This document shows, one piece after another, positions 1 through 64,000 of a stretch of DNA of 64,000 nucleotides. The stretch is from Herminiimonas contaminans (GTDB lineage Bacteria > Pseudomonadota > Gammaproteobacteria > Burkholderiales > Burkholderiaceae_D): the NCBI RefSeq assembly GCF_015645465.1, contig NZ_JADOEL010000003.1:62001-126000 (forward strand), written 5' to 3'. Every line of letters begins with the position of its first letter. Within the stretch, counting starts at the first letter, position 1. The position numbers and the translations under genes were made by a program. The notes beneath the pieces are model-generated. The model searched no databases. It was given only the letters and a program-made list of their open reading frames with translations, and was not told the origin of the DNA.

Positions 1-2447
1 TCCAGCGATGCCAGATGTTTGCGTGCAGCACGTATAACTTGCTGCGGCACACCGGCCAGTTGCGCCACTTGCAAGCCATAGCTTTGCGAAGCAGGTCCGG
101 CTTGTACTGCATGTAAGAACACAATACTGTCTTTATGTTCCACTGCCGACAAATGGACGTTGGCCGCCGTCGGGTGGACTTCCGGCAACTGTGTCAGTTC
201 GAAATAGTGGGTGGCGAACAGCGTAAAGCTCTTCGTATTGTCGATCAGGTGTTTGGCAATAGCCCAGGCTAGTGCCAGGCCGTCAAAGGTCGAGGTGCCG
301 CGACCAACCTCATCCATCAGTACCAGTGAGTTCTCTGTCGCACCATTCAGGATGGCGGCCGACTCGGTCATTTCAACCATAAAGGTGGAACGTCCGCCGG
401 CCAGGTCATCAGCAGCACCGATACGGGTAAAGATACGGTCGATAGGGCCGATCACAGCGCTGGTAGCCGGTACGAAGCTGCCGACATAAGCGAGCAGGGT
501 GATCAGGGCGACCTGACGCATATAAGTCGATTTACCGCCCATGTTAGGGCCGGTGATCAGCAGCAACTTGCATTCGCTGGAGAGCAGGCAATCATTGGCG
601 ATGAACCGTTCTATATGGTTTTCAACGACAGGGTGGCGACCTTGTTCTATCGTGATGGTCGGCTCGCTGACCAGTTGCGGTGCGCACCAGTTATGGCGCA
701 ATGCATGTACGGTAAGGGCGACCAGCGCATCCAGTTGCGCCAGCGCATGCGCGATGTTCTGCAGCGTGGCGATATGCTGCGTCATTTGCAGCAATACCTG
801 TTCGTACAAATACTTCTCACGTGCCAATGCACGTTCCTGTGCCGACAGCGCCTTGTCTTCAAATGCTTTCAGTTCAGGCGTGATGTAACGCTCGGCATTT
901 TTCAGGGTCTGACGACGGCGATAGTCGTCCGGCACTTTATCGGTCTGGCCATGTGTGACTTCGATGTAGAAGCCATGCACCTTGTTGTACTCAACGCGCA
1001 GATTGCTAATGCCGGTGCGCGCACGCTCGCGGGTTTCTAGGTCGATCAGGAATTGCCCGGCGTTTTCCGACAGGCCGCGCAATTCATCCAGCTCCGCGTC
1101 AAAGCCACGTGCGATCACGCCACCATCGCGCACCATGGCCGCTGGCTCCATCGCGATTGCGCGTTCGACCAGGTCCAGGCAATCGCTGGGTGTTGCGAGT
1201 GCCTCGTGTATGGTCTTCAGCAAGGGGGCATCGGCATTGCACATTGATACATAAGCGCGCAGCGACGGTAGCTGCTGCAGGCCGCCGCGCATGCCAGCGA
1301 GGTCGCGCGGACGCGCCGACATCAGTGCGATGCGGGTGGTGATGCGTTCAACGTCAGGTACTGAAGCCAGCGTAGAGGCGAGGCCGCTGCAGGCATCGGC
1401 ATGCATCAGCGCATTGATGGCGGTATGACGTGCGATTGCCACGCTTTGATCACGACGTGCATGATGCAGCCAGTGTCGCAACAGGCGTGAACCCATCGCG
1501 GTACGGCAGTGATCGAGCAGGGAGAACAGCGTGGCAGCATTCGTATCCTGTCCGCGTATGGTTTCCGTCAGTTCCAGATTGCGACGCGTGGCGGCGTCGA
1601 GGCCGATGAATTCATTCTCGGTTTCTACCGTCAGCATACGTACATGCTGCAAGCCTTTGCCTTGGGTAGATTGCGCGTAACGCAGCAAGGCACCGGCGGC
1701 ACCGATAGCGGCGCTCAGGTTCTCCGCGCCGAAGCCGGTTAGTGTGCCCACATTCAGTTGTTCGTATAAAGCCTTGGTGCCGTGTGCGATATCGAAGTGC
1801 CAGTCAGGCACAGTCGTGTTCTTGGCAAACGCGTATTCATTGAACAAATCATTGACCGCTCCAGAGACCAGGATTTCTGCCGGTGCGATGCGTTCGAGTT
1901 CATGTTTCAGGCGTGTATCTGCATTTTGCGCATCGGTCGCGAATTCCATCAGCTTCAATGCGCCACTCGCCATCGACAGCCAAGCCAGCCCTATGGTAGT
2001 GGTCTTGCGTTGTGTGGTGCTGTATAGCGCGAGCAGGGGCTGTTCTGATTTTTCCGGCAGCAGGTCGGAATCGGTCAGGGTACCCGGCGTGATCACGCGC
2101 AAGACTTTGCGCTCTACCGGACCTTTGCTGGTCGCCGGATCGCCTATCTGTTCGCAGATGGCGATGGACTCACCCAGTTTTACCAGCTTGGATAAATACT
2201 GATCAACTGCATGGAAAGGCACACCCGCCATTTTGATCGGGTTGCCGTTGGAGGAGCCGCGCTGGGTCAGTGTGATGCCGAGCAGACGCGACGCTTTTTC
2301 CGCATCGTCGAAGAACAGTTCATAGAAATCGCCCATACGGTAAAACACCAGGGTGGTCGGGTACTCGGCCTTGATGCGTAAATACTGCTGCATCATCGGA
2401 GTATGTTTTTCGCTGACCTCTGGTGTTTGAGGCTTGATGGTTTTCAT
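1..2447 (-). CDS. mutS: DNA mismatch repair protein MutS (3' end cut by window edge)
   Basis: MutS recognises mismatches and small loops in DNA and recruits MutL. About 815 codons are visible and the C-terminus lies outside the window. The N-terminal mismatch-binding domain carries the diagnostic [11 protein letters not shown] segment with the Phe-x-Glu mismatch-reading residues near residue 35. The ATPase Walker [10 protein letters not shown] lies near residue 632, followed by the family segments DEVGRGTST and ATHYFEL. The start at MKTIKPQ is the first Met of the open frame. The gene points towards the window start and has no co-directional partner close by except the hydrolase 156 bp upstream. 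Identification is by recognition of family motifs and is secure. Confidence 0.97.
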
Positions 2448-2603
2448 ATGCTTGATGTCATGTAAATGCGGTGTGCGGAAGGCGAGGAAAACAGCCGATC
2501 ATTGTACGAGAATGCTAGGCTGCGCATGAGCTATATCGCCGCTTCCCTTGATACATTCAGAGATTTCGGCGACTCGCATCTCTGCAAGCCGCGTACTGGT
2601 CGC

Positions 2604-3290
2604 TTAGGCGTAAGTGACGACCAGTTCTTCCAGCCCGTCTACATGCCCTACCAATTTGTCTCCGCGCTGCACCGGGCCGACGCCAGCCGGAGTGCCGGAC
2701 ATGATCAGGTCGCCTGGACGCAGCGTGATCATATTGGACAGGTAGGCGATTGTTTCGGGTACGTTCCAGATCAGGTCAGCGAGGTCACCTTTTTGTTTCA
2801 ATTCACCATTGATCTTGAGCCAGACCGCGCCTTTGCTTGGATGACCGATTTGCGTGACCGGCGTGATGCCAGTGCAGGGAGCTGAATTGTCGAAGGCTTT
2901 GCCCATTTCCCATGGGCGTCCCATTTTCTTGGCGATGCCTTGTATGTCGCGGCGTGTCATGTCCAGCCCTACGCCGTAACCAAATACGTGATCCAGTGCC
3001 TGTTCGACTGGGATATTCGCACCGCCACGTCCGATAGCCACGATCATTTCGATTTCGTGGTGTAAATCCTGAGTCAGTGTCGGATATGGGATGGTGGCAT
3101 GGTTGGCCGCGATAGCATCAGCAGGCTTCATGAAGAAAAATGGCGGTTCGCGATCAGGATCGTGGCCCATTTCACGGGCATGCTCAGCGTAGTTGCGACC
3201 GACGCAGTAGATGCGTCCGACCGGGAACGGCTTGTCACTCCCGCTCACGGGTAAAGTCGTGATTGGCGGGAAATCAATTGCGTAATCCAT
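2604..3290 (-). CDS. Fumarylacetoacetate hydrolase (FAH) family protein
   Basis: A 228-residue single-domain FAH-superfamily protein. Members are Mg/Mn-dependent hydrolases, decarboxylases or isomerases acting on acylpyruvate-like compounds. Seen in the sequence: the CVGRNYAEHAREMG segment near residue 30, FFFMKPADA near 52, the metal-ligand HHEIEMIVAIG near 78, and the C-terminal LRPGDLIMSGTPAGVGPV. Length and layout fit the fumarylpyruvate hydrolase type, but a substrate cannot be fixed from sequence. A Shine-Dalgarno AGGAAC precedes the ATG. The gene is divergent from the small ORF at 3506. Confidence 0.88.
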   Translation of the reverse strand: MDYAIDFPPITTLPVSGSDKPFPVGRIYCVGRNYAEHAREMGHDPDREPPFFFMKPADAIAANHATIPYPTLTQDLHHEIEMIVAIGRGGANIPVEQALDHVFGYGVGLDMTRRDIQGIAKKMGRPWEMGKAFDNSAPCTGITPVTQIGHPSKGAVWLKINGELKQKGDLADLIWNVPETIAYLSNMITLRPGDLIMSGTPAGVGPVQRGDKLVGHVDGLEELVVTYA

Positions 3291-3505
3291 CGTATTTGTT
3301 CCTGATGTTTAATGGGGGATTGCTTGCAGGGCATCCGCTGAACCAGCGTGGCGTTCACCCGGGAGGGAAGGAGGGCGTGAGCAAGAGCGAACATGATAAA
3401 TTTTAAATGCGTCAAAATCAACTGAATGAGCGGCAAAGCCGCGCCATGCCAGCGTGTTTCCGTTTTCGGTATGATGCACTTTTCCTTTCCCGCAGGAGTG
3501 TATGT

Positions 3506-3760
3506 ATGGATGCAAGCAGTCGTAGTGAAGCAGACGTTGCAGCGAAGCTGGGAGCAATGCGTTATTTGCTCATCATGCTGATCCAGCGACTGGACGCGAA
3601 CCTGCAGGTGAAGACTGCGGATTTGATGGCTGGCGTGCAGGCCGATTGGGCTGCGCTCGCACCAGATATTGCCGAAGGGCAGTTACTTGATCAGGTATTC
3701 AGGGAAACCTTGGATATCCTGCAAATTGCCGCAGGCGGCAAGCGCGATATGCCTGCTTAG
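3506..3760 (+). CDS. Small conserved-looking hypothetical protein (84 aa)
   Basis: I do not recognise this protein. An upstream in-frame start exists at 3407, but the ATG at 3506 has a clear Shine-Dalgarno (GCAGGAG at about 3492-3498) and gives an 84-residue product starting MDASSRSEA. It is mostly helical-looking, without signal peptide or obvious membrane span; the central part has a hydrophobic stretch (MRYLLIMLIQRLD). It lies between the FAH gene (divergent) and the helicase gene (convergent) and seems to be a single transcription unit. Confidence 0.6.
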   Translation: MDASSRSEADVAAKLGAMRYLLIMLIQRLDANLQVKTADLMAGVQADWAALAPDIAEGQLLDQVFRETLDILQIAAGGKRDMPA

Positions 3761-3845
3761 AGAAGGATGTAGTTCAGGATACGACAGGAAGAAACTGCCA
3801 GAACCCATGCAGAAGATGGATCCCGGCTGAAGTACGTGCGTCGGA

Positions 3846-5192
3846 TTAGCGTCCGCGCCCACCCGAGCGGTGTGGTGCCGACGGACGTGCATTCGAGTTG
3901 CCGCCGAAGCCGCCGCGGGACGGTCCGTTAGGCTTGCCTGCCGGTGCCTTGCCGGATTTGGCTGGCGCGTTACGACCCTGACCTTGCGGACGGCGACCTG
4001 GTGCATCGTTGCTGCGACGCTGGATAGGTTGCGGCTTGGCATTCAGGTCTGGTTCAAAGCCAGGAATCACTTCGGATGGCAGTTTGCGTTTGATCAGCTT
4101 TTCGATGTCTTTCAACATTTCCAGTTCATCGACGCAGACCAGCGAGACTGCTTCACCAGTGGCGCCAGCGCGACCGGTACGACCGATGCGGTGTACATAG
4201 TCTTCCGGTACGTTAGGCAAGTCATAGTTGACTACGTGTGGCAATTGATCGATGTCGATACCACGGGCAGCGATGTCGGTCGCAACCAGTACTTGCAGGC
4301 TGCCGTCCTTGAACTCGCTGAGGGCGCGGGTACGTGCCGACTGACTCTTGTTGCCGTGGATGGCCATGCCGCTGATGCCGTCTTTTTCCAGTTGTTCTAC
4401 CAGTTTGTTCGCGCCATGCTTGGTGCGGGTAAAGACCAATACCTGCGACCAGTTATTGCTCTTGATCAGGTGCGCCAGCATGGGGTGTTTCTTGTCGCGA
4501 TCGACCGGATGGATTTTTTGTTCGATGATTTCCACTGTCGAATTGCGACGTGCGACTTCTATGGTCGCAGGCGAATTCAACAAGCCGTCTGCCAGTGCCT
4601 TGATCTCGTTCGAGAAGGTGGCGGAGAACAGCAGGTTTTGACGATTCTTCGGCAAGGCTGCGAGGACACGGCGTATGTCTTTGATGAAGCCCATGTCCAG
4701 CATGCGATCAGCTTCGTCCAGCACCAGGATCTGGATGTGGTTCAGATTGACCGTGCCTTGTTGCATATGGTCGAGCAGGCGGCCTGGTGTCGCCACCAGG
4801 ATATCGACGCCATGCTTGAGCATTTTGATTTGCGGGTTGATGCCGACGCCGCCGAAGATCACGGCAGAGTTCAGGTTCAGGTATTTGCCGTAGGTGCGTA
4901 CGCTTTCTTCGACTTGTGCCGCCAGTTCGCGGGTTGGTGTTAACACCAGTGCACGAATAGGACGTTGTGCGGTAGCAGACGCATGCGGCGTGCCGCTGGT
5001 CGCGAGGCGATGCAGTATCGGCAGCGTGAAGCCTGCGGTTTTGCCGGTGCCGGTTTGTGCACCTGCCAGCAAGTCGCCACCTGCCAGTACAGCGGGAATC
5101 GCCTGGGCCTGGATAGGGGTAGGGTTGGTGTAACCGCTTTCAGTAACGGCGCGAACAATTCCTTCGGCTAAGCCGAGGTCAGAAAAAGACAT
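3846..5192 (-). CDS. rhlE: DEAD-box ATP-dependent RNA helicase, RhlE type
   Basis: A 448-residue superfamily 2 RNA helicase that remodels RNA, typically rRNA during ribosome assembly or mRNA for decay. The Q-motif region is at 22-30, motif [10 protein letters not shown] at 44-52, DEAD at 159-162, SAT (motif III) near 192, and the C-terminal [10 protein letters not shown] motif VI near 338. After about residue 380 the protein changes into a basic, Gly/Pro/Ser/Arg-rich low-complexity tail ([13 protein letters not shown] and similar), as in RhlE proteins, probably for RNA binding. An extended -10 promoter about 125 bp upstream predicts a long 5' leader. Confidence 0.92.
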
Positions 5193-5315
5193 GAATACTC
5201 AATAGAAAATTATCGGCCTGTCGCCGCAGTGGGCGCCAGTCGCAGGCAAACGGGGATTAGGGTGCGGAAGTCGCAGGACAGCGGCAAGGTGACTGGTGGT
5301 ATGCCGTGTGCCGCG

Positions 5316-5321
5316 AGTATA
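5316..5321 (-). promoter_or_regulatory. Extended -10 promoter candidate for rhlE
   Basis: On the minus strand TGC-TATACT forms an extended -10 element (TGn directly before TATACT). Initiation would fall near 5309, giving a roughly 115-nt untranslated leader before the rhlE ATG at 5192. No convincing -35 is seen, which fits an extended -10 promoter. Prediction only. Confidence 0.45.
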
Positions 5322-5386
5322 GCAGTAGTGGGCTGGAAGCCGGGGATTACTTGCTGATGCATGGTTGACATGCGTATACCGGAATG

Positions 5387-5437
5387 AAAAAAGGGAAGTA
5401 CCAGCTGCTCAATCCGTCAGCGGATACTTCCCTTTCT
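5387..5437 (-). terminator. Rho-independent terminator of suhB
   Basis: Inverted repeat AAAGGGAAGTA / TACTTCCCTTT with a 25-30 nt interior, followed on the minus strand by a run of T (plus-strand AAAAAA at about 5387). It lies just after the suhB stop at 5451 and before rhlE. Confidence 0.8.
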
Positions 5438-5450
5438 TGTGCAGAGCTAC

Positions 5451-6245
5451 TTACTTGGCGTATGGGCTCAACAAGGAAACCATTTGCGCAAATACTTTAG
5501 GCGTACCAGCGATGACATCACCTTTGTACAAGTAGTCGGATTCACCATCGAAGGTGCCCATGATGCCGCCGGATTCAGTGATCAGCAAAGAACCTGCTGC
5601 CATATCCCACGGTTGCAAACCTTTTTCAAAGAAGCCATCGAGACGACCGCAAGCGACATAAGCCAGGTCGAGTGCAGCGGAGCCAGGACGACGCAAACCA
5701 GCGCAGCTTTGCGTCATGATCTTGAAGACTTTCAGGTATTCATCAATATCGTCGCCTGCACGGAACGGGAAGCCGGTGCCGATCAGTGCGTCAGCAATCT
5801 TGTCGCGCTTGGTGACACGGATGCGTTTTTCATTCAGGTAAGCGCCTGCGCCTTTGGTCGCCGTGAACAAGTCATTGCGGGTCGGGTCGTAGACCACGGC
5901 TTGCGTGATCTGGCCGCGTTGTTGCAGGGCGATCGATACGCAGTATTGCGGGAAGCCGTGGATGAAGTTGGTGGTGCCGTCGAGAGGATCGATGATCCAG
6001 ACGTTGTCGTTTTCGTCGTGCAGATTGCTCGACGCGCCGGATTCTTCGGCGAGGATGGCGTGGTCGGGGTAGGCGGATTTCAGGACTTCTATGATCGCCT
6101 GCTCAGCGGCCTGGTCCACTTCGGTCACAAAGTCGTTAGGCTTTTTTTCGGTGACCTTGATACGGTCCAGATCGAAGGACGCGCGATTGATGATGGCAGC
6201 GCCGCGGCGGGCAGCTTTGACCGCCGTATTAAGCATGGGATGCAT
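5451..6245 (-). CDS. suhB: Inositol-1-monophosphatase family protein SuhB
   Basis: Mg-dependent sugar-phosphate phosphatase of the inositol monophosphatase family; SuhB also acts in rRNA antitermination in E. coli. The 264-residue product starting MHPMLNTAV is preferred over a longer frame opening 17 codons upstream, because MHPMLN matches the usual SuhB N-terminus. Metal-binding motifs are visible: LAEESG near residue 67, [12 protein letters not shown] near 85-96, and WDMAAGSLL near 212. It is divergent from trmJ and followed by a strong terminator. Confidence 0.93.
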
Positions 6246-6376
6246 AGAGTTTCCGTTAAAATGGCGGTCCTTACGCCTCAGGGCGAGCAGAACCACCTAA
6301 ATTGAAATTAATGAGCGATGCGGTATAGAGTTGCCATTTCTGACATGATTCTTACCGCGCAATGCCGCTATTTTAA

Positions 6377-7150
6377 ATGATGCAGCCACAAACCGACACG
6401 CCTCTTTTCAATCGACTTCGTTTTATCCTGGTGGAAACCAGCCGTCCCGGCAATATCGGGGCGACCGCGCGCGCTATCAAAAACATGGGTTTTACCGATC
6501 TGGTATTGGTCAATCCGCGTTTTCCGGATGCTGCGTTACAGGAAGAGGCGGTTGCGTTTGCCAGTGGTGCGCAGGATATCTTGCAGTCTGCCCGCATCGT
6601 TGGTTCGATAGAAGAGGCACTGGTCGATTGCAACTTTGCTGCCGCAGTGACGGCGCGCTTGCGCGAATTCTCGCCACCGGTGATTTCGCCGCGTGCGTTG
6701 GCGACGCGTCTGGTTGAGGAGAGCGGTTTGCGCGCAGCGGTGGTGTTTGGCAATGAGCGTTTCGGCTTGCCGAATGAAATCGTGGAAAAGTGCAATGTAC
6801 TGATCAATATTCCGGCGAACCCGGATTATTCATCGCTGAACCTGGCGCAGGCGGTGCAGGTATTGGCTTATGAGGCACGTATGGCTGCAGTAGGCGAGAC
6901 GCGTACTGCGACAGAAATCGGCTTCCAGGGTGAGGCCGCGAGCATGGCGCAGATCGATGGCATGTATACGCATCTGGAGCAGGCGCTGGTAGCAATCGAC
7001 TTCCTTGATGCAAATAATCCGAAGAAGCTGATGCCACGACTGAAGCGCCTGTTTTCCCGTACCCAGCTAGAGACAGAAGAGGTTAATATCCTGCGTGGCA
7101 TCGCCAAGCAGATACTGGCGCAAAAGAATAAAGGCGGAGATAAAAACTGA
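6377..7150 (+). CDS. trmJ: tRNA (cytidine/uridine-2'-O-)-methyltransferase TrmJ
   Basis: SpoU-class (SPOUT) methyltransferase of 257 residues, expected to methylate the 2'-O of position 32 in tRNA. The N-terminal RFILVETSRPGNIGATARA (residues about 12-30), the central FGNERFGLPNEIV (about 121-133) and the knot segment NPDYSSLNLAQAVQVLAYE are family signatures. The C-terminal 80 residues are a helical extension typical of TrmJ rather than TrmL. Two ATGs are adjacent at 6377 and 6380; either could start. The stop codon sits inside a palindrome shared with lexA. Confidence 0.9.
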   Translation: MMQPQTDTPLFNRLRFILVETSRPGNIGATARAIKNMGFTDLVLVNPRFPDAALQEEAVAFASGAQDILQSARIVGSIEEALVDCNFAAAVTARLREFSPPVISPRALATRLVEESGLRAAVVFGNERFGLPNEIVEKCNVLINIPANPDYSSLNLAQAVQVLAYEARMAAVGETRTATEIGFQGEAASMAQIDGMYTHLEQALVAIDFLDANNPKKLMPRLKRLFSRTQLETEEVNILRGIAKQILAQKNKGGDKN

Positions 7151-7166
7151 GGCGTTTGCCTCAGTT
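7145..7166. terminator. Palindrome shared by the trmJ and lexA 3' ends
   Basis: AACTGAGGC-GTTT-GCCTCAGTT forms a perfect 9-bp stem with a 4-nt loop. The trmJ stop (7148-7150) lies in the left arm and the lexA stop (7161-7163) in the right arm. There is no long T run, so termination strength is uncertain; it may instead stabilise both 3' ends. Confidence 0.5.
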
Positions 7167-7820
7167 CCAGGTACGCATCAGGCCGACCGCCAGGCCTTCC
7201 AGTGCAAATTCGTCGTGCGCCAGGTCCACGAGTATCGGTTCAAAGTCCGGGTTCTCCGGCAGCAATTCAATCAATGAGCCGGATTTCTTGTAACGCTTGA
7301 CGGTGACTTCTTCACCCAGACGTGCCACCACGATCTGGCCGTTTTTCGCGGTATCGATTTTCTTGACTGCTAGCAGGTCGCCGTCGAGGATGCCGGCGTC
7401 GCGCATGGACATGCCGCGTACTTTCAGCAGGAAGTCTGGTTTGGCCGAGAACAGCGAGCGATCTACATCGTAGGTGGCTTCGATATGTTCTTGCGCCAGG
7501 ATAGGCGAGCCAGCGGCTACGCGACCGACCAGCGGCAGGCTGAGTTGCATCAGGGCTGGATGTGGCAAGGCCATCTGGCGGGCAGAGGAGCGATCATCGC
7601 CGTGGCCCATGTCGCGCAGACGGATACCGCGTGAGGTACCGGGGGAAATTTCGATGGCGCCTTTGCGCGCCAGGGCCTGCAAATGTTCTTCGGCCGCATT
7701 GGCCGAGCGGAAACCGAGTTCTGTTGCAATTTCGGCACGGGTCGGCGGAAAGCCGGTATTTTCGATCGCATCGCGTATCAAATTCAGGATTTGTTCCTGG
7801 CGTGCTGTCAGTTTGATCAT
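7161..7820 (-). CDS. lexA: SOS-response repressor LexA
   Basis: A 219-residue LexA that represses SOS genes until RecA stimulates self-cleavage. An N-terminal winged helix-turn-helix (residues 1-68, with PPTRAEIA and SANAAEEHL) precedes the S24 peptidase domain. The cleavage site is Ala103-Gly104, and the catalytic dyad is Ser138 (RGMSM) and Lys175 (VTVKRYKK). The frame is open 40 codons further upstream, but MIKLTARQ is the conserved start and the extension would run through the operators. Two SOS boxes lie 46-78 bp upstream, consistent with autorepression. Confidence 0.96.
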
Positions 7821-7865
7821 TGCGTAGGCCCGTTTGGTGACGGGCGTAGCTGTGACGCCCGTAAA

Positions 7866-7881
7866 CTGTTTGTATGAACAG
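7866..7881. promoter_or_regulatory. SOS box 1 (LexA operator) upstream of lexA
   Basis: CTG-TTTGTATGAA-CAG matches the LexA-box pattern CTG-N10-CAG. It sits 46 bp upstream of the lexA start and one base from a second box. Confidence 0.8.
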
Positions 7882-7882
7882 T

Positions 7883-7898
7883 CTGTATTTTTATACAG
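7883..7898. promoter_or_regulatory. SOS box 2 (LexA operator) upstream of lexA
   Basis: CTG-TATTTTTATA-CAG is close to the E. coli consensus, with an AT-rich palindromic core. It is tandem with box 1, as at the E. coli lexA promoter, which also has two operators. Confidence 0.88.
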
Positions 7899-8032
7899 TA
7901 CATGCCTAAACGCAAGCTGATTTATGCGGTTTCGGTGCAAATTGCGACGTATTCATGCGGGATTGCGGCGATAAACCTGCGTAAGCATTGAGTTTCCCTG
8001 CATTTGCGCGTATGATTGCCGGTTTTCCTCTT

Positions 8033-8060
8033 CCCACACTCGTCTTGACGCCGAGGTGGG
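8033..8060 (+). promoter_or_regulatory. Possible S6:S18-binding leader hairpin before rpsF
   Basis: CCCAC/GTGGG and CT/AG form a lower stem with a bulged A on the 5' side; CGT-CTTG-ACG forms the upper hairpin. Between them on the 3' side lies an unpaired CCG. A bulged CCG between two stems is the known mimic of the rRNA site bound by the S6:S18 complex in rpsF leaders of many bacteria. It lies 31 bp before the rpsF ATG, where binding could repress translation. I folded it by eye only. Confidence 0.6.
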
Positions 8061-8090
8061 CGATTTTCAATCCGACCAAAAGGAGCTTAC

Positions 8091-8459
8091 ATGCGTCATT
8101 ATGAAATCGTATTTATCGTTCATCCGGATCAAAGCGAGCAAGTGCCTGCAATGATCGAGCGCTACAAAGGTATCGTCACCGCACGCGGCGGCGTTATTCA
8201 CCGTGTCGAAGACTGGGGCCGTCGTCAAATGGCGTACATGATCCAGAAATTGGCAAAAGCGCACTACGTCTGCCTGAACATCGAATGTGACGGCGAAACA
8301 CTGGCTGAAATCGAAACCGGCTTCAAATTCAACGATGCCGTTCTGCGTCATCTGACAGTGAAAATGAAGAAGGCTGAAACCGCACCATCGCCAATGATGA
8401 AGGCTGTGCAGAAGGAAGATGCTGCCAAGAGCCATCGCGCCGAGGCACCCGCTGCCTAA
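8091..8459 (+). CDS. rpsF: 30S ribosomal protein S6
   Basis: Ribosomal protein S6 (122 aa), which binds the central domain of 16S rRNA together with S18. The [17 protein letters not shown] start and the [10 protein letters not shown] segment are characteristic. The C-terminus carries a Lys/Ala/Pro-rich extension after about residue 95, common in proteobacterial S6. The strong Shine-Dalgarno AAAAGGAG lies 7 bases before the ATG. First gene of the rpsF-priB-rpsR-rplI operon, with a candidate autoregulatory leader hairpin upstream. Confidence 0.97.
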
Positions 8460-8486
8460 TAGCCCTTAGACGTTACCAGACGGAGA

Positions 8487-8780
8487 GTGAATCAGCTTCA
8501 GTTTATTGCGACCATCGCCGAGCGTGAAATTTTGCGCTACACACCGGCCGGTGTCCCGATAGTGTCAGCAGTTTTGCTGCACAGTTCGCAACAGATGGAA
8601 GCAGGTATCCCACGATTGGTTGAGTTTGAAATGACCGCGATAGCTGCGGGTGAAATTTCAGGTCGATTCAATCAAGCCGAATTAGGCGGGACATATCAGT
8701 TCACTGGATTTCTGGCACGCAAGAGCCGTAACAGCAAAAGCCTTGTTTTCCATCTCACAGATTTCGAGAACCACATTTAG
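8487..8780 (+). CDS. priB: Primosomal replication protein N (PriB)
   Basis: A 97-residue OB-fold protein of the single-strand-binding family that helps restart stalled replication forks with PriA and DnaT. The GTG start gives MNQLQFIATIAER, the conserved N-terminus in this order. RYTPAGVPIV and FLARKSRNSKSLVFHL are characteristic betaproteobacterial PriB segments. The GGAG just before the GTG is unusually close (one base), so initiation may depend on coupling to rpsF, whose stop is 27 bases upstream. Confidence 0.9.
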   Translation: MNQLQFIATIAEREILRYTPAGVPIVSAVLLHSSQQMEAGIPRLVEFEMTAIAAGEISGRFNQAELGGTYQFTGFLARKSRNSKSLVFHLTDFENHI

Positions 8781-8795
8781 ATACAGGAGCCCAAA

Positions 8796-9080
8796 ATGGC
8801 ATTCGGTAAAAAATTCGACAAGAACAAACTCAAAGAAAAACGCAAACAACAAAACCCATTGTTCAAGCGTAAAAAATTCTGCCGCTTCACCGCTGCACAC
8901 GTAGAACAAGTTGATTACAAAGACGTAGATACCTTGAAAGACTTCGTTCAGGAAAACGGCAAAATCATGCCAGCACGCCTGACCGGTACCAAGGCTATCT
9001 ATCAACGTCAGGTTGATACAGCAATCAAACGCGCACGTTACCTCGCGCTGTTGCCGTACACCGATCTGCACAACGCGTAA
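8796..9080 (+). CDS. rpsR: 30S ribosomal protein S18
   Basis: Ribosomal protein S18 (94 aa), partner of S6 in the 30S platform. The core [19 protein letters not shown] and [16 protein letters not shown] segments are clear. A basic 25-residue N-terminal extension ([15 protein letters not shown]) is longer than in E. coli S18. Shine-Dalgarno CAGGAG precedes the ATG. It lies 15 bp after priB in the same operon. Confidence 0.97.
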
Positions 9081-9106
9081 TTAACGACTTGAAATAGGAG
9101 AAAAAC

Positions 9107-9559
9107 ATGCAAGTCATTCTGTTGGAAAAAGTCGTTAATCTCGGCAACCTCGGTGAAGTTGTAAAAGTCAAAGACGGTTACGCACGTAACTTCCTGATCC
9201 CACAACGTAAAGCACGTCGTGCTACCGCTGCTGCAGTCGCTGAATTCGAAGTCAAGCGCGCAGAACTGGAAAAAATCGCTGCAGAAAAACTGGCAGCTTC
9301 GCAAGCTCAAGGCGAGAAACTGACCGGTCAAACCGTTCAAATCACGCAAAAATCGGGTGTTGACGGCCGTTTGTTCGGTTCCGTTACCAACTCCGATATC
9401 GCTGAGGCGTTGGCAAAACAAGGCTTTGCAGTTGAAAAAGCTCAAGTTCGTCTGCCTACCGGCCCATTGAAAGTTGCTGGCGATCACGTTGTTGCAGTTG
9501 CATTGCATACCGACGTAGTCGTTGACGTAACGATCACTGTAATCGGCGACCACGCTTAA
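9107..9559 (+). CDS. rplI: 50S ribosomal protein L9
   Basis: Ribosomal protein L9 (150 aa), which binds 23S rRNA domain V and extends from the L1 side of the ribosome. The N-terminal signature [19 protein letters not shown] is at about residues 11-29, followed by the long connecting helix and a C-terminal domain with [16 protein letters not shown]. Last gene of the operon; a strong terminator follows 35 bp after the stop. Confidence 0.98.
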
Positions 9560-9594
9560 GTCGTCTTAAAGTACCTCGGGCACTTGCTGCCCAC

Positions 9595-9622
9595 AAAAAG
9601 CCGGGTTTTCCCGGCTTTTTTA
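9595..9622 (+). terminator. Rho-independent terminator after rplI
   Basis: AAAAAGCCGGG-TTTT-CCCGGCTTTTTT: a GC-rich stem with a 4-nt loop and T run. It ends the rpsF operon before the separate dnaB promoter. Confidence 0.93.
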
Positions 9623-9633
9623 TTGCCCATTTT

Positions 9634-9663
9634 CTGAAAGGGTGGGCTCCTAACAGGTATAAT
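9634..9663 (+). promoter_or_regulatory. dnaB promoter placed for a leaderless transcript
   Basis: A perfect -10 TATAAT is at 9658-9663, with CTGAAA (4/6 to TTGACA) at 9634-9639 and an 18-bp spacer. The -10 ends only 7 bp before the dnaB ATG at 9671, so the transcript would start at or next to the A of ATG. Confidence 0.65.
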
Positions 9664-9670
9664 TCGCGCC

Positions 9671-11056
9671 ATGAACACCCGTGCCGATCCGCAATTAGAA
9701 GCCCTACGCGTCCCCCCGCATTCGATAGAAGCCGAGCAATCTGTTCTCGGCGGCCTGCTGCTGGACAATGCTGCCTGGGATCGTATTGCCGATTTCGTCA
9801 ATCAGGACGACTTCTATCGCTACGATCACCGGATTATCTTCCAGCACATGGTCAAGCTGATCAACAGCTCCAAACCAGCTGACGTCATCACCGTATTCGA
9901 AGCATTGACCAACAGTGGCAAGGCAGAAGAAGTCGGCGGCGTCGCCTACCTCAATGCGCTGGCCCAGAACACCCCATCCGCTGCCAATATCCGCCGCTAC
10001 GCCGAAATCGTGCGTGATCGCGGCGTGCTGCGCAAACTGATTACAGTTGCTGACGAGATCTCCGGCAACGCTTTCAATCCGCAAGGTAAAGAAGTAAAGC
10101 AGATGCTGGACGAGGCCGAATCCAAGATCTTTGCGATTGCGGAAGAGGGCGCACGTGGTGCACAAGGTTTTCAGGAAATTCAGCCCCTGCTGACGCAGGT
10201 GGTAGAGCGTATCGACGAGCTGTATAACCGTGACATGCAGAATGACATCACCGGTGTACCTACCGGTTTTGCCGACCTCGACCGCATGACTTCCGGCTTG
10301 CAGCCAGGCGATCTGATTATCGTCGCCGGTCGTCCTTCGATGGGTAAGACCGCATTCTCCGTCAATATCGGTGAAAACGTGGCGATCGATAGTGGCTTGC
10401 CAGTCGCCGTCTTCTCGATGGAGATGGGTGGCGCTCAGCTGGCAATGCGTATGCTGGGTTCGGTTGGTCGTCTCGATCAGCACCGTCTGCGTACCGGTCG
10501 TCTGGCCGACGAAGACTGGCCACGCCTGACGCACGCGATCCAGAAAATGAACGATGCACAGCTGTACATCGATGAAACTCCGGCCTTGAACTCGATCGAG
10601 TTGCGTGCCCGTTCGCGTCGTCTGGCGCGTCAATGCGGCAAGCTGGGCCTGATCATCATCGATTACTTGCAACTGATGTCGGCCAACTCCGCCGGTGAAA
10701 ACCGCGCTACCGAGATTTCCGAGATTTCGCGTAGCCTGAAAGGTCTGGCCAAAGAATTGAATTGCCCGGTGATTGCGCTCTCGCAGTTGAACCGCTCGCT
10801 GGAGCAACGTCCTAACAAACGCCCCGTCATGTCCGATCTGCGCGAATCCGGCGCTATCGAACAGGATGCTGACGTGATTCTGTTTATTTATCGCGACGAG
10901 GTTTATAACCCCGATTCGCCGGATAAAGGTACTGCCGAGATCATCATTGGTAAGCAGCGTAACGGCCCGATTGGTGCGGTACGCCTGACCTTCCTCGGCC
11001 AGTTCACCAAGTTTGAGAATTACACCGGTACCGCTGCCCTGTACCAAGGTGATTAA
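9671..11056 (+). CDS. dnaB: Replicative DNA helicase DnaB
   Basis: Hexameric 5'-3' helicase of the replication fork, 461 aa. The N-terminal domain begins with PPHSIEAEQSVLGGLLLDN (residues 15-33). The RecA-like C-terminal domain has Walker A GRPSMGKTAF near residue 219, Walker B LIIIDYLQLM near 328 and the SLKGLAKEL / VIALSQLNR motifs. No intein interrupts it. There is no Shine-Dalgarno upstream, and the -10 box lies 7 bp before the ATG, suggesting leaderless translation. Confidence 0.98.
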   Translation: MNTRADPQLEALRVPPHSIEAEQSVLGGLLLDNAAWDRIADFVNQDDFYRYDHRIIFQHMVKLINSSKPADVITVFEALTNSGKAEEVGGVAYLNALAQNTPSAANIRRYAEIVRDRGVLRKLITVADEISGNAFNPQGKEVKQMLDEAESKIFAIAEEGARGAQGFQEIQPLLTQVVERIDELYNRDMQNDITGVPTGFADLDRMTSGLQPGDLIIVAGRPSMGKTAFSVNIGENVAIDSGLPVAVFSMEMGGAQLAMRMLGSVGRLDQHRLRTGRLADEDWPRLTHAIQKMNDAQLYIDETPALNSIELRARSRRLARQCGKLGLIIIDYLQLMSANSAGENRATEISEISRSLKGLAKELNCPVIALSQLNRSLEQRPNKRPVMSDLRESGAIEQDADVILFIYRDEVYNPDSPDKGTAEIIIGKQRNGPIGAVRLTFLGQFTKFENYTGTAALYQGD

Positions 11057-11146
11057 TTAGGGTATCAGTTAGTTTTAGGAATTCTGGTCGGGGTCTGTGC
11101 CCTGGTCATCGCAGTATTTCAACATTTTAATATTCAAAGAGAGTAA
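11057..11146 (+). other. Hydrophobic reading frame without a start codon in the dnaB-DUF47 gap
   Basis: Directly after the dnaB stop and in the same frame, 29 sense codons run to a TAA at 11144. They would encode a convincing membrane helix (LGILVGVCALVIAVFQHF) with a charged end. There is no ATG, GTG or TTG in it. It could be the remnant of a tiny membrane protein, the product of an ATT/CTG start, or chance. Confidence 0.25.
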
Positions 11147-11148
11147 TC

Positions 11149-11775
11149 ATGTTTGGACGACTTCTGCCGAAAGAAGGTAAATTTTTCGATCTCTTCAATG
11201 AGCATGCTGAATTTTGCGTGAAGGGTGCACGTGAGATGGTTGCATTGATGACCAATTTCGATGACCTGGAAATTCGTGTACATGCTATCGAAGGCATCGA
11301 AAAGCAGGCAGACAAGGTGACACATGCGACGCTGGACGCGCTGCATAAAACCTTCATCACGCCGCTGGATCGCGATGACATCCATCAACTGATTACCCGC
11401 ATGGACGACATCCTCGACCTGCTCGAAGATGCAGCACAAACCATCTCCCTGTACGACATCAAGGCCATCACACCGGAAGCCAAACGCCTGGCCGAGTTAT
11501 GCCTGGCTTGTACCGAAAAGGTCAAAGCTGCGGTCGGCCTCCTGCACAACATGGACAACTCGCGCGAAATCCTGACTATCTGCCAGGAAGTGGATCGCCT
11601 GGAATCGGATGCCGATCACGTCATGCGCGCTGCAATGTCCAAACTGTTCCGCGAAGAGCCGGACGTGCGCAACCTGATCAAACTCAAAGCCATTTATGAA
11701 TTGCTGGAAACCGTGACCGACCGTTGCGAAGACGTAGCCAATATCATCGAAGGCATCATTGTCGAGAACGCTTAA
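11149..11775 (+). CDS. DUF47 / PhoU-like phosphate transport accessory protein
   Basis: A 208-residue all-helical protein of the DUF47 (PhoU-related) family. Family members are found directly upstream of Pit-type phosphate transporters and are thought to regulate them. Typical segments are FFDLFNEHAEFCVKGA near residue 13, the acidic helix DRDDIHQLITRMDDILDLLEDAA, and YELLETVTDRCEDVANIIEGI at the end. The pit-like gene follows 122 bp downstream in the same direction, supporting co-expression. Confidence 0.9.
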   Translation: MFGRLLPKEGKFFDLFNEHAEFCVKGAREMVALMTNFDDLEIRVHAIEGIEKQADKVTHATLDALHKTFITPLDRDDIHQLITRMDDILDLLEDAAQTISLYDIKAITPEAKRLAELCLACTEKVKAAVGLLHNMDNSREILTICQEVDRLESDADHVMRAAMSKLFREEPDVRNLIKLKAIYELLETVTDRCEDVANIIEGIIVENA

Positions 11776-11897
11776 GTCCGGCGCAACCCGGCCTGTCTTG
11801 CGCTGCTATTACATCGCGCAAGACGGAGCCATAAAGTTTCGCGGTTGCTGACACCGTTGTCCGCGACGTACGCAGAATCAACAAGAAATAAATATCC

Positions 11898-12905
11898 ATG
11901 CAAACTCTTCACATGAGCTTTTATGTCCTGGCCTTTTTGATCATATTGGCTTTGGTCTTCGATTTCATGAATGGCTTTCATGACGCGGCTAATGCGATCG
12001 CAACGGTCGTCTCTACCGGCGTACTGAAACCGCAAACTGCGGTCATGATGGCGGCCTCATTCAACTTTATTGCGATTGGTGTATTCCACCTGAAAGTCGC
12101 ATCGATGATAGGCAAGGGCACCATCGATCCTATCGTGATTGACCACTACGTCGTCTTTGGCGCCCTGGTTGGCGCCATCGTCTGGAACGTAGTGACCTGG
12201 TACTTCGGTCTGCCATCGTCCTCGTCGCACGCGCTGATCGGTGGTCTGGTTGGTGCTGCAGTAGCCAAAGCCGGTACTGATGCACTGATCGCTTCGGGTC
12301 TGATCAAAATCATCGCTTTCATCGTCTTGTCTCCTTTGCTTGGCTTCCTCTTTGGTTCGCTGATGATGGTGCTGGTGTCCTGGCTCTTTGTCAGGTCGAC
12401 GCCGCGCAATGTGGATCGCTGGTTCCGTCGCCTGCAGCTGGTTTCGGCGGCGATGTACAGCCTGGGCCACGGTGGTAACGATGCACAAAAAACCATGGGT
12501 ATCATCTGGATGCTGTTGATCGCCGCAGGTGCGACTACCGCTGAAGATCCGCTGCCATGGTGGGTAGTCATCAGCTGCTACAGCGCGATTAGCCTGGGTA
12601 CCTTGTTTGGTGGCTGGCGTATCGTGAAAACCATGGGGCAGAAAATCACCAAGCTCAAACCAGTTGGCGGCTTCTGTGCTGAAACCGGTGGCGCGATTAC
12701 CTTGTTCCTGGCAACTGCGCTGGGTGTGCCGGTTTCGACCACGCACACGATTACCGGTGCGATTGTCGGTGTCGGCGCTTCGCGCAAGATGTCGGCTGTG
12801 CGTTGGGGTGTGGCGGGTAATATCATCTGGGCCTGGATCTTCACCATTCCGGCTGCAGCGTTTATGGCTGCGATTGCCTGGTGGTTGGGAACGATGATCT
12901 TGTAA
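11898..12905 (+). CDS. pit: Low-affinity inorganic phosphate transporter, Pit family
   Basis: A 335-residue polytopic inner-membrane protein of the PiT family (phosphate/cation symport). The two inverted PiT signature repeats are visible: DFMNGFHDAANAIATVVSTG near residue 15 and SLGHGGNDAQKTMGIIW near 191. SSSSHALIGGLVGA and VPVSTTHTITGAIVG are the paired helix-breaking motifs. About nine to ten hydrophobic segments are apparent. It follows its DUF47 partner and ends in a strong terminator. Confidence 0.92.
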   Translation: MQTLHMSFYVLAFLIILALVFDFMNGFHDAANAIATVVSTGVLKPQTAVMMAASFNFIAIGVFHLKVASMIGKGTIDPIVIDHYVVFGALVGAIVWNVVTWYFGLPSSSSHALIGGLVGAAVAKAGTDALIASGLIKIIAFIVLSPLLGFLFGSLMMVLVSWLFVRSTPRNVDRWFRRLQLVSAAMYSLGHGGNDAQKTMGIIWMLLIAAGATTAEDPLPWWVVISCYSAISLGTLFGGWRIVKTMGQKITKLKPVGGFCAETGGAITLFLATALGVPVSTTHTITGAIVGVGASRKMSAVRWGVAGNIIWAWIFTIPAAAFMAAIAWWLGTMIL

Positions 12906-12918
12906 TCATTTCCGTTTA

Positions 12919-12949
12919 ATAAAAAAGCCGCTTCATGCGGCTTTTTTTA
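12919..12949 (+). terminator. Rho-independent terminator after pit
   Basis: AAAAAAGCCGC-TTCAT-GCGGCTTTTTTT, a compact GC stem with a T run 14 bp after the pit stop. Confidence 0.93.
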
Positions 12950-13059
12950 TTGCGTGTCTGGTTTGTGTGCATATTCACATTGCAAACTTGGCAAGTTCGC
13001 GAGGCGTAAAGCTTGACACACTGGTAAGGACATTCTGTCCTAGGGCTTTATGTCCAATG

Positions 13060-13086
13060 TTGAACACGGTTGGCATAACTTAAAAT
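13060..13086 (+). promoter_or_regulatory. Weak promoter candidate for the 80-aa membrane protein
   Basis: TTGAAC at 13060-13065 and TAAAAT at 13081-13086, with a 15-bp spacer, in the 275-bp gap after the pit gene. The short spacer makes this tentative; nothing else was recognised in the gap. Confidence 0.3.
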
Positions 13087-13180
13087 AAATACACTGCTAT
13101 GGCGCTGCGATGCAGGATTTTGAGGCAGCGCGCCTCACGATAGATAGCTTCAAGTAATAACCTGGAAATACTGAAAAATC

Positions 13181-13423
13181 ATGGATTGGGTCCCGATAGT
13201 CTTCGTTGTGTTCAAAGCCCTCGTGCTTGTCACGGGCATGTACTACGCCATCAAATGGCATTACGACCAAGGGAAAAAGGGCAAGCTGACGGAGAGAGGC
13301 GCGGTGTTACGCGCGAGCGGTAAAGTAGTCGCTATCTTCATGCTGTCGCTTCTGATTCTCGGAGGCTTTACATATGTTCTTGTCAGCGTAGCTGGCCTGG
13401 ATATGGGGTGGCCGTGGTGGTAA
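13181..13423 (+). CDS. Small two-helix membrane protein, unknown function (80 aa)
   Basis: I do not recognise a family. The product has two strongly hydrophobic helices, about residues 4-24 (VPIVFVVFKALVLVTGMYY) and 48-71 (VVAIFMLSLLILGGFTYVL), joined by a basic loop (QGKKGKLTERGAVLR). It ends in an aromatic MGWPWW. By the positive-inside rule the loop should be cytoplasmic and both ends periplasmic. It stands alone between the Pit unit and the convergent phoH gene and shares a bidirectional terminator with phoH. Confidence 0.65.
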   Translation: MDWVPIVFVVFKALVLVTGMYYAIKWHYDQGKKGKLTERGAVLRASGKVVAIFMLSLLILGGFTYVLVSVAGLDMGWPWW

Positions 13424-13576
13424 AGAGCGGGAGCTGAAAAAGCAGCAGCTTCGCTGATTCACGCTAGTGCATACATAAAATAAACCTAAGTGGCTGCCGG
13501 GCCACCCCCGGCAACCCCGCTCTCTACGGAGAGAGCGCCGAATCAGCAACAATCAATACGCAAACCAAGCACCCAA

Positions 13577-13608
13577 TAAAAAAGGCCTGCTAAACAGCAG
13601 GCCTTTTT
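13577..13608. terminator. Bidirectional terminator between the 80-aa ORF and phoH
   Basis: AAAAAAGGCCTGC-TAAACA-GCAGGCCTTTTT: a 9-10 bp stem flanked by A and T runs, able to work on both strands between convergent genes. Confidence 0.9.
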
Positions 13609-13633
13609 GCAACTACTCAAATTAAAACTAAGC

Positions 13634-15301
13634 TTACAGCACCTCACTGGCATGATCTGCCAGGCGCGAACGCTCACCGCGTGCCAGAGTGACATGGCCA
13701 CTATGACCCCAGCCCTTGAAGCGATCAACCACATAGGTCAAGCCGCTCGAGCCTTCGGTCAGGTAAGGCGTATCGATCTGCGCGATGTTACCGAGACAGA
13801 TGATTTTGGTGCCTGGACCTGCGCGGGTGACCAGGGTTTTCATTTGTTTCGGCGTCAGGTTTTGCGCTTCATCGATGATGAGGAATTTGTTGACGAAGGT
13901 ACGGCCGCGCATGAAGTTGAGCGACTTGATTTTGATGCGTGAGCGGATGAGGTCTTGCGTTGCGGCGCGGCCCCATTCACCTGCATCATTGTCGGACTTG
14001 TTCAGCACTTCCAGGTTGTCGTCGAACGCGCCCATCCATGGCGACATTTTTTCTTCCTCGGTACCAGGCAGGAAGCCAATGTCTTCACCGACCGGCACCG
14101 TGACGCGGGTCACGATGATTTCGCTGTAGAGCTTGGTTTCCAGTACCTGTGCCAGACCTGCAGCGAGTGCCAGCAAGGTTTTACCGGTACCCGCCTGACC
14201 CAGCAAGGTGACGAAGTCGCACTCAGGGTCCATCAACAGGTTCAGGGCGAAGTTTTGTTCGCGGTTGCGAGCTGTGACGCCCCAGACGCTGTTCTTGGTG
14301 TGTGCATAGTCACGCAAGGTCTGGATGACTGCGGTTTTGCCATTGATTTGTCGCACCTGGCCGTAGAACGACGCTTCGCCGTTTTGCGGTTCCATGAAGA
14401 CAAACTGATTGACCAGCATCGAAGGCACGACCGGACCGCTCAGGCGATAGAAGGTGTAGCCGGTACCGTGTTTGTTTTCCTGCCAGGACTCCATGCCTTT
14501 CGCATGCTTGATCCAGAAGTCGTCCGGCAATTGCATGATGCCGGAGTAGAGCAGGTCGGTATCTTCCAGTACGTGGTCGTTCAGGTACTCTTCCGCTGGC
14601 AGGCCCATCGCGCGCGCCTTGATGCGCATGTTGATATCTTTCGATACCAGCACGATGGCACGACCCGGATACTGGGCTTCCAGTGCACGTACCACGCCGA
14701 GGATCTGGTTGTCGGCTTTGCCCATAGGCAGGCCTTCAGGCAGCGTGACGTTTTGCAGCTTGGTCTGGAAGAACAAACGGCCTTTGGCATCCTTGTTGCC
14801 CAGTTTGGACAGCGGGATACCTTCGTCGATCGCATTTTCTTCCACACCGCTGACCAGAGCATCCAGTGAACGGGATACCTGGCGTGCGCTGCGCGCGACT
14901 TCGGACATGCCTTTCTTGTGATCGTCGAGTTCTTCCAGCGTCATCATAGGCAGATAGACGTCGTGTTCCTCGAAGCGGAACAGCGAAGTCGGATCGTGCA
15001 TCAGGACATTGGTGTCGAGTACAAATAATTTGGTGACGCCGGATTTATCAGTCGGGCGACGGGTGCCGGATTTTGGTGCCAGCGCGACGGTTTGTGCCGA
15101 GGATGCGGCGCGCGGTTTAGTAGCGGGGGCTTTGTCTGCGATTTTTGCGCGGACAGGTGCCGGGGCTGGGGCTGCTTCAGTTTTGCGTGCTACCGGTTCA
15201 ATCAGAGTCAGCGATTTGACAATCTTGTCCTTATCCGCCTTCGGATAGTCTCGCGGTGACAGCAATGCAGCAGGCTTGGTCGGTAGTTTAGGCAGGGGCA
15301 T
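13634..15301 (-). CDS. PhoH family protein with N-terminal PIN domain (PhoH2 type)
   Basis: A 555-residue fusion of a PIN-type ribonuclease domain and a PhoH ATPase. Residues 1-85 are an Ala/Pro/Lys-rich linker. The PIN domain starts at KLFVLDTNVLMHDP (about 90), with the acidic residues expected of the nuclease. The PhoH domain has Walker A GQAGTGKTLLA near 371 and Walker B FLIIDEAQNLTPKQMK near 475. PhoH2 proteins are described as RNA helicase/ribonucleases in actinobacteria; the role here is inferred. A GAGG Shine-Dalgarno precedes the ATG. Confidence 0.9.
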   Translation of the reverse strand: MPLPKLPTKPAALLSPRDYPKADKDKIVKSLTLIEPVARKTEAAPAPAPVRAKIADKAPATKPRAASSAQTVALAPKSGTRRPTDKSGVTKLFVLDTNVLMHDPTSLFRFEEHDVYLPMMTLEELDDHKKGMSEVARSARQVSRSLDALVSGVEENAIDEGIPLSKLGNKDAKGRLFFQTKLQNVTLPEGLPMGKADNQILGVVRALEAQYPGRAIVLVSKDINMRIKARAMGLPAEEYLNDHVLEDTDLLYSGIMQLPDDFWIKHAKGMESWQENKHGTGYTFYRLSGPVVPSMLVNQFVFMEPQNGEASFYGQVRQINGKTAVIQTLRDYAHTKNSVWGVTARNREQNFALNLLMDPECDFVTLLGQAGTGKTLLALAAGLAQVLETKLYSEIIVTRVTVPVGEDIGFLPGTEEEKMSPWMGAFDDNLEVLNKSDNDAGEWGRAATQDLIRSRIKIKSLNFMRGRTFVNKFLIIDEAQNLTPKQMKTLVTRAGPGTKIICLGNIAQIDTPYLTEGSSGLTYVVDRFKGWGHSGHVTLARGERSRLADHASEVL

Positions 15302-15435
15302 CAGGACCTCGATCTAGAAAGTTTGAGAACATTTACAACAGGCACTAACGGTGATGCAGACGCGAAAAAGCGCGGTGGAGGAGAAAAAATGGCAAAAGAA
15401 AATGCCGGCCGGAGGAGGGTGTACAAATCAAAAAG

Positions 15436-15488
15436 TAAAAAAGCCGTTTGGGAAGGCTCATGGCCTAATCCGCAAACGGCTTTCTTAG
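15436..15488 (-). terminator. Terminator of bcp
   Basis: AAAGCCGTTTG and CAAACGGCTTT are 11-bp complementary arms around a 22-24 nt interior that can itself pair (GGCTCATGGCC). A-rich and T-rich flanks are present. It lies between the bcp stop and the phoH start. Confidence 0.8.
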
Positions 15489-15524
15489 AGAAAAATTCTT
15501 TTGAATTCAATGGGTTTTGCAAAC

Positions 15525-16019
15525 CTAAGCAAGAGCCTTCACAAACTCCAGTACGTCATCGATGTGTCCAGGCACTTTCACTCCACGCCATTCTTTCACC
15601 AATTTGCCTGACTCGTCAATAATAAAAGTGGAGCGTTCGATACCGCGTACTTTTTTGCCATACATATTTTTCATCTTCATGACATCGAACATGGTGCACA
15701 GTGTTTCGTCCGGGTCAGAGATCAGTTCGAAGGGCAGTGCCAGTTTGGCCTTGAAGCCTTCATGCGAACGCAGGCTGTCGCGGCTGACGCCGAATACTTC
15801 GGCATTAGCGGCGCGGAATTGCTCATGCAGGTCGCGGAAGTGTATGCCTTCGGTGGTGCAGCCCGGCGTGTTGTCCTTGGGGTAGAAATACAGGACGATT
15901 TTTTTCCCTTTGTAATCAGCGAGTTGAAAGGTTTGCTCACCAGTCATGGGCGCGGAAAAATCCGGTACGATTTTGTTCAGGGCAGAAGGGCGTTCTGCTA
16001 CGGGAGTGGCTTGATCCAT
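15525..16019 (-). CDS. bcp: Thiol peroxidase of the BCP/PrxQ family
   Basis: A 164-residue thioredoxin-fold peroxiredoxin that reduces peroxides using thioredoxin. The peroxidatic Cys54 is in YPKDNTPGCTTEG. The residue five positions later, where many PrxQ proteins carry the resolving Cys, is His here; the only other cysteine is in DETLCTMF, so it may work as a 1-Cys enzyme or use an atypical partner. The C-terminal VPGHIDDVLEFVKAL is typical. A 295-bp gap separates it from the Mth938-domain gene upstream. Confidence 0.93.
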   Translation of the reverse strand: MDQATPVAERPSALNKIVPDFSAPMTGEQTFQLADYKGKKIVLYFYPKDNTPGCTTEGIHFRDLHEQFRAANAEVFGVSRDSLRSHEGFKAKLALPFELISDPDETLCTMFDVMKMKNMYGKKVRGIERSTFIIDESGKLVKEWRGVKVPGHIDDVLEFVKALA

Positions 16020-16269
16020 TTATCTCACTTTCTCTGCCGATAGTGCAGCGCTGCAGGCGCAGCGGCATGATGGTCGATCGATTTGCTACCAGTTCGGCGT
16101 ATGCGTGAAAAACGCGAGGAGCAATACGCAATAAGCTATACGGCCGAGCACACAGATGGGGGCGAGTTTTTATCCTTCAAGCAATGAAATTAATTTAATT
16201 TCATGCGTGAAATATTCGTTAATACCTGTCGGACACTATACAAAAGACAATAATTTCCCGACTTGGTTC

Positions 16270-16301
16270 TGTGCGGACTGCACTCGAGTGTAGTCCGTGC
16301 A
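16270..16301. repeat. Long near-perfect palindrome in the bcp/Mth938 gap
   Basis: A hairpin of about 14-16 bp (centred on ACTCGAGT, arms CGGACT/AGTCCG) including three G-T wobble pairs, 14 bp after the stop of the minus-strand gene at 16315. There is no T run on either side. It may be a 3' end stabiliser or a protein site. The rest of the 16020-16314 gap is AT-rich and shows nothing else I can name. Confidence 0.45.
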
Positions 16302-16314
16302 GCTTGCCCCAGCC

Positions 16315-16683
16315 TTACAGGATTAGTGCGAGGGCGACCTTACGGCCTTCAGCCATGAGGATGTTGTAGGTGCGGCAGGCAGCCTGGTTATCCATGCATT
16401 CGACGCCGATGCGGCGCGAGGTAAGCGAGGCGGTCAGACGTGGATGGACGAAGCGCTGGGTGGCGCCGGTGCCGAGGATGACGACATCGGGGGTGATCGC
16501 ATTGATTTGCTCGAAATTTTCGGCTGTCAGCGCGTCGAACGAGGTCACTGGCCATGCAACCGGTTTGATTTCAGGTAATACGACCAGGCTGTAGTTGTAT
16601 GGAATTAAATTGATTTCAATGCCATTTTCATCATACGAGGTGACAGTCTGGTATTGCTGGGTAGCGGTGCTGTGTAACTTCAT
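16315..16683 (-). CDS. Mth938-like domain protein (DUF498 family)
   Basis: A 122-residue single-domain protein of the Mth938-like family, of unknown biochemical role; relatives include a mitochondrial complex I assembly factor (NDUFAF3). Seen: the N-terminal ENGIEINLIPYNYSLVV, PDVVILGTGATQRFVHP near residue 65-80, GVECMDNQAACRTYNIL, and GRKVALALIL at the end, all family-typical. It is divergent from the aminotransferase gene. Function is not assigned. Confidence 0.85.
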   Translation of the reverse strand: MKLHSTATQQYQTVTSYDENGIEINLIPYNYSLVVLPEIKPVAWPVTSFDALTAENFEQINAITPDVVILGTGATQRFVHPRLTASLTSRRIGVECMDNQAACRTYNILMAEGRKVALALIL

Positions 16684-16963
16684 GGCTGGGCAGTCGGGAG
16701 TCGGAGCGGGTTTCCGCCTGTTTCCGAATAATTGGATGGTAAAGAAGGCTTATTGTAACGTTTTCAGCTTTAAAGCAGCCTTTATCGATTGATAAAATCG
16801 CTTCCTTTCGGCAAAATGGATCTCTTTCGCGGTGCACCATTGCCACCGTCATTTTTCGCTTGCCTCCCGGGCGCTTTACTCTGCGGCCACAGATTGTAGG
16901 GAGCAGGCGTTTCAATTAGAGCTTAGTAAAGACAAGTTCTGAAATTCACAAGGAACAGTAGCT

Positions 16964-18187
16964 GTGCGACCGATTCAAAAATCGAAAAAACTGGATGATG
17001 TTTGCTACGACATTCGCGGCCCCGTGCTCGAAAAAGCGCGGCAAATGGAAGAAGACGGTCACAAGATTATCAAGCTGAATATCGGCAACCTCGCCGTATT
17101 CGGTTTCGACGCGCCGGACGAGATCGTGCAAGACATGATCCGCAATATGTCGAACGCCTCCGGCTACACAGATTCCAAAGGTTTGTTTGCGCCGCGCAAG
17201 GCGATCATGCATTACACGCAGGAAAAGAAAATCACCGGCGTGACCATAGATGATATCTACCTCGGCAACGGTGCGTCCGAGCTGATCGTGATGAGCATGA
17301 ATGCCTTGCTCAATACCGGCGACGAAGTACTGGTGCCTTCGCCTGATTATCCGTTGTGGACCGCCGCGGTCAGCTTGTCCGGCGGCAAGCCGGTGCACTA
17401 TGTCTGCGACGAGCAGGCAGACTGGTTTCCGGACATCGAAGATATCAAGAGCAAGATTAATTCGAATACCAAGGCGATTGTCGTCATCAACCCGAACAAT
17501 CCGACGGGTGCCCTGTATCCGGTAGAGCTGCTGGAACAGATCGTTGAGCTGGCTCGTCAGCATCAATTGATCGTGTTTGCAGATGAAATCTACGACAAGG
17601 TACTGTACGACGGCAACACGCACACCTCGCTGGCTTCGCTGGCGGACGACGTCTTGTTCATCACCTTCAATGGCTTGTCGAAAAACTACCGTTCCTGCGG
17701 CTATCGCGCAGGCTGGATGGTGGTTTCCGGTGAGAAGCGTCATGCGCGTGATTACATCGAAGGCCTGAACATGCTGGCGTCGATGCGCCTGTGCGCCAAC
17801 GTGCCGGGGCAGTATGCAATCCAGACCGCATTGGGCGGCCACCAGAGCATCAATGACCTGGTCGGGCCGGGTGGTCGCTTGCTGCGCCAGCGTGACCTTG
17901 CGCATAAGTTGCTGACCGAGATCCCGGGTGTGACCTGCGTCAAGCCTAAGTCGGCCTTGTACATGTTCCCGCGTCTGGATCCCAAGATGTATCCGATCAA
18001 GGACGACCAGGACTTCGCACATCAATTGCTGGCAGAAGAAAGTGTATTGATCGTGCAGGGTACGGGCTTCAATTGCCCGACTACAGACCATTTCAGGGTA
18101 GTATTCTTGCCGAATTCAGATGACCTGACGGTCGCGATCGGTCGAATCGCGCATTTCCTTGAAGGCTATCGCAAGCGCCTGGGCTAA
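16964..18187 (+). CDS. alaA: Class I/II aminotransferase, AlaA-like (pyruvate/alanine)
   Basis: A 407-residue fold-type I PLP enzyme resembling E. coli AlaA, which makes alanine from pyruvate and glutamate. The GTG start is supported by AAGGAA nine bases upstream and by the conserved N-terminus KLDDVCYDIRGPVLEKA. INPNNPTGALYP (about 175) and the PLP-lysine motif GLSKNYR (about 235-241) with YRAGWMV are clear. The gene precedes hom and thrC, and amino-acid biosynthesis fits, but a terminator hairpin separates them. Confidence 0.87.
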   Translation: MRPIQKSKKLDDVCYDIRGPVLEKARQMEEDGHKIIKLNIGNLAVFGFDAPDEIVQDMIRNMSNASGYTDSKGLFAPRKAIMHYTQEKKITGVTIDDIYLGNGASELIVMSMNALLNTGDEVLVPSPDYPLWTAAVSLSGGKPVHYVCDEQADWFPDIEDIKSKINSNTKAIVVINPNNPTGALYPVELLEQIVELARQHQLIVFADEIYDKVLYDGNTHTSLASLADDVLFITFNGLSKNYRSCGYRAGWMVVSGEKRHARDYIEGLNMLASMRLCANVPGQYAIQTALGGHQSINDLVGPGGRLLRQRDLAHKLLTEIPGVTCVKPKSALYMFPRLDPKMYPIKDDQDFAHQLLAEESVLIVQGTGFNCPTTDHFRVVFLPNSDDLTVAIGRIAHFLEGYRKRLG

Positions 18188-18210
18188 GCCCCGGACTCTA
18201 TTTCAGTCAC

Positions 18211-18241
18211 CACGCTCTTCGTCTTGGAGAGCGCTGTTTTT
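18211..18241 (+). terminator. Terminator between alaA and hom
   Basis: CGCTCT-TCGTCTTGG-AGAGCG followed by CTGTTTTT. A 6-bp stem with T run, 26 bp before the hom start; it may allow partial read-through. Confidence 0.65.
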
Positions 18242-18267
18242 CATGTGACATTATTTATACAGAGATT

Positions 18268-19578
18268 ATGAAATCCATCAAAGTTGGCTTGTTAGGAATC
18301 GGCACCGTCGGTGCGGGTACATTCAATGTTCTGAAGCGTAACCAGGAAGAAATTTCCCGCCGCGCCGGTCATGGTATTGAAATCGTGATGGTGGCTGACC
18401 TGAATGTGGAACGCGCCAAGGAATTGGTTGGCTCGCACTGCGAAGTGGTGAGCGACGGCAATCTGGTTGTTTCCAATCCTGACATCGACATCGTAGTCGA
18501 ATTGATTGGTGGCTACGGCATTGCGAAAGACCTGGTACTGAAAGCGATCGCCAACGGCAAGCACGTCGTGACCGCGAACAAGGCTTTGCTGGCGACCCAC
18601 GGCGATGAGATTTTCAAAGCTGCACAAGACAAAGGCGTGATGGTTGCGTATGAAGCCGCAGTAGCTGGTGGCATTCCTATCATCAAGGCTTTGCGTGAAG
18701 GCCTGACCGCCAACCGCATCGAATGGATCGCCGGCATCATCAACGGCACCACCAACTTCATCCTGTCCGAAATGCGTGACAAGGGCCTGGATTTCGATAC
18801 CGTTTTGAAAGAAGCGCAACGCCTGGGTTATGCCGAGGCTGATCCTACCTTCGATATCGAAGGCGTGGATGCTGCGCACAAGGCGACCCTGATGTCGGCG
18901 ATTGCATTCGGTATCCCGGTGCAGTTTGACAAGGCGCACGTGGAAGGCATCACCAAGCTGGAAGCGGTTGACATCCGTTATGCAGAACAACTCGGCTATC
19001 GCATCAAATTGCTCGGCATCGCCAAGCGCACACCGCAAGGTATCGAGCTGCGCGTGCATCCGACCCTGATCCCTGCCAAACGCCTGATCGCGAATGTCGA
19101 AGGTGCGATGAATGCGGTACTGGTGCAGGGCGACGCCGTCGGCGCAACTTTGTATTACGGCAAGGGTGCAGGCGCTGAGCCTACCGCATCGGCCGTGATT
19201 GCCGACCTGGTAGATATCGCGCGTCTGGCGGATGCAGAACCAGCGCATCGTGTGCCGCATCTGGCGTTCCAGCCAAATGCAATGGCCGATACGCCTATCC
19301 TGCCGATTTCGGAAGTCACCACCAGCTACTACCTGCGCATGCATGTAGCGGACAAACTGGGTGTGTTGGCAAATGTCACCAGCATCCTGGCGGATTCGAC
19401 GATCTCGATAGACGCCATGTTGCAAAAGGAACCAGCCTTGGGCGAAACCCAGACCGACATCATCATGCTGACGCACCAGACGCAAGAGAAGAACGTCGAA
19501 GCTGCGATCAAGAAAATCGAAGCCTTGCCTACCGTTATCGGCAAAGTGACCAAGATCCGCCTGGAACACTTGAGCTAA
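18268..19578 (+). CDS. hom: Homoserine dehydrogenase
   Basis: NAD(P)H-dependent reduction of aspartate semialdehyde to homoserine in threonine and methionine synthesis. The 436-residue protein has the Rossmann start GLLGIGTVGAGTF (residues 8-20), the catalytic region ANKALLATHGDE and AAVAGGIPIIKALREGL, and GIINGTTNFILSEM. A C-terminal ACT domain from about 350 (YYLRMHVADKLGVLANV) implies feedback control, probably by threonine. It is monofunctional, without an aspartokinase domain. thrC follows about 230 bp downstream from its own promoter. Confidence 0.96.
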   Translation: MKSIKVGLLGIGTVGAGTFNVLKRNQEEISRRAGHGIEIVMVADLNVERAKELVGSHCEVVSDGNLVVSNPDIDIVVELIGGYGIAKDLVLKAIANGKHVVTANKALLATHGDEIFKAAQDKGVMVAYEAAVAGGIPIIKALREGLTANRIEWIAGIINGTTNFILSEMRDKGLDFDTVLKEAQRLGYAEADPTFDIEGVDAAHKATLMSAIAFGIPVQFDKAHVEGITKLEAVDIRYAEQLGYRIKLLGIAKRTPQGIELRVHPTLIPAKRLIANVEGAMNAVLVQGDAVGATLYYGKGAGAEPTASAVIADLVDIARLADAEPAHRVPHLAFQPNAMADTPILPISEVTTSYYLRMHVADKLGVLANVTSILADSTISIDAMLQKEPALGETQTDIIMLTHQTQEKNVEAAIKKIEALPTVIGKVTKIRLEHLS

Positions 19579-19593
19579 TCTGGCAGCCAACAC

Positions 19594-19623
19594 CGGTGAA
19601 GTTGGTTAAATCCGGCTTCACCG
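19594..19623 (+). terminator. Hairpin after hom (weak terminator or attenuator)
   Basis: CGGTGAAG and CTTCACCG pair perfectly around a 14-nt loop, 15 bp after the hom stop. There is no T run, so termination is uncertain. Confidence 0.35.
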
Positions 19624-19718
19624 CGTCTCTTCATCGCTTATTTTGCTGATTTCACCGAAATTGGCTCTTCATCCCCGGCGACTATCCCTGTTCTGCTCCC
19701 CAGGCCTGCTCCGGACGC

Positions 19719-19724
19719 TATAAT
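19719..19724 (+). promoter_or_regulatory. -10 box of a thrC promoter
   Basis: A consensus TATAAT 83 bp before the thrC start. The -35 region at 17 bp spacing is poor, so activity may depend on an activator or UP element. Confidence 0.5.
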
Positions 19725-19806
19725 AGTGCTCTGTATGTAATGTGCTGCCTTGCCGGTATCATCCTGTTTCCTGAGCAAGTCGGCCACCAACCAAGTCAAT
19801 TACTCT

Positions 19807-21267
19807 ATGCAATACATTTCCACTCGCGGCCTGGCGCCGGCACAGTCGTTTTCTGAAATTTTGCTGGGCGGTCTGGCGCCTGACGGTGGTTTGTATCTGC
19901 CTGAGACTTACCCGCAGGTCAGCGATGCTGAGCTGGATGCCTGGCGCACGCTGTCGTATGCCGACCTGGCTTACGAAGTGCTGCGCAAGTTTGCGACCGA
20001 CATTCCGGATGCCGACCTCAAGGCACTGGTACATAAAACCTATACCGCCGATGTGTATCGCAATGTGCGCCATGGCGAAGAAGCTGCGCGCATCACACCG
20101 TTGCGTACGGTAGAAGAAAAGAATGGCAGCAAGCTGGTATTGCAAGCCTTGTCGAACGGCCCGACGCTGGCCTTCAAGGACATGGCGATGCAGTTGCTGG
20201 GCAATCTGTTCGAATACACACTGGCCAAGCAACACGCGGAATTGAATATCTTTGGCGCGACCTCGGGCGATACCGGCAGCGCGGCCGAGTACGCGATGCG
20301 CGGTAAAAAGGGCATACGTGTCTTCATGCTGTCGCCGCACAAAAAAATGAGCGCATTCCAGACTGCGCAAATGTTCAGCCTGCAAGACCCGAACATTTTC
20401 AACATCGCGGTGGAAGGCGTGTTTGATGATTGTCAGGATATGGTCAAGGCCGTCTCGAACGATCACAGCTTCAAGCAACAGCAAAAAATTGGTACCGTGA
20501 ATTCGATTAACTGGGCGCGCGTCGTGGCGCAAGTGATCTACTACTTCCGTGGTTACCTCAGCGCGACCACCAGCAACGAACAAAAAGTATCGTTCACCGT
20601 ACCCTCCGGTAACTTTGGCAACATTTGTGCAGGTCATATCGCGCGCATGATGGGCTTGCCTATCGATAAGCTGGTTGCAGCAACCAATGAAAACGATGTG
20701 CTGGATGAGTTCTTCCGCACCGGTGTGTATCGCGTACGTAAATCAGCCGAGACTTACCACACCACCAGCCCGAGTATGGATATCAGCAAGGCGTCGAACT
20801 TCGAACGCTTTGTCTATGACTTGCTGAATCGTGATGGTGATCGTGTACGTGCCTTGTTCCAGAAAGTGGAAACAGATGGCGGCTTCGATCTGTCCGGCAA
20901 GCCGGGCAGCGACGGTGACGAGTTCAAGAATATTGCGAAGTTCGGTTTTGCTTCCGGCAAATCGACACACAGCGATCGCGTCGCTACCATCCGTGACCTG
21001 CAAAACAAGTATGACTTGATGATAGACACCCATACCGCAGATGGCGTGAAAGTCGCACGTGAGCACCTGACACCGGGTGTCACCATGATCGTGCTGGAAA
21101 CAGCATTGCCAGCCAAGTTCAACGAAACCATACGCGAAGCGCTGGGGCGTGATGCCGATCGTCCGGCTGGTTTTGAAAATATTGAAGACTTGCCGCAGCG
21201 CTTTGAAGTGATGCCAGCAGATGTTAACAAGATGAAGAGTTTCATCGCCAAGCATACAGGTCTGTAA
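19807..21267 (+). CDS. thrC: Threonine synthase
   Basis: PLP enzyme converting O-phosphohomoserine to threonine; 486 aa from the preferred start MQYISTRGLAP, the conserved N-terminus. A longer frame opens with TTG at 19750, but its extra 19 residues are not typical. The PLP lysine is in GPTLAFKDMAMQ near residue 122, and the phosphate-binding FGATSGDTGSAAEYAM near 147. It is of the long thrC class (yeast/E. coli-like subfamily with ISTRG start). Confidence 0.96.
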   Translation: MQYISTRGLAPAQSFSEILLGGLAPDGGLYLPETYPQVSDAELDAWRTLSYADLAYEVLRKFATDIPDADLKALVHKTYTADVYRNVRHGEEAARITPLRTVEEKNGSKLVLQALSNGPTLAFKDMAMQLLGNLFEYTLAKQHAELNIFGATSGDTGSAAEYAMRGKKGIRVFMLSPHKKMSAFQTAQMFSLQDPNIFNIAVEGVFDDCQDMVKAVSNDHSFKQQQKIGTVNSINWARVVAQVIYYFRGYLSATTSNEQKVSFTVPSGNFGNICAGHIARMMGLPIDKLVAATNENDVLDEFFRTGVYRVRKSAETYHTTSPSMDISKASNFERFVYDLLNRDGDRVRALFQKVETDGGFDLSGKPGSDGDEFKNIAKFGFASGKSTHSDRVATIRDLQNKYDLMIDTHTADGVKVAREHLTPGVTMIVLETALPAKFNETIREALGRDADRPAGFENIEDLPQRFEVMPADVNKMKSFIAKHTGL

Positions 21268-21362
21268 TACCGGAATTGCCGCCTGCGCGCGGCAATTGAA
21301 AGGGCAAGCGGAATACCATGTTTCCGCTTACTATCGTTCCATGATCCATTATCGAGCCCAGC

Positions 21363-22604
21363 ATGAGTGAACCTAAACCGATGTTGAGTGTGGCCGAAGC
21401 CCTCGACTTCCTGCTTACTTCCGCCAAGAAAATTACCGAGACTGAAACCCTGGCTACGCTGGATGCGAACGGTCGCGTCCTGGCCGTTGCACAGGAGTCG
21501 CAACTGAATGTACCGCCAGTCGATAACACATCCATGGATGGCTATGCGGTGCGTGCTGCTGATTGCGCCAGCGGTGAGGCGGTCTTGCGTGTCAGCCAGC
21601 GCATCCCGGCCGGACATGTCGGCCAGCCACTAGAGGCTGGTTGCGCAGCGCGTATTTTTACCGGTGCCATGATCCCGCAGGGTGCGGATGCCGTCGTTAT
21701 GCAGGAAGTCTGTGTCGCATCCAAAGGTGCGGACGGCGACCTGGTCACGGTCAAACACGCCCCGGTCTCCGGCGAATGGATACGCCGTGCTGGTGAAGAT
21801 ATCCGTGCCGGCAGCACCATACTGACTGCAGGTCAGCGCTTGCGTGCGCAGGAACTCGGTCTGGCCGCTTCGGTCGGTCTGGCGCAATTGCCAGTGGTGC
21901 GCAAATTGCGCGTTGCGGTCTTCTTTACCGGTGACGAACTGGCGATGCCGGGAGAAGTGCTGAAACCAGGCGCTATCTACAATTCGAATCGCTTCACATT
22001 GCGTGGCCTGCTGGAAAACCTCGGCTGCGAAATCAGCGATTTCGGCATCGTGCCGGACACCCTGGCCGCAACCCGCGACACCTTGCGCCGCGCTGCCGCT
22101 GAAAACGACCTGATCATCACTTCTGGCGGCGTTTCTGTCGGTGAAGAGGATCACATCAAACCTGCGGTCGAAGCCGAAGGCCATCTGAATATGTGGCAGA
22201 TCGCGGTCAAGCCGGGCAAGCCGCTGGCGTTCGGTGAAGTGAACCGCAGCGCCAAAGGTGGTACTGCTTACTTCCTCGGTTTGCCGGGTAATCCGGTGTC
22301 TAGTTTCGTCACCTTCATGCTGTTTGTGCGCCCATTCATCCTGCGTCTGCAAGGTGTCGAAAATGTGGCACCCAAGGCCTATCCTATGCGTGCTGACTTC
22401 AATCTGAACAAGGCCGACAAGCGCAACGAATTCCTGCGCGCAAAGATCAATGAGCAGGATGGCCTCGATTTATTTCCTAACCAGAGTTCGGGTGTGCTGA
22501 CCTCAACTGTGTGGGGCGATGGCTTGATTGATCATCCGTCGGGCAAGACCATAGCGGCCGGAGATACCGTGCGCTTTATTTCATTCAGCGATTTGATGTA
22601 CTGA
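21363..22604 (+). CDS. moeA: Molybdopterin molybdenumtransferase MoeA
   Basis: Inserts molybdate into adenylated molybdopterin. The 413-residue protein has the domain-entry PPVDNTSMDGYAVRA (about 52-66), IFTGAMIPQGADAVVMQE (about 98-115), and the MoCF-binding domain with FFTGDELAMPG and TSGGVSVGEEDH. The end has the domain IV beta-barrel. First gene of a compact moeA-moaD-moaE-crcB unit with gaps of 7 and 18 bp and one overlap. Confidence 0.96.
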   Translation: MSEPKPMLSVAEALDFLLTSAKKITETETLATLDANGRVLAVAQESQLNVPPVDNTSMDGYAVRAADCASGEAVLRVSQRIPAGHVGQPLEAGCAARIFTGAMIPQGADAVVMQEVCVASKGADGDLVTVKHAPVSGEWIRRAGEDIRAGSTILTAGQRLRAQELGLAASVGLAQLPVVRKLRVAVFFTGDELAMPGEVLKPGAIYNSNRFTLRGLLENLGCEISDFGIVPDTLAATRDTLRRAAAENDLIITSGGVSVGEEDHIKPAVEAEGHLNMWQIAVKPGKPLAFGEVNRSAKGGTAYFLGLPGNPVSSFVTFMLFVRPFILRLQGVENVAPKAYPMRADFNLNKADKRNEFLRAKINEQDGLDLFPNQSSGVLTSTVWGDGLIDHPSGKTIAAGDTVRFISFSDLMY

Positions 22605-22611
22605 TAGTGAT

Positions 22612-22869
22612 ATGAATATAGAACTTCGTTTTTTTGCCAGCGTACGTGAAGCGCTGAAGGTAGCCCAGGAGTCGGTCACCGTCCCTGCCACTGTCAAAAC
22701 CGTGGGCGACGTGCGCGCTTTCCTGCGTGAGCGCGGTGGCGTCTGGGCTGAAGCACTGGCGGACAGCCGTCCTTTGCGCATGGCTTACAATCAGGAAATG
22801 ACAAGTGCTGACACCGCAATCGAAGAGGGCAGTGAAGTCGCTTTCTTCCCTCCGGTAACCGGCGGCTGA
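22612..22869 (+). CDS. moaD: Molybdopterin synthase small subunit MoaD
   Basis: A ubiquitin-fold sulphur carrier of 85 aa that donates sulphur to cyclic pyranopterin monophosphate. It ends in the required Gly-Gly (FFPPVTGG), which is thiocarboxylated. Starts 7 bp after moeA and lies 18 bp before moaE, its heterotetramer partner. Confidence 0.95.
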   Translation: MNIELRFFASVREALKVAQESVTVPATVKTVGDVRAFLRERGGVWAEALADSRPLRMAYNQEMTSADTAIEEGSEVAFFPPVTGG

Positions 22870-22887
22870 TCAGACGGAGCAGAGCAC

Positions 22888-23367
22888 ATGCCAGTACGTG
22901 TACAAACCGAAGATTTTGATGTCAGCCAGGAAGTCGCTGCCTTGCGTGCAAATAGTCCGCAGGTCGGCGCAGTCGTAACCTTTATTGGTACCGTGCGCGA
23001 CATGAATGACGGCTCCAGCGTGGCCGAGATGGAGCTGGAACACTATCCCGGCATGACCGAAAAAGCCCTGCAAAACATCGTGGAGCAGGCTAAGGCACGC
23101 TGGCCTATTTTTGATGCGCTGGTGATCCATCGCATCGGACCTTTGTTGCCACTCGAGCAAATCGTGCTGGTGGCGGTGACCTCGGCACATCGCGGCGAAG
23201 CTTTTTCTGCCTGCGAATTCATCATCGATTACCTGAAAACAGACGCGCCGTTCTGGAAGAAAGAACAAACACCGCAAGGTGCGCGCTGGGTGGATGCCCG
23301 TACTACTGACGATACCGCACTGGCCAAGTGGAAGCTGCCAGTCTCTGAATCGGGAGTCGGCAAGTGA
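22888..23367 (+). CDS. moaE: Molybdopterin synthase large subunit MoaE
   Basis: Catalytic subunit of molybdopterin synthase, 159 aa. The segments VGAVVTFIGTVRDMNDG (near residue 30), LELEHYPGMTEKAL and VAVTSAHRGEAFSACEFIIDYLK carry family residues, and PFWKKEQTPQGARWVDAR supplies the conserved catalytic lysines. The stop overlaps the GTG start of crcB by four bases, which suggests translational coupling. Confidence 0.96.
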   Translation: MPVRVQTEDFDVSQEVAALRANSPQVGAVVTFIGTVRDMNDGSSVAEMELEHYPGMTEKALQNIVEQAKARWPIFDALVIHRIGPLLPLEQIVLVAVTSAHRGEAFSACEFIIDYLKTDAPFWKKEQTPQGARWVDARTTDDTALAKWKLPVSESGVGK

Positions 23368-23738
23368 GCTGGCTCGCAGTCGGCCTCGGTGCAGCACTGG
23401 GTGCCTGGCTGCGATGGGGGCTGGGCCTCTGGTTCAATGCGGTCAATAATTTTGTACCCGTCGGTACGCTGGCAGCCAATCTGATCGGTGGTTATCTGGT
23501 CGGGCTGGCGGTTGCCTTCTTCAGCGGTCATCCGGGCGTACCGCCGGAATGGCGCTTATTCGCCATTACAGGCTTTCTTGGTGGCCTCACCACTTTCTCC
23601 ACTTTCTCGGCTGAAGCCGTGTTGCTGCTACAGCGTGGCGACTATATGTGGGCGCTGACGCATACCGTGCTGCACCTGGTCGGCTCGATCGCCTGCTGTA
23701 TTGCCGGTTTTGCCACCTATCGCGCATTCGCTGCATAG
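23364..23738 (+). CDS. crcB: Fluoride ion channel CrcB (Fluc)
   Basis: A 124-residue four-helix membrane protein that forms a dual-topology dimer exporting fluoride. GGLTTFSTFSAE (about residues 73-84) is the Fluc signature with the Phe-box and the sodium-site Thr/Ser; GAALGAWLRWGLG and GTLAANLIGGYLVG are the other family segments. The GTG start overlaps the moaE stop. No fluoride riboswitch is seen upstream, and none would be expected inside moaE. Confidence 0.93.
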   Translation: MSWLAVGLGAALGAWLRWGLGLWFNAVNNFVPVGTLAANLIGGYLVGLAVAFFSGHPGVPPEWRLFAITGFLGGLTTFSTFSAEAVLLLQRGDYMWALTHTVLHLVGSIACCIAGFATYRAFAA

Positions 23739-23880
23739 ACTACTATGGACGCAGCCAGCCGCATTCGGGCTGGCCAGGCGTTTGATAACACCTGTATCAC
23801 CAGCATCCCGTCTTTTTCCACGATTTCTGCCCATTTGGGGCCATACTGCGGGCTTATTACTGCTATTCCGCCATCTCCCG

Positions 23881-23908
23881 CTTGAAAAGTAGTTGCTTGA
23901 CCCAATTT
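23881..23908 (+). promoter_or_regulatory. Heat-shock (sigma-32) promoter of clpB
   Basis: CTTGAAA at 23881-23887, a 13-bp spacer and CCCAATTT at 23901-23908. This matches the sigma-32 pattern CTTGAAA-N11-16-CCCATnT at nearly all positions and lies 38 bp before the clpB ATG. The remainder of the crcB-clpB gap shows nothing else. Confidence 0.85.
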
Positions 23909-23945
23909 TCTTTCCATTAATGAATTCTTCTTTGGAGAGTATGCA

Positions 23946-26528
23946 ATGCGTCTCGATAAACTAACTACCAAGCTGCAGGAAGCGCTCGCTGATGCGCAAA
24001 GCCATGCAGTCGGTAACGACAATCAATATATAGAACCGGTACACGTACTGGTCGCCCTGTTAAGCCAGGACGACAGCAGCACGCGTTCACTGCTGCAACG
24101 TGCCGGTGCCAACATCAATGGTATGACCACTGCGCTGCGCAGTGCACTGGATCGCCTGCCCAAGGTTTCGGGCAATGGCGGCGAAGTGCAGATAGGGCGC
24201 GACCTCAGCTCCCTGCTGAACCTGGCCGACAAAGAATCGCAGCTGCATGGCGACCAGTTCATCGCCACCGAAATGGTCTTGCTGGCCCTGACCGAAGACA
24301 AATCGGAAGCAGGCAAGATTGCACGTGAAAACGGCCTGACGCGCAAAGCGCTGGAAGCCGCGATCAAGGCCGTGCGCGGCAGTTCGAAAGTGGATTCGGC
24401 GGATGGCGAAGGCCAGCGCGAAGCCCTGAAAAAATACACGCTGGACCTGACCGAGCGCGCCCGTATCGGCAAGCTGGACCCTGTCATCGGTCGTGACGAT
24501 GAGATCCGTCGCGCGATCCAGGTATTGCAACGTCGCTCGAAAAACAATCCTGTCCTGATCGGTGAGCCTGGCGTTGGTAAAACCGCCATCGTCGAAGGCC
24601 TGGCACAACGTATCGTCAATGGCGAAGTACCGGACAGCCTGAAAGGCAAACGCGTACTGTCGCTGGATATGGCGTCGCTGCTGGCGGGTGCCAAGTACCG
24701 TGGTGAATTCGAAGAGCGGCTGAAAGCAGTCCTGACCGAGCTGGCCGAAGATGAAGGCCAGACCATCGTCTTCATCGATGAAATGCATACGCTGGTCGGT
24801 GCAGGCAAGGCCGAAGGCGCGATGGACGCGGGCAATATGCTCAAACCGGCTTTGGCACGCGGTGAGCTGCACTGCGTAGGCGCGACCACGCTGGATGAAT
24901 ACCGCAAATACATCGAAAAAGATGCAGCACTGGAACGTCGCTTCCAGAAAATCATCGTGGCTGAGCCTACGGTGGAAGCAACCATCGCTATCCTGCGCGG
25001 CTTGCAGGAGAAGTATGAGCTGCATCACGGCGTTGATATCACCGATCCGGCTATCGTCGCAGCGGCTGAATTGTCGCATCGCTACATTACTGACCGCTTC
25101 CTGCCGGATAAGGCGATTGATCTGATCGATGAAGCTGCGTCCAAGATCAAGATCGAACTCGATTCCAAGCCGGAAGTGATGGACAAGCTGGACCGTCGCG
25201 TCATCCAGTTGAAGATCGAGCGTGAAGCGATCAAGAAAGAAAAAGATGAAGCGTCGCAAAAACGCCTGGCTTTGATCGAGGAAGAAATCGATCGCCTGGG
25301 ACGTGAGTACGCTGATCTGGAAGAAATCTGGAAAGCTGAAAAATCGTCGGCCCAGGGTAGCCAGCAAATCAAGGAAGAAATTGAAAAAGTCCGTCTGCAG
25401 ATGGAAGAGGCTACGCGCAAGAGTGATTGGCAGCGTGTCTCTGAGCTGCAGTACAGCACCTTGCCGCAGCTGGAAGCGCAGCTGAAGAATGCTGTCAAAG
25501 GCGAGGTATCGGGCGGCAAGCCGCAACTGGTACGTACGCAGGTAGGTGCGGAAGAAATTGCAGAAGTCGTTTCGCGCGCCACTGGTATCCCGGTTTCACG
25601 CATGATGACGGGCGAACGCGAGAAGCTATTGCAGATGGAAGATGCGCTGCATAAACGCGTGGTCGGTCAGCATGAAGCCATCGTTGCGGTCTCCGATGCT
25701 ATCCGTCGTTCGCGTGCAGGTCTGGGTGATCCGGATCGGCCATATGGTTCCTTCATGTTCCTCGGGCCTACCGGCGTTGGTAAAACCGAGCTATGTAAAG
25801 CATTGGCTTCGTTTATGTTCGATACCGAGGAATCGCTGATCCGTATCGACATGAGTGAATTCATGGAGAAGCACTCGGTCGCACGCCTGATCGGTGCACC
25901 ACCAGGTTATGTCGGTTACGAAGAAGGCGGTTACCTGACCGAGGCAGTACGTCGCAAGCCATACTCGGTGATCCTGCTCGATGAAATCGAGAAGGCGCAT
26001 CCGGATGTCTTCAACGTCTTGCTGCAGGTGCTGGATGATGGTCGTATGACGGACGGACAGGGACGTACGGTGGACTTCAAGAATACAGTGATCGTCATGA
26101 CTTCCAATCTGGGTTCGCACAAAATCCAGTCGATGGAAGGCAATGAACCTGCGCTGATCAAGATGGCCGTCATGGCGGAAGTGCAAGGTCATTTCCGTCC
26201 TGAGTTCATCAACCGTATCGATGAAATCGTGGTCTTCCATGCACTGGATGAGAAGAACATCGGTTCGATCGCGAAGATCCAGTTGCAAGTATTGGAGCAA
26301 CGCCTGGCACGCATGGATATGTCCATGGATGTCACCGAAGACGCGCTGCAAAAAATCGCAGAAGCCGGATTCGATCCTGTGTATGGTGCACGTCCTCTGA
26401 AACGTGCAATCCAGCAGCAGATCGAGAATCCTTTGTCCAAGGCTATTCTGGAAGGGAAGTTTGGGCCTAAGGATGTGATTGCGGTGGATGTGCGGGATGG
26501 CGATCTGGTGTTCACCAAAAAGATGTAA
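23946..26528 (+). CDS. clpB: ATP-dependent disaggregase ClpB
   Basis: Hexameric AAA+ chaperone that extracts proteins from aggregates with DnaK/DnaJ/GrpE; 860 aa, full length. The N-domain (Clp repeats) covers 1-145. AAA-1 has GEPGVGKTA near residue 206, the coiled-coil M-domain covers roughly 400-530, and AAA-2 has GPTGVGKTE near 607. The C-terminal [21 protein letters not shown] is clear. It has a sigma-32 promoter and a terminator. A decayed copy of its last 60 codons lies 130 bp downstream. Confidence 0.98.
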
Positions 26529-26557
26529 ATGCATCGCTAACTGCATGCAGTAGTACT

Positions 26558-26593
26558 AAGCCCGCCATGTGATGAACATGGCGGGCTTTTTTA
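26558..26593 (+). terminator. Terminator after clpB
   Basis: AAGCCCGCCATG-TGATGAA-CATGGCGGGCTTTTTT: a 10-bp stem with a 7-nt loop and T run. Confidence 0.95.
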
Positions 26594-26603
26594 TGCGCTG
26601 CGT

Positions 26604-26660
26604 TCAGGTACTTATGCTCATCAGGCTGGCATTGTCGTCGACTTCTGCCTTATTGATACA
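26604..26660 (-). pseudogene. Remnant of a putA 3' end (last 18 codons)
   Basis: On the minus strand this short piece reads C-I-N-K-A-E-V-D-D-N-A-S-L-M-S-I-S-T-stop. The intact PutA at 28787 ends CINTTAAGGNASLMTIKH, so the two match at Cys-Ile-Asn, Ala, Asn-Ala-Ser-Leu-Met and Ile, and about 40 of 52 bases agree. It is not attached to any further putA sequence; a clpB fragment begins directly next to it. It marks the original clpB-putA junction. Confidence 0.85.
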
Positions 26661-26845
26661 TGTTCGTGGATGTCACTGAAGCCGGGTCCGCCCCTGTGTA
26701 TAGTGCGCGCGCTATGAAGCGTGCGATCTAGAAGGAGTCGAAAATCCTTCATGTAAGGCTATTTTTGAAGGGAAGCACGGCTCTCAATATGTGATTTTGT
26801 TTGATGTGAAGAATGACGAATCGCTATTTGCGAAGGATAGCGCGT
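26660..26845 (+). pseudogene. Decayed duplicate of the clpB 3' end
   Basis: Starting at GTGGATGTCACTGAAG the sequence follows the clpB segment at about 26335-26525. Matching stretches are VDVTE, PVY-AR, KRAI, NP-KAI-EGK and VI-DV. Compared with clpB it lacks about eight codons (DALQKIAE), has an in-frame TAG after KRAI and a frameshift before NPSCKAIFEGK. The similarity fades near 26845. It is too diverged for a recent tandem copy and may derive from another strain or be an old relic. Confidence 0.85.
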
Positions 26846-26876
26846 TCTTTGGTTTTTGGGTGAACGAGGTAAAAAA

Positions 26877-27668
26877 CTATTGCGATAGTATTGGATACAG
26901 GATGTCTTCATCTGGGTGCTCTAGCTTCAATAAACTGCAAAGAGTTGCATTTTGCGGTTTTTCTGCAGCATAAAAGCCAATCACAGATCTTGGATAGTCA
27001 GCTATCTTGACGGCTAAATTATGGAGTTTGTAAATGTCGAAAGTGAATAAGCAAATTGATTGTCCATTGTCTAGTTTGTGCCAAGTGCAAATGTACTTAA
27101 ACCGCCCGTTGTAGGCGTAAATTGCATCGTGAGTTTCAGTACGTTGCGCAGTGCATAACTCATTTGAGAATTGATAAGTTTGTATTTTTTGTGAAAATGG
27201 TTTGTTATTGTTCGCCGTGTCTGCTTCAGGAATTGGGTAGTGGATATCGTGAACTGTCTCGACCTTCAGAAATGACTTGTAGAGTAGTGCGTGCATGCAT
27301 CGAATAATGCGATAAGCAAGTGGACGTATTGGGAGTTTTGTTATTCCTTGATATATGCCCTGTTCGCTTTTGATATCTATGAAATTTAGTTTTGCAAGAT
27401 GTTTTGGATTGGATGACTTCTCGGTTCCATGTAAAGCATCAAGAAATATTGACATTGTTTCGTCAGCTAGGTGCCATTTGTGATTGCAACGTTCATGAAC
27501 TTGCAGCTTGATTGGATAGTTTGTTCGGTCTGGTTTGGAAAAGAAACTCTGTGGCGGACAATGATCGTCATTTAGGAGTGAACCATCTTTTAACGTAGTT
27601 CCACATAGATAACAAAAGTCAGGTTTTTTCCAACGCTGAAATTGTGATTGAGTGAGAAGGCGTGGCAT
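26877..27668 (-). CDS. HNH-endonuclease-like protein (263 aa)
   Basis: The N-terminal 70 residues look like a zinc-ribbon HNH/Endo VII-type nuclease core: Cys19-x2-Cys22 (FCYLCGTTL), then NDDHCPPQ with His36, then ERCNHKWHL with Cys61 and Asn62. Metal-binding Cys pairs with DDH and C-N are typical of HNH families. The remaining 190 residues match nothing I know and may be a sensor or partner domain. Third gene of the accessory operon. The product would cut DNA or RNA if active, but this is inferred from the motif alone. Confidence 0.6.
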   Translation of the reverse strand: MPRLLTQSQFQRWKKPDFCYLCGTTLKDGSLLNDDHCPPQSFFSKPDRTNYPIKLQVHERCNHKWHLADETMSIFLDALHGTEKSSNPKHLAKLNFIDIKSEQGIYQGITKLPIRPLAYRIIRCMHALLYKSFLKVETVHDIHYPIPEADTANNNKPFSQKIQTYQFSNELCTAQRTETHDAIYAYNGRFKYICTWHKLDNGQSICLFTFDIYKLHNLAVKIADYPRSVIGFYAAEKPQNATLCSLLKLEHPDEDILYPILSQ

Positions 27669-27740
27669 CTTTTATATTCGACGTTTAAGAATCTTTAACG
27701 CTGGTTTGCTTGAAGTGAAGTAATTCCCAACTAAAAATTA

Positions 27741-28163
27741 TCACTGAAGCTCCTTTCTAATTATGGACATAATGAAGTCTGCTGTTTCTTTATTGCGGAC
27801 ATTCTGTTTTTTAGATTCAGATTCAACATCTTTTTCTATCCACGTGATCCGATATTTTTTTGCGAGATTACTCACTGCCTGAGTAGTTTTTCCTCTCGAG
27901 CGAGTTGCACAGACGATGATGCGACAGTTTCGTTCTTGGAATAGTTTTAGGCTTTCAAAGATTCGACTACCTGGGTCTCCTTGACTTTCAATTCCAATTT
28001 TTACGCCATTGATTTTGACAATCAAGGATATGTCTTTCACACCGATGAACAATTTATCGAAAATAGCTTCTGGATATTCTTTGCGTAGTAATTGATATGC
28101 GAGTTTTATGCTTGTGCTTTTTCCCCTGTTGGAGACACCACGTACTGCGATTAAAGTTTTCAT
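27741..28163 (-). CDS. Small P-loop NTP-binding protein (140 aa)
   Basis: A compact P-loop protein. Walker A is RGVSNRGKSTS at residues 8-18; a possible Walker B strand VKIGIESQGDP follows near 54-64; CRIIVCATRSRGKT (near 82-96) resembles a second core strand with an Arg-rich loop. It is closest in feel to small nucleoside/polynucleotide-kinase-like P-loop proteins, but I cannot name a family. Second gene of the accessory operon, 26 bp after the 143-aa gene. The intact P-loop argues it is a functional gene. Confidence 0.6.
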   Translation of the reverse strand: MKTLIAVRGVSNRGKSTSIKLAYQLLRKEYPEAIFDKLFIGVKDISLIVKINGVKIGIESQGDPGSRIFESLKLFQERNCRIIVCATRSRGKTTQAVSNLAKKYRITWIEKDVESESKKQNVRNKETADFIMSIIRKELQ

Positions 28164-28189
28164 AAGGTCCTATTCAGTTAGTAATATTC

Positions 28190-28621
28190 TTAAAGGGATG
28201 GTTTGCTAAAGGGCTTTTGATGAGATGCTAGATTTGCATATCTGGGCATTGCAAGGCGATGATAGGCGCTACTTACATCTGAAAGTCTAATCCCTAGACG
28301 AGATAGCTCTTCAGCGTTCCAGTTTTCGGGGGCTATCCAGAACTCAGCTTTGTGTTGGCATGCCATCGCTAGTTCTTCATCGATATGCCTTAGAGGAATT
28401 GCTGCCGCCGCCCAAACTTTAGCAAGTTTCGCTTCAGTTTTAGGATTTCTCGGTTTGCCGCGTTCTCTATCACGATAGTACAACTTCGTTTCAGTAAGTG
28501 CGATCGAAATGGCACTCAGTGCGTTGTCTTTAAGCTCCCTCTTGTCTTTTGATAGAGTTGCTATTGGTCCGAGCAAATTTATTAATTTTTCTAATACATA
28601 TTCAAGCATAAATTTATCCAT
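28190..28621 (-). CDS. Unknown protein, first gene of the accessory operon (143 aa)
   Basis: Not recognised. Residues 1-60 appear helical and amphipathic (LEYVLEKLINLLGPIATLS), the middle is basic (YYRDRERGKPRNPKTEAKLAK), and the second half contains HIDEELAMACQHKAEFW and RLGIRLSDVSSAYHRL. No signal peptide, membrane span or metal motif. It starts MDKFMLEYV, shortly after an AT-rich 165-bp region that must hold the operon promoter; I saw no clear -35/-10 pair there. Confidence 0.55.
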   Translation of the reverse strand: MDKFMLEYVLEKLINLLGPIATLSKDKRELKDNALSAISIALTETKLYYRDRERGKPRNPKTEAKLAKVWAAAAIPLRHIDEELAMACQHKAEFWIAPENWNAEELSRLGIRLSDVSSAYHRLAMPRYANLASHQKPFSKPSL

Positions 28622-28786
28622 GATAAAAATTGTAGATACGAAAAAATTCTTACAACATACTAATCTGATGTTCGCCTAGAATCATGTTCTAAACACATGC
28701 ATGTAAAAATATAGCGCTATCGGAATAGTGACTCAGTTATCGAATCTAGTTGTCTTTCAAGTTGTCTGATGACGCTTTTATCTTAC

Positions 28787-31700
28787 TTAGTGTTTTATGG
28801 TCATTAGGCTCGCATTGCCGCCAGCTGCTGTCGTATTGATACACAGGGCACGCTCGTTGACGAGACGCCATAACGGAACCGGATGCGGGAATTCTGTCGT
28901 CACGACAAGCACGATGGCGCCTTCGCGCGCTGCCAGTGCGATGCGCAGATCAGCTTGGTGCTGGTCGCGTTCCAGCAAGGCGAGACGCAGCTCCTTGCAT
29001 GCATGCTGATGCTCTATAGTGGTGATGCTGGCGCGCAAGTGTGCCGGGAAGTCTGGTGGTACCAGCAATGCAGTGCTTTGTAATAATACGACCTGGTTGC
29101 CGGTCGCATAGACTGCGAACATTTGATTCAGCAATGCTGGCGTTGTTTCAGCGACGCACAGCACGGCACCGCGTGCAGCAAAACCTAAGGTATTGATCTC
29201 GCCAGTGACGCCGTGTAAGCGGATGATTTTTCCTGATGGACTGGTGCGCACATATTCGACGATGAGCTGGCTAAGTGTTTGCTCTTGGCGCGGAATACTC
29301 CAGGTCAGCAGTTCTGCCAGCGCAGTTTCTATGTGCCGTGCTTCTTCTCTGTCCTCGTCGTCCGTTTTCTCTATGCTTACGGTGCCGCTATGTTGCAGGC
29401 GTTTCAGATAGAACGGGCCGCCTGCCTTGGGGCCGGTACCGGATAGGCCCTCGCCACCGAAAGGCTGTACGCCGACTACCGCGCCGACGATGTTGCGGTT
29501 CACATAGATATTACCGACGTGGGCGTGATGCGTGACGTAAGCCGTGGTTTCGTCTATGCGCGTGTGTATGCCCAGGGTCAGGCCAAAGCCGGTGGCATTG
29601 ATATCCCTGATCAATTGCGGCAAGTCGTCGCGTTGATAGCGCAGCACGTGTAGTACCGGGCCAAACACTTCGCGTTTCAATTCGGCGATGCTGTCTATCT
29701 CCAGGACGCAAGGTGCGACAAAGGTGCCGTTTTCAGCTGTTGCCGGTAACGTCAATTCATACATTTTTTTATCTGCGTTTTGCGCGATGTAGTCCCGCAG
29801 ATGTCCTTGGGCTTCTGCGTCTATCACTGGCCCTATATCTGTCAGCAGGCGATCAGGATTGTTGATGTGCAGTTCCTGCATTGCACCTTGCAGCATATGC
29901 AGGGTTGGCTCGGCGATGTCGCTTTGCAGGCACAAGACACGCAGCGCCGAACAACGTTGGCCTGCACTGTCGTAAGCAGAGCTGATGACGTCACGTACCA
30001 CCTGTTCGCATAGGGCCGACGAGTCGACGATCATCGCATTTTGACCACCGGTTTCTGCAATCAACGGTATGTCCCTGGCTTCCGCGATGCTGCGTTGTGC
30101 GAGCTTGCGATTAATGCTGCGTGCGACTTGCGTCGAGCCGGTGAAGACCACGGCTGAAACACGTTCGTCCGTGACCAACTGCGCACCGATAGTCTCGCCA
30201 TTGCCGGGCAGATAGAGCAAAACATTTTCCGGTACACCGGCCTGGTGCAATAGCTGTACTGCGCGGAGAGCGATCAGCGGTGTTTGTTCGGCTGGCTTCG
30301 CAATGACGACATTGCCTGCTGCCAGTGCTGCGCTGAGTTGGCCGGTAAATATGGCTAAGGGGAAATTCCATGGACTGATACAAGCGACCAGTCCTAGCGG
30401 CGGGGTTGCATTCGATGCAATGGACTGTGCGCTGTAGTAGCGCAGGAAGTCGATAGCCTCGCGCAGTTCGCCGATTGCATTCGGCAAGGTTTTGCCCGCT
30501 TCGCGTACGGCCAGTGCAATGAACTCGTTTGCATGTTGCTGGAACAAATCTGCGGCACGCAGCAAGATGGCGGCTCGCTGCTCCGCGGTGTGCGCTTGCC
30601 ATGTACTCATGCCTGTCACTGCATGAGCGATTGCCTGCTCGGCATCAAGCTGGTTCGCGTGCGCTACCGTGCCGACCACATCGTTATGATCGGCCGGATT
30701 ACGTATCGCGATGGCTGCGCCATATATTGCTGCACCCGTCAAAGGCAGCGCATGCCATTGTTGTTTGCCGTAGGCGCTTAAGCTTGCGCTGAGTGCACGC
30801 AAGGCATGTTCATCGCTCAGGTCTATGCCGCTGGAATTTTGCCTTTCCGCGCCATATAGGTCGACCGGTAAGGGCAGCGCCGGATGTGGCTGACCTGCGT
30901 ACTGTGCAGCGAGTGCAACCGGGTCTTGCAGCAGCTGGTCTATGCTGATGTGCTCATCGACGATTTGATTGACGAATGACGAGTTGGCTCCATTCTCCAG
31001 CAGTCGTCGCACCAGATAGGCGAGCAAGGTTTCGTGGGTACCGACCGGTGCATAGATGCGGCAGGGCACATGCAAATGTTCCGGGCCGACGATCTGGTCG
31101 TACAAGGTTTCGCCCATGCCGTGCAGGCACTGGAACTCATAGTCCGTTACCTGCAATGCTTGCGCCTGTTGATAGATGGCGGCGAAGGTCAGCGCGTTGT
31201 GGGTGGCGAATTGCGGATAGATGACGTTGTTGGCAGCGAGCAGTTTTTGCGCACAGACCAGATAGGAGAGGTCGGTATAGGCTTTACGCGTATAAACCGG
31301 ATAGCCGGACAAACCATCGACTTGCGCCCGCTTGATTTCGGTATCCCAGTACGCACCTTTGACCAGTCGAACCATGAATTTCCGGCCGCTGCGATGAGCC
31401 AGATCTATTAGGTAATTGATGACGTAAGGGCAGCGTTTTTGATAGGCCTGTACGACGAAACCCAAGCCATCGTAACTTGCCAGCTCAGGATCAGCCGCCA
31501 GCGCTTCCATCAAATCCAGTGACAGTTCCAGTCGGTCGGCTTCTTCCGCATCAATGTTGAGACCGATGTCGTACTGCTTTGCCAGCAGTAACAGTTGTTT
31601 CAGGCGTGGCAGTAGTTCCTGCATGACACGTGTACCTTGCGCGCGCGTATAGCGCGGGTGCAGCGCCGACAACTTGACGGAGATACCGGGACCGTTGCGT

Positions 31701-32485
31701 ATGCCGCGTTGTTCGCTGGCTTTGCCGATTGCGTGTATCGCGGCGGTATAAGATAGATAGTAAGCCTCCGCATCGGCTACTGTCATCGCCGCTTCGCCCA
31801 GCATATCGTAGGAGTAGCGATAGCCGTGTTTTTCATGTTCACGACTGTTTGACAGCGCTTCATCTATCGTTTGTCCAGCGACAAACTGGCTGCCCAGCAT
31901 ACGCATGGCGAGATCGACGCCTTTGCGTATCAGCGGTTCGCCGCCTTTGCTGATGAGACGGGTCAGGGCGGCACCCAGGCCATCTTCGCTGGCGCTGTGC
32001 AGCAATTTGCCGGTAATGAGCAAGCCCCAACTGGCGGCGTTGACGAAGAGTGAGGGCGAGGTGCCGAGATGGCGTTGCCAGTCACCTTTGCTGATCTTGT
32101 CTGCAATCAGGCGATCCGCAGTCTGGTGGTCGGGTATGCGCAGCAGCGCTTCGGCCAGGCACATCAGGGCGATGCCTTCTTCTGACGACAGCGAGAATTC
32201 ATGCATCAAAGCGTCGACACCAGATGCGCGGCTGCGTTTGGCGCGTACACTTGTCACCAGTTGCCGTGCAAGCGCCTGACTGGCGCTTTGCAACGCCGGA
32301 TTGTTTGTGACCTGCTTCAGCAAATTTTGTACGGCGGTGATTTCATCCAGCCGATAAGCGCGGCTGATGGTGTCACGTAATGGCGATGGCGTGCTGATGG
32401 TTTCTTCAGCAAAAGCCGAGAATGGCGAGGAATAGGAGAGTGAGGACATTGATGCACCGTGTTTGAGTGAATCATCCGATTCCAT
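28787..32485 (-). CDS. putA: Bifunctional proline dehydrogenase / P5C dehydrogenase PutA
   Basis: Oxidises proline to glutamate: an FAD-dependent proline dehydrogenase barrel followed by an NAD-dependent aldehyde dehydrogenase. At 1232 aa it lacks room for the N-terminal ribbon-helix-helix of E. coli PutA (about 1320 aa), so it is probably not an autorepressor. PRODH motifs include RLVKGAYWDTEIKRAQ near residue 370. The ALDH part has SPWNFPLAIFTGQ, AETGGQNAMIVDSS and the nucleophile segment SAGQRCSALR. The C-terminus GGNASLMTI is the PutA end. Another start (MSSLSYSS, 12 codons in) is possible; neither has a strong Shine-Dalgarno. Confidence 0.95.
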   Translation of the reverse strand: MESDDSLKHGASMSSLSYSSPFSAFAEETISTPSPLRDTISRAYRLDEITAVQNLLKQVTNNPALQSASQALARQLVTSVRAKRSRASGVDALMHEFSLSSEEGIALMCLAEALLRIPDHQTADRLIADKISKGDWQRHLGTSPSLFVNAASWGLLITGKLLHSASEDGLGAALTRLISKGGEPLIRKGVDLAMRMLGSQFVAGQTIDEALSNSREHEKHGYRYSYDMLGEAAMTVADAEAYYLSYTAAIHAIGKASEQRGIRNGPGISVKLSALHPRYTRAQGTRVMQELLPRLKQLLLLAKQYDIGLNIDAEEADRLELSLDLMEALAADPELASYDGLGFVVQAYQKRCPYVINYLIDLAHRSGRKFMVRLVKGAYWDTEIKRAQVDGLSGYPVYTRKAYTDLSYLVCAQKLLAANNVIYPQFATHNALTFAAIYQQAQALQVTDYEFQCLHGMGETLYDQIVGPEHLHVPCRIYAPVGTHETLLAYLVRRLLENGANSSFVNQIVDEHISIDQLLQDPVALAAQYAGQPHPALPLPVDLYGAERQNSSGIDLSDEHALRALSASLSAYGKQQWHALPLTGAAIYGAAIAIRNPADHNDVVGTVAHANQLDAEQAIAHAVTGMSTWQAHTAEQRAAILLRAADLFQQHANEFIALAVREAGKTLPNAIGELREAIDFLRYYSAQSIASNATPPLGLVACISPWNFPLAIFTGQLSAALAAGNVVIAKPAEQTPLIALRAVQLLHQAGVPENVLLYLPGNGETIGAQLVTDERVSAVVFTGSTQVARSINRKLAQRSIAEARDIPLIAETGGQNAMIVDSSALCEQVVRDVISSAYDSAGQRCSALRVLCLQSDIAEPTLHMLQGAMQELHINNPDRLLTDIGPVIDAEAQGHLRDYIAQNADKKMYELTLPATAENGTFVAPCVLEIDSIAELKREVFGPVLHVLRYQRDDLPQLIRDINATGFGLTLGIHTRIDETTAYVTHHAHVGNIYVNRNIVGAVVGVQPFGGEGLSGTGPKAGGPFYLKRLQHSGTVSIEKTDDEDREEARHIETALAELLTWSIPRQEQTLSQLIVEYVRTSPSGKIIRLHGVTGEINTLGFAARGAVLCVAETTPALLNQMFAVYATGNQVVLLQSTALLVPPDFPAHLRASITTIEHQHACKELRLALLERDQHQADLRIALAAREGAIVLVVTTEFPHPVPLWRLVNERALCINTTAAGGNASLMTIKH

Positions 32486-32588
32486 CTTACATGCAAGTCG
32501 TGCAAATGTCGCAATGGCGTTGGCTAAGAATCTGTGTTGCCTGGATTTACCTCACTCTAGTTTTTTGATTCTTCAACTAACTGGATAG

Positions 32589-33035
32589 CTAACCAGGAAT
32601 TTCAGGCTCGACGAGTGTCGCGAGTTGAAGCAAAGACTCCTGCCATCCGAGGTAGCACATCTCGACGGGGATAGCTTCAGGTATTCCTGCTTGCACAATA
32701 TTGATTTCGGTTCCGCACAAGACTTTGCTTAAAGTCACCGTCACCTGTATTTCACCGGATAAGTTTGGATTATCGAATTTATCTGTGTAGCGAATTTTTT
32801 CATCCGGTACAAGTTCCAGATATTCGCCACCGAAAGAATGCCCGCTTCCTGTGTTGAAATTCGAAAACGACATCTTGAAAATCCCGCCGACCTTGGCTTC
32901 CAGATGATGAACCTTACATGTAAAACCGTAAGGTGGTAGCCACTTTGCCAGTGCGCCAGCATCCAGAAATGCACGATAAACACGCTCTGGTGGCGCACGA
33001 AGCACGCGATGTAGTTTTACTGTACCTGTAGGCAT
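32589..33035 (-). CDS. SRPBCC (AHSA1-type) ligand-binding protein
   Basis: A 148-residue START/Bet v1-fold protein of the Aha1-domain group. Start MPTGTVKLHRVLRAPPERVYRAF is preferred because AAGGAG lies 7 bases upstream; the frame extends 24 codons further but without support. LDAGALAKWLPPYGFT and the end GWQESLLQLATLVEPEI are typical of the group. Ligand unknown. It stands between putA and metR, all on the same strand, with no evidence of shared function. Confidence 0.85.
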   Translation of the reverse strand: MPTGTVKLHRVLRAPPERVYRAFLDAGALAKWLPPYGFTCKVHHLEAKVGGIFKMSFSNFNTGSGHSFGGEYLELVPDEKIRYTDKFDNPNLSGEIQVTVTLSKVLCGTEINIVQAGIPEAIPVEMCYLGWQESLLQLATLVEPEIPG

Positions 33036-33137
33036 ATCAATTCTCCTTCTTACGCAGATTTGATTCGGCTTTGAGACGGTTTGTTGTTGCCTACTATGAC
33101 GTTGCAAACTTTTTGTCAGGTAAGCAATAACCCGATA

Positions 33138-34058
33138 TTAAAGCAATTCCACACTATCCAGATTCAGGTAACAGCTTTCGCGCGTGGTGCTCACAAAGTC
33201 CGCCAGATAAGGCTGTTCCGATACCTCGGGCAGGCAGGCGGCATACAGTCGCCCCGTCAGGCCTTCACGGGTGATGCGCTTGGCTTTGACGTAATCACGG
33301 TTCAGATAGTTTTGTGCCGCCCACACCGGCAAGGTTGCGATGCCGCGTCGGCTGGCAACCAGTTGCAGCATGGCGACGGTCAGTTCGGTCGTGCGGCGTG
33401 CGACTTGCACACCGGCCGGCTTGAGCACCTGGCGTACCACGTCCAGCATATCGTCCGGTACCGGGTAAGTGATCAGTGTGTCGCCGATGAAGTCCTCGGC
33501 AGTGAGGAATTCCTTGTCGGCCAGTGGATGGTCGTGCGCTACCAGGGCGACGATTTCAAAACGGAACAGTGCGTGGTAATCGACTTTTTCATCAGGATCG
33601 ATTTCGGCGACGATGGCGACGTCGGCACGGTGTTCATATAGCAGACCGACCGGATCGGCCTGGAAGCCGGAGACGATGTCTAGCTCGACTTCCGGCCAGC
33701 GGCCGCGGAATACATCCATCGCCGGCATCAGCCAGTCGAAGCAGGTATGGCATTCGACTGCGATGCGTAATTGTCCGGCGACGCCTTGCGCCAGCCGCAC
33801 CAGGTCGCGCTCGGTCTCGGCGACTTGCGGCAAGACGGTATCGGCCAGCTTCAGCAAGCGTTCACCGGCCGGGGTGAAGCGCACCGGTGTGGTCTTGCGT
33901 TCAAACAGCGTCGTGCCGTGATGATCCTCTAACTGCTTGATTTGATGCGATAAAGCAGATTGGGTGACATTCAGCAGTGAAGCCGCACGGAGCAGGTTGC
34001 CTGCTTCGCGCAGGGCCAGCAGGGTTTTCAGGTGGCGTAATTCAAGGATGGATTGCAC
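33138..34058 (-). CDS. metR: LysR-family regulator MetR
   Basis: A 306-residue LysR-type regulator; the helix-turn-helix is at about residues 18-60 (NLLRAASLLNVTQSALSHQI). The C-terminal effector domain begins LRIAVECHTCFDWLMPAMD, a MetR hallmark associated with homocysteine sensing. Divergent placement beside metE, 100 bp away, supports MetR. The start is GTG (MQSILELRHLKTL), the conserved family N-terminus. It should activate metE under methionine limitation. Confidence 0.92.
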   Translation of the reverse strand: MQSILELRHLKTLLALREAGNLLRAASLLNVTQSALSHQIKQLEDHHGTTLFERKTTPVRFTPAGERLLKLADTVLPQVAETERDLVRLAQGVAGQLRIAVECHTCFDWLMPAMDVFRGRWPEVELDIVSGFQADPVGLLYEHRADVAIVAEIDPDEKVDYHALFRFEIVALVAHDHPLADKEFLTAEDFIGDTLITYPVPDDMLDVVRQVLKPAGVQVARRTTELTVAMLQLVASRRGIATLPVWAAQNYLNRDYVKAKRITREGLTGRLYAACLPEVSEQPYLADFVSTTRESCYLNLDSVELL

Positions 34059-34097
34059 TATGAATTTTTCTCATGATGAATCTTAAAATTTATCGTT

Positions 34098-34111
34098 TGA
34101 ATCATAGTTCA
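34098..34111. promoter_or_regulatory. Possible MetR-binding site between metR and metE
   Basis: TGAA-TCATAG-TTCA resembles the MetR box TGAA-N5-TTCA but has six instead of five central bases. Position in the 100-bp divergent gap, 48 bp before metE, fits. Tentative. Confidence 0.4.
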
Positions 34112-34158
34112 TCTGCGCACACCATGGCAAGCTTCAAAAATCTATATCGGAGTTGGGC

Positions 34159-36447
34159 ATGGCTAAGGCGCATATTTTGGGTTTCCCTCGCATCGGGGCT
34201 CAGCGCGAATTGAAATTTGCCGTCGAATCGTACTGGCGCGGCGATACAGGACTCACAGCCTTGCAGGAAACCGGCAGAGCACTGCGCCAGCGTCATTGGG
34301 CGATACAGGCAGCAGCCGGGCTGGATTATGTGTCAGTGGGCGATTTCGCCTGGTATGACCAGGTTTTGAATACGCTGGCTTTGCTCGGCGCGGTGCCTAC
34401 CCGTTTTAAATTCGCCCCGAAGAAGTTGACGCTTGCGGACTACTTCACGCTGGCACGCGGTAATCCCGAGCACTTTGCGATGGAAATGACTAAATGGTTT
34501 GATACCAACTACCACTACCTGGTACCTGAGTTCACGGCTGATATCAGTTTCGACGGCGGTGTGGATTGGCTGTTTGAAGAAAACGCCGAAGCGGTCGCCC
34601 TGGGTCATGCGACCAAGGTCACGCTGGTCGGTCCATTGAGCCTGCTGTATCTTGGCAAGATCAAATCCGGCGTCACGCATAAACTTGATCTGTTGCCCAA
34701 GGTGATCGCAGGCTATCAGCGCGTGCTGCAGCGCTTGCAGGAGGCAGGCGTAGAGTGGGTGCAGATTGATGAACCTATCCTGGCGCTGGACCTGGACGCC
34801 ACATGGCGTGCTGCGTTTGCGCCGACTTACCAGGCCTTGTCGCCGGTCGCGCCCAAGCTGCTGTTGGCCACTTACTTCGATCAGGTGCGGGAGCACAACG
34901 CCTTGCTGCGCAACCTGCCGGTAGCCGGTGTGCATCTGGATCTGGTGCGTGGTATCGGGCAGTTGCCAGCATTCCTGCAAGACTGGCCGCAGGATCGTGT
35001 GTTGTCAGCAGGCGTAATCGATGGTCGTAATATCTGGCGTGCTGATCTGGATAGCGCGCTGGCCTTGCTACAACCCTTGCATGCAGTGTTGGGTGAATGC
35101 TTGTGGGTCAGTGCAAGTTGCTCCTTGCTGCACGTACCGGTGGATCTGGCACATGAAAATAAACTGGATGCCGAACTCAAAGGCTGGCTGGCGTTTGCAA
35201 CACAAAAGGTTGCCGAAATCACGGCACTCAAACGCGCGTTGAATGGCGAAGAGCAAGCAGTGCAAGCGCAGTTCACTGCGGCTGCTTTGGCGGTCGCAGC
35301 ACGCAAGGTTGCACCGCGCATACATAATCCTTTGGTGCAGAAGCGCCTGCGTCAGATCGACGACATTCCAGCGACGCGCAACAATGTATTTGCCGACCGC
35401 ATCGTCAAGCAGCAAGCGCGTTTCAATTTGCCTGCTTTCCCGACCACGAATATTGGTTCCTTCCCGCAAACAACGGATATCCGTCAGGCGCGTGCACAGT
35501 ACAAGCGTGGCGAGATGGGGCATCTGGATTACCTGAACCGCATGCGCGAAGAAGTGCGTCTGGTAGTGCAGAAGCAGGAAGATATAGGCCTCGATGTGCT
35601 GGTGCATGGTGAGCCGGAACGCAACGATATGGTCGAGTACTTTGGCGAACAATTGTGGGGCTATGCTTTCACTGCGAACGGTTGGGTACAGAGCTATGGT
35701 TCGCGCTGTGTCAAACCACCGTTCATCTACGGTGATGTGTACAGACCGGAAGCGATGACCGTGGGCTGGAGCGAGTACGCGCAGAGCCTGACCAGCAAGC
35801 CGATGAAGGGCATGCTGACGGGGCCGGTCACCATGTTGCAATGGTCTTTCGTGCGTGACGATCAGCCGCGTGAGCAGACAGCTTTACAGATCGCATTGGC
35901 ATTGCGTGATGAAGTGGTCGACCTGGAAAAAGCCGGTATTGGCATGATACAGATTGATGAACCTGCATTCCGCGAAGGCTTGCCGTTGAAGGCTGCGGAC
36001 TGGCCGCACTATCTGGATTGGGCGGTGCAGGCTTTCCGCATTACTGCTTCCGGTGTGCAGGACGATACGCAGATTCATACGCACATGTGCTATTCCGAGT
36101 TCAACGATATCCTGCCGTGGATCGCTGCGATGGATGCGGATGTGATCACCATCGAAACTTCGCGTTCCGATATGGAATTGCTGGATGGCTTCGGCGAGTT
36201 TGCCTATCCGAACGACATCGGTCCTGGTGTCTACGATATCCATTCGCCACGCGTACCCAAAGTGGAGGAAATGCAGCGCCTGTTACGCAAGGCGCGTGGC
36301 GTGATTCCTGACCAGCGCTTGTGGGTGAATCCGGATTGCGGCCTGAAAACCCGTGGCTGGCCGGAAACTACCGCAGCTTTGGAGAATATGGTGCTGGCAG
36401 CGCGCACTTTGCGGGCGGAAGTGGCGCGACAGGAGCAGGCAGCCTGA
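34159..36447 (+). CDS. metE: Cobalamin-independent methionine synthase MetE
   Basis: Transfers methyl from 5-methyltetrahydrofolate polyglutamate to homocysteine without B12. 762 aa, from the ATG at 34159 with GGAG six bases upstream; a TTG two codons earlier is less likely. The N-terminal half ends in a linker near 370-420. The zinc ligands lie in the C-terminal barrel: THMCYSEF supplies His and Cys, [13 protein letters not shown] the Glu, and [12 protein letters not shown] the last Cys. Regulated by divergent metR; no cobalamin riboswitch seen. Confidence 0.97.
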
Positions 36448-36468
36448 GCTGCTGAGCAATTCTAAGCA

Positions 36469-36505
36469 AAACGGGTACAGGGCTGGGCGCTGTACCCGTT
36501 TTTTC
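36469..36505 (+). terminator. Terminator after metE
   Basis: ACGGGTACAG-GGCTGGGCG-CTGTACCCGTTTTTT: a 10-bp stem and T run. Confidence 0.95.
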
Positions 36506-36649
36506 ATGGTGATGGCAGTCTTGGCGGGGCTGGATGCGCGTAATCGTATGTATTCAAGCCGGTAATTGTTAGAATGACGCATTACGGGGCCGCACCGTCT
36601 GTATTGCGCGGCTTTCCACCCATCATTCTTGCCAAGATAGACATTCCCT

Positions 36650-37567
36650 ATGTTGAGTTACCGTCATGCCTTTCATGCAGGCAATCACGCCGATGTACTC
36701 AAGCATCTGGTCCAGATTCAGTTGCTGAAATACCTGAATCAAAAAGATACGCCTTACATGTACATCGATACCCATTCAGGTGCCGGTGTGTATGCACTCG
36801 ATGGCAACTACGCCGCAAAAAATGCCGAGTTCGAAACCGGTATTTCCAAACTTTGGGATCGCAAGGATTTGCCGGAACCGCTGGCCGATTATGTGCAGGT
36901 CATCAAGGCGCTGAATCCTAGCGGCAAGCTGCGCTATTACCCGGGCTCGCCCTACTGTGCAGATGCCATCATGCGTGAACAGGATCGATTGCGTTTGTTT
37001 GAATTGCATCCGGCTGACAGCAAGCTGCTGGCAGATAATTTCCGCAAGCTGGAAGCGCACGCAGCCGAGCAGGGCAAGCGTCCGACCGTGCGCGGCAAGC
37101 GCGTCATGATAGAACGTGCGAACGGCTTCCAGGGCTTGAAAGCATTGCTGCCACCGCCATCGCGTCGTGGCCTGGTGCTGATTGATCCGCCGTATGAAGA
37201 CAAGACTGATTACCGCACCGTGGTGCAAACGGTTTCCGATGCGTTGACACGCTTTGCTACGGGTACGTACGCAGTCTGGTATCCGGTACTCAATCGTCTC
37301 GAATCGCGCCAGATGCCGGATAAGTTAAAACGCCTGCCTGCAAATGGCTGGCTAAATGTCACATTATCGGTGACGACGCCATCGCCGGACGGTTTTGGTT
37401 TGCACAGCAGTGGTATGTTTGTGCACAACCCGCCGTGGACGCTGGAACCCATGCTACGCGAGTTGATGCCGTATCTGGTTAAAACTCTGGGTGGTGATGA
37501 GGGTGCCGGTTTTACGTTGGAATCGGGGCAAACTGTCGCGACGAATACCGGAACGCGGCGAGTATAG
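36650..37567 (+). CDS. rlmJ: 23S rRNA (adenine-2030-N6)-methyltransferase RlmJ
   Basis: A 305-residue class I methyltransferase that makes m6A2030 in 23S rRNA. MLSYRHAFHAGNHADVLKH is the conserved start; TPYMYIDTHSGAGVYAL is the SAM-binding part, and VLIDPPYEDKTDY near residue 180 carries the DPPY catalytic motif of N6-adenine methylation. No clear Shine-Dalgarno precedes the ATG. Monocistronic. Confidence 0.94.
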   Translation: MLSYRHAFHAGNHADVLKHLVQIQLLKYLNQKDTPYMYIDTHSGAGVYALDGNYAAKNAEFETGISKLWDRKDLPEPLADYVQVIKALNPSGKLRYYPGSPYCADAIMREQDRLRLFELHPADSKLLADNFRKLEAHAAEQGKRPTVRGKRVMIERANGFQGLKALLPPPSRRGLVLIDPPYEDKTDYRTVVQTVSDALTRFATGTYAVWYPVLNRLESRQMPDKLKRLPANGWLNVTLSVTTPSPDGFGLHSSGMFVHNPPWTLEPMLRELMPYLVKTLGGDEGAGFTLESGQTVATNTGTRRV

Positions 37568-37937
37568 GGGCTGGAGGAAGCTCGTAACAATTGTTGTACC
37601 GAAAAACCACAGACATTTCTGTTTTCTACGTATAGAAAACACAAGGGAAACGGAGGGCTTGCGTCGAGGAAATATTAACGGAATAATGGCCTGAATAGAT
37701 TTGCAGCAGCAGCTACAAATTGCCAGTCCGTTTTATGACTCGTAGTCTGTGGTGAGACACCATCCATCCATGCGGTATCGTCTAAAGAATAAAAATGAAG
37801 ATATCGTCCGGATGTACAGAATGTTTGATCGTTTGTGAATGCTGCGATGCCCGTGCATGGCAGGCATTTTTCAAGATTTGACAGGGACGTGCCTTGGTTG
37901 ATCTATGCGTTCTGCTTAATAAACAGAGACCACAATC
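37568..37937. other. Gene-free 370-bp gap with one promoter candidate
   Basis: Moderately AT-rich intergenic region between rlmJ and the HDOD gene. A perfect -35 TTGACA lies at 37878-37883, with only a poor -10 (ATCTAT at 37901-37906) after 17 bp, before the HDOD gene start. Several short inverted repeats occur (for example TTTTCTACGTATAGAAAA at about 37621), but I see no RNA gene or coding region. Confidence 0.5.
37878..37906 (+). promoter_or_regulatory. Promoter candidate for the HDOD/EAL-like gene
   Basis: TTGACA (consensus) plus ATCTAT at 17-bp spacing, about 30-60 bp before the coding start. The -10 is weak. Confidence 0.35.
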
Positions 37938-39218
37938 TTGATGATCACCAACCTCAATCAGCATTTGCCTGATGACCATCCCCGCGTAAAGGAGTTCTTC
38001 CTGGCGCGACAACCTATATTGAACACCGACCAGGATCTGGTCGCGTATGAATTATTGTTCCGTCGCGCCTCGTCCGGTCCCGCCAATGTGGTGGATGACC
38101 TGGCTGCTACCGCTTCTGTGATCGCGCATGCGTCCGAGCTTGGGATAGGTAATGTCATCGGTAATTCATTGGGCTTCTTCAACGTCGATGCAGCAGTGCT
38201 GATGTGCGACTTCGTGAATTTCCTGCCTAGCGACAAGGTCGTGCTGGAAATCCTGGAGACGGTAGAGATTACGCATGAGTTGGTCGAACGTGTTACAGAA
38301 TTGGTGAGGCAAGGTTTTACATTTGCGCTGGATGACGTGATCTCGCATTCAGACGAGCTGAGGAATTTGCTGCCGCTGATCAAGATCATCAAGATCGATA
38401 TCACCGGCATGAGTCACGCCGAGCTGAGCAAACTGGCCGCGCATTTCCGTAACGAAGGCAAGCTCTTGCTGGCAGAGAAAGTCGAAACAGTCGAGCAATT
38501 CGAGGCTTGCATGGAACTCGGTTTCCATTACTTCCAGGGCTACTACTTCGCGCGTCCTGTCATCCTTTCCGGTAAAAAGCTCGCGCCGTCACAACTCGCG
38601 ATCATGCAACTGATGACGCTCATCATGGCTGACGCTGAGACTGCTGAAATCGAACGCAATATCAAGAAAGATGCATCACTGGTACTGACCTTGCTGCGCC
38701 TGGCCAACACGCCTGGTGTCGGCGTCACGCAGCGGATAGATTCATTGGGACAAGCGCTGACCGTGCTGGGGCGCCGCCAATTGCAGCGCTGGTTGCAGAT
38801 CATCCTGTACGCTGAACATAACAAAGGCAGCCACTTCACTTCACCTTTGCTGCAACTGGCGACGACGCGCGGCAAACTACTGGAACTGATCACCGAACAA
38901 CTGCGTCCTGACAATCGTTCGATGGCAGACACGGCTTTCACCGTCGGCATCATGTCGCTGATGGATACGCTGTTTGGCCAGTCCATGGAAGAAATCCTGG
39001 ATCAGGTTTCGGTAGTAGACGAAGTCACTGACGCCTTGCTGTATCGCAAGGGCTTTTATGGCGATTTGCTGAAACTGGCGGAATACATAGAGCAAATAGA
39101 AAAGACCGGTGCCTTGTTGATTCCTACCTTGCAGAAATTGGAACTATCGATAGAGGATCTGTACGCCTTGCAACTGACTGCGTTTGAATGGAGCAACAAC
39201 GTGTCTGCTTGCGTCTGA
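37938..39218 (+). CDS. Two-domain signalling protein: degenerate EAL plus HDOD
   Basis: A 426-residue protein of the YuxH-like class. An EAL-type domain occupies residues about 20-215 (ARQPILNTDQDLVAYELLFR, VLEILETVEI, FALDDVISH, GYYFARPV); the signature reads ELL instead of EAL and several metal ligands appear changed, so it probably lacks c-di-GMP phosphodiesterase activity. The HDOD domain follows from about 225 to 400 (LGRRQLQRWLQIILY). HDOD proteins act in signalling and regulation. MMITNL has two possible ATG starts. No operon partner. Confidence 0.85.
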   Translation: MMITNLNQHLPDDHPRVKEFFLARQPILNTDQDLVAYELLFRRASSGPANVVDDLAATASVIAHASELGIGNVIGNSLGFFNVDAAVLMCDFVNFLPSDKVVLEILETVEITHELVERVTELVRQGFTFALDDVISHSDELRNLLPLIKIIKIDITGMSHAELSKLAAHFRNEGKLLLAEKVETVEQFEACMELGFHYFQGYYFARPVILSGKKLAPSQLAIMQLMTLIMADAETAEIERNIKKDASLVLTLLRLANTPGVGVTQRIDSLGQALTVLGRRQLQRWLQIILYAEHNKGSHFTSPLLQLATTRGKLLELITEQLRPDNRSMADTAFTVGIMSLMDTLFGQSMEEILDQVSVVDEVTDALLYRKGFYGDLLKLAEYIEQIEKTGALLIPTLQKLELSIEDLYALQLTAFEWSNNVSACV

Positions 39219-39281
39219 TTCTTCCCTGGTAATTCCTCGCCTTTCCTGATGCTGCCTGCGACTTGCGGGCACGCATGACGT

Positions 39282-39287
39282 TAAAAT
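39282..39287 (+). promoter_or_regulatory. -10 box placed for a leaderless greB transcript
   Basis: TAAAAT ends 6 bp before the greB ATG at 39294, and no Shine-Dalgarno precedes that ATG. The -35 is not clear (TTGCGG is only 13 bp upstream). Confidence 0.35.
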
Positions 39288-39293
39288 AGCGGC

Positions 39294-39848
39294 ATGACGA
39301 ATCAAGCTAATACCAACGACAACGATGATGACGACGGCGACAACAGCGCGCCGCCGATTCCTGCTGGCTCCAAGAATTACATGACGCCGCAGGGGCATCT
39401 GCGTATGAAAACCGAACTGCTGAAACTGATCGATGTAGAGCGGCCGGAAGTGGTGCAAATCGTTTCCTGGGCAGCGTCGAATGGCGATCGCTCTGAAAAC
39501 GGTGACTACATCTACGGCAAACGCCGCCTGCGCCAGATAGACGGCCGTATCCGCTTTCTCACCAAGCGCCTGGATCTGGCCGAAGTGGTGGACCCGAGCA
39601 TCCATCACGGCAGTGACCAGATATTCTTCGGTGCGACCGTACGCTATGAAACGCAGTCCGGCGAAGAGCAGACGGTTACCATACTCGGCATCGATGAACT
39701 GGATCCGTTGAATGGCAAGATCAGCTGGATATCGCCGGTTGCGCGTGCACTGACCAAGGCACGCGAAGGTGATACCGTGATCCTGAAAACACCAGGCGGT
39801 CTGGAAGAATTATTGATACTGGAAGTGAGCTATCCGGCCCCGCAATGA
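39294..39848 (+). CDS. greB: Transcription elongation factor GreB
   Basis: Rescues arrested RNA polymerase by stimulating transcript cleavage. The 184-residue protein has the coiled-coil with NGDRSENGDYIYGKRRLRQI (near residue 63-82), whose acidic tip acts in the polymerase secondary channel, and a C-terminal FKBP-like domain (WISPVARALTKAREGDTV). It is longer than E. coli GreB because of a strongly acidic N-terminal tract (NDNDDDDGDN). It is convergent with spoT. If the start at 39294 is correct, initiation is leaderless; MTPQGHLRM (codon 30) is a fallback start. Confidence 0.93.
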   Translation: MTNQANTNDNDDDDGDNSAPPIPAGSKNYMTPQGHLRMKTELLKLIDVERPEVVQIVSWAASNGDRSENGDYIYGKRRLRQIDGRIRFLTKRLDLAEVVDPSIHHGSDQIFFGATVRYETQSGEEQTVTILGIDELDPLNGKISWISPVARALTKAREGDTVILKTPGGLEELLILEVSYPAPQ

Positions 39849-39869
39849 GGCCAGATCAGAAGTGAGGCA

Positions 39870-39894
39870 AAAGGTTAAGAGCGCTTAGCCTTTG
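39870..39894. terminator. Hairpin between greB and spoT overlapping the spoT stop
   Basis: AAGGTTAAG-AGCG-CTTAGCCTT (one G-T pair) flanked by short A and T runs; the right arm includes the spoT stop codon. Works for either strand at best weakly. Confidence 0.45.
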
Positions 39895-42164
39895 TCGCGC
39901 AACAAGCGGGTGACGCCCGGGATGCTGCGCAGATTGCGCATCAGGCGCGCCAGATGCACGCGATCTTCGACCTGTACCGTGAAGTGCAGGTAAGTGATCA
40001 TGTGGTCCTTGTCTTCATCCATACCCACATGCGTGATGTTCGAGTCGGACTCACCGATCTCTGCTGCGACGCGTGCAAGTATGCCTTTTTCATTACGAGC
40101 CAGCAGCGTGATGCTGCAGTCGAAACGACGATCAATATCCGAGCCCCAGACCACATCGATCCAGCGATCCGGTTCTTTCATGCGTTGTCTTCTGCCGACG
40201 TCACAATCATGCGTATGGATAGTCAGGCCCTGGTCGCGCTTCATCTGGCCGATGATGGTGTCACCCGGGATAGGCTGGCAACAGGAGGCCAGTTGTACCG
40301 ATACGCCTTCGCTACCGTAGATGACGACAGGATCGATTTTCTTCGGCAAGACTTCGCCATCGGCATCGATCTGCGGACGCGGTACCAATTGATCGTTCTC
40401 GACCATGCCGAGGATGTGACGTGCCACCAATGCGGCCATGCGTTTGCCAACACCGATGTCGGCATACAAATCGTCCAGCGATTTCGCGCTCGACTCATTC
40501 AGCAGACGTTCAGCTACCGGGGCTGGCAGTTCAGGATCGAGATTCAGGGTCACCAGTGCTTGCGATAGCAGGCGGCGCCCCAGTTCTATTGATTCGGTCA
40601 GGTTAATGGTGCGCAGGTGATGCCGGATCGCCGAGCGTGCCTTGCCGGTACGTACGAAGCCCAGCCAGTTCGGATTCGGGCGCGAGGTCGGTGAAGTAAT
40701 GATCTCGACGATGTCACCGTTGCGTAATTCGGTGCGCAGCGGTACCTGTTCCAGATTGATTTTGACTGCAATGGTCTGGTCGCCGATGTCGGTGTGGATC
40801 GTGTAGGCGAAGTCCAGTGCCGTCGCACCGCGTGGCAGCGCGATGATTTTTGACTTCGGCGTGAAGACGTAGACAGAGTCAGGGAACAGGTCGACCTTGA
40901 CGTGTTCCAGGAACTCGGCGGAGTCGCCAGTCTGTTTCTGGATATCGAGCAAGGATTGCAACCAGGCGTGTGTGCGTTGCTGAAGGTCGGACAGGCTGCC
41001 TTCATCGTCCTTGTACAGCCAGTGCGCAGCGACACCGGATTCGGCAACGCGATGCATGTCCTGGGTACGGATCTGGAATTCTATCGGCGTACCGTACGGG
41101 CCGATCAATGTGGTGTGCAGCGACTGGTAGCCATTCAGTTTCGGAATGGCGATGTAGTCTTTGAACTTGCCCGGCATAGGCTTGAACAGCGCATGCAGGG
41201 TGCCGAGCGCGACATAGCAATTCGCAAAGCTGTCGACCACCACACGGAAGCCGTAGATATCCAGCACTTGCGAGAAAGACAGACGCTTGTTCAGCATCTT
41301 GGTGTAGATGCCGTACAGGGTTTTTTCGCGGCCGTAGACTTGTGCCGGGATGCCGGTTGCGTCCAGCGTGTTATTGACCGATTCGAGGATCTTGCTGACC
41401 ACTTCGCGACGATTGCCGCGCGCCGCCTTGACTGCCTTGGCCAGCGTTTTATAACGCATAGGGTACAAGTGCGAGAAGGCGAGGTCTTGCAATTCGCGAT
41501 AAATATTATTGAGGCCGAGCCTATGTGCAATCGGTACATAGACTTCCATCGTTTCGCGTGCGATACGACGTTTCTTGACCGGTGCCATCGAACCGAGCGT
41601 GCGCATATTGTGCAGGCGGTCGGCCAGTTTGACGAGTATGACGCGCACATCGCGCGCCATCGCCAGCAGCATTTTGCGGAAGTTTTCCGCCTGTGCTTCT
41701 ACCTGGCTTTGGAATTCGATTTTTTCCAGTTTGGACAGACCATCGACCAGATTCGCGACCGGCGCGCCGAAGCGTTCGATCAACTCATCTTTGCGGACAT
41801 CCTGGTCTTCCATCACATCATGCAGCAGCGCCGCCATGATGGCTTGTGCATCCAGCTTCCAGTCGGCGCAGATTTCCGCGACAGCGATAGGGTGCGAGAT
41901 ATAGGGTTCGCCCGACATCCGCATCTGGCCCAGATGTGCTTCATCCGAGAAGCGATAGGCTTCCTTGACCTTCTTCAGTTCGGAAGGCGTCAGGTACTCG
42001 GATAGTTTGGTCGTGAGCTGCGTGACCGAAGCTACACCAGCGACAGGTGCTGGTGTGGTGGCGGTGGATGCGGTTTTCTTTTGAGGCATTTTGGCCGAGC
42101 GGTCAGGAACCGCTCGGTTAGTTGAAGCGATGGATGCTGTTGAATCTGTAGGTGTCAGGTTCAT
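39885..42164 (-). CDS. spoT: Bifunctional (p)ppGpp synthase/hydrolase SpoT
   Basis: A 759-residue RelA/SpoT homologue. The HD hydrolase domain is intact (LLHDVMEDQDV near residue 113; HNMRTL near 185), so it can degrade ppGpp. The synthetase domain follows (YGREKTLYGIYTKM, YGFRVVVD), then TGS (VFTPKSKIIALPRGATALDFAY), a helical region, and a C-terminal ACT domain (SDSNITHVGMDEDKD). The first about 45 residues are a Thr/Ala-rich extension. gmk-rpoZ-spoT order supports SpoT over RelA. Confidence 0.96.
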   Translation of the reverse strand: MNLTPTDSTASIASTNRAVPDRSAKMPQKKTASTATTPAPVAGVASVTQLTTKLSEYLTPSELKKVKEAYRFSDEAHLGQMRMSGEPYISHPIAVAEICADWKLDAQAIMAALLHDVMEDQDVRKDELIERFGAPVANLVDGLSKLEKIEFQSQVEAQAENFRKMLLAMARDVRVILVKLADRLHNMRTLGSMAPVKKRRIARETMEVYVPIAHRLGLNNIYRELQDLAFSHLYPMRYKTLAKAVKAARGNRREVVSKILESVNNTLDATGIPAQVYGREKTLYGIYTKMLNKRLSFSQVLDIYGFRVVVDSFANCYVALGTLHALFKPMPGKFKDYIAIPKLNGYQSLHTTLIGPYGTPIEFQIRTQDMHRVAESGVAAHWLYKDDEGSLSDLQQRTHAWLQSLLDIQKQTGDSAEFLEHVKVDLFPDSVYVFTPKSKIIALPRGATALDFAYTIHTDIGDQTIAVKINLEQVPLRTELRNGDIVEIITSPTSRPNPNWLGFVRTGKARSAIRHHLRTINLTESIELGRRLLSQALVTLNLDPELPAPVAERLLNESSAKSLDDLYADIGVGKRMAALVARHILGMVENDQLVPRPQIDADGEVLPKKIDPVVIYGSEGVSVQLASCCQPIPGDTIIGQMKRDQGLTIHTHDCDVGRRQRMKEPDRWIDVVWGSDIDRRFDCSITLLARNEKGILARVAAEIGESDSNITHVGMDEDKDHMITYLHFTVQVEDRVHLARLMRNLRSIPGVTRLLRDKG

Positions 42165-42205
42165 ACTGATAGTCTATCAGCCGCATCGCGGTTAGCCAGA
42201 GATTA

Positions 42206-42409
42206 TTAGCTAGGGACTTTTTTCAACATTTCAAGGCCGACATGGCCAGCAGCGATTTCGCGCAGGGCGATCACGGTTGGTTTGTCTTTTGCGTCGACTT
42301 TAGGCGTGTGGCCTTGCAACAACTGACGTGCGCGATAAGTCGCTGCGAGGGTCAGTTGGAAACGGTTGGGAACTTGTTTGAGGCAGTCTTCGATAGTAAT
42401 GCGGGCCAT
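42206..42409 (-). CDS. rpoZ: RNA polymerase omega subunit
   Basis: A 67-residue omega subunit that aids beta' folding and, in proteobacteria, forms part of a ppGpp-binding site. [30 protein letters not shown] is the conserved start (quoted in parts: [24 protein letters not shown]). Shine-Dalgarno AGGAG lies 6 bases upstream. Between gmk and spoT, 22 bp after gmk. Confidence 0.97.
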
Positions 42410-42431
42410 ACGTACTCCTAAAAATTCGATA

Positions 42432-43076
42432 TCAGCTTAAATTGGCATGAATGCCCAATTGGGCGAACAGGGATGCGTTGCGAGTTGACTGTTGTGCAAA
42501 GCGACAACGAGCGGCTTTTACGATCGCGCTCAACTCAGCTAAAGCAACGGTAAAGTCTTGATTGATAATAACATATTCGAACTCGGAAGCGTGCGCGATT
42601 TCGCCGCCCGCAGCGAGGATACGACGGGTAATCACGTGATCTTCGTCCTGGCCGCGTTTTTTCAGGCGTTCTTCCAGGGCGGCGATCGACGGTGGCAGGA
42701 TAAAAATGCCGAGCGCATGCGGGAATTGCTTTTTGACCTGCTGCGCGCCTTGCCAGTCAATTTCCAGCAGCACGTCGGTGCCAGCAGCGATCTGATCAGC
42801 AATTTGTATGCGGGAAGTACCGTAATAGTTGCCAAAAACCTCAGCAGATTCGAGAAATTCATTGGCCTGGCGGCGTGCCAGAAAGTCATCTGGTGTCGTA
42901 AAGAAATATTCGCGGCCGTGCTGTTCACCCGGGCGCGGCTGGCGCGTAGTGTAGGAAATCGACAGTTTGATGGCCGGTTCCTGTTGCAGCAGGGCATTAA
43001 CCAGGCTGGATTTGCCCGCGCCAGACGGGGCAACGACTAAAAACAGGCTGCCGGAAGAATGAACTTGCTCAGACAT
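42432..43076 (-). CDS. gmk: Guanylate kinase
   Basis: Phosphorylates GMP to GDP. 214 aa from [15 protein letters not shown]; the frame is open 15 codons earlier but this start matches the family. The P-loop [15 protein letters not shown] is at about residues 16-30, followed by [19 protein letters not shown] and the GMP-binding segment. The LID segment is [14 protein letters not shown]. First gene of gmk-rpoZ-spoT; yicC, 88 bp upstream, is on the same strand and may be co-transcribed. Confidence 0.96.
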
Positions 43077-43164
43077 CGGTGTCCTTGATGAATGGTTGAA
43101 TATGGAAGCGATAGTTCGCAATGACTATCGCTGATATGCGATTGTAGCGCCGCTGTCTGCGGAT

Positions 43165-44061
43165 TTACTCCAGATTTTGTACCTGTTCACGCATTTGTTC
43201 GATCAGCAGTTTCATCGCCATCGATGCGTCGGACAGTTCCTTGACTGCCGCCTTGGAGCCGACCGTGTTGGCTTCGCGGTTCAGCTCTTGCATCATGAAA
43301 TCCAGGCGTTTGCCGACCTGGCCACCTTTTTTCAGGATGGCGCGGGTTTCGCTGAGGTGGGCAGCGAGGCGGGTCAGTTCTTCCGCCACGTCGACGCGTA
43401 TACCGTACAGCGTGACTTCCTGGCGAATACGATCCAGTGCTTCTTCGCGCGTGACGCTGGCTTGCGCGTTGCCATTGCCAGCGGCCAGGCCCAGTGCTTC
43501 CATCATGCGTTCGGTGGCTTTTTGCTGGAACTGGGCGACGACTTGCGGCATCAGCGGTGTGATTTTTTGCACAATGGCTTCCATGTCGTCCACACGTGAT
43601 AACAACATGGTTTGCAGCGCAGTACCTTCACGTTCGCGACTTTCGACGAAGGCATTCATTGTGGTTTGCATCGCTGCGGCGACATCCGCCTGCAGGGTTT
43701 CCTGGCTCATCTCGGCTTCTTCGATCACGCCGGGCCAGCGCAATAATTCATTGACCGAGAGTGGGGCGGCATCGGCGAAGCGGCTGCGTACTTCAGCTTG
43801 CAGCTTGGCGACTGCGTCCAGTGCGCCCTGGTTCAGCGCCTGCGTCGCACCGTTGGCGACTTTACGGCCAAAGCTCAGGCGGCATTCGACTTTGCCACGG
43901 GTGAGGCGAGCCATGATGGCTTCACGCAACACCGGTTCCAGTGCGCGTAAATCATCGTTAATACGGAATTGCAAATCAAGGAAGCGCGAGTTGACGCTTT
44001 TGACCTCTATGGTCAAGGTGCCACTGCTGGTCTCATGGGTGGTGACGGCATAGCCGGTCAT
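43165..44061 (-). CDS. yicC: YicC family endoribonuclease
   Basis: A 298-residue YicC/YloC-type protein; family members have been reported as endoribonucleases with roles in sRNA turnover. Start MTGYAVTTHETSSG is the family N-terminus (SMTGYA); the frame opens 23 codons earlier. NSRFLDLQFRIND, RGKVECRLSF and the C-terminal GKRLDFMMQELNREANTVGSK are signatures. Usual neighbour of gmk, as here. Confidence 0.94.
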   Translation of the reverse strand: MTGYAVTTHETSSGTLTIEVKSVNSRFLDLQFRINDDLRALEPVLREAIMARLTRGKVECRLSFGRKVANGATQALNQGALDAVAKLQAEVRSRFADAAPLSVNELLRWPGVIEEAEMSQETLQADVAAAMQTTMNAFVESREREGTALQTMLLSRVDDMEAIVQKITPLMPQVVAQFQQKATERMMEALGLAAGNGNAQASVTREEALDRIRQEVTLYGIRVDVAEELTRLAAHLSETRAILKKGGQVGKRLDFMMQELNREANTVGSKAAVKELSDASMAMKLLIEQMREQVQNLE

Positions 44062-44240
44062 GCTGCAAATGGTCAAAATGAGTTCCTCGTTTTTCTTTAC
44101 AAAGCGGCGATTTGTCCACACAATCCACAACGAACAAGGTTGCCGGATAGCGGTAGCCGGAAAAGGGATGAGCCTGTTTGCTGGCGCGCTTTCGCCGTGC
44201 TGTATTTCCCAGGCTCGCTAGACATTATTTATAGGACGAC

Positions 44241-45248
44241 ATGGCTGCGCAAAACAATGCCCCGTTGCCGGATGGTTTGGAAATCGCTGGATATCGCATT
44301 GTAAAGAAGATTGCGTCTGGCGGGTTCAGTATTGTCTATCTGGCCTACGATGAAGATGGCAATGCAGTCGCCATCAAGGAATACCTGCCGAGCTCGCTGG
44401 CGCTGCGCCAGCCGGGCGAACTGGTTCCGGCGATTTCACCGGAAAACCTGCCGGTCTTCCGTATCGGCCTGAAATGCTTCTTCGAAGAAGGTCGTGCGCT
44501 GGCACGTATCGCCCATCCGAACGTGGTGAGCGTGACCAACTTCTTCCGCGCTAACGAAACCGTGTATATGGTGATGGGCTACGAGTCCGGTCGTTCCTTG
44601 CAGGACCACATCCTGCGTCGCCGTGACAAGGGCGAGAAACCACTCGTCTCGGAACGTTTCATCCGCAAGATGTTCAGCCATGTGATGAATGGCTTGCGCG
44701 AAGTTCATACGAATAAACTGCTGCATCTGGACCTGAAGCCAGCGAATATCTATCTGCGCGTAGACGGTACGCCCATCCTGCTGGACTTCGGCGCAGCGCG
44801 CCAGACCTTGCAATCCGATATGCCCAAGCTGTATCCGATGTACACACCGGGTTTTGCAGCACCTGAGCTCTACGTGAAGAACGGTAGTCTCGGACCTTGG
44901 ACAGATATTTACAGCATAGGCGCATCGATGTTCGCCTGCATGGTAGGCGCCCCGCCGCAACCGGCAGACCAGCGCAAACTGAATGACAAGATGGATGGCC
45001 ACTTCAATAAGCTGGAAGGCGTCTATTCATCCGACCTGATCAAGGTCATCCGCTGGAGCCTGATGGTCGATCCGCTGGAGCGTCCGCAAAGCGTATTTGC
45101 ATTGCAAAAAGCCTTGCGCGAGCCAGTGCCGGAACAGCAGGGCGACGCCAAGCTGCAGCAAGTGGCGCGCAAGATTAAAAACATATTCAACAATATGGGT
45201 AAACGCTCGTCCAACGTATCGACTACGATACAAGAACATACGCGTTAA
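44241..45248 (+). CDS. Hanks-type Ser/Thr protein kinase
   Basis: A soluble 335-residue kinase. Seen: the Gly-rich loop ASGGFSIVY near 25-33, ATP lysine Lys46 (AVAIKEYLP), HLDLKPANIYL with catalytic Asp164, and DFGAARQ with Asp182. The subdomain VIb HLDLKPAN (with Leu) is a common bacterial form. No membrane helix or extracellular sensor, unlike PknB; the last 60 residues are a basic tail. 33 bp upstream of a PP2C gene, so kinase and phosphatase likely form a reversible pair. Targets unknown. Confidence 0.93.
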   Translation: MAAQNNAPLPDGLEIAGYRIVKKIASGGFSIVYLAYDEDGNAVAIKEYLPSSLALRQPGELVPAISPENLPVFRIGLKCFFEEGRALARIAHPNVVSVTNFFRANETVYMVMGYESGRSLQDHILRRRDKGEKPLVSERFIRKMFSHVMNGLREVHTNKLLHLDLKPANIYLRVDGTPILLDFGAARQTLQSDMPKLYPMYTPGFAAPELYVKNGSLGPWTDIYSIGASMFACMVGAPPQPADQRKLNDKMDGHFNKLEGVYSSDLIKVIRWSLMVDPLERPQSVFALQKALREPVPEQQGDAKLQQVARKIKNIFNNMGKRSSNVSTTIQEHTR

Positions 45249-45281
45249 ACTTACCCTAACTTATTCCGACCCGACCCAGCC

Positions 45282-46211
45282 ATGCGATTCTCCGTCTACC
45301 AAGAAAGCCATATAGGCGGTCGCAAGAACAACCAGGACCGCATGGGTTATAGCTTCACGCGTGATGCCTTGCTCTTGCTGGTAGCTGACGGCATGGGTGG
45401 TCACATCATGGGTGAAATGGCGGCGCAGATTGCGATGCAAACCATCGCTTCGCTGTTCCAGGAAAATGCCACGCCTTACGTCAAGAAGCCGGAGCGCTTC
45501 CTCGAAGACAGCTTCTTTGCCGCGCATCGCGAAATCCATCGCTACCGCGCCATCAATAATCTGCCGGAAACACCACGTACCACCATCGTCGCCTGCCTGA
45601 TCCAGCACAATAGTGCGATGTGGGCGCATTGCGGTGATTCGCGCCTGTACTGGATGCGTAACGGCCAGATCCTGGCGCGCACACGCGACCACTCGCGGAT
45701 AGAAACCCTGATTGCACAAGGCAAGGTTGATCCGTCGGAACGCGATACGCATCCGGAGCGCAACAAGCTATTCAACTGCCTCGGTGCGCCGAACATGCCC
45801 ATCGTTGAAATTTCGCGCCGTGCCAGCCTGCAGGCGGGCGATATCATGTTGCTGTGCTCGGACGGTCTGTGGTCGGTCTTGCCGGATCACGAACTGGCGC
45901 AGCGCCTGCATAACAACACCATCGTGCGTGCGGTTCCTGAATTACTCACGACTGCTACTGGCATCGCCGGTAAAACAGGGGATAATGTCACCGCTTTGGC
46001 GATGATGTGGGAAAGCAGCGAAAACCTGCATGGCAACAGCACCATCACCACGCACACCTTGCCGATAGGCAGTGTCACCACCACGATCCAGGCGCCACGG
46101 CACCTCGATCTGGAAAATGCAGACACCTATAACGATTCAGAAATCGAAAAAGCGATTGAGGAAATCCGCAACGCTATCGATAAATCATCACGTATCACTT
46201 CCAGGAATTAA
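45282..46211 (+). CDS. PP2C-type Ser/Thr phosphatase
   Basis: A 309-residue Mg/Mn-dependent phosphatase, partner of the kinase upstream. NNQDRMGYS supplies Asp19; ADGMGGH (Asp36-Gly37) is the metal motif; AHCGDSRLYWMR, RDHSR, LLCSDGLW and GDNVTAL follow the PP2C order. The last about 55 residues are a Thr/Ile-rich, charged tail outside the catalytic core. It ends 6 bp before rph, so the signalling pair is in the same unit as RNA and nucleotide maintenance genes. Confidence 0.92.
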   Translation: MRFSVYQESHIGGRKNNQDRMGYSFTRDALLLLVADGMGGHIMGEMAAQIAMQTIASLFQENATPYVKKPERFLEDSFFAAHREIHRYRAINNLPETPRTTIVACLIQHNSAMWAHCGDSRLYWMRNGQILARTRDHSRIETLIAQGKVDPSERDTHPERNKLFNCLGAPNMPIVEISRRASLQAGDIMLLCSDGLWSVLPDHELAQRLHNNTIVRAVPELLTTATGIAGKTGDNVTALAMMWESSENLHGNSTITTHTLPIGSVTTTIQAPRHLDLENADTYNDSEIEKAIEEIRNAIDKSSRITSRN

Positions 46212-46217
46212 AGCCAC

Positions 46218-46952
46218 ATGTCGTATGAAAATCGTCCCAGCGGACGCGCCGCTGATGCCTTGCGCGCCATCAAACTGACCCGTAACTACACCAAGCATGC
46301 CGAAGGCTCGGTCCTGATCGAGTGCGGTGACACCAAAGTCATCTGCACCGCCAGCATCGAAGATCGCGTGCCAGGTTTCCTCAAGGGTAAAGGCCAGGGC
46401 TGGTTGACGGCTGAATACGGCATGCTGCCACGCTCGACACACACACGCATGGATCGCGAAGCCGCACGTGGCAAGCAATCCGGTCGCACCCAGGAAATCC
46501 AGCGCCTGATCGGTCGCTCACTGCGCGCCGCGTTTGACCTGCAGGGATTTGGCGAGCGTACCTTGCACCTGGATTGCGACGTCATCCAGGCCGACGGTGG
46601 TACACGTACCGCAGCGATTACCGGCACCATGGTTGCCGCTTACGATGCCTTCAGCAAACTGGTCGCGCAAAACGTCATTCCAGCTATCCCGCTCAAGCAC
46701 TTTGTGGCTGCGATCTCGGTCGGCGTTTATAAAGGCCAGCCAGTGCTGGACCTGGACTACGCGGAAGATTCGGATTGCGATACTGACATGAACATCGTTA
46801 TGACCGACGCTGGCCACTTCATCGAAGTGCAGGGTACGGCAGAAGGCGCCGCGTTCGACCGCGCGACCATGGACAAATTGCTGGACTTGGCGCAAGACGG
46901 CATCAGCGACCTGATCGTGCTGCAAAAACAGGCCTTGGCAATAGCTGCGTAA
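46218..46952 (+). CDS. rph: Ribonuclease PH
   Basis: Phosphorolytic 3'-5' exoribonuclease that trims tRNA precursors. 244 aa, family length, with intact C-terminus (E. coli K-12 has a frameshift there). [26 protein letters not shown] (seen in parts), [17 protein letters not shown] and [19 protein letters not shown] are the PNPase-fold catalytic and phosphate sites. Follows the PP2C gene by 6 bp and ends before a terminator. Confidence 0.97.
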
Positions 46953-47026
46953 AATAGAGCCTGCGCTGCGCGGACTTGCTTTTATGTAAATGTCGCAGCG
47001 CCTGGCCCCAGCGGTAGTGTCAAATC

Positions 47027-47056
47027 ACCCGGCTGTATTTGAGGCCGGGTTTTTTA
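47027..47056 (+). terminator. Terminator between rph and rdgB
   Basis: ACCCGGC-TGTATTTGAG-GCCGGGT followed by TTTTT, 75 bp after rph and 23 bp before rdgB. rdgB may be expressed by read-through or a promoter overlapping this site. Confidence 0.85.
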
Positions 47057-47078
47057 TCGTTTTTATTTTCGGATTATC

Positions 47079-47663
47079 ATGTCGCGTACCCTTATCCTCG
47101 CCTCCAATAACCAAGGCAAATTGAAAGAATTCAGTGCCTTGCTGTCGTCCATCAATTTTGATGTGCATGCGCAGGGCGAATTCAACGTACCGGAAGCGGA
47201 AGAACCGCACGTCACCTTCGTGGAAAACGCGATCGCCAAGGCGCGCCACGCAGCACGCTTGACCGGCAAACCGGCACTGGCCGACGACTCTGGCGTCTGC
47301 GTCAATGCACTGGGCGGTGCACCGGGTGTGTATTCGGCACGCTATGCCGGTGAGCCCAAATCAGACCAGCGCAACAATGAAAAACTCATCGCTGATCTCG
47401 CCGCACACGCCGACAAATCCGCTTACTACTATTGCGTGCTGGTCTTCGTGCGTCACGCGGACGACCCGCAACCTGTGATCGCAGAAGGACGCTGGAATGG
47501 CGAAATGCTGGCAGAACCACGCGGGCAGGGCGGCTTTGGTTACGATGCCTACTTCTGGCTGCCCGAGCAGCAAAAAACAGCGGCAGAATTAACAGCTGAA
47601 GAAAAAAATCGCCTGTCGCATCGCGGCCAGGCCTTGCGTGCACTGATCGAAAAATTGCGATGA
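47079..47663 (+). CDS. rdgB: XTP/dITP pyrophosphatase (RdgB/HAM1)
   Basis: Removes dITP, dXTP and ITP from nucleotide pools. 194 aa. ILASNNQGKLKEF near the start, FVENAIAKARHAARLTGKPALADDSG with the metal-binding region (seen in parts), and PRGQGGFGYDAYFWLPE plus KNRLSHRGQAL near the end are the HAM1 signatures. The stop overlaps hemW by four bases (ATGA). Confidence 0.96.
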   Translation: MSRTLILASNNQGKLKEFSALLSSINFDVHAQGEFNVPEAEEPHVTFVENAIAKARHAARLTGKPALADDSGVCVNALGGAPGVYSARYAGEPKSDQRNNEKLIADLAAHADKSAYYYCVLVFVRHADDPQPVIAEGRWNGEMLAEPRGQGGFGYDAYFWLPEQQKTAAELTAEEKNRLSHRGQALRALIEKLR

Positions 47664-48904
47664 TCCCGATTAAACCGATCAGCGCCGATGTCGCTGCTGC
47701 GCTCGATCATTCGGGACCGGCACGCGTCGCTACGACCTATCTGAAGCCAGGTGCGTTAAGCCTGACTGCATTACCGCCGCTGTCGCTGTATGTGCATTTT
47801 CCGTGGTGCGTGAAGAAATGTCCGTACTGCGATTTCAACTCGCATGAAGCGAACGGCGGTTTCCCGGAAGATGAATACCTTTCCGCCTTGCGTGCCGACC
47901 TCGAGATGGCTTTGCCACTGATCTGGGGTCGCAAGATTTATACGATCTTCATCGGTGGCGGTACGCCTAGCCTGTTGTCCGCCGCCGGACTGGATCGCCT
48001 GCTCTCCGACATCCGTACCTTGCTGCCGCTGGACGGCGCGGTGGAAATCACGATGGAGGCCAACCCGGGTACCTTTGAAGCGGAGAAATTCAAGTCCTAC
48101 CGTGCCAGCGGCATCAATCGCCTGTCGATAGGCATACAGAGCTTCAATCCACGACATCTGCAGGCATTGGGCCGTATTCATGACGGTGACGAAGCACGTC
48201 GCGCTGTGGACATTGCCGCCAACAACTTCGACAACTTCAATCTCGACCTGATGTATGCCTTGCCTGCGCAGACTTTGGACGAAGCGCGGCAGGACGTGCA
48301 AACAGCGATCAGCTATGCGCCACCGCATTTGTCGCTGTATCACCTGACGATGGAGCCGAATACGGTCTTCGCCAAATATCCGCCCACCGTGCCGGATGAC
48401 GACACCAGTGCCGACATGCAGGACATGCTAGAGCAGGAAACCAGCGCTGCCGGTTACCAGCACTACGAAGTCTCGGCCTATGCGCAACCCAAGCGCCAGG
48501 CGCGGCATAACCTCAACTACTGGCAGTTCGGTGATTACCTCGGCATAGGTGCCGGGGCGCACACCAAACTTTCCTTCCCGCATCGCGTGATCCGTCAGGC
48601 GCGTTACAAACAGCCAAAAAGTTATATGGAGCAAATGCGCCTCGGCAATCCTATCCAGGAAGAAAAGGAAATCACGCGCGACGAACTCGGCTTTGAATTC
48701 ATGCTCAACGCGATGCGTCTGGTGGAAGGCGTGGAGGTCAACATGTTCGCCGAACGCACCGGCATGCCGCTCAATGCAGTGGAGCGGGCGCTGAACGAGG
48801 CCGAAGCGAAGGGTTTGCTCTACCGCGACCATAAAACCATCAAGCCGACAGTGCTGGGCCAGCGCTTCCTGAATGATTTGCAGGAAATGTTTCTGGCGGA
48901 TTGA
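47660..48904 (+). CDS. hemW: Radical SAM heme chaperone HemW
   Basis: A 414-residue coproporphyrinogen-oxidase-like radical SAM protein; HemW transfers heme rather than oxidising coproporphyrinogen. Cys50-x3-Cys54-x2-Cys57 (WCVKKCPYCDF) binds the 4Fe-4S cluster, followed by FIGGGTPSLLS and NRLSIGIQSF. The HNLNYW and GIGAGAH segments are HemW-like. The first about 38 residues form an unusual Ala/Leu-rich N-terminal extension; the ATG overlapping the rdgB stop supports this start. Confidence 0.93.
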   Translation: MIPIKPISADVAAALDHSGPARVATTYLKPGALSLTALPPLSLYVHFPWCVKKCPYCDFNSHEANGGFPEDEYLSALRADLEMALPLIWGRKIYTIFIGGGTPSLLSAAGLDRLLSDIRTLLPLDGAVEITMEANPGTFEAEKFKSYRASGINRLSIGIQSFNPRHLQALGRIHDGDEARRAVDIAANNFDNFNLDLMYALPAQTLDEARQDVQTAISYAPPHLSLYHLTMEPNTVFAKYPPTVPDDDTSADMQDMLEQETSAAGYQHYEVSAYAQPKRQARHNLNYWQFGDYLGIGAGAHTKLSFPHRVIRQARYKQPKSYMEQMRLGNPIQEEKEITRDELGFEFMLNAMRLVEGVEVNMFAERTGMPLNAVERALNEAEAKGLLYRDHKTIKPTVLGQRFLNDLQEMFLAD

Positions 48905-48924
48905 AACAAATAATCGTCGGACAG

Positions 48925-48953
48925 TCGGCAATTCCAGGGGAGTTAGGTATAAT
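48925..48953 (+). promoter_or_regulatory. Promoter of tRNA-Ser
   Basis: TCGGCA (4/6) and TATAAT (6/6) at 17-bp spacing, about 100 bp before the tRNA, just after hemW. Confidence 0.6.
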
Positions 48954-49056
48954 GCGACCTCTTGGAAGTTGATGGACTGCTTCGCCGGTTAATTGCACGC
49001 TCGTGCAATGCGTAGTAAATCGGACGGATGTGGTTTCTTCGTCAACATCTCAAAAC

Positions 49057-49146
49057 GGAAGTGTGGCCGAGTGGTTGAAGGCACCAGTCTTGAAAACTGG
49101 CGACGGTTTATCCCGTTCGTGAGTTCGAATCTCACCGCTTCCGCCA
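49057..49146 (+). tRNA. tRNA-Ser (anticodon UGA)
   Basis: Ninety bases including an encoded CCA. The acceptor stem pairs GGAAGTG with CGCTTCC (one G-T pair, discriminator G), the D-arm is GGCCGAGTGG-type, and the anticodon arm CCAGT-CTTGAAA-ACTGG places TGA in the loop. A long class II variable arm (GACGGTTTATCCCGTTC) identifies serine. The T-arm is GTGAG-TTCGAAT-CTCAC. It is followed within 45 bp by a repeat also present at 61.1 kb. Confidence 0.96.
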
Positions 49147-49190
49147 TTATTCCGTTCTACTACTCCCCCCACTAAGGATAAGAAATTTCA

Positions 49191-49231
49191 CCGAGATTGC
49201 TTGGGGCGAGAGGTGCTTTACCGCTATTTTT
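49191..49231. repeat. Imperfect direct repeat, copy 1 (degenerate terminator module)
   Basis: Matches 61096-61136 at 34 of 41 bases, and all seven differences are transitions. On the minus strand it follows the M50-protein gene by about 30 bp and would form a weakened hairpin compared with the other copy. It lies just downstream of tRNA-Ser. Confidence 0.6.
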
Positions 49232-49261
49232 TGTCTTACTCGGACTGATTCCCGCAAGTAC

Positions 49262-51364
49262 TTAGAAACCCGTTTCACGCCAAGCCACCGAGGCAGCAAC
49301 ACGCAGGAATCGTAGCGCTGGTATTTCCCAGTTTCCGGCTATCGTGACACGTCCACGCCATGCCGGACTGGTGGCTGGGAGCGCCTCATCGGTATCCAGC
49401 ACCACGCGATAGACGGCATGCTCCGGATACAAGCTGCCGTTCTTTTCGCGCACCAATACATCACCGCCGAATAGTGAGGCCAGTTCTGGCTCATTCAGGG
49501 TGCGGCTGGCATCGCGGTCTATGCTGACGACGTTCAGGCGCCGGGCCGGTCCTGCCATGCCATCAGCGATGAACAGTGCACGGTCGCCTTTTGAAATACG
49601 ACGTACCGCTTCTTCGTCAACGTAAGTCACCACTTGCCAGCGATCTGCAGCGACCAGTGAGCCGAGATATTCCTGGCTCTTGAGTGCTTCGCCGGGACGC
49701 AAATCGGGATCGATGTCGACCAGCACGCCAGCGTAGGGGGCAACAGGTTGATAGCGTTGGAGATCGGTACTGACGGCGACTCGTTCCGCGTTGGCATAGG
49801 CCAGTTGATCGTTGAGTACTTGCCAGTCTTTACGGCTGTTTACGTCGAGTCCGGCCGCAGCTGATTGCCACGCCAGAGATTCATATTTGGCGTCGGACTC
49901 GGTGGCGCGCAGATCCAGCTCCGGTGATGACAGCTGCATCAGTGTTTGCCCGGCTGACACCGTCTGACCACTGGCGACCGGCAGCGCGTCCAATGTGGCG
50001 TGGGGCGGCGCATAGAGTGCCAGCCTGGTTTGCGGCTGTAACAGGCCTGAGCTGCGTACCCGATCCGGCCACGGCAGCAGGAAGATAAAAATAAACAGTG
50101 CTGCCAGTGCTGCACTGCGTCGGGCACGTTTGCTGTGTCTTATGTCCGGCCAGCGTGTACGCCATACCTGAATTTCGCGCCATACCGGCAACGCAACAAA
50201 CCAGCATATCTCCACGATAAATAGCAGAATCCCGACCGCTTTGATGAAGAAGTGGTAGACCAGTACAGCGATGCCGAGAAAGAGTATGAGGCGATAGATC
50301 CAGATTGCCCATGCAAACAGGATCAGACCGGTATTCATGCGTGGCGAAAATGCTTCCGGCGCTGGTTCACCCAATGCAAACAGGCGCTCACGCAAATCCC
50401 AGCGCGCGAGTGCGAATGCGCGGTTGTGCAAGTTAGGCAAGCCCAGGTAGTCCGACAGAATGTAGTAGCCATCAAAGCGCATGAAGGGGCTGGCGTTGAT
50501 GAGCAGGGTGCTGATCCAGGTGGTGGTCGAGAGCAAGAAGGCGACTTGTTTGGGGCCGCCTTCCGGTAACCACGCCCACGCCAGAGTCGCCCAGGCGGCG
50601 ATGCCGAGTTCAGTGATGATCCCGGCACTGGCTACGGTTAATCGTTTCTTTCTGTCGGCGAGTTTCCAGACTTCATTGGTATCGGTATAAGCGACCGGCC
50701 ACATCACCAGAAACGCCAGCCCCATGGTTGGTACCCGGCAACCGTAGCGTTTGGTGGTCAGCGCATGGCCCAGCTCATGGCAGGTCTTGGCGAAAAAAAT
50801 GGCTGCACCGTATAGCACCGCACCATCCCAGCTGAGTGTGTCCATCAGCGTGGCGGAGAATCGATCCCACTCGCGGTAGGCACCGATCAATCCAAGCACA
50901 CCGGCAAGAATCGTCAGATGACGGAAAGTGGGGCTGAACAGGAACGCCAGTCGCGGTTCCAGCCAGGTTAGCCAGCGGTCGGGTCGCAATAACGGAACAC
51001 GGAAAAACAGATAGTTATGCAGCAGCCACTGATGCCAGTTGCCACGTTGCCTGGCGCGCATAGCGGCCAGTGCAGGGGCCGAACCTTTTTCTGCTTGCAG
51101 CAATTGCTGCTCTCCCAGAAACGTCAATAGTCCATTGAATGCTGCGCTATCAAGCTGGAGCGCCGTCACGCTGTTGATCTCGGCGAGGATGGCTTCTGCA
51201 TCGCCCATATTCCAGCGACTGAGCATTTCAAAACTAGGCCAGTCGAGCTGAAAAAACATATTGCGCACAGGATCATGCAGCGTCCAGCTCGGTTGTCCGT
51301 CGGGCAAGCGCGGGCCGACGCTGATGGACAGTTCCTGGCGCAGAGCAGGTAGGCTAGAAGGCAT
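49262..51364 (-). CDS. Membrane M50 (site-2-type) metalloprotease with HlyD-like tail
   Basis: A 700-residue integral membrane protein. Residues about 15-95 resemble a PqqD-like winged helix (SWTLHDPVRNMFFQLDWPSF; inference). The M50 zinc motif is HELGH at 196-200 within a hydrophobic helix, with the distal ligand in ASPFMRFDGYY (Asp298). Several helices run to about 440, then a periplasmic HlyD/biotinyl-lipoyl-like part (SGQTVSAGQTLMQLSSPEL near 490; AGVLVDIDPDLRPGEAL near 565). Last gene of the operon, 6 bp after the HlyD gene. May process or export the large Ig-repeat protein; function inferred. Confidence 0.82.
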   Translation of the reverse strand: MPSSLPALRQELSISVGPRLPDGQPSWTLHDPVRNMFFQLDWPSFEMLSRWNMGDAEAILAEINSVTALQLDSAAFNGLLTFLGEQQLLQAEKGSAPALAAMRARQRGNWHQWLLHNYLFFRVPLLRPDRWLTWLEPRLAFLFSPTFRHLTILAGVLGLIGAYREWDRFSATLMDTLSWDGAVLYGAAIFFAKTCHELGHALTTKRYGCRVPTMGLAFLVMWPVAYTDTNEVWKLADRKKRLTVASAGIITELGIAAWATLAWAWLPEGGPKQVAFLLSTTTWISTLLINASPFMRFDGYYILSDYLGLPNLHNRAFALARWDLRERLFALGEPAPEAFSPRMNTGLILFAWAIWIYRLILFLGIAVLVYHFFIKAVGILLFIVEICWFVALPVWREIQVWRTRWPDIRHSKRARRSAALAALFIFIFLLPWPDRVRSSGLLQPQTRLALYAPPHATLDALPVASGQTVSAGQTLMQLSSPELDLRATESDAKYESLAWQSAAAGLDVNSRKDWQVLNDQLAYANAERVAVSTDLQRYQPVAPYAGVLVDIDPDLRPGEALKSQEYLGSLVAADRWQVVTYVDEEAVRRISKGDRALFIADGMAGPARRLNVVSIDRDASRTLNEPELASLFGGDVLVREKNGSLYPEHAVYRVVLDTDEALPATSPAWRGRVTIAGNWEIPALRFLRVAASVAWRETGF

Positions 51365-51370
51365 GCGTAC

Positions 51371-52756
51371 TCAAATCGCCAGGAATTGACGGATGCTGGC
51401 CAGCGGTCGTCGTAGTACCCAATAGACCAACGGTACATAGCTACCACCCAATTTAGCCGTTCCTTTGAGGCCCACGCGCTGGTCGGTGCTGGCATTCAGT
51501 TTGGCGCGTACCCGGTAGGCGTAGCTGCCATCGGGACGCGCTGTGGCACGATGGCTCATGTAACGCAGGGTGCCGGATACCGACGACAAGGGAGCGGCTG
51601 CCAGGTACAAAGACAGTGGCGCTTGCTCGCTGACCGGGACGGCATCACCTATCGGTACCCACGCTTCGATTTCAATATCGTTAGCTGCGGCTACCTGCAT
51701 GATGCGCTCTCCGGTTTGTACCGGACGACCTACCCATTCGGATGGATCATCGAACAATACGGTACCCGCTTGCGGTGCCACCACGCGCGAACGTTGTGCC
51801 TGACTTTCGAGGAAGCTGGCCTGCGCCTGTTTCTCGGCGATCCGGCCCAGGAGCGTAGCTAATTGCGTTTTTGCACGCGGGTCGTTCAACATGAGTTGTG
51901 CGGCTTGCCGGTACTCGGCTTGAGCCGTACCCAAGGCTTCGCGTGCTACTTCCAGGCGGCTGCCGATAGGTGCCTGATCGAAAGAAAATAGTAGCTGACC
52001 GGCGGCGACGGTCTGGTTGGGCGTGACGGCGAAATCTGCAATGACGCCATCCAATGGCGCACGTATGGTGGCCGGATTGGCTGGTACCAGCTCACCGGGC
52101 GCCAGCACCGTGAGGCGCACTGGAAACAATAGAACGACCAGTAATCCGACACCTGCTGCGAGACGGCGACGCCAGCGTTTGTCTGCTGCACCACCATGCC
52201 ACCAGGCCCGTAAGCGCGCCGGAATAGCGGCAAGCGACCAGCGTGCAGGGCGATGCATGGCGCGCCACGCGTGCTGCCAGATATCCATCCATTCTTCTAG
52301 CAGCGCCAATTCGTCCGGGCGTAATGGATGATCGCCTGCCAGCAGCAAGCCAGCCTGATCAGCAGTTGGGTGATTGTTTTCGGGATGGCGCAGTCCGCGC
52401 AGCGGTATCCATGTTACTGCTGCAGGCAACCATTCGTCCCACGCAGTAGTTATCGAGGCGGGTAGCTGTGTCGCATCGACCGTTAGCGCTCCACCGCTTG
52501 TATGCTGGGTCGCGAGCGTGCGGCACAACTGGTTCAGCCATTGTGCATATGGCGCATTGGCTTCGACCGCCACCACGCCGGACAGTGTGTGTACACCACT
52601 TGTGCCTAACCATAATGCAGCCTGGCGGTAAGGCAGCAAAACGCGCGTGTCGTTGACTGCGAGGAAGGCAAGTTCAATGGCACTGGCAGCAGCGCGTGCG
52701 CGCTGAGCCAGTTCGATTAACTTCAGTAGCGGATTACCTGCTGCGCCGTCGCTCAT
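51371..52756 (-). CDS. Membrane-anchored HlyD-family adaptor with GAF-like N-terminus
   Basis: A 461-residue protein. Residues about 20-170 form a cytoplasmic domain that looks GAF-like (inference). One transmembrane helix is at about 198-218 (GVGLLVVLLFPVRLTVLAPG). The periplasmic part follows with lipoyl halves (RAPLDGVIADFAVTPNQTV near 233 and VVAPQAGTVLFDDP near 320) around a short coiled coil rich in Ala/Gln/Arg. The end returns to hydrophobic, LVYWVLRRPL. The ATG overlaps the stop of the 1889-aa gene by four bases. It probably joins the inner-membrane M50 protein to the TolC-like channel. Confidence 0.85.
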   Translation of the reverse strand: MSDGAAGNPLLKLIELAQRARAAASAIELAFLAVNDTRVLLPYRQAALWLGTSGVHTLSGVVAVEANAPYAQWLNQLCRTLATQHTSGGALTVDATQLPASITTAWDEWLPAAVTWIPLRGLRHPENNHPTADQAGLLLAGDHPLRPDELALLEEWMDIWQHAWRAMHRPARWSLAAIPARLRAWWHGGAADKRWRRRLAAGVGLLVVLLFPVRLTVLAPGELVPANPATIRAPLDGVIADFAVTPNQTVAAGQLLFSFDQAPIGSRLEVAREALGTAQAEYRQAAQLMLNDPRAKTQLATLLGRIAEKQAQASFLESQAQRSRVVAPQAGTVLFDDPSEWVGRPVQTGERIMQVAAANDIEIEAWVPIGDAVPVSEQAPLSLYLAAAPLSSVSGTLRYMSHRATARPDGSYAYRVRAKLNASTDQRVGLKGTAKLGGSYVPLVYWVLRRPLASIRQFLAI

Positions 52757-55700
52757 GCCCCCGGTCTCGCTCCTGTCGTACTACGCGCCAATACGGCCAG
52801 GCGTTCGGCACCAGCTTCGCGCGTGGTACGCATTTGTTCAGTCAGGCTGGCGCGACCGATAGGTTCGGCGATGCCGCGCTCTAAATGAGCGCCTTTGTTA
52901 CCTTGTCCATCTTTGGTCACAACGATTTTGAAGGTCTGTACTGCGATCCGTCCCTGCGCATCCCGTGCCACCACCTTGAAGCTAATTGTGCCTTCGAAGG
53001 CGGGAGGTGGAGTACCTTCAAAACGTCCGGTGCGGGAATTGAATTGGAGCCAGCCTGGCAATGGCATGCCATTGGCTTGCGTTGCGCTCAACTCTATGGT
53101 GCTGGATGAGATAAAGGCATCGCCTGGTATTTGTACTGCAATGCGACTGCCGCTGCCCACACTCAAGTCTGCAATTGGACTATTGATTAACAATACGTCA
53201 CTGTTGACCGTCGATTCCGCACGCACAGTGGAATCGAAAGGCGAAGACAAGCTATTGCTATCGAGTGTGGACACGCTCGGATTTAAAACACTGGACCAAG
53301 TGCCGGATGGCGACGGCGCGAAAACGGGCGCGGGAACTGAGCCAGGGCCGCTTGGCGCCGGTGGTTCTATGCTCGGCTGATGGATTACCTGCGGCGGCGG
53401 GGTTTGCGTCTCCACAGGTAATGGTGGCGGTGCTGTTGATGGCAGTACACCGACTGTCAATTCATTCACGTTGCTGTCGCTGGCAGTATTGCCAGCCAGA
53501 TCGGTGACGGTAGCGACCACACTGTATTGATGGTTCATGACCAGGGTCAAGCTGCCGCTAACCGGTACCGCTGTTGCCAGATCCAGGGTCCAGCTACCGG
53601 CCACTGGCGTAACGTTATAGGTAGCGCCGCCGACTGTGACGGTCATGGTCTCACCGGCCGCCAGTGTGGCGCTACCGGTCAATACCGGTGTGAGGCTGGT
53701 GGTCGACTGTGTATCGACGGTAGGCACGCTGGCCGCGGTATCGTAGACATAAGCCTGGGCTGTCACGGTGCCATCATTACCGGCAGTGTCGACTACCTTG
53801 ACCAGCAAGGTGTTACTGCCGCTCAGCGTCTGGCCGCTCAGCGACCAGGTGTCAGTACCGACGGTGGCGGTAGCAACGATCCAGGTAGCGCCATTATCCA
53901 GCGAGACCTGGACAGTCTCACCGCTGGCCAGATTGGCTGACAAAGTACCGCTGATAGTTTGTGCGGCGACGTTGGTAATGAAGTCGGTGGACGAAGCGCC
54001 GCTGTCAGCCGAGAAGGAGATGCTAGCCACGCTGGTCATCGGCCCAGTCGTATCGAGTACATAAGCACGGCTGGTGGCGGTACCGTTGTTGCCTGCTGCA
54101 TCAGTGACGCGCAATTGCAGGGTGTCGCTGGCGGCCAGCGTGACGCCGTTCCAGGTCAGTGTCGTGCCGGATACCTTGCTGGTGATGTCGGTCCACGTCG
54201 CACCGTTGTCGAGTGAGCCGTAGACAACATCACCGGCCGCTGGTGCCGCGCTAAGCGTAGCACTGATGGTTTGCGCCGCGGTGTTGGTGATCAAGTCGGT
54301 TGCGCTGCTGCCGGTGTCGGCTGATAGCGCGATGTCGCTGAAACTGATGCTCGGTGCCGTAGTGTCGAGTACATAGGCTTGCGAGTAAGGCGTGCCATTA
54401 TTACCAGCGTCGTCGCTGATGCGCACCTTCAGCGTGCCGCTGCCGTTTAAGGTTTGATTGGCGAGTGACCAAGTGTTGGCGCCGACCGTGGCGGTGGCGA
54501 GGGTCCAGGTAGCGCCATTGTCGAGCGAGACGTAGACGCGTTCACCAGCGGCCAGATTGGAAGTTAATGTGCCGCTGATGGTTTGCGCTGCCGTCTTGGT
54601 GATGAAGTCGCTGCCTGAGGTTCCGGTGTCATCCGAGAAGGCGGCACTGGCGACGGTATTGGTCGGTGCCGAGGTATCGATAACGATATCTTTGTTTGCA
54701 CCCAGCGATCCGGCCGTGCCCGGCGTCGCCAGAATGATATTGGCGGATTGCTGGGAACCCCCTGCATCGATAATCGAGGCACCGTTGAGCGCCAGCGCGA
54801 AGGCCGAGCTGTAGTCGAGGTCGGCACTGTTCTCGCCAGCCCCGACGGTGTAGCTAAAGGTCAGCGTGCCGGTACCACTGCCGCCGGTATAGGTGGCAGT
54901 GCCACCACTGGCAAGCGCAAGGGTCGGCGTGCCGAAGGTGGTGTCGACATTGATCGCAGTGGAAAAATCGACCGTGATCGTGATGGTCGAGCCGGCGCCA
55001 TAGGCACCGTCGGATGTGCTGGAGCCGACGCTGGTGATGGCGGGGTTGGTGCCGTCAACATTGATGGCGGCCGTGCTGCCTACGCTGTTGAGGGTAGTCA
55101 CGATGTCGTTGCCAGCGGCATCCTGCATTAGGGCTCCGCCGGTTGATAAGGCGCCTATCGTAATGCCATTGGCGTCGATGTCACCACTAGGTACGATGTA
55201 GCGGAACAGCAGCGCGCTACTGCCCGAACCTGATACATAGTCAGCATAGCGAGTAGTGGAACCGACAACGAGGGCGATCCGCGGCGTGCCGCCGAAGGTG
55301 TCGACGATGACTGCCTCACTGAAGTTAACGGTGAACTCCAATGTGCCGCCAGCGCTATAGGTACCGTTGGCCGGGACTGCGACTGAGGTTACGGTAGGCG
55401 CGGTGGTGTCGATGGTGATGGTCAGTCCGCTGGAGGCGGCTGAGACGTTACCGGCGGTATCAGTGGCGACGGCAGTGATAGTGTGGCTGCCCTGGGTTAA
55501 GACGCCAGTAGTGTAGGTCCAGCCACCGGCACCAGCGACAACAGTGCCGAGCATTGTAGCGCCATCGTACAGCGTGACTGTGCTGCCATTTTCTGCCGTA
55601 CCGCTCAGCGTAGGCGTGGTATCGAGCGTGATGTTGTCATTGTTGAGCGGACCTGTATCACTGGACGTTGCCAGATCCGGCGTGCCGGGCGTGGCCGGGG

Positions 55701-58422
55701 CGCTGGTGTCCAGCGTATAAGCTTTGCTTTGCGGTGTGCTTTGGTTGCCGGCAGCATCGACCACCTTCAGTTGTAGCGTGTTGCTGCCAATGAGGGTGGC
55801 GCCGTCCCAGCTCAGGCTGGTGCTGCTAACTTTACTGGTGATGTCGGTCCAGGTCGCGCCGTTATCCAGCGAGCCGTACAGGATATCGCCAGCAGCGAGT
55901 GGTCCGCTCAGCGTGGCTCCTATGGTCTGACTAGCGGTCTTGGTGATGAAATCACTGTTGCTGCTACCTGTATCGGCTGACAGCGACAGGCCGCTGAAGG
56001 TAGTGGTCGGTGAGGTGGTGTCGTACTGGTAGGCCTGCGACAGCGCGGTGCTAACGTTACCGGCAGTGTCGCTAACCCTGACCAACAGGGTACCGTTACC
56101 CGTCAGTGTGCGGGGCAGTGACCAGGTGTTCTGGCCGACGGCGGCGGTGGCGGCGGTCCAGGTGCTGCCATTGTTGAGCGACACATAGACTGTTTCGCCG
56201 CTGGCCAGGTTGGCCGATAACGTACCGCTGATGGTCTGTGCCGCTTGGTTGGTGATGAAGTCCGTTGGCGAAGTCCCGGTGTCGCCGGAAAAGGACGCAG
56301 TGGCTACAGTGGTGGTCGGTACACTTGTGTCGAGCGTGTAGTTGCGGAAGCTCAGCGCGCTGTCGTTACCAGCCTCGTCGGTGACCTTGAACATGATGGA
56401 GTTGGCGCCCGTACCGAGCGTGGCACCATTCCAGTTCAGTGAGGTGCCGCTAACCTTGCTGGTGATATTGGTCCAGTGCGCGCCACCGTCGACTGAACCC
56501 CAGACGACATCGCCACCGGCTGGTGCACCGCTAAGCGTGGCACTGATGGTCTGCGACGCGCTGTTAGTGATGAAGTCGGTGTTGCTGACGCCGGTGTCGC
56601 TTGACAAGGCAATGCTGCCGAAGGTGGTCGTCGGCGGGGTGCTGTCGACTGTGTAGCTTTGGCTGCGCACCGTGCCGTCATTACCGGCGGCGTCAGTGAC
56701 TTTGAGCTGTAGCGTGTTGCTGCCGGTGAGGGTGACGTTGTCCCAGGTCAAGGTAGTACCGCTGACTTTGTTGGTGATGTCGGTCCAGTGGGCGCCATTG
56801 TCGATCGAGCCCCAAACGATATCTGTGCCGGCTAGTGGGCTGCTGAGTGTAGCAGTGATGGTCTGGCTACTGTCCTGCGTGATGAAGTCAGTCCCCAAGG
56901 TGCCTGTGTCGCTCGACAGTGACTGGCCACTGAAGGTGATGGTCGGTGCAGTAGTGTCCAGGGTGTAGGTGTGCGAAAACGCGGTACTGGTGGAACCGCC
57001 GTTCGTCACGCGCGCCATGAAGGTGTTGCTGCCGGACAGCGTGGTGGTGGTGCTCCAGGTGCTGCTGCCGACCGCGTAGCTGGTGGCGTTGTTCCACGTG
57101 CTGCCGTTGTCGTAGGAAACCTCGATCCGCTCACCGCTGCCCAGGTTGCCAGAAAGTGTGCCGGTGATGGTTTGCGCGGCGGTCTTGGTTATGAAATCGG
57201 TATTGCTGGTACCGGTGTCGGCCGACAGGTGGGCATCATTGTTGACCACGATGGTCGGCGGAGGAAGTGCCTTGACGTCGGTGATGTCGAAATTCTGGAA
57301 CGTCGTAAACATGGTGGAACTAAGAGTCACGCTTCTGACGTCCTGCAGCGACAGGGTGAGCGGCGACAACATGCCGCTGTCGTCGATAGTTCTATTGATG
57401 GGGGTACCGGCGGTGCCGTCTGCCTTGGTGTAATTGATGGTCAGGCTGGAGCCGAAGGACGACAGGTCTAGCGAGTTCAAGTCGAAGGTGTAGCCGTTCT
57501 GGACGGTGATCGTCACCAGCGAGTCGCTGCGGTTCGCCGCCATGGAGTACAGGCCGTTGCCATCGTTGTAGACATACAGTTCGGGGCCGCCGCCGGCGAA
57601 GGTGATGGACTTGCCGCCGACGGTTTTCATGATCGAGCCCACCTGGCCGTTACCGTCGATGTCGGTGCCGTTTTCATCGCCGTCGACGCCGTAGGTGAAG
57701 CTCACCACCTGCAAGGTGCCATCGTACTGCGATGGTGCCAGTGCCTGGGTGTCGATGGTGCCGGCATGCGCTTCCAGCGTCCAGTCGCCGCCGAGGCTGG
57801 CGGCACCGGTCAGATCAGTCGAGGCAGCCACATCGGCACCGGTGGCCCTTGCGATGCCGTTAATCAATTGCGCGCCATTAGTACCAGCCGCTATGTCGCA
57901 ACCGTATAAGAGTAAATCGCCGTCGGCGCTCAGCGCCTGGCCCAGCTGCGCGAGTTCGGCTTGGGTTGTTGCGTTCGAAAGCGACGCTTCGGTCAACTGC
58001 GCGGTGCCGAGGATGACGGCACCTTCCGAACCGTGAGACATGATGTGGATGGCGTCATAGCCGCCTTCATTGGCAGCCCATAGGGCAATTTGCGCCAGCC
58101 CATTTTTGTTGCCGTCGAATTCGACAATACCCACGCCCTCGCGTATGCCTGCTTCCAGTGTTTTGTAATTTGCCAGCGAAGTATCAACCAGCACCACTTC
58201 CTTCTTGCCATCGTCTTTCGCGGGATCTGCCGCGCGTATCGTGACTGCCGGTGGCACCGGCGGCGGGGCGCTGTCAGGTGTGGCGGCATGGGCTGCGTCG
58301 ACGACTGCACCATCAAACATGAAGCGCTGCTCCAGCGACATCAACTGCGAAGCACGGCGTAACGGGCGACGCGTGCTGAGGGCCGCTGCGGTAAGGTTCA
58401 GTGGAGTGATCATTTGATTCAT
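52753..58422 (-). CDS. Giant DUF4347 / Ig-like repeat surface protein (1889 aa)
   Basis: Probable exported adhesin. Residues 27-45 carry a LEPR-XLL-like motif (LMSLEQRFMFDGAVVDAA), and a DUF4347 domain spans about 75-230 with IHIMSHGSEG (His130) and LYGCDIAAG (Cys175), like a caspase-clan His/Cys dyad. Eight repeats of about 102 residues with the pattern DTG-x-DFIT...QTI...DNGATW...DAAGN follow, five at about 395-905 and three at 1255-1565, separated by three other Ig-like modules. Then comes a proline-rich linker (about 1660-1700) and a final putative-Ig domain (LPGWLQFNSRTGRFEGTPP). No classical signal peptide, RTX repeats or C-terminal anchor were seen. GAGGAG supports the start. Confidence 0.88.
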   Translation of the reverse strand: MNQMITPLNLTAAALSTRRPLRRASQLMSLEQRFMFDGAVVDAAHAATPDSAPPPVPPAVTIRAADPAKDDGKKEVVLVDTSLANYKTLEAGIREGVGIVEFDGNKNGLAQIALWAANEGGYDAIHIMSHGSEGAVILGTAQLTEASLSNATTQAELAQLGQALSADGDLLLYGCDIAAGTNGAQLINGIARATGADVAASTDLTGAASLGGDWTLEAHAGTIDTQALAPSQYDGTLQVVSFTYGVDGDENGTDIDGNGQVGSIMKTVGGKSITFAGGGPELYVYNDGNGLYSMAANRSDSLVTITVQNGYTFDLNSLDLSSFGSSLTINYTKADGTAGTPINRTIDDSGMLSPLTLSLQDVRSVTLSSTMFTTFQNFDITDVKALPPPTIVVNNDAHLSADTGTSNTDFITKTAAQTITGTLSGNLGSGERIEVSYDNGSTWNNATSYAVGSSTWSTTTTLSGSNTFMARVTNGGSTSTAFSHTYTLDTTAPTITFSGQSLSSDTGTLGTDFITQDSSQTITATLSSPLAGTDIVWGSIDNGAHWTDITNKVSGTTLTWDNVTLTGSNTLQLKVTDAAGNDGTVRSQSYTVDSTPPTTTFGSIALSSDTGVSNTDFITNSASQTISATLSGAPAGGDVVWGSVDGGAHWTNITSKVSGTSLNWNGATLGTGANSIMFKVTDEAGNDSALSFRNYTLDTSVPTTTVATASFSGDTGTSPTDFITNQAAQTISGTLSANLASGETVYVSLNNGSTWTAATAAVGQNTWSLPRTLTGNGTLLVRVSDTAGNVSTALSQAYQYDTTSPTTTFSGLSLSADTGSSNSDFITKTASQTIGATLSGPLAAGDILYGSLDNGATWTDITSKVSSTSLSWDGATLIGSNTLQLKVVDAAGNQSTPQSKAYTLDTSAPATPGTPDLATSSDTGPLNNDNITLDTTPTLSGTAENGSTVTLYDGATMLGTVVAGAGGWTYTTGVLTQGSHTITAVATDTAGNVSAASSGLTITIDTTAPTVTSVAVPANGTYSAGGTLEFTVNFSEAVIVDTFGGTPRIALVVGSTTRYADYVSGSGSSALLFRYIVPSGDIDANGITIGALSTGGALMQDAAGNDIVTTLNSVGSTAAINVDGTNPAITSVGSSTSDGAYGAGSTITITVDFSTAINVDTTFGTPTLALASGGTATYTGGSGTGTLTFSYTVGAGENSADLDYSSAFALALNGASIIDAGGSQQSANIILATPGTAGSLGANKDIVIDTSAPTNTVASAAFSDDTGTSGSDFITKTAAQTISGTLTSNLAAGERVYVSLDNGATWTLATATVGANTWSLANQTLNGSGTLKVRISDDAGNNGTPYSQAYVLDTTAPSISFSDIALSADTGSSATDLITNTAAQTISATLSAAPAAGDVVYGSLDNGATWTDITSKVSGTTLTWNGVTLAASDTLQLRVTDAAGNNGTATSRAYVLDTTGPMTSVASISFSADSGASSTDFITNVAAQTISGTLSANLASGETVQVSLDNGATWIVATATVGTDTWSLSGQTLSGSNTLLVKVVDTAGNDGTVTAQAYVYDTAASVPTVDTQSTTSLTPVLTGSATLAAGETMTVTVGGATYNVTPVAGSWTLDLATAVPVSGSLTLVMNHQYSVVATVTDLAGNTASDSNVNELTVGVLPSTAPPPLPVETQTPPPQVIHQPSIEPPAPSGPGSVPAPVFAPSPSGTWSSVLNPSVSTLDSNSLSSPFDSTVRAESTVNSDVLLINSPIADLSVGSGSRIAVQIPGDAFISSSTIELSATQANGMPLPGWLQFNSRTGRFEGTPPPAFEGTISFKVVARDAQGRIAVQTFKIVVTKDGQGNKGAHLERGIAEPIGRASLTEQMRTTREAGAERLAVLARSTTGARPGA
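53720..57240 (-). repeat. Coding tandem repeats of about 306 bp in the Ig-repeat gene
   Basis: Eight copies of an about 102-codon unit in two arrays (57240-55700, five copies; about 54660-53720, three copies). Copies alternate between two flavours: those with GETVYVSLDNGATW-TxATxxVGxxTWS and those with GDVVYGSLDNGATWTDITSKVS. Repeats at this identity can recombine and vary in number between strains. Confidence 0.85.
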
Positions 58423-58473
58423 GGCAGGCTCCTCGAAGGGCGCGGGTGGTGCAACTAAATAGTGTGTAGAGAA

Positions 58474-59256
58474 CTAACGCTGCGGCGGTGCCATCAGGAC
58501 TTTGCCGCTCATGCCAGCAACCAGTTCGCTGAAGCGACCGTCAATGACGGCAGTCAACTTGACCGACTGACTGATAGGGTCGACACGGGCGCCGATGCGT
58601 TGTACTTTGGCCGGATAGGTTTTGCCGGTCTCGTCTATATTGACCTGGAAGGCGGCGCCATTGCGCACCCAGGCGAGCCAGCGCGACGGGACGATGAATT
58701 CCAGTTCCAATTGACTGTCGTCGAGGATTTCCAGTAGGGCCTGACCTGGTTGTACGTATTGCTGCTCGCGCGCTTTTTGTTCGGCGATACGACCGCTGAA
58801 CGGGGCGGTAATCTGACACTTGCCGATTAACGCGCGGTTGGCTGAGACTTCGGCCTGGGCCTTGAGTACATCAGCCTTCGAAATATCGAGTTCAACTTTG
58901 CCGACCGAATTAAGCTCGGCCAGTTTTTGATTGCCGCGCCATGCCGTATCGGCCGCCATCAATGCAGCCTCCGCTTTGGCCAGCTGGGTTTGCTGCAGCG
59001 CGCAGTCAAATTGCACCAGGGTTTGCCCCTACTTGAATGCTGCGCCTTCGGTCAGTGGCAAACGATTGATCTTGGCACCTATCTCGGCCGCCAGCGTGGT
59101 GTAACGACGTGGTGACAATTGCGCACGGATTTCACGTGTTTCCAGCGTTGAACCAACGACTGCTTGCGGCGGGGCGGCTTGTATGAGCGGGGTCAGTACC
59201 AGCAGCGTGCAGGCCAGTGAGCGACGCAGGTTGGTACCGATTAAAACTTGCTTCAT
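58474..59256 (-). pseudogene. HlyD-family periplasmic adaptor interrupted by an in-frame amber codon
   Basis: One reading frame encodes a 260-residue adaptor, but codon 76 is TAG (59029-59031). The first part (MKQVLIGTNLRRSLACTLLVL, a signal peptide, then LAAEIGAKINRLPLTEGAAFK) breaks at FK-stop-GQTLVQFD, in the middle of the first lipoyl half where a charged residue is usual. The rest continues intact: coiled coil, ITAPFSGRIAEQKAREQQYVQPGQ and the barrel. A GTG at 59016 could restart translation without signal peptide. Either a recent nonsense mutation, suppression, or a sequencing error. It overlaps the TolC-like gene by four bases. Confidence 0.85.
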
Positions 59257-60806
59257 GGAGCGCTTTCAATTTCCGGTAACTGGCCCTTGTTCCATGTCTG
59301 CAGCGATTTGGACACTGCATCGGTCAATGAGGCCAAAGGCATGTCTGATGCAGCGTCTATAGTCGGTTCCATGCCCAGTGTGGCTTGCAGGCGCGATGCG
59401 GCGGCCTGTGCATTCGACAAAGCCTGATAGCGACGCAGTTGCGATAGTGCGGCTGCGCTTTGTTGCGAAATACGATCAAGCGCAGATTGTTTTTGCGCAT
59501 CCGCCTGATTGGATACATGCTGGGTAATACGGTTATCTACCTGCGCGATCGCATCGGAGCGTTCGTATTGACGTGCAGTGTTTGCGTATTGCAGGCGCGC
59601 GATATGTAATTGGCTCAGCACGGCCATTTGCATTGCCATCCGCTTTTGATCAGCCAGTGCAACACCGGCATCGGCCAGGCGCATTTGTGCCGGTGCTGCC
59701 AGCAGTCCCAGTAAGTTGAACGATAACTGTATGCCAGCTTCGTTCCAGCTTTGATTGATCAGATAGCTGTCATCACTATGCTTGGCACCGTAGTTGAAAG
59801 ACAGGCCAGGGAACAGCTTGAGCATCGCGCGACGCGTTTCTTGTTGCGCGATACGCGAGTTATAGATGCCCTCACGCAGATCAGGATTGCGCAGCAAGGC
59901 GACTTCTTCCATCTTGTCCAGCGGCTGATTCAACCAGGCGGTATTGATATCACTTGCTGGTTCGACCACCGTATAGTCAGTGTTCAACGGCAGCGCAGTC
60001 AGGTTGGCCAACTCGATTCGTGCGGTCGACAACTCTTGTTCTATGGTTTCCAGCAAGCGCAGGTTTTCCAGCAATTGACGTTGATAACGCAGTGGTTCCA
60101 GTGGTGAACGGATGCGGTCGTCTTCTGCTTTGCGTGCGTCCTGCAAGGCTTTTTCCGAATCTGCAATGGTAGTGCGCAGCAAAGGCAATAATTTTTGTGC
60201 TGCGACGACGCGCCAGTAAGCGGTGCGTACATCCAGGATCAGGTTATGCAAGGCCTTGCGGCGGCGCTCACCAGCGATCATCACGCGGTCAGCATTTTGA
60301 CGTGCCGCGTAATAGCTCTGTCCGAAGTCGAGCAAGCTCCACGAAATACCGATTTCGGTCGTGGTTGCCTCACGGCTGGACGAGATGTATGGATTGGCCA
60401 GTGAAGGCTGACCGGTAACTGAGTCGACGCTACGGGTGATCAGGTCCTTGTCGCGATCACGGTATCCGGCCGATGCCATCAGCTTGGGCAGCATGTCGAA
60501 CTTGCCAGCTTCAAAAGTGCCCATCGCGACAGCTTCTTCCAGCGCACGATAACGACGGTCTGCGTTGTACTTGATGGCACGGGCAATCGCGCCGTCCAGG
60601 GTCAGCGGTCCTGCCAGTGGTTCTATATCTTTTTGTAAGGCGGCTTTGTCTTGCAGCAGCGTGTCGCGGATTTCCGGTGTCGAAAGCCGGGCATTATCGA
60701 CATTGAAGGTAGAGCAGCCGCTTAAAACCAGCACGCTGGTGACGGCAATCGCGCCCATCTTTACACCAGATAAACGAACGAAGGGATGCTTAAGGGTTTT
60801 GTACAT
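59253..60806 (-). CDS. TolC-family outer-membrane efflux lipoprotein
   Basis: A 517-residue TolC/OprM-type channel. The signal ends with a lipobox LVLSGC (Cys31), so it should be lipid-anchored like OprM and NodT types. LDGAIARAIKYNADRRYRALE near 68-88 and repeated long helices with LLDFGQSYYAARQNADR and FNLLGLLAAPAQMRLADAGVALAD (seen in parts) are TolC-fold features. First gene of the five-gene operon; its stop overlaps the adaptor start. Probable outer-membrane exit for the Ig-repeat protein or another substrate. Confidence 0.9.
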   Translation of the reverse strand: MYKTLKHPFVRLSGVKMGAIAVTSVLVLSGCSTFNVDNARLSTPEIRDTLLQDKAALQKDIEPLAGPLTLDGAIARAIKYNADRRYRALEEAVAMGTFEAGKFDMLPKLMASAGYRDRDKDLITRSVDSVTGQPSLANPYISSSREATTTEIGISWSLLDFGQSYYAARQNADRVMIAGERRRKALHNLILDVRTAYWRVVAAQKLLPLLRTTIADSEKALQDARKAEDDRIRSPLEPLRYQRQLLENLRLLETIEQELSTARIELANLTALPLNTDYTVVEPASDINTAWLNQPLDKMEEVALLRNPDLREGIYNSRIAQQETRRAMLKLFPGLSFNYGAKHSDDSYLINQSWNEAGIQLSFNLLGLLAAPAQMRLADAGVALADQKRMAMQMAVLSQLHIARLQYANTARQYERSDAIAQVDNRITQHVSNQADAQKQSALDRISQQSAAALSQLRRYQALSNAQAAASRLQATLGMEPTIDAASDMPLASLTDAVSKSLQTWNKGQLPEIESAP

Positions 60807-61082
60807 AGATTGATTTTTTTGGTTATTCGATTTATCTGGCGCGACTACAGTCGTTAACTATTTGGCAATTTTCTGACTTTCCAGATTTTCCTCGCTGCAA
60901 TATTTTACTAGCTAACTTTCTAATAAAAATACAATTAGCCTCATCTATTTTTTAACAACAAAACGGGCTGCTGATTGCTGATCAGGCCGATTTTTGATAA
61001 GGCACACGAGTCTATTCATTTCAAAATGAATGTAAATACTGCAAACGCAGTAGGTGAGTGTTCCTGCCATTCCCATCCAGCA

Positions 61083-61111
61083 GAAAAAAATCCCGCCGAG
61101 ATCGCTCAGGG
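61083..61111 (-). terminator. Terminator of the chemotaxis-receptor gene
   Basis: On the minus strand TCCCGCC-CTGAGCGATCTC-GGCGGGA followed by TTTTTTT. A perfect 7-bp GC stem with a T run, about 88 bp after the MCP stop. Confidence 0.85.
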
Positions 61112-61136
61112 CGGGAAATGCTTTACTGCTATTTTT
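61096..61136. repeat. Imperfect direct repeat, copy 2 (overlaps MCP terminator)
   Basis: Same orientation as 49191-49231, 34 of 41 bases identical. The shared part includes the terminator hairpin region and the adjacent TGCTTTAC-GCTATTTTT. The two copies bracket the secretion/adhesin operon. Confidence 0.6.
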
Positions 61137-61198
61137 ACGACCCAGTCAGGTAGTGACCCTGGCCGCTCTTGTTAATCCGAAACCGATTTGAATTGTGT

Positions 61199-62884
61199 TC
61201 AATCGATACCGGTTGCCGTCGCGACAACGGCAAGTCGATGGCGTGGTGGCGTGACCGCGCGTTTGATGCTGGATAGTTTGGAAGTCAGGGCAGGCCGTAC
61301 CGGTGTCGAGCGCGCTGCTTCCTGCTGTTGCTGCTCGGCCTGGATTGCGCTGGCGTCGATCTTGAAGACGCTGACGGTTTGTTCCAGCTTGACTGCCTGA
61401 TCCTTGAGCGAGGCCGCGGCAGCCGCTGCTTCTTCTACCAGTGCCGCGTTCTGCTGCGTGACGTTATCCATTTGCGAGATGGCTTGGTTGACCTGTTCTA
61501 TGCCTGCGCTTTGCTCTTCGCTGGCAGCCATGATTTCAGCCATGATGTCGGTTACGCGTTTCACGCTGTCTACAACTTCTGTCATGGTCGAGCCGGCTTG
61601 CGCCACCAGTTTGCTGCCGGTGTCGACACGACCGACTGAGTCGTCGATAAGTGCCTTGATTTCCTTGGCGGCGGCAGCGGAGCGTTGTGCCAGGTTGCGT
61701 ACTTCGCTGGCGACGACGGCAAAGCCGCGGCCTTGTTCACCGGCACGTGCCGCTTCGACTGCAGCATTAAGGGCCAGGATGTTGGTCTGGAAGGCGATGC
61801 CGTCGATGACGCCGATGATGTCGGTGATTTTTTTCGCGGAGTCGTTGATGCCGTTCATGGTGACGACAACTTCGTTGACGACGTCACCGCCTTTGATTGC
61901 GATTTCGGAAGCGGACATGGACAGGCTGTTGGCCTGACGGGCGTTGTCTGCATTCTGTCTGACGGTAGAGGTGAGTTCTTCCATTGACGAGGCAGTTTCT
62001 TCCAGTGAGCTGGCTTGTTCTTCGGTGCGGGAAGAGAGATCCATATTGCCGCTGGCGATCTGGTTGGAGGCGGTCGCCATAGTCGAGGTACCGCTGCGCA
62101 CTTCGTCGACGATACCGATCAGGCTTTGGTTCATGTCTTTCAGTGCTTGCAACAACTGACCGGTTTCATCTTTGGATTTGACATCGATTTTGCTGGTCAG
62201 GTCGCCGCTGGCCACAGTTTGTGCAACCAGTACTGCTTCGTTCAGTGGGCGCGTAATCGAGCGGCTGATGAAGATGCCCAGGCCTATGCTGAGGAGCAGG
62301 GCAATGGCAGAGATCGCGACGATGATGGTGATCGATTGTCGCGCTGCGAGGTCGGCTTCAGCGCTTTTCGCATCAACTACTTTCTGCATAGCAGTGACGA
62401 CTACACCGATGTCTGCAACGATTTGTCGACGCAGCGGACTGCATTCATTGACGAGGAATTTGCCGAAGGCTTCCATTTGATCCGCATCGCGGAACTGACG
62501 CGGGCGTTTGAGTTCTTCCGCCATGGTCAGCAAACCTTTGCTGACTTTTTCAAAGTTGGCATCGCCTTTGAAGTGGGGCGTCATCTGCGCCAGGGCTTCC
62601 AGATAGATGGCTTTTTGCTCATCCAGGATGTCCAGTTCTTTCACCGCATCTGCTTTGTTGGTGAAGATGTACGCATTACGCGCCGCAAGGCCGGTCTGGC
62701 CGAGCGCTTCACGCGCGGTGTAGAGGCGCTCCAGTTGCTGGGTGCGGATTTCGTTTTGTGCCGCGATGACACCGTCGATCTGATTTATTCGCATCAGGGC
62801 GAATATTGCGATCAGCAATGTAAGCAGGGCGGTGATGCCGAATCCGAGGGCTAGCTTGGTTCCTACCTTCATATTTGCAAACAT
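61199..62884 (-). CDS. Methyl-accepting chemotaxis protein
   Basis: A 561-residue receptor from [16 protein letters not shown] (GGGAGA precedes this ATG; the frame opens 36 codons earlier). First membrane helix about 9-30 ([16 protein letters not shown]), periplasmic four-helix bundle to about 185, second helix about 190-212 ([17 protein letters not shown]), HAMP, then the signalling domain with the hairpin tip [26 protein letters not shown]. The C-terminus is Gln/Ala/Arg-rich and has no CheR/CheB-binding pentapeptide. Ligand unknown. Alone in its unit. Confidence 0.95.
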
Positions 62885-63187
62885 CGTTATCTCCCAATGT
62901 ACGTCATTGAAGTTCTTCGCTGAGTGATGATTAGTCCGAAACGCGTTTGTGAAAAAAAGAGGTCCAGAGGCCAGAAAAAAGCGTGATGCCATGAGGAAAT
63001 TTTCATGACGCTACCATGCTGTATGGAAATAAACGCTCCCATAAATATGAGATTTGATGCGGATTTGCGACGGTTTTTGCTAAAAAACGTCAAATGAAAC
63101 TAAGCCCAACTATTTTTAATATGCGCTTAACAAGATGTGCACCAAATTGACACGTGCTGACGTGTCAGTTGCGCTGTTTTTGCGGGC
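62885..63187. other. 303-bp gap upstream of the MCP gene
   Basis: AT-rich intergenic region between two minus-strand genes. It should contain the receptor promoter; I looked for a flagellar sigma-28 type (TAAAG-N-GCCGATAA) and saw none. No gene or RNA recognised. Confidence 0.5.
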
Positions 63188-63763
63188 TTATTCGAGGTAC
63201 CTGATCTTGTGCAGATAGGCATAAAGTTGCTGGCGTTGCGCGGTGTCGAGCTGCAGGCATTCGCCCCCTATCGAGATAGTCAATTCACCATCAGAGAACA
63301 AGCCTGCAATGACGGGAGGAGACTTGGATTCGAAGCTGAGTGATGGGAATTCGATGTGTTCGATCGAAGATGGTGTGCCATTTTCGTGACCGCTCATTGA
63401 GTACACATTGGAAGAGATAAGTGCGGGTGTTTTTTCGGCGGAGGCTCTCTGCAACTGCAGGATGTTTGGTTTCGATGATGTATCGCTATCTGCTATTCCT
63501 GATTCGCCTTGAGGAGTAGGGACAAATTGTTCATCCAGTATTGTGTCTGGCGTAGCGAAATAGAGGCGACCACGCCGGTCTTTGACTCTGATGATGGCTG
63601 CATGCGTCAGGGCGCGTAACAACAAGGTATTGATCGCAGAACTATCGCGTTGCAGCACATGGGCCAGTTCTTTCGGTGTCATAGGGCCATTGCCGAGTGC
63701 ATCGATGGCTTCTGCGACCTTGCTGCCTGGACGAGGAGAATATCGAGAAGGTGGTTTTTTCAT
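63188..63763 (-). CDS. Unknown protein with winged-helix-like N-terminus (191 aa)
   Basis: Not recognised as a family. Residues about 14-72 look like a winged helix-turn-helix (VAEAIDALGNGPMTPKELAHVLQRD, INTLLLRALTHAAIIRVKDRRGRLYFA, seen in parts), typical of DNA-binding or replication-type proteins. The middle is polar and low in order (Ser/Thr/Pro-rich, about 75-140). The C-terminal about 45 residues form a small domain with LFSDGELTISIGGECLQLDTAQRQQLYAYL (in parts). Stands alone; could be a regulator. Confidence 0.6.
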   Translation of the reverse strand: MKKPPSRYSPRPGSKVAEAIDALGNGPMTPKELAHVLQRDSSAINTLLLRALTHAAIIRVKDRRGRLYFATPDTILDEQFVPTPQGESGIADSDTSSKPNILQLQRASAEKTPALISSNVYSMSGHENGTPSSIEHIEFPSLSFESKSPPVIAGLFSDGELTISIGGECLQLDTAQRQQLYAYLHKIRYLE

Positions 63764-64000
63764 GGCATTGGTTTCAGATATGGCCAGGGCGGTTTAGCTG
63801 CTTTTTTCGGATACTCGGGTTCTGATCTGGTAAGTATTTGCGCTGGTCGTTGATCTATACTCAAATGAATAGAATGATGCGTCTTTTTATACGGAAATGA
63901 CGCGGGATTAGTCTGGAAGGGTGGGGTGGGAGCGTCGCCAGACTGCTGGCGATCGCTGAAATGGCAATGTGATACTGCGGAAGAAAAGTGCGCTGCTGGG
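63764..64000. other. Window end, no gene seen
   Basis: Upstream region of the 191-aa gene. It contains no open frame of convincing coding character and no RNA gene I can recognise. Confidence 0.5.

Follow-up and report, generated by a model that had tools for sequence, protein, structure and literature searches.

To judge from its relatives, Herminiimonas contaminans descends from an ancestor in which clpB and putA converged on a spacer of about 80 bp, and a three-gene cassette has been inserted between them. The insertion is accompanied by a scar: behind clpB and the ancestral spacer lie a second putA 3' end (putA'), a second clpB 3' end (clpB'), the genes orf1, orf2 and orf3, and only then the intact putA (Table 1). 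This order is best explained by a one-sided (homology-facilitated illegitimate) recombination, to which we give an even chance and which would have placed an empty allele next to a filled one. Cargo exchange by recombination in flanking core genes is usually traceless; a scar in which the empty allele survives beside the filled one would be a rare physical record of such an exchange, with its order and a rough age. All coordinates refer to the window, the whole stretch of 64,000 nucleotides analysed here.

Table 1 Features of the clpB–putA locus in the window
Feature	Coordinates	Strand	Basis
clpB, intact, 860 aa	23946..26528	+	ORF; protein 91-99% identical to clpB of relatives with most of the gene available
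clpB-putA spacer, ancestral, with terminator-like hairpin	26529..26602	.	80% identity with the empty G011 junction in 81 columns; the hairpin shares 94% identity with G002
putA' fragment, last 18 codons and stop, in frame, ancestral TGA	26603..26660	-	match to the intact putA end; tail ...NASLMSIST*
clpB' fragment, decayed 3' end, ~codons 792-858, with ~24 nt deletion, frameshift and stop	26660..~26840	+	shuffle-controlled match; repeats D1, D2, D4; alignment with 12 relatives
orf1, 263 aa, orphan; Cys/His spacing zinc-finger/HNH-like by eye	26877..27668	-	ORF
orf2, 140 aa, small protein; P-loop-like GxxxxGKST	27741..28163	-	ORF
orf3, 143 aa, phage-associated family of unknown function	28190..28621	-	phrog_12412 match
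Right insert edge: final two putA codons and stop, insert-derived (KH, TAA)	28787..28795	-	homology with 9 relatives extends no further than the Ile codon 28796-28798
putA, intact, 1232 aa	28787..32485	-	ORF; clpB neighbour in 9/9 putA-bearing relatives of the genus

Two duplicated gene ends beside an A+T-rich insert

Aligned with the intact putA end (28795-28843), putA' at 26612-26660 is identical in 39 of 49 positions, with a score of 48 against 25 for the best of 200 shuffles (blastn E 5e-7). Extended to its stop on the minus strand, 26603-26660 reads ...CINKAEVDDNASLMSIST*. The two 49-nt copies form the direct repeat D3, which flanks clpB' and the cassette. The best matches of putA' are to the intact gene of its own genome (39/49), to relative G003 (37/48) and to relative G011 (33/44).

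The clpB fragment aligns at 26678-26819 with 26361-26503 (107 identities, 33 mismatches and 5 gap positions), and its score of 96 compares with a maximum of 27 in 200 shuffles (blastn E 6e-19). Its initial stretch, 26660-26684, matches 26319-26343 at 84%, so the deletion of about 24 nt in clpB' is real; the fragment also has a 1-nt frameshift and an in-frame TAG. Homology can be traced to approximately codon 858 of the 860 codons of clpB, near 26840, beyond which the clpB tails of the relatives diverge. The initial annotation had recognised both fragments after clpB, along with the deletion, the stop and the frameshift, and both indeed stand far above all shuffles. They are 73-80% identical to the intact gene ends.

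The same annotation described three foreign-looking genes and, after them, the intact putA 3' end. The open reading frames are as it described them, and the insert is A+T-rich, with a G+C content of 0.38-0.42 in segments within it against 0.51-0.57 in the flanks. The intact putA end, however, is not fully ancestral. Both putA' and the gene in all nine relatives end in TGA after about two variable codons, whereas the intact putA of the window ends in KH and TAA; the last two ancestral codons and the TGA have been lost there and kept in putA'.

Of the aligned sites, 128 do not vary among six functional clpB copies; clpB' is changed at 26 of these, namely at 12/49, 8/53 and 6/26 sites of the three codon positions. 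The differences between the H. contaminans clpB and that of G011 number 3, 1 and 13 (61 sites per position). Since the changes in clpB' are spread evenly over codon positions, unlike those between the two intact genes, the fragment has decayed without selection.

The ancestral junction in relatives

We compared 13 genomes of the genus, H. contaminans included, one per species. All of them have clpB and ten have putA, our genome among them, with no putA match in G004, G005 and G012. In all nine putA-bearing relatives the two genes are convergent neighbours, putA running off the contig in G003. Measured between the last aligned codons, they are separated by 77 bp in G002, 85 bp in G011, 132 bp in G001, 144 bp in G007, 506 bp in G003, 510 bp in G009, 643 bp in G008, 700 bp in G010 and 1570 bp in G006; the junctions of G002 and G011 are empty. 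The genes converge in every one of these relatives and their junction is empty in two, so DNA entered an old junction. The initial annotation had supposed clpB and putA to be once convergent about 80 bp apart, which agrees with the two empty junctions, with the match of the fragment to clpB and with the adjacency of the genes throughout the putA-bearing relatives.

Outside the genus, putA matches were found in 52 searched genomes. In the 51 compared by eye (G066 was left out), clpB lies on another contig or more than 100 kb away, so the neighbourhood is, as far as seen, a trait of the genus. A contig scan with putA gave, among the matches listed, at least 80 loci from other genera and none from Herminiimonas.

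In the corresponding intervals of the 12 relatives, three of which (from the genomes lacking putA) are simply the stretch downstream of clpB, only chance-level matches to a second clpB or putA 3' end were obtained. Nor is there a recognisable second spacer between clpB' and putA: the spacers of H. contaminans and G011 score 13-20 against the insert, with shuffle maxima of 23-28. Separately, the start of contig 24 of G003 (L030 1-310) bears a second clpB C-terminal piece (87% identity over 103 aa), which may be contamination or a duplicate.

Source and age of the clpB fragment

A tree of clpB' with 12 relatives was built from a hand-paired alignment. The three attachments around H. contaminans and G011 reach AU p values of 0.66 to 0.72 and four deeper ones 0.05 to 0.14, none of the deeper placements falling below p 0.05. 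By identity, clpB' is matched by G011 at 112/149, by its own genome at 108/148, by G009 at 107/148 and by G003 at 106/143. At the 17 sites that separate the clpB genes of H. contaminans and G011, it agrees with the former at eight, with the latter at seven and with neither at two; of eight sites inferred to have changed on the H. contaminans branch, it carries that state at four only. The fragment could not be tied to a donor species: identities, informative sites and the AU test do not separate H. contaminans, G011 and their stem. By these comparisons, the DNA may or may not have come from another species.

The Jukes-Cantor distance of clpB' is 0.24. In six genes, H. contaminans and G011 differ at 0.21 to 0.37 of fourfold sites, or approximately 0.12 to 0.25 per lineage when the same correction is applied by hand. 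As these values are comparable, the scar is of about the same age as the divergence from G011; the comparison is rough, because codon usage in clpB may be constrained. The notion that the scar dates the insertion holds only loosely.

Origin of the scar

In a one-sided recombination, the left unit (clpB, the spacer and the start of the putA 3' end) would be the empty allele and the right unit (the clpB 3' end, the three-gene cassette and putA) the filled one. The two would have been joined by homologous exchange in one flank and by end-joining at the illegitimate joint putA'|clpB' at 26660. Either the cassette allele came in, anchored in putA, or the empty allele did, anchored in clpB, in which case the old clpB would have been pushed aside and its 3' stub left behind.

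One-sided recombination ranks first for us because the right unit has its edges at the positions that a functional clpB would require. As homology ends just where the relatives differ, clpB'-cassette-putA resembles a normal filled allele whose clpB was once functional, comparable to those of G006 and G010. Spacer and putA stop are both ancestral in the left part, up to putA', no second spacer occurs in the right part, and the fragments are similarly diverged (26/128 for clpB', 10/49 for putA'). The placement of clpB' at the node of H. contaminans and G011 allows a close relative as its source. Homologues of dprA and comEC are present, a weak support since E. coli, among the controls, also matches. 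On the other side, clpB' is no nearer to another relative than to the clpB of H. contaminans or G011, and no genome was found with clpB-cassette-putA and without the duplication, orf1 being seen, among the genomes examined, in its own only. The putA comparisons below, which give no sign of a more distant donor, and the described rarity of such recombination also count against it. The joint at 26660 is plain, any original microhomology being hidden by decay.

A serious rival, possible but distinctly less probable, dispenses with foreign flanks: a tandem duplication of about 340 bp, reaching from the 3' end of clpB across the spacer into that of putA, would have been followed by entry of the cassette, which removed the second spacer. 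The observed order, including two intact outer genes, is precisely what it yields. It also accords with a clpB' that has no tie to another relative, whose placement as sister of the H. contaminans gene is not rejected (AU p 0.66) and which is split almost evenly over the 17 sites described above. However, the second spacer would have to be gone exactly between clpB codon 858 and the Ile codon of putA, a coincidence for a clpB copy that was never needed. A second copy of the whole unit, spacer included, was not found in the locus, and the spacer may have gone as the cassette came in. That clpB' has the own state at just half of the eight own-branch sites also speaks against self-duplication, weakly, as the sites are few.

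The 49-nt putA repeats around clpB' and the cassette invite two further readings. Formally, the same product would result if a circle with putA'-clpB'-cassette had integrated through one crossover within the short homology to putA (or clpB); we consider this improbable, for a prior circle-making step is needed, the insert has no replication or plasmid gene, and no related plasmid was found. An A+T-rich insert bounded by direct repeats of a gene 3' end also suggests att sites, those of a site-specific island in the putA 3' end with the repeats as attL and attR. This we hold to be very improbable: there is no recognisable integrase in the insert, no tRNA gene lies nearby (the only one is a tRNA-Ser at 49057), and the presence of a clpB 3' end in the element, directly next to clpB, would have to be accidental. 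Chance similarity or an assembly error is hardly credible. The genome is a draft of 56 contigs, but the window, and with it the locus, is internal to a contig of 446,884 bp; the matches score well above all shuffles, and copies diverged to this degree from the intact ends are not expected from misassembly within one genome.

Of the initial proposal that DNA of a relative recombined in and left both ends, the insertion into an old junction thus stands. A foreign donor does not follow from it, as clpB' attaches at the point between H. contaminans and G011 and self-duplication gives the same product. Within one-sided recombination, it is conceivable, if rather unlikely, that the intact clpB is the newcomer and that all that is left of the native chaperone gene, displaced by an incoming empty allele, is the stub at 26660-26840. 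If so, the fossil would record the replacement of a core-gene allele, in a genus that repeatedly refills the clpB-lysR region without integrases.

A plastic zone from clpB to lysR

Across the related genomes, the clpB-putA interval is empty in G002 and G011 and holds different content in several others. It measures 77-1570 bp in nine relatives and 2258 bp in the window; for comparison, we used the five junctions from thrC to clpB, which span -1 to 211 bp in 10 relatives, and the putA-lysR interval. G003 and G009 have a gene of 128-138 aa, glyoxalase-like by eye, whose copy in G003 has no Pfam match. About 70 bp of the 3' end of this gene persist in G001 (53/71 against G009; score 52, shuffle maximum 26), a deletion scar within the interval. 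G006 and G010 share a gene of 126-127 aa, accompanied in G006 by an extra DUF1275 gene (3.7e-39). A DUF4124 gene occupies the interval of G008 (6.3e-8), and a similar gene lies downstream of clpB in G005.

The putA-lysR interval is equally variable, its length ranging between 34 bp (G008) and 2703 bp (G002), so the plastic zone extends from clpB to lysR. In this interval (28787-34058 in the window when putA and lysR are included), a gene for a TonB-dependent receptor is seen in G011, with a like-sized homologue in G002, a DUF1275-like gene in G001, and different short genes in G009 and G010.

No integrase or transposase was recognised in the cassette of the window or in the cargo examined in relatives. 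The idea of an insertion hotspot used without an integrase is therefore partly supported by these sequences: cargo does differ among relatives, but putA-lysR varies as much, and the neighbourhood is seen only in the genus.

Gene-by-gene and sliding comparisons with three relatives revealed a mixed ancestry. At fourfold sites, moeA (21363-22604) and lysR (33138-34058) are slightly closer to G002, and thrC, clpB and putA to G011. In the sliding comparison, H. contaminans is nearer to G011 than to G002 in the 3' half of clpB and in all putA bins from 28700 to 32000. With parts of moeA and lysR nearer to one relative and the clpB 3' half and putA to the other, genes of the neighbourhood have undergone recombination among relatives. 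A clean donor tract is not marked by any bin, and since putA groups with G011 against G002 in every bin, its nearest relative never switching, a tract of a more distant donor is not seen in this gene. In the bin 29000-29300, differences private to H. contaminans are in excess (34, against 13-23 in the remaining putA bins).

Relation to known systems

Integrase-less hotspots and scars of this type are already in print, and the locus reveals no new mechanism. In an excerpt of PMC5361080, homology-facilitated illegitimate recombination is described as rare and is put forward as the origin of T6SS immunity arrays in Vibrio and of Rhs 3' ends. The resemblance to that account is close: one homologous flank, one end-joined flank, and a displaced 3'-end stub beside the newcomer (PMC5361080, same excerpt). 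Here, however, the stub belongs to a core chaperone gene, the cargo consists of three genes without known function, and the event is known from sequence alone.

Many hotspots without mobile elements were reported in a survey of 80 species, according to the excerpted text of PMC5635113. Such hotspots, exchanged via flanking core genes, share with our locus a variable content between two conserved genes and the lack of a recognised integrase (PMC5635113, same excerpt). An ordinary double crossover leaves no duplicated ends, though, whereas this locus has them. Genomic islands in gene 3' ends are likewise flanked by direct repeats (attL/attR) of the gene 3' end; unlike them, the insert here comes with no integrase and would contain the 3' end of a second core gene. 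We found no paper joining clpB, putA and Herminiimonas.

Cargo genes

For orf1, no family match above cut-off was obtained in Pfam, PADLOC, PHROGs or NCBIfam. Its own copy is the only one in 392 genomes of the family and 369 of the class, genome, viral, plasmid and phage searches returned zero matches, and a single-sequence fold has a mean pLDDT of 32.7, too low for a usable model. Against PDB sequences, neither orf1 nor orf2 gave anything meaningful.

The product of orf2 has a weak match to a PHROG ATPase (8e-4, residues 1-24). Besides its own genome, three of the 369 class genomes encode relatives, at 45%, 39% and 29%. The third gene, orf3, belongs to phrog_12412 (5e-21); its sole relative in the 392 family genomes besides the own copy is found in G419 (49%), and a Klebsiella phage protein matches at 28.5% (E 2e-6). 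None of the three genes matches a PADLOC defence model, and no integrase is found among them in Pfam, PADLOC, PHROGs or NCBIfam.

In the stretches listed around the orf2 and orf3 relatives of G419, G664 and G569, neither clpB nor the remaining cassette genes occur. The orf2 relative of G664 (L127 450-1890) stands beside a gene that by eye is reminiscent of TIR proteins or of deoxyribosyltransferase-like ones, an arrangement also seen in certain defence loci.
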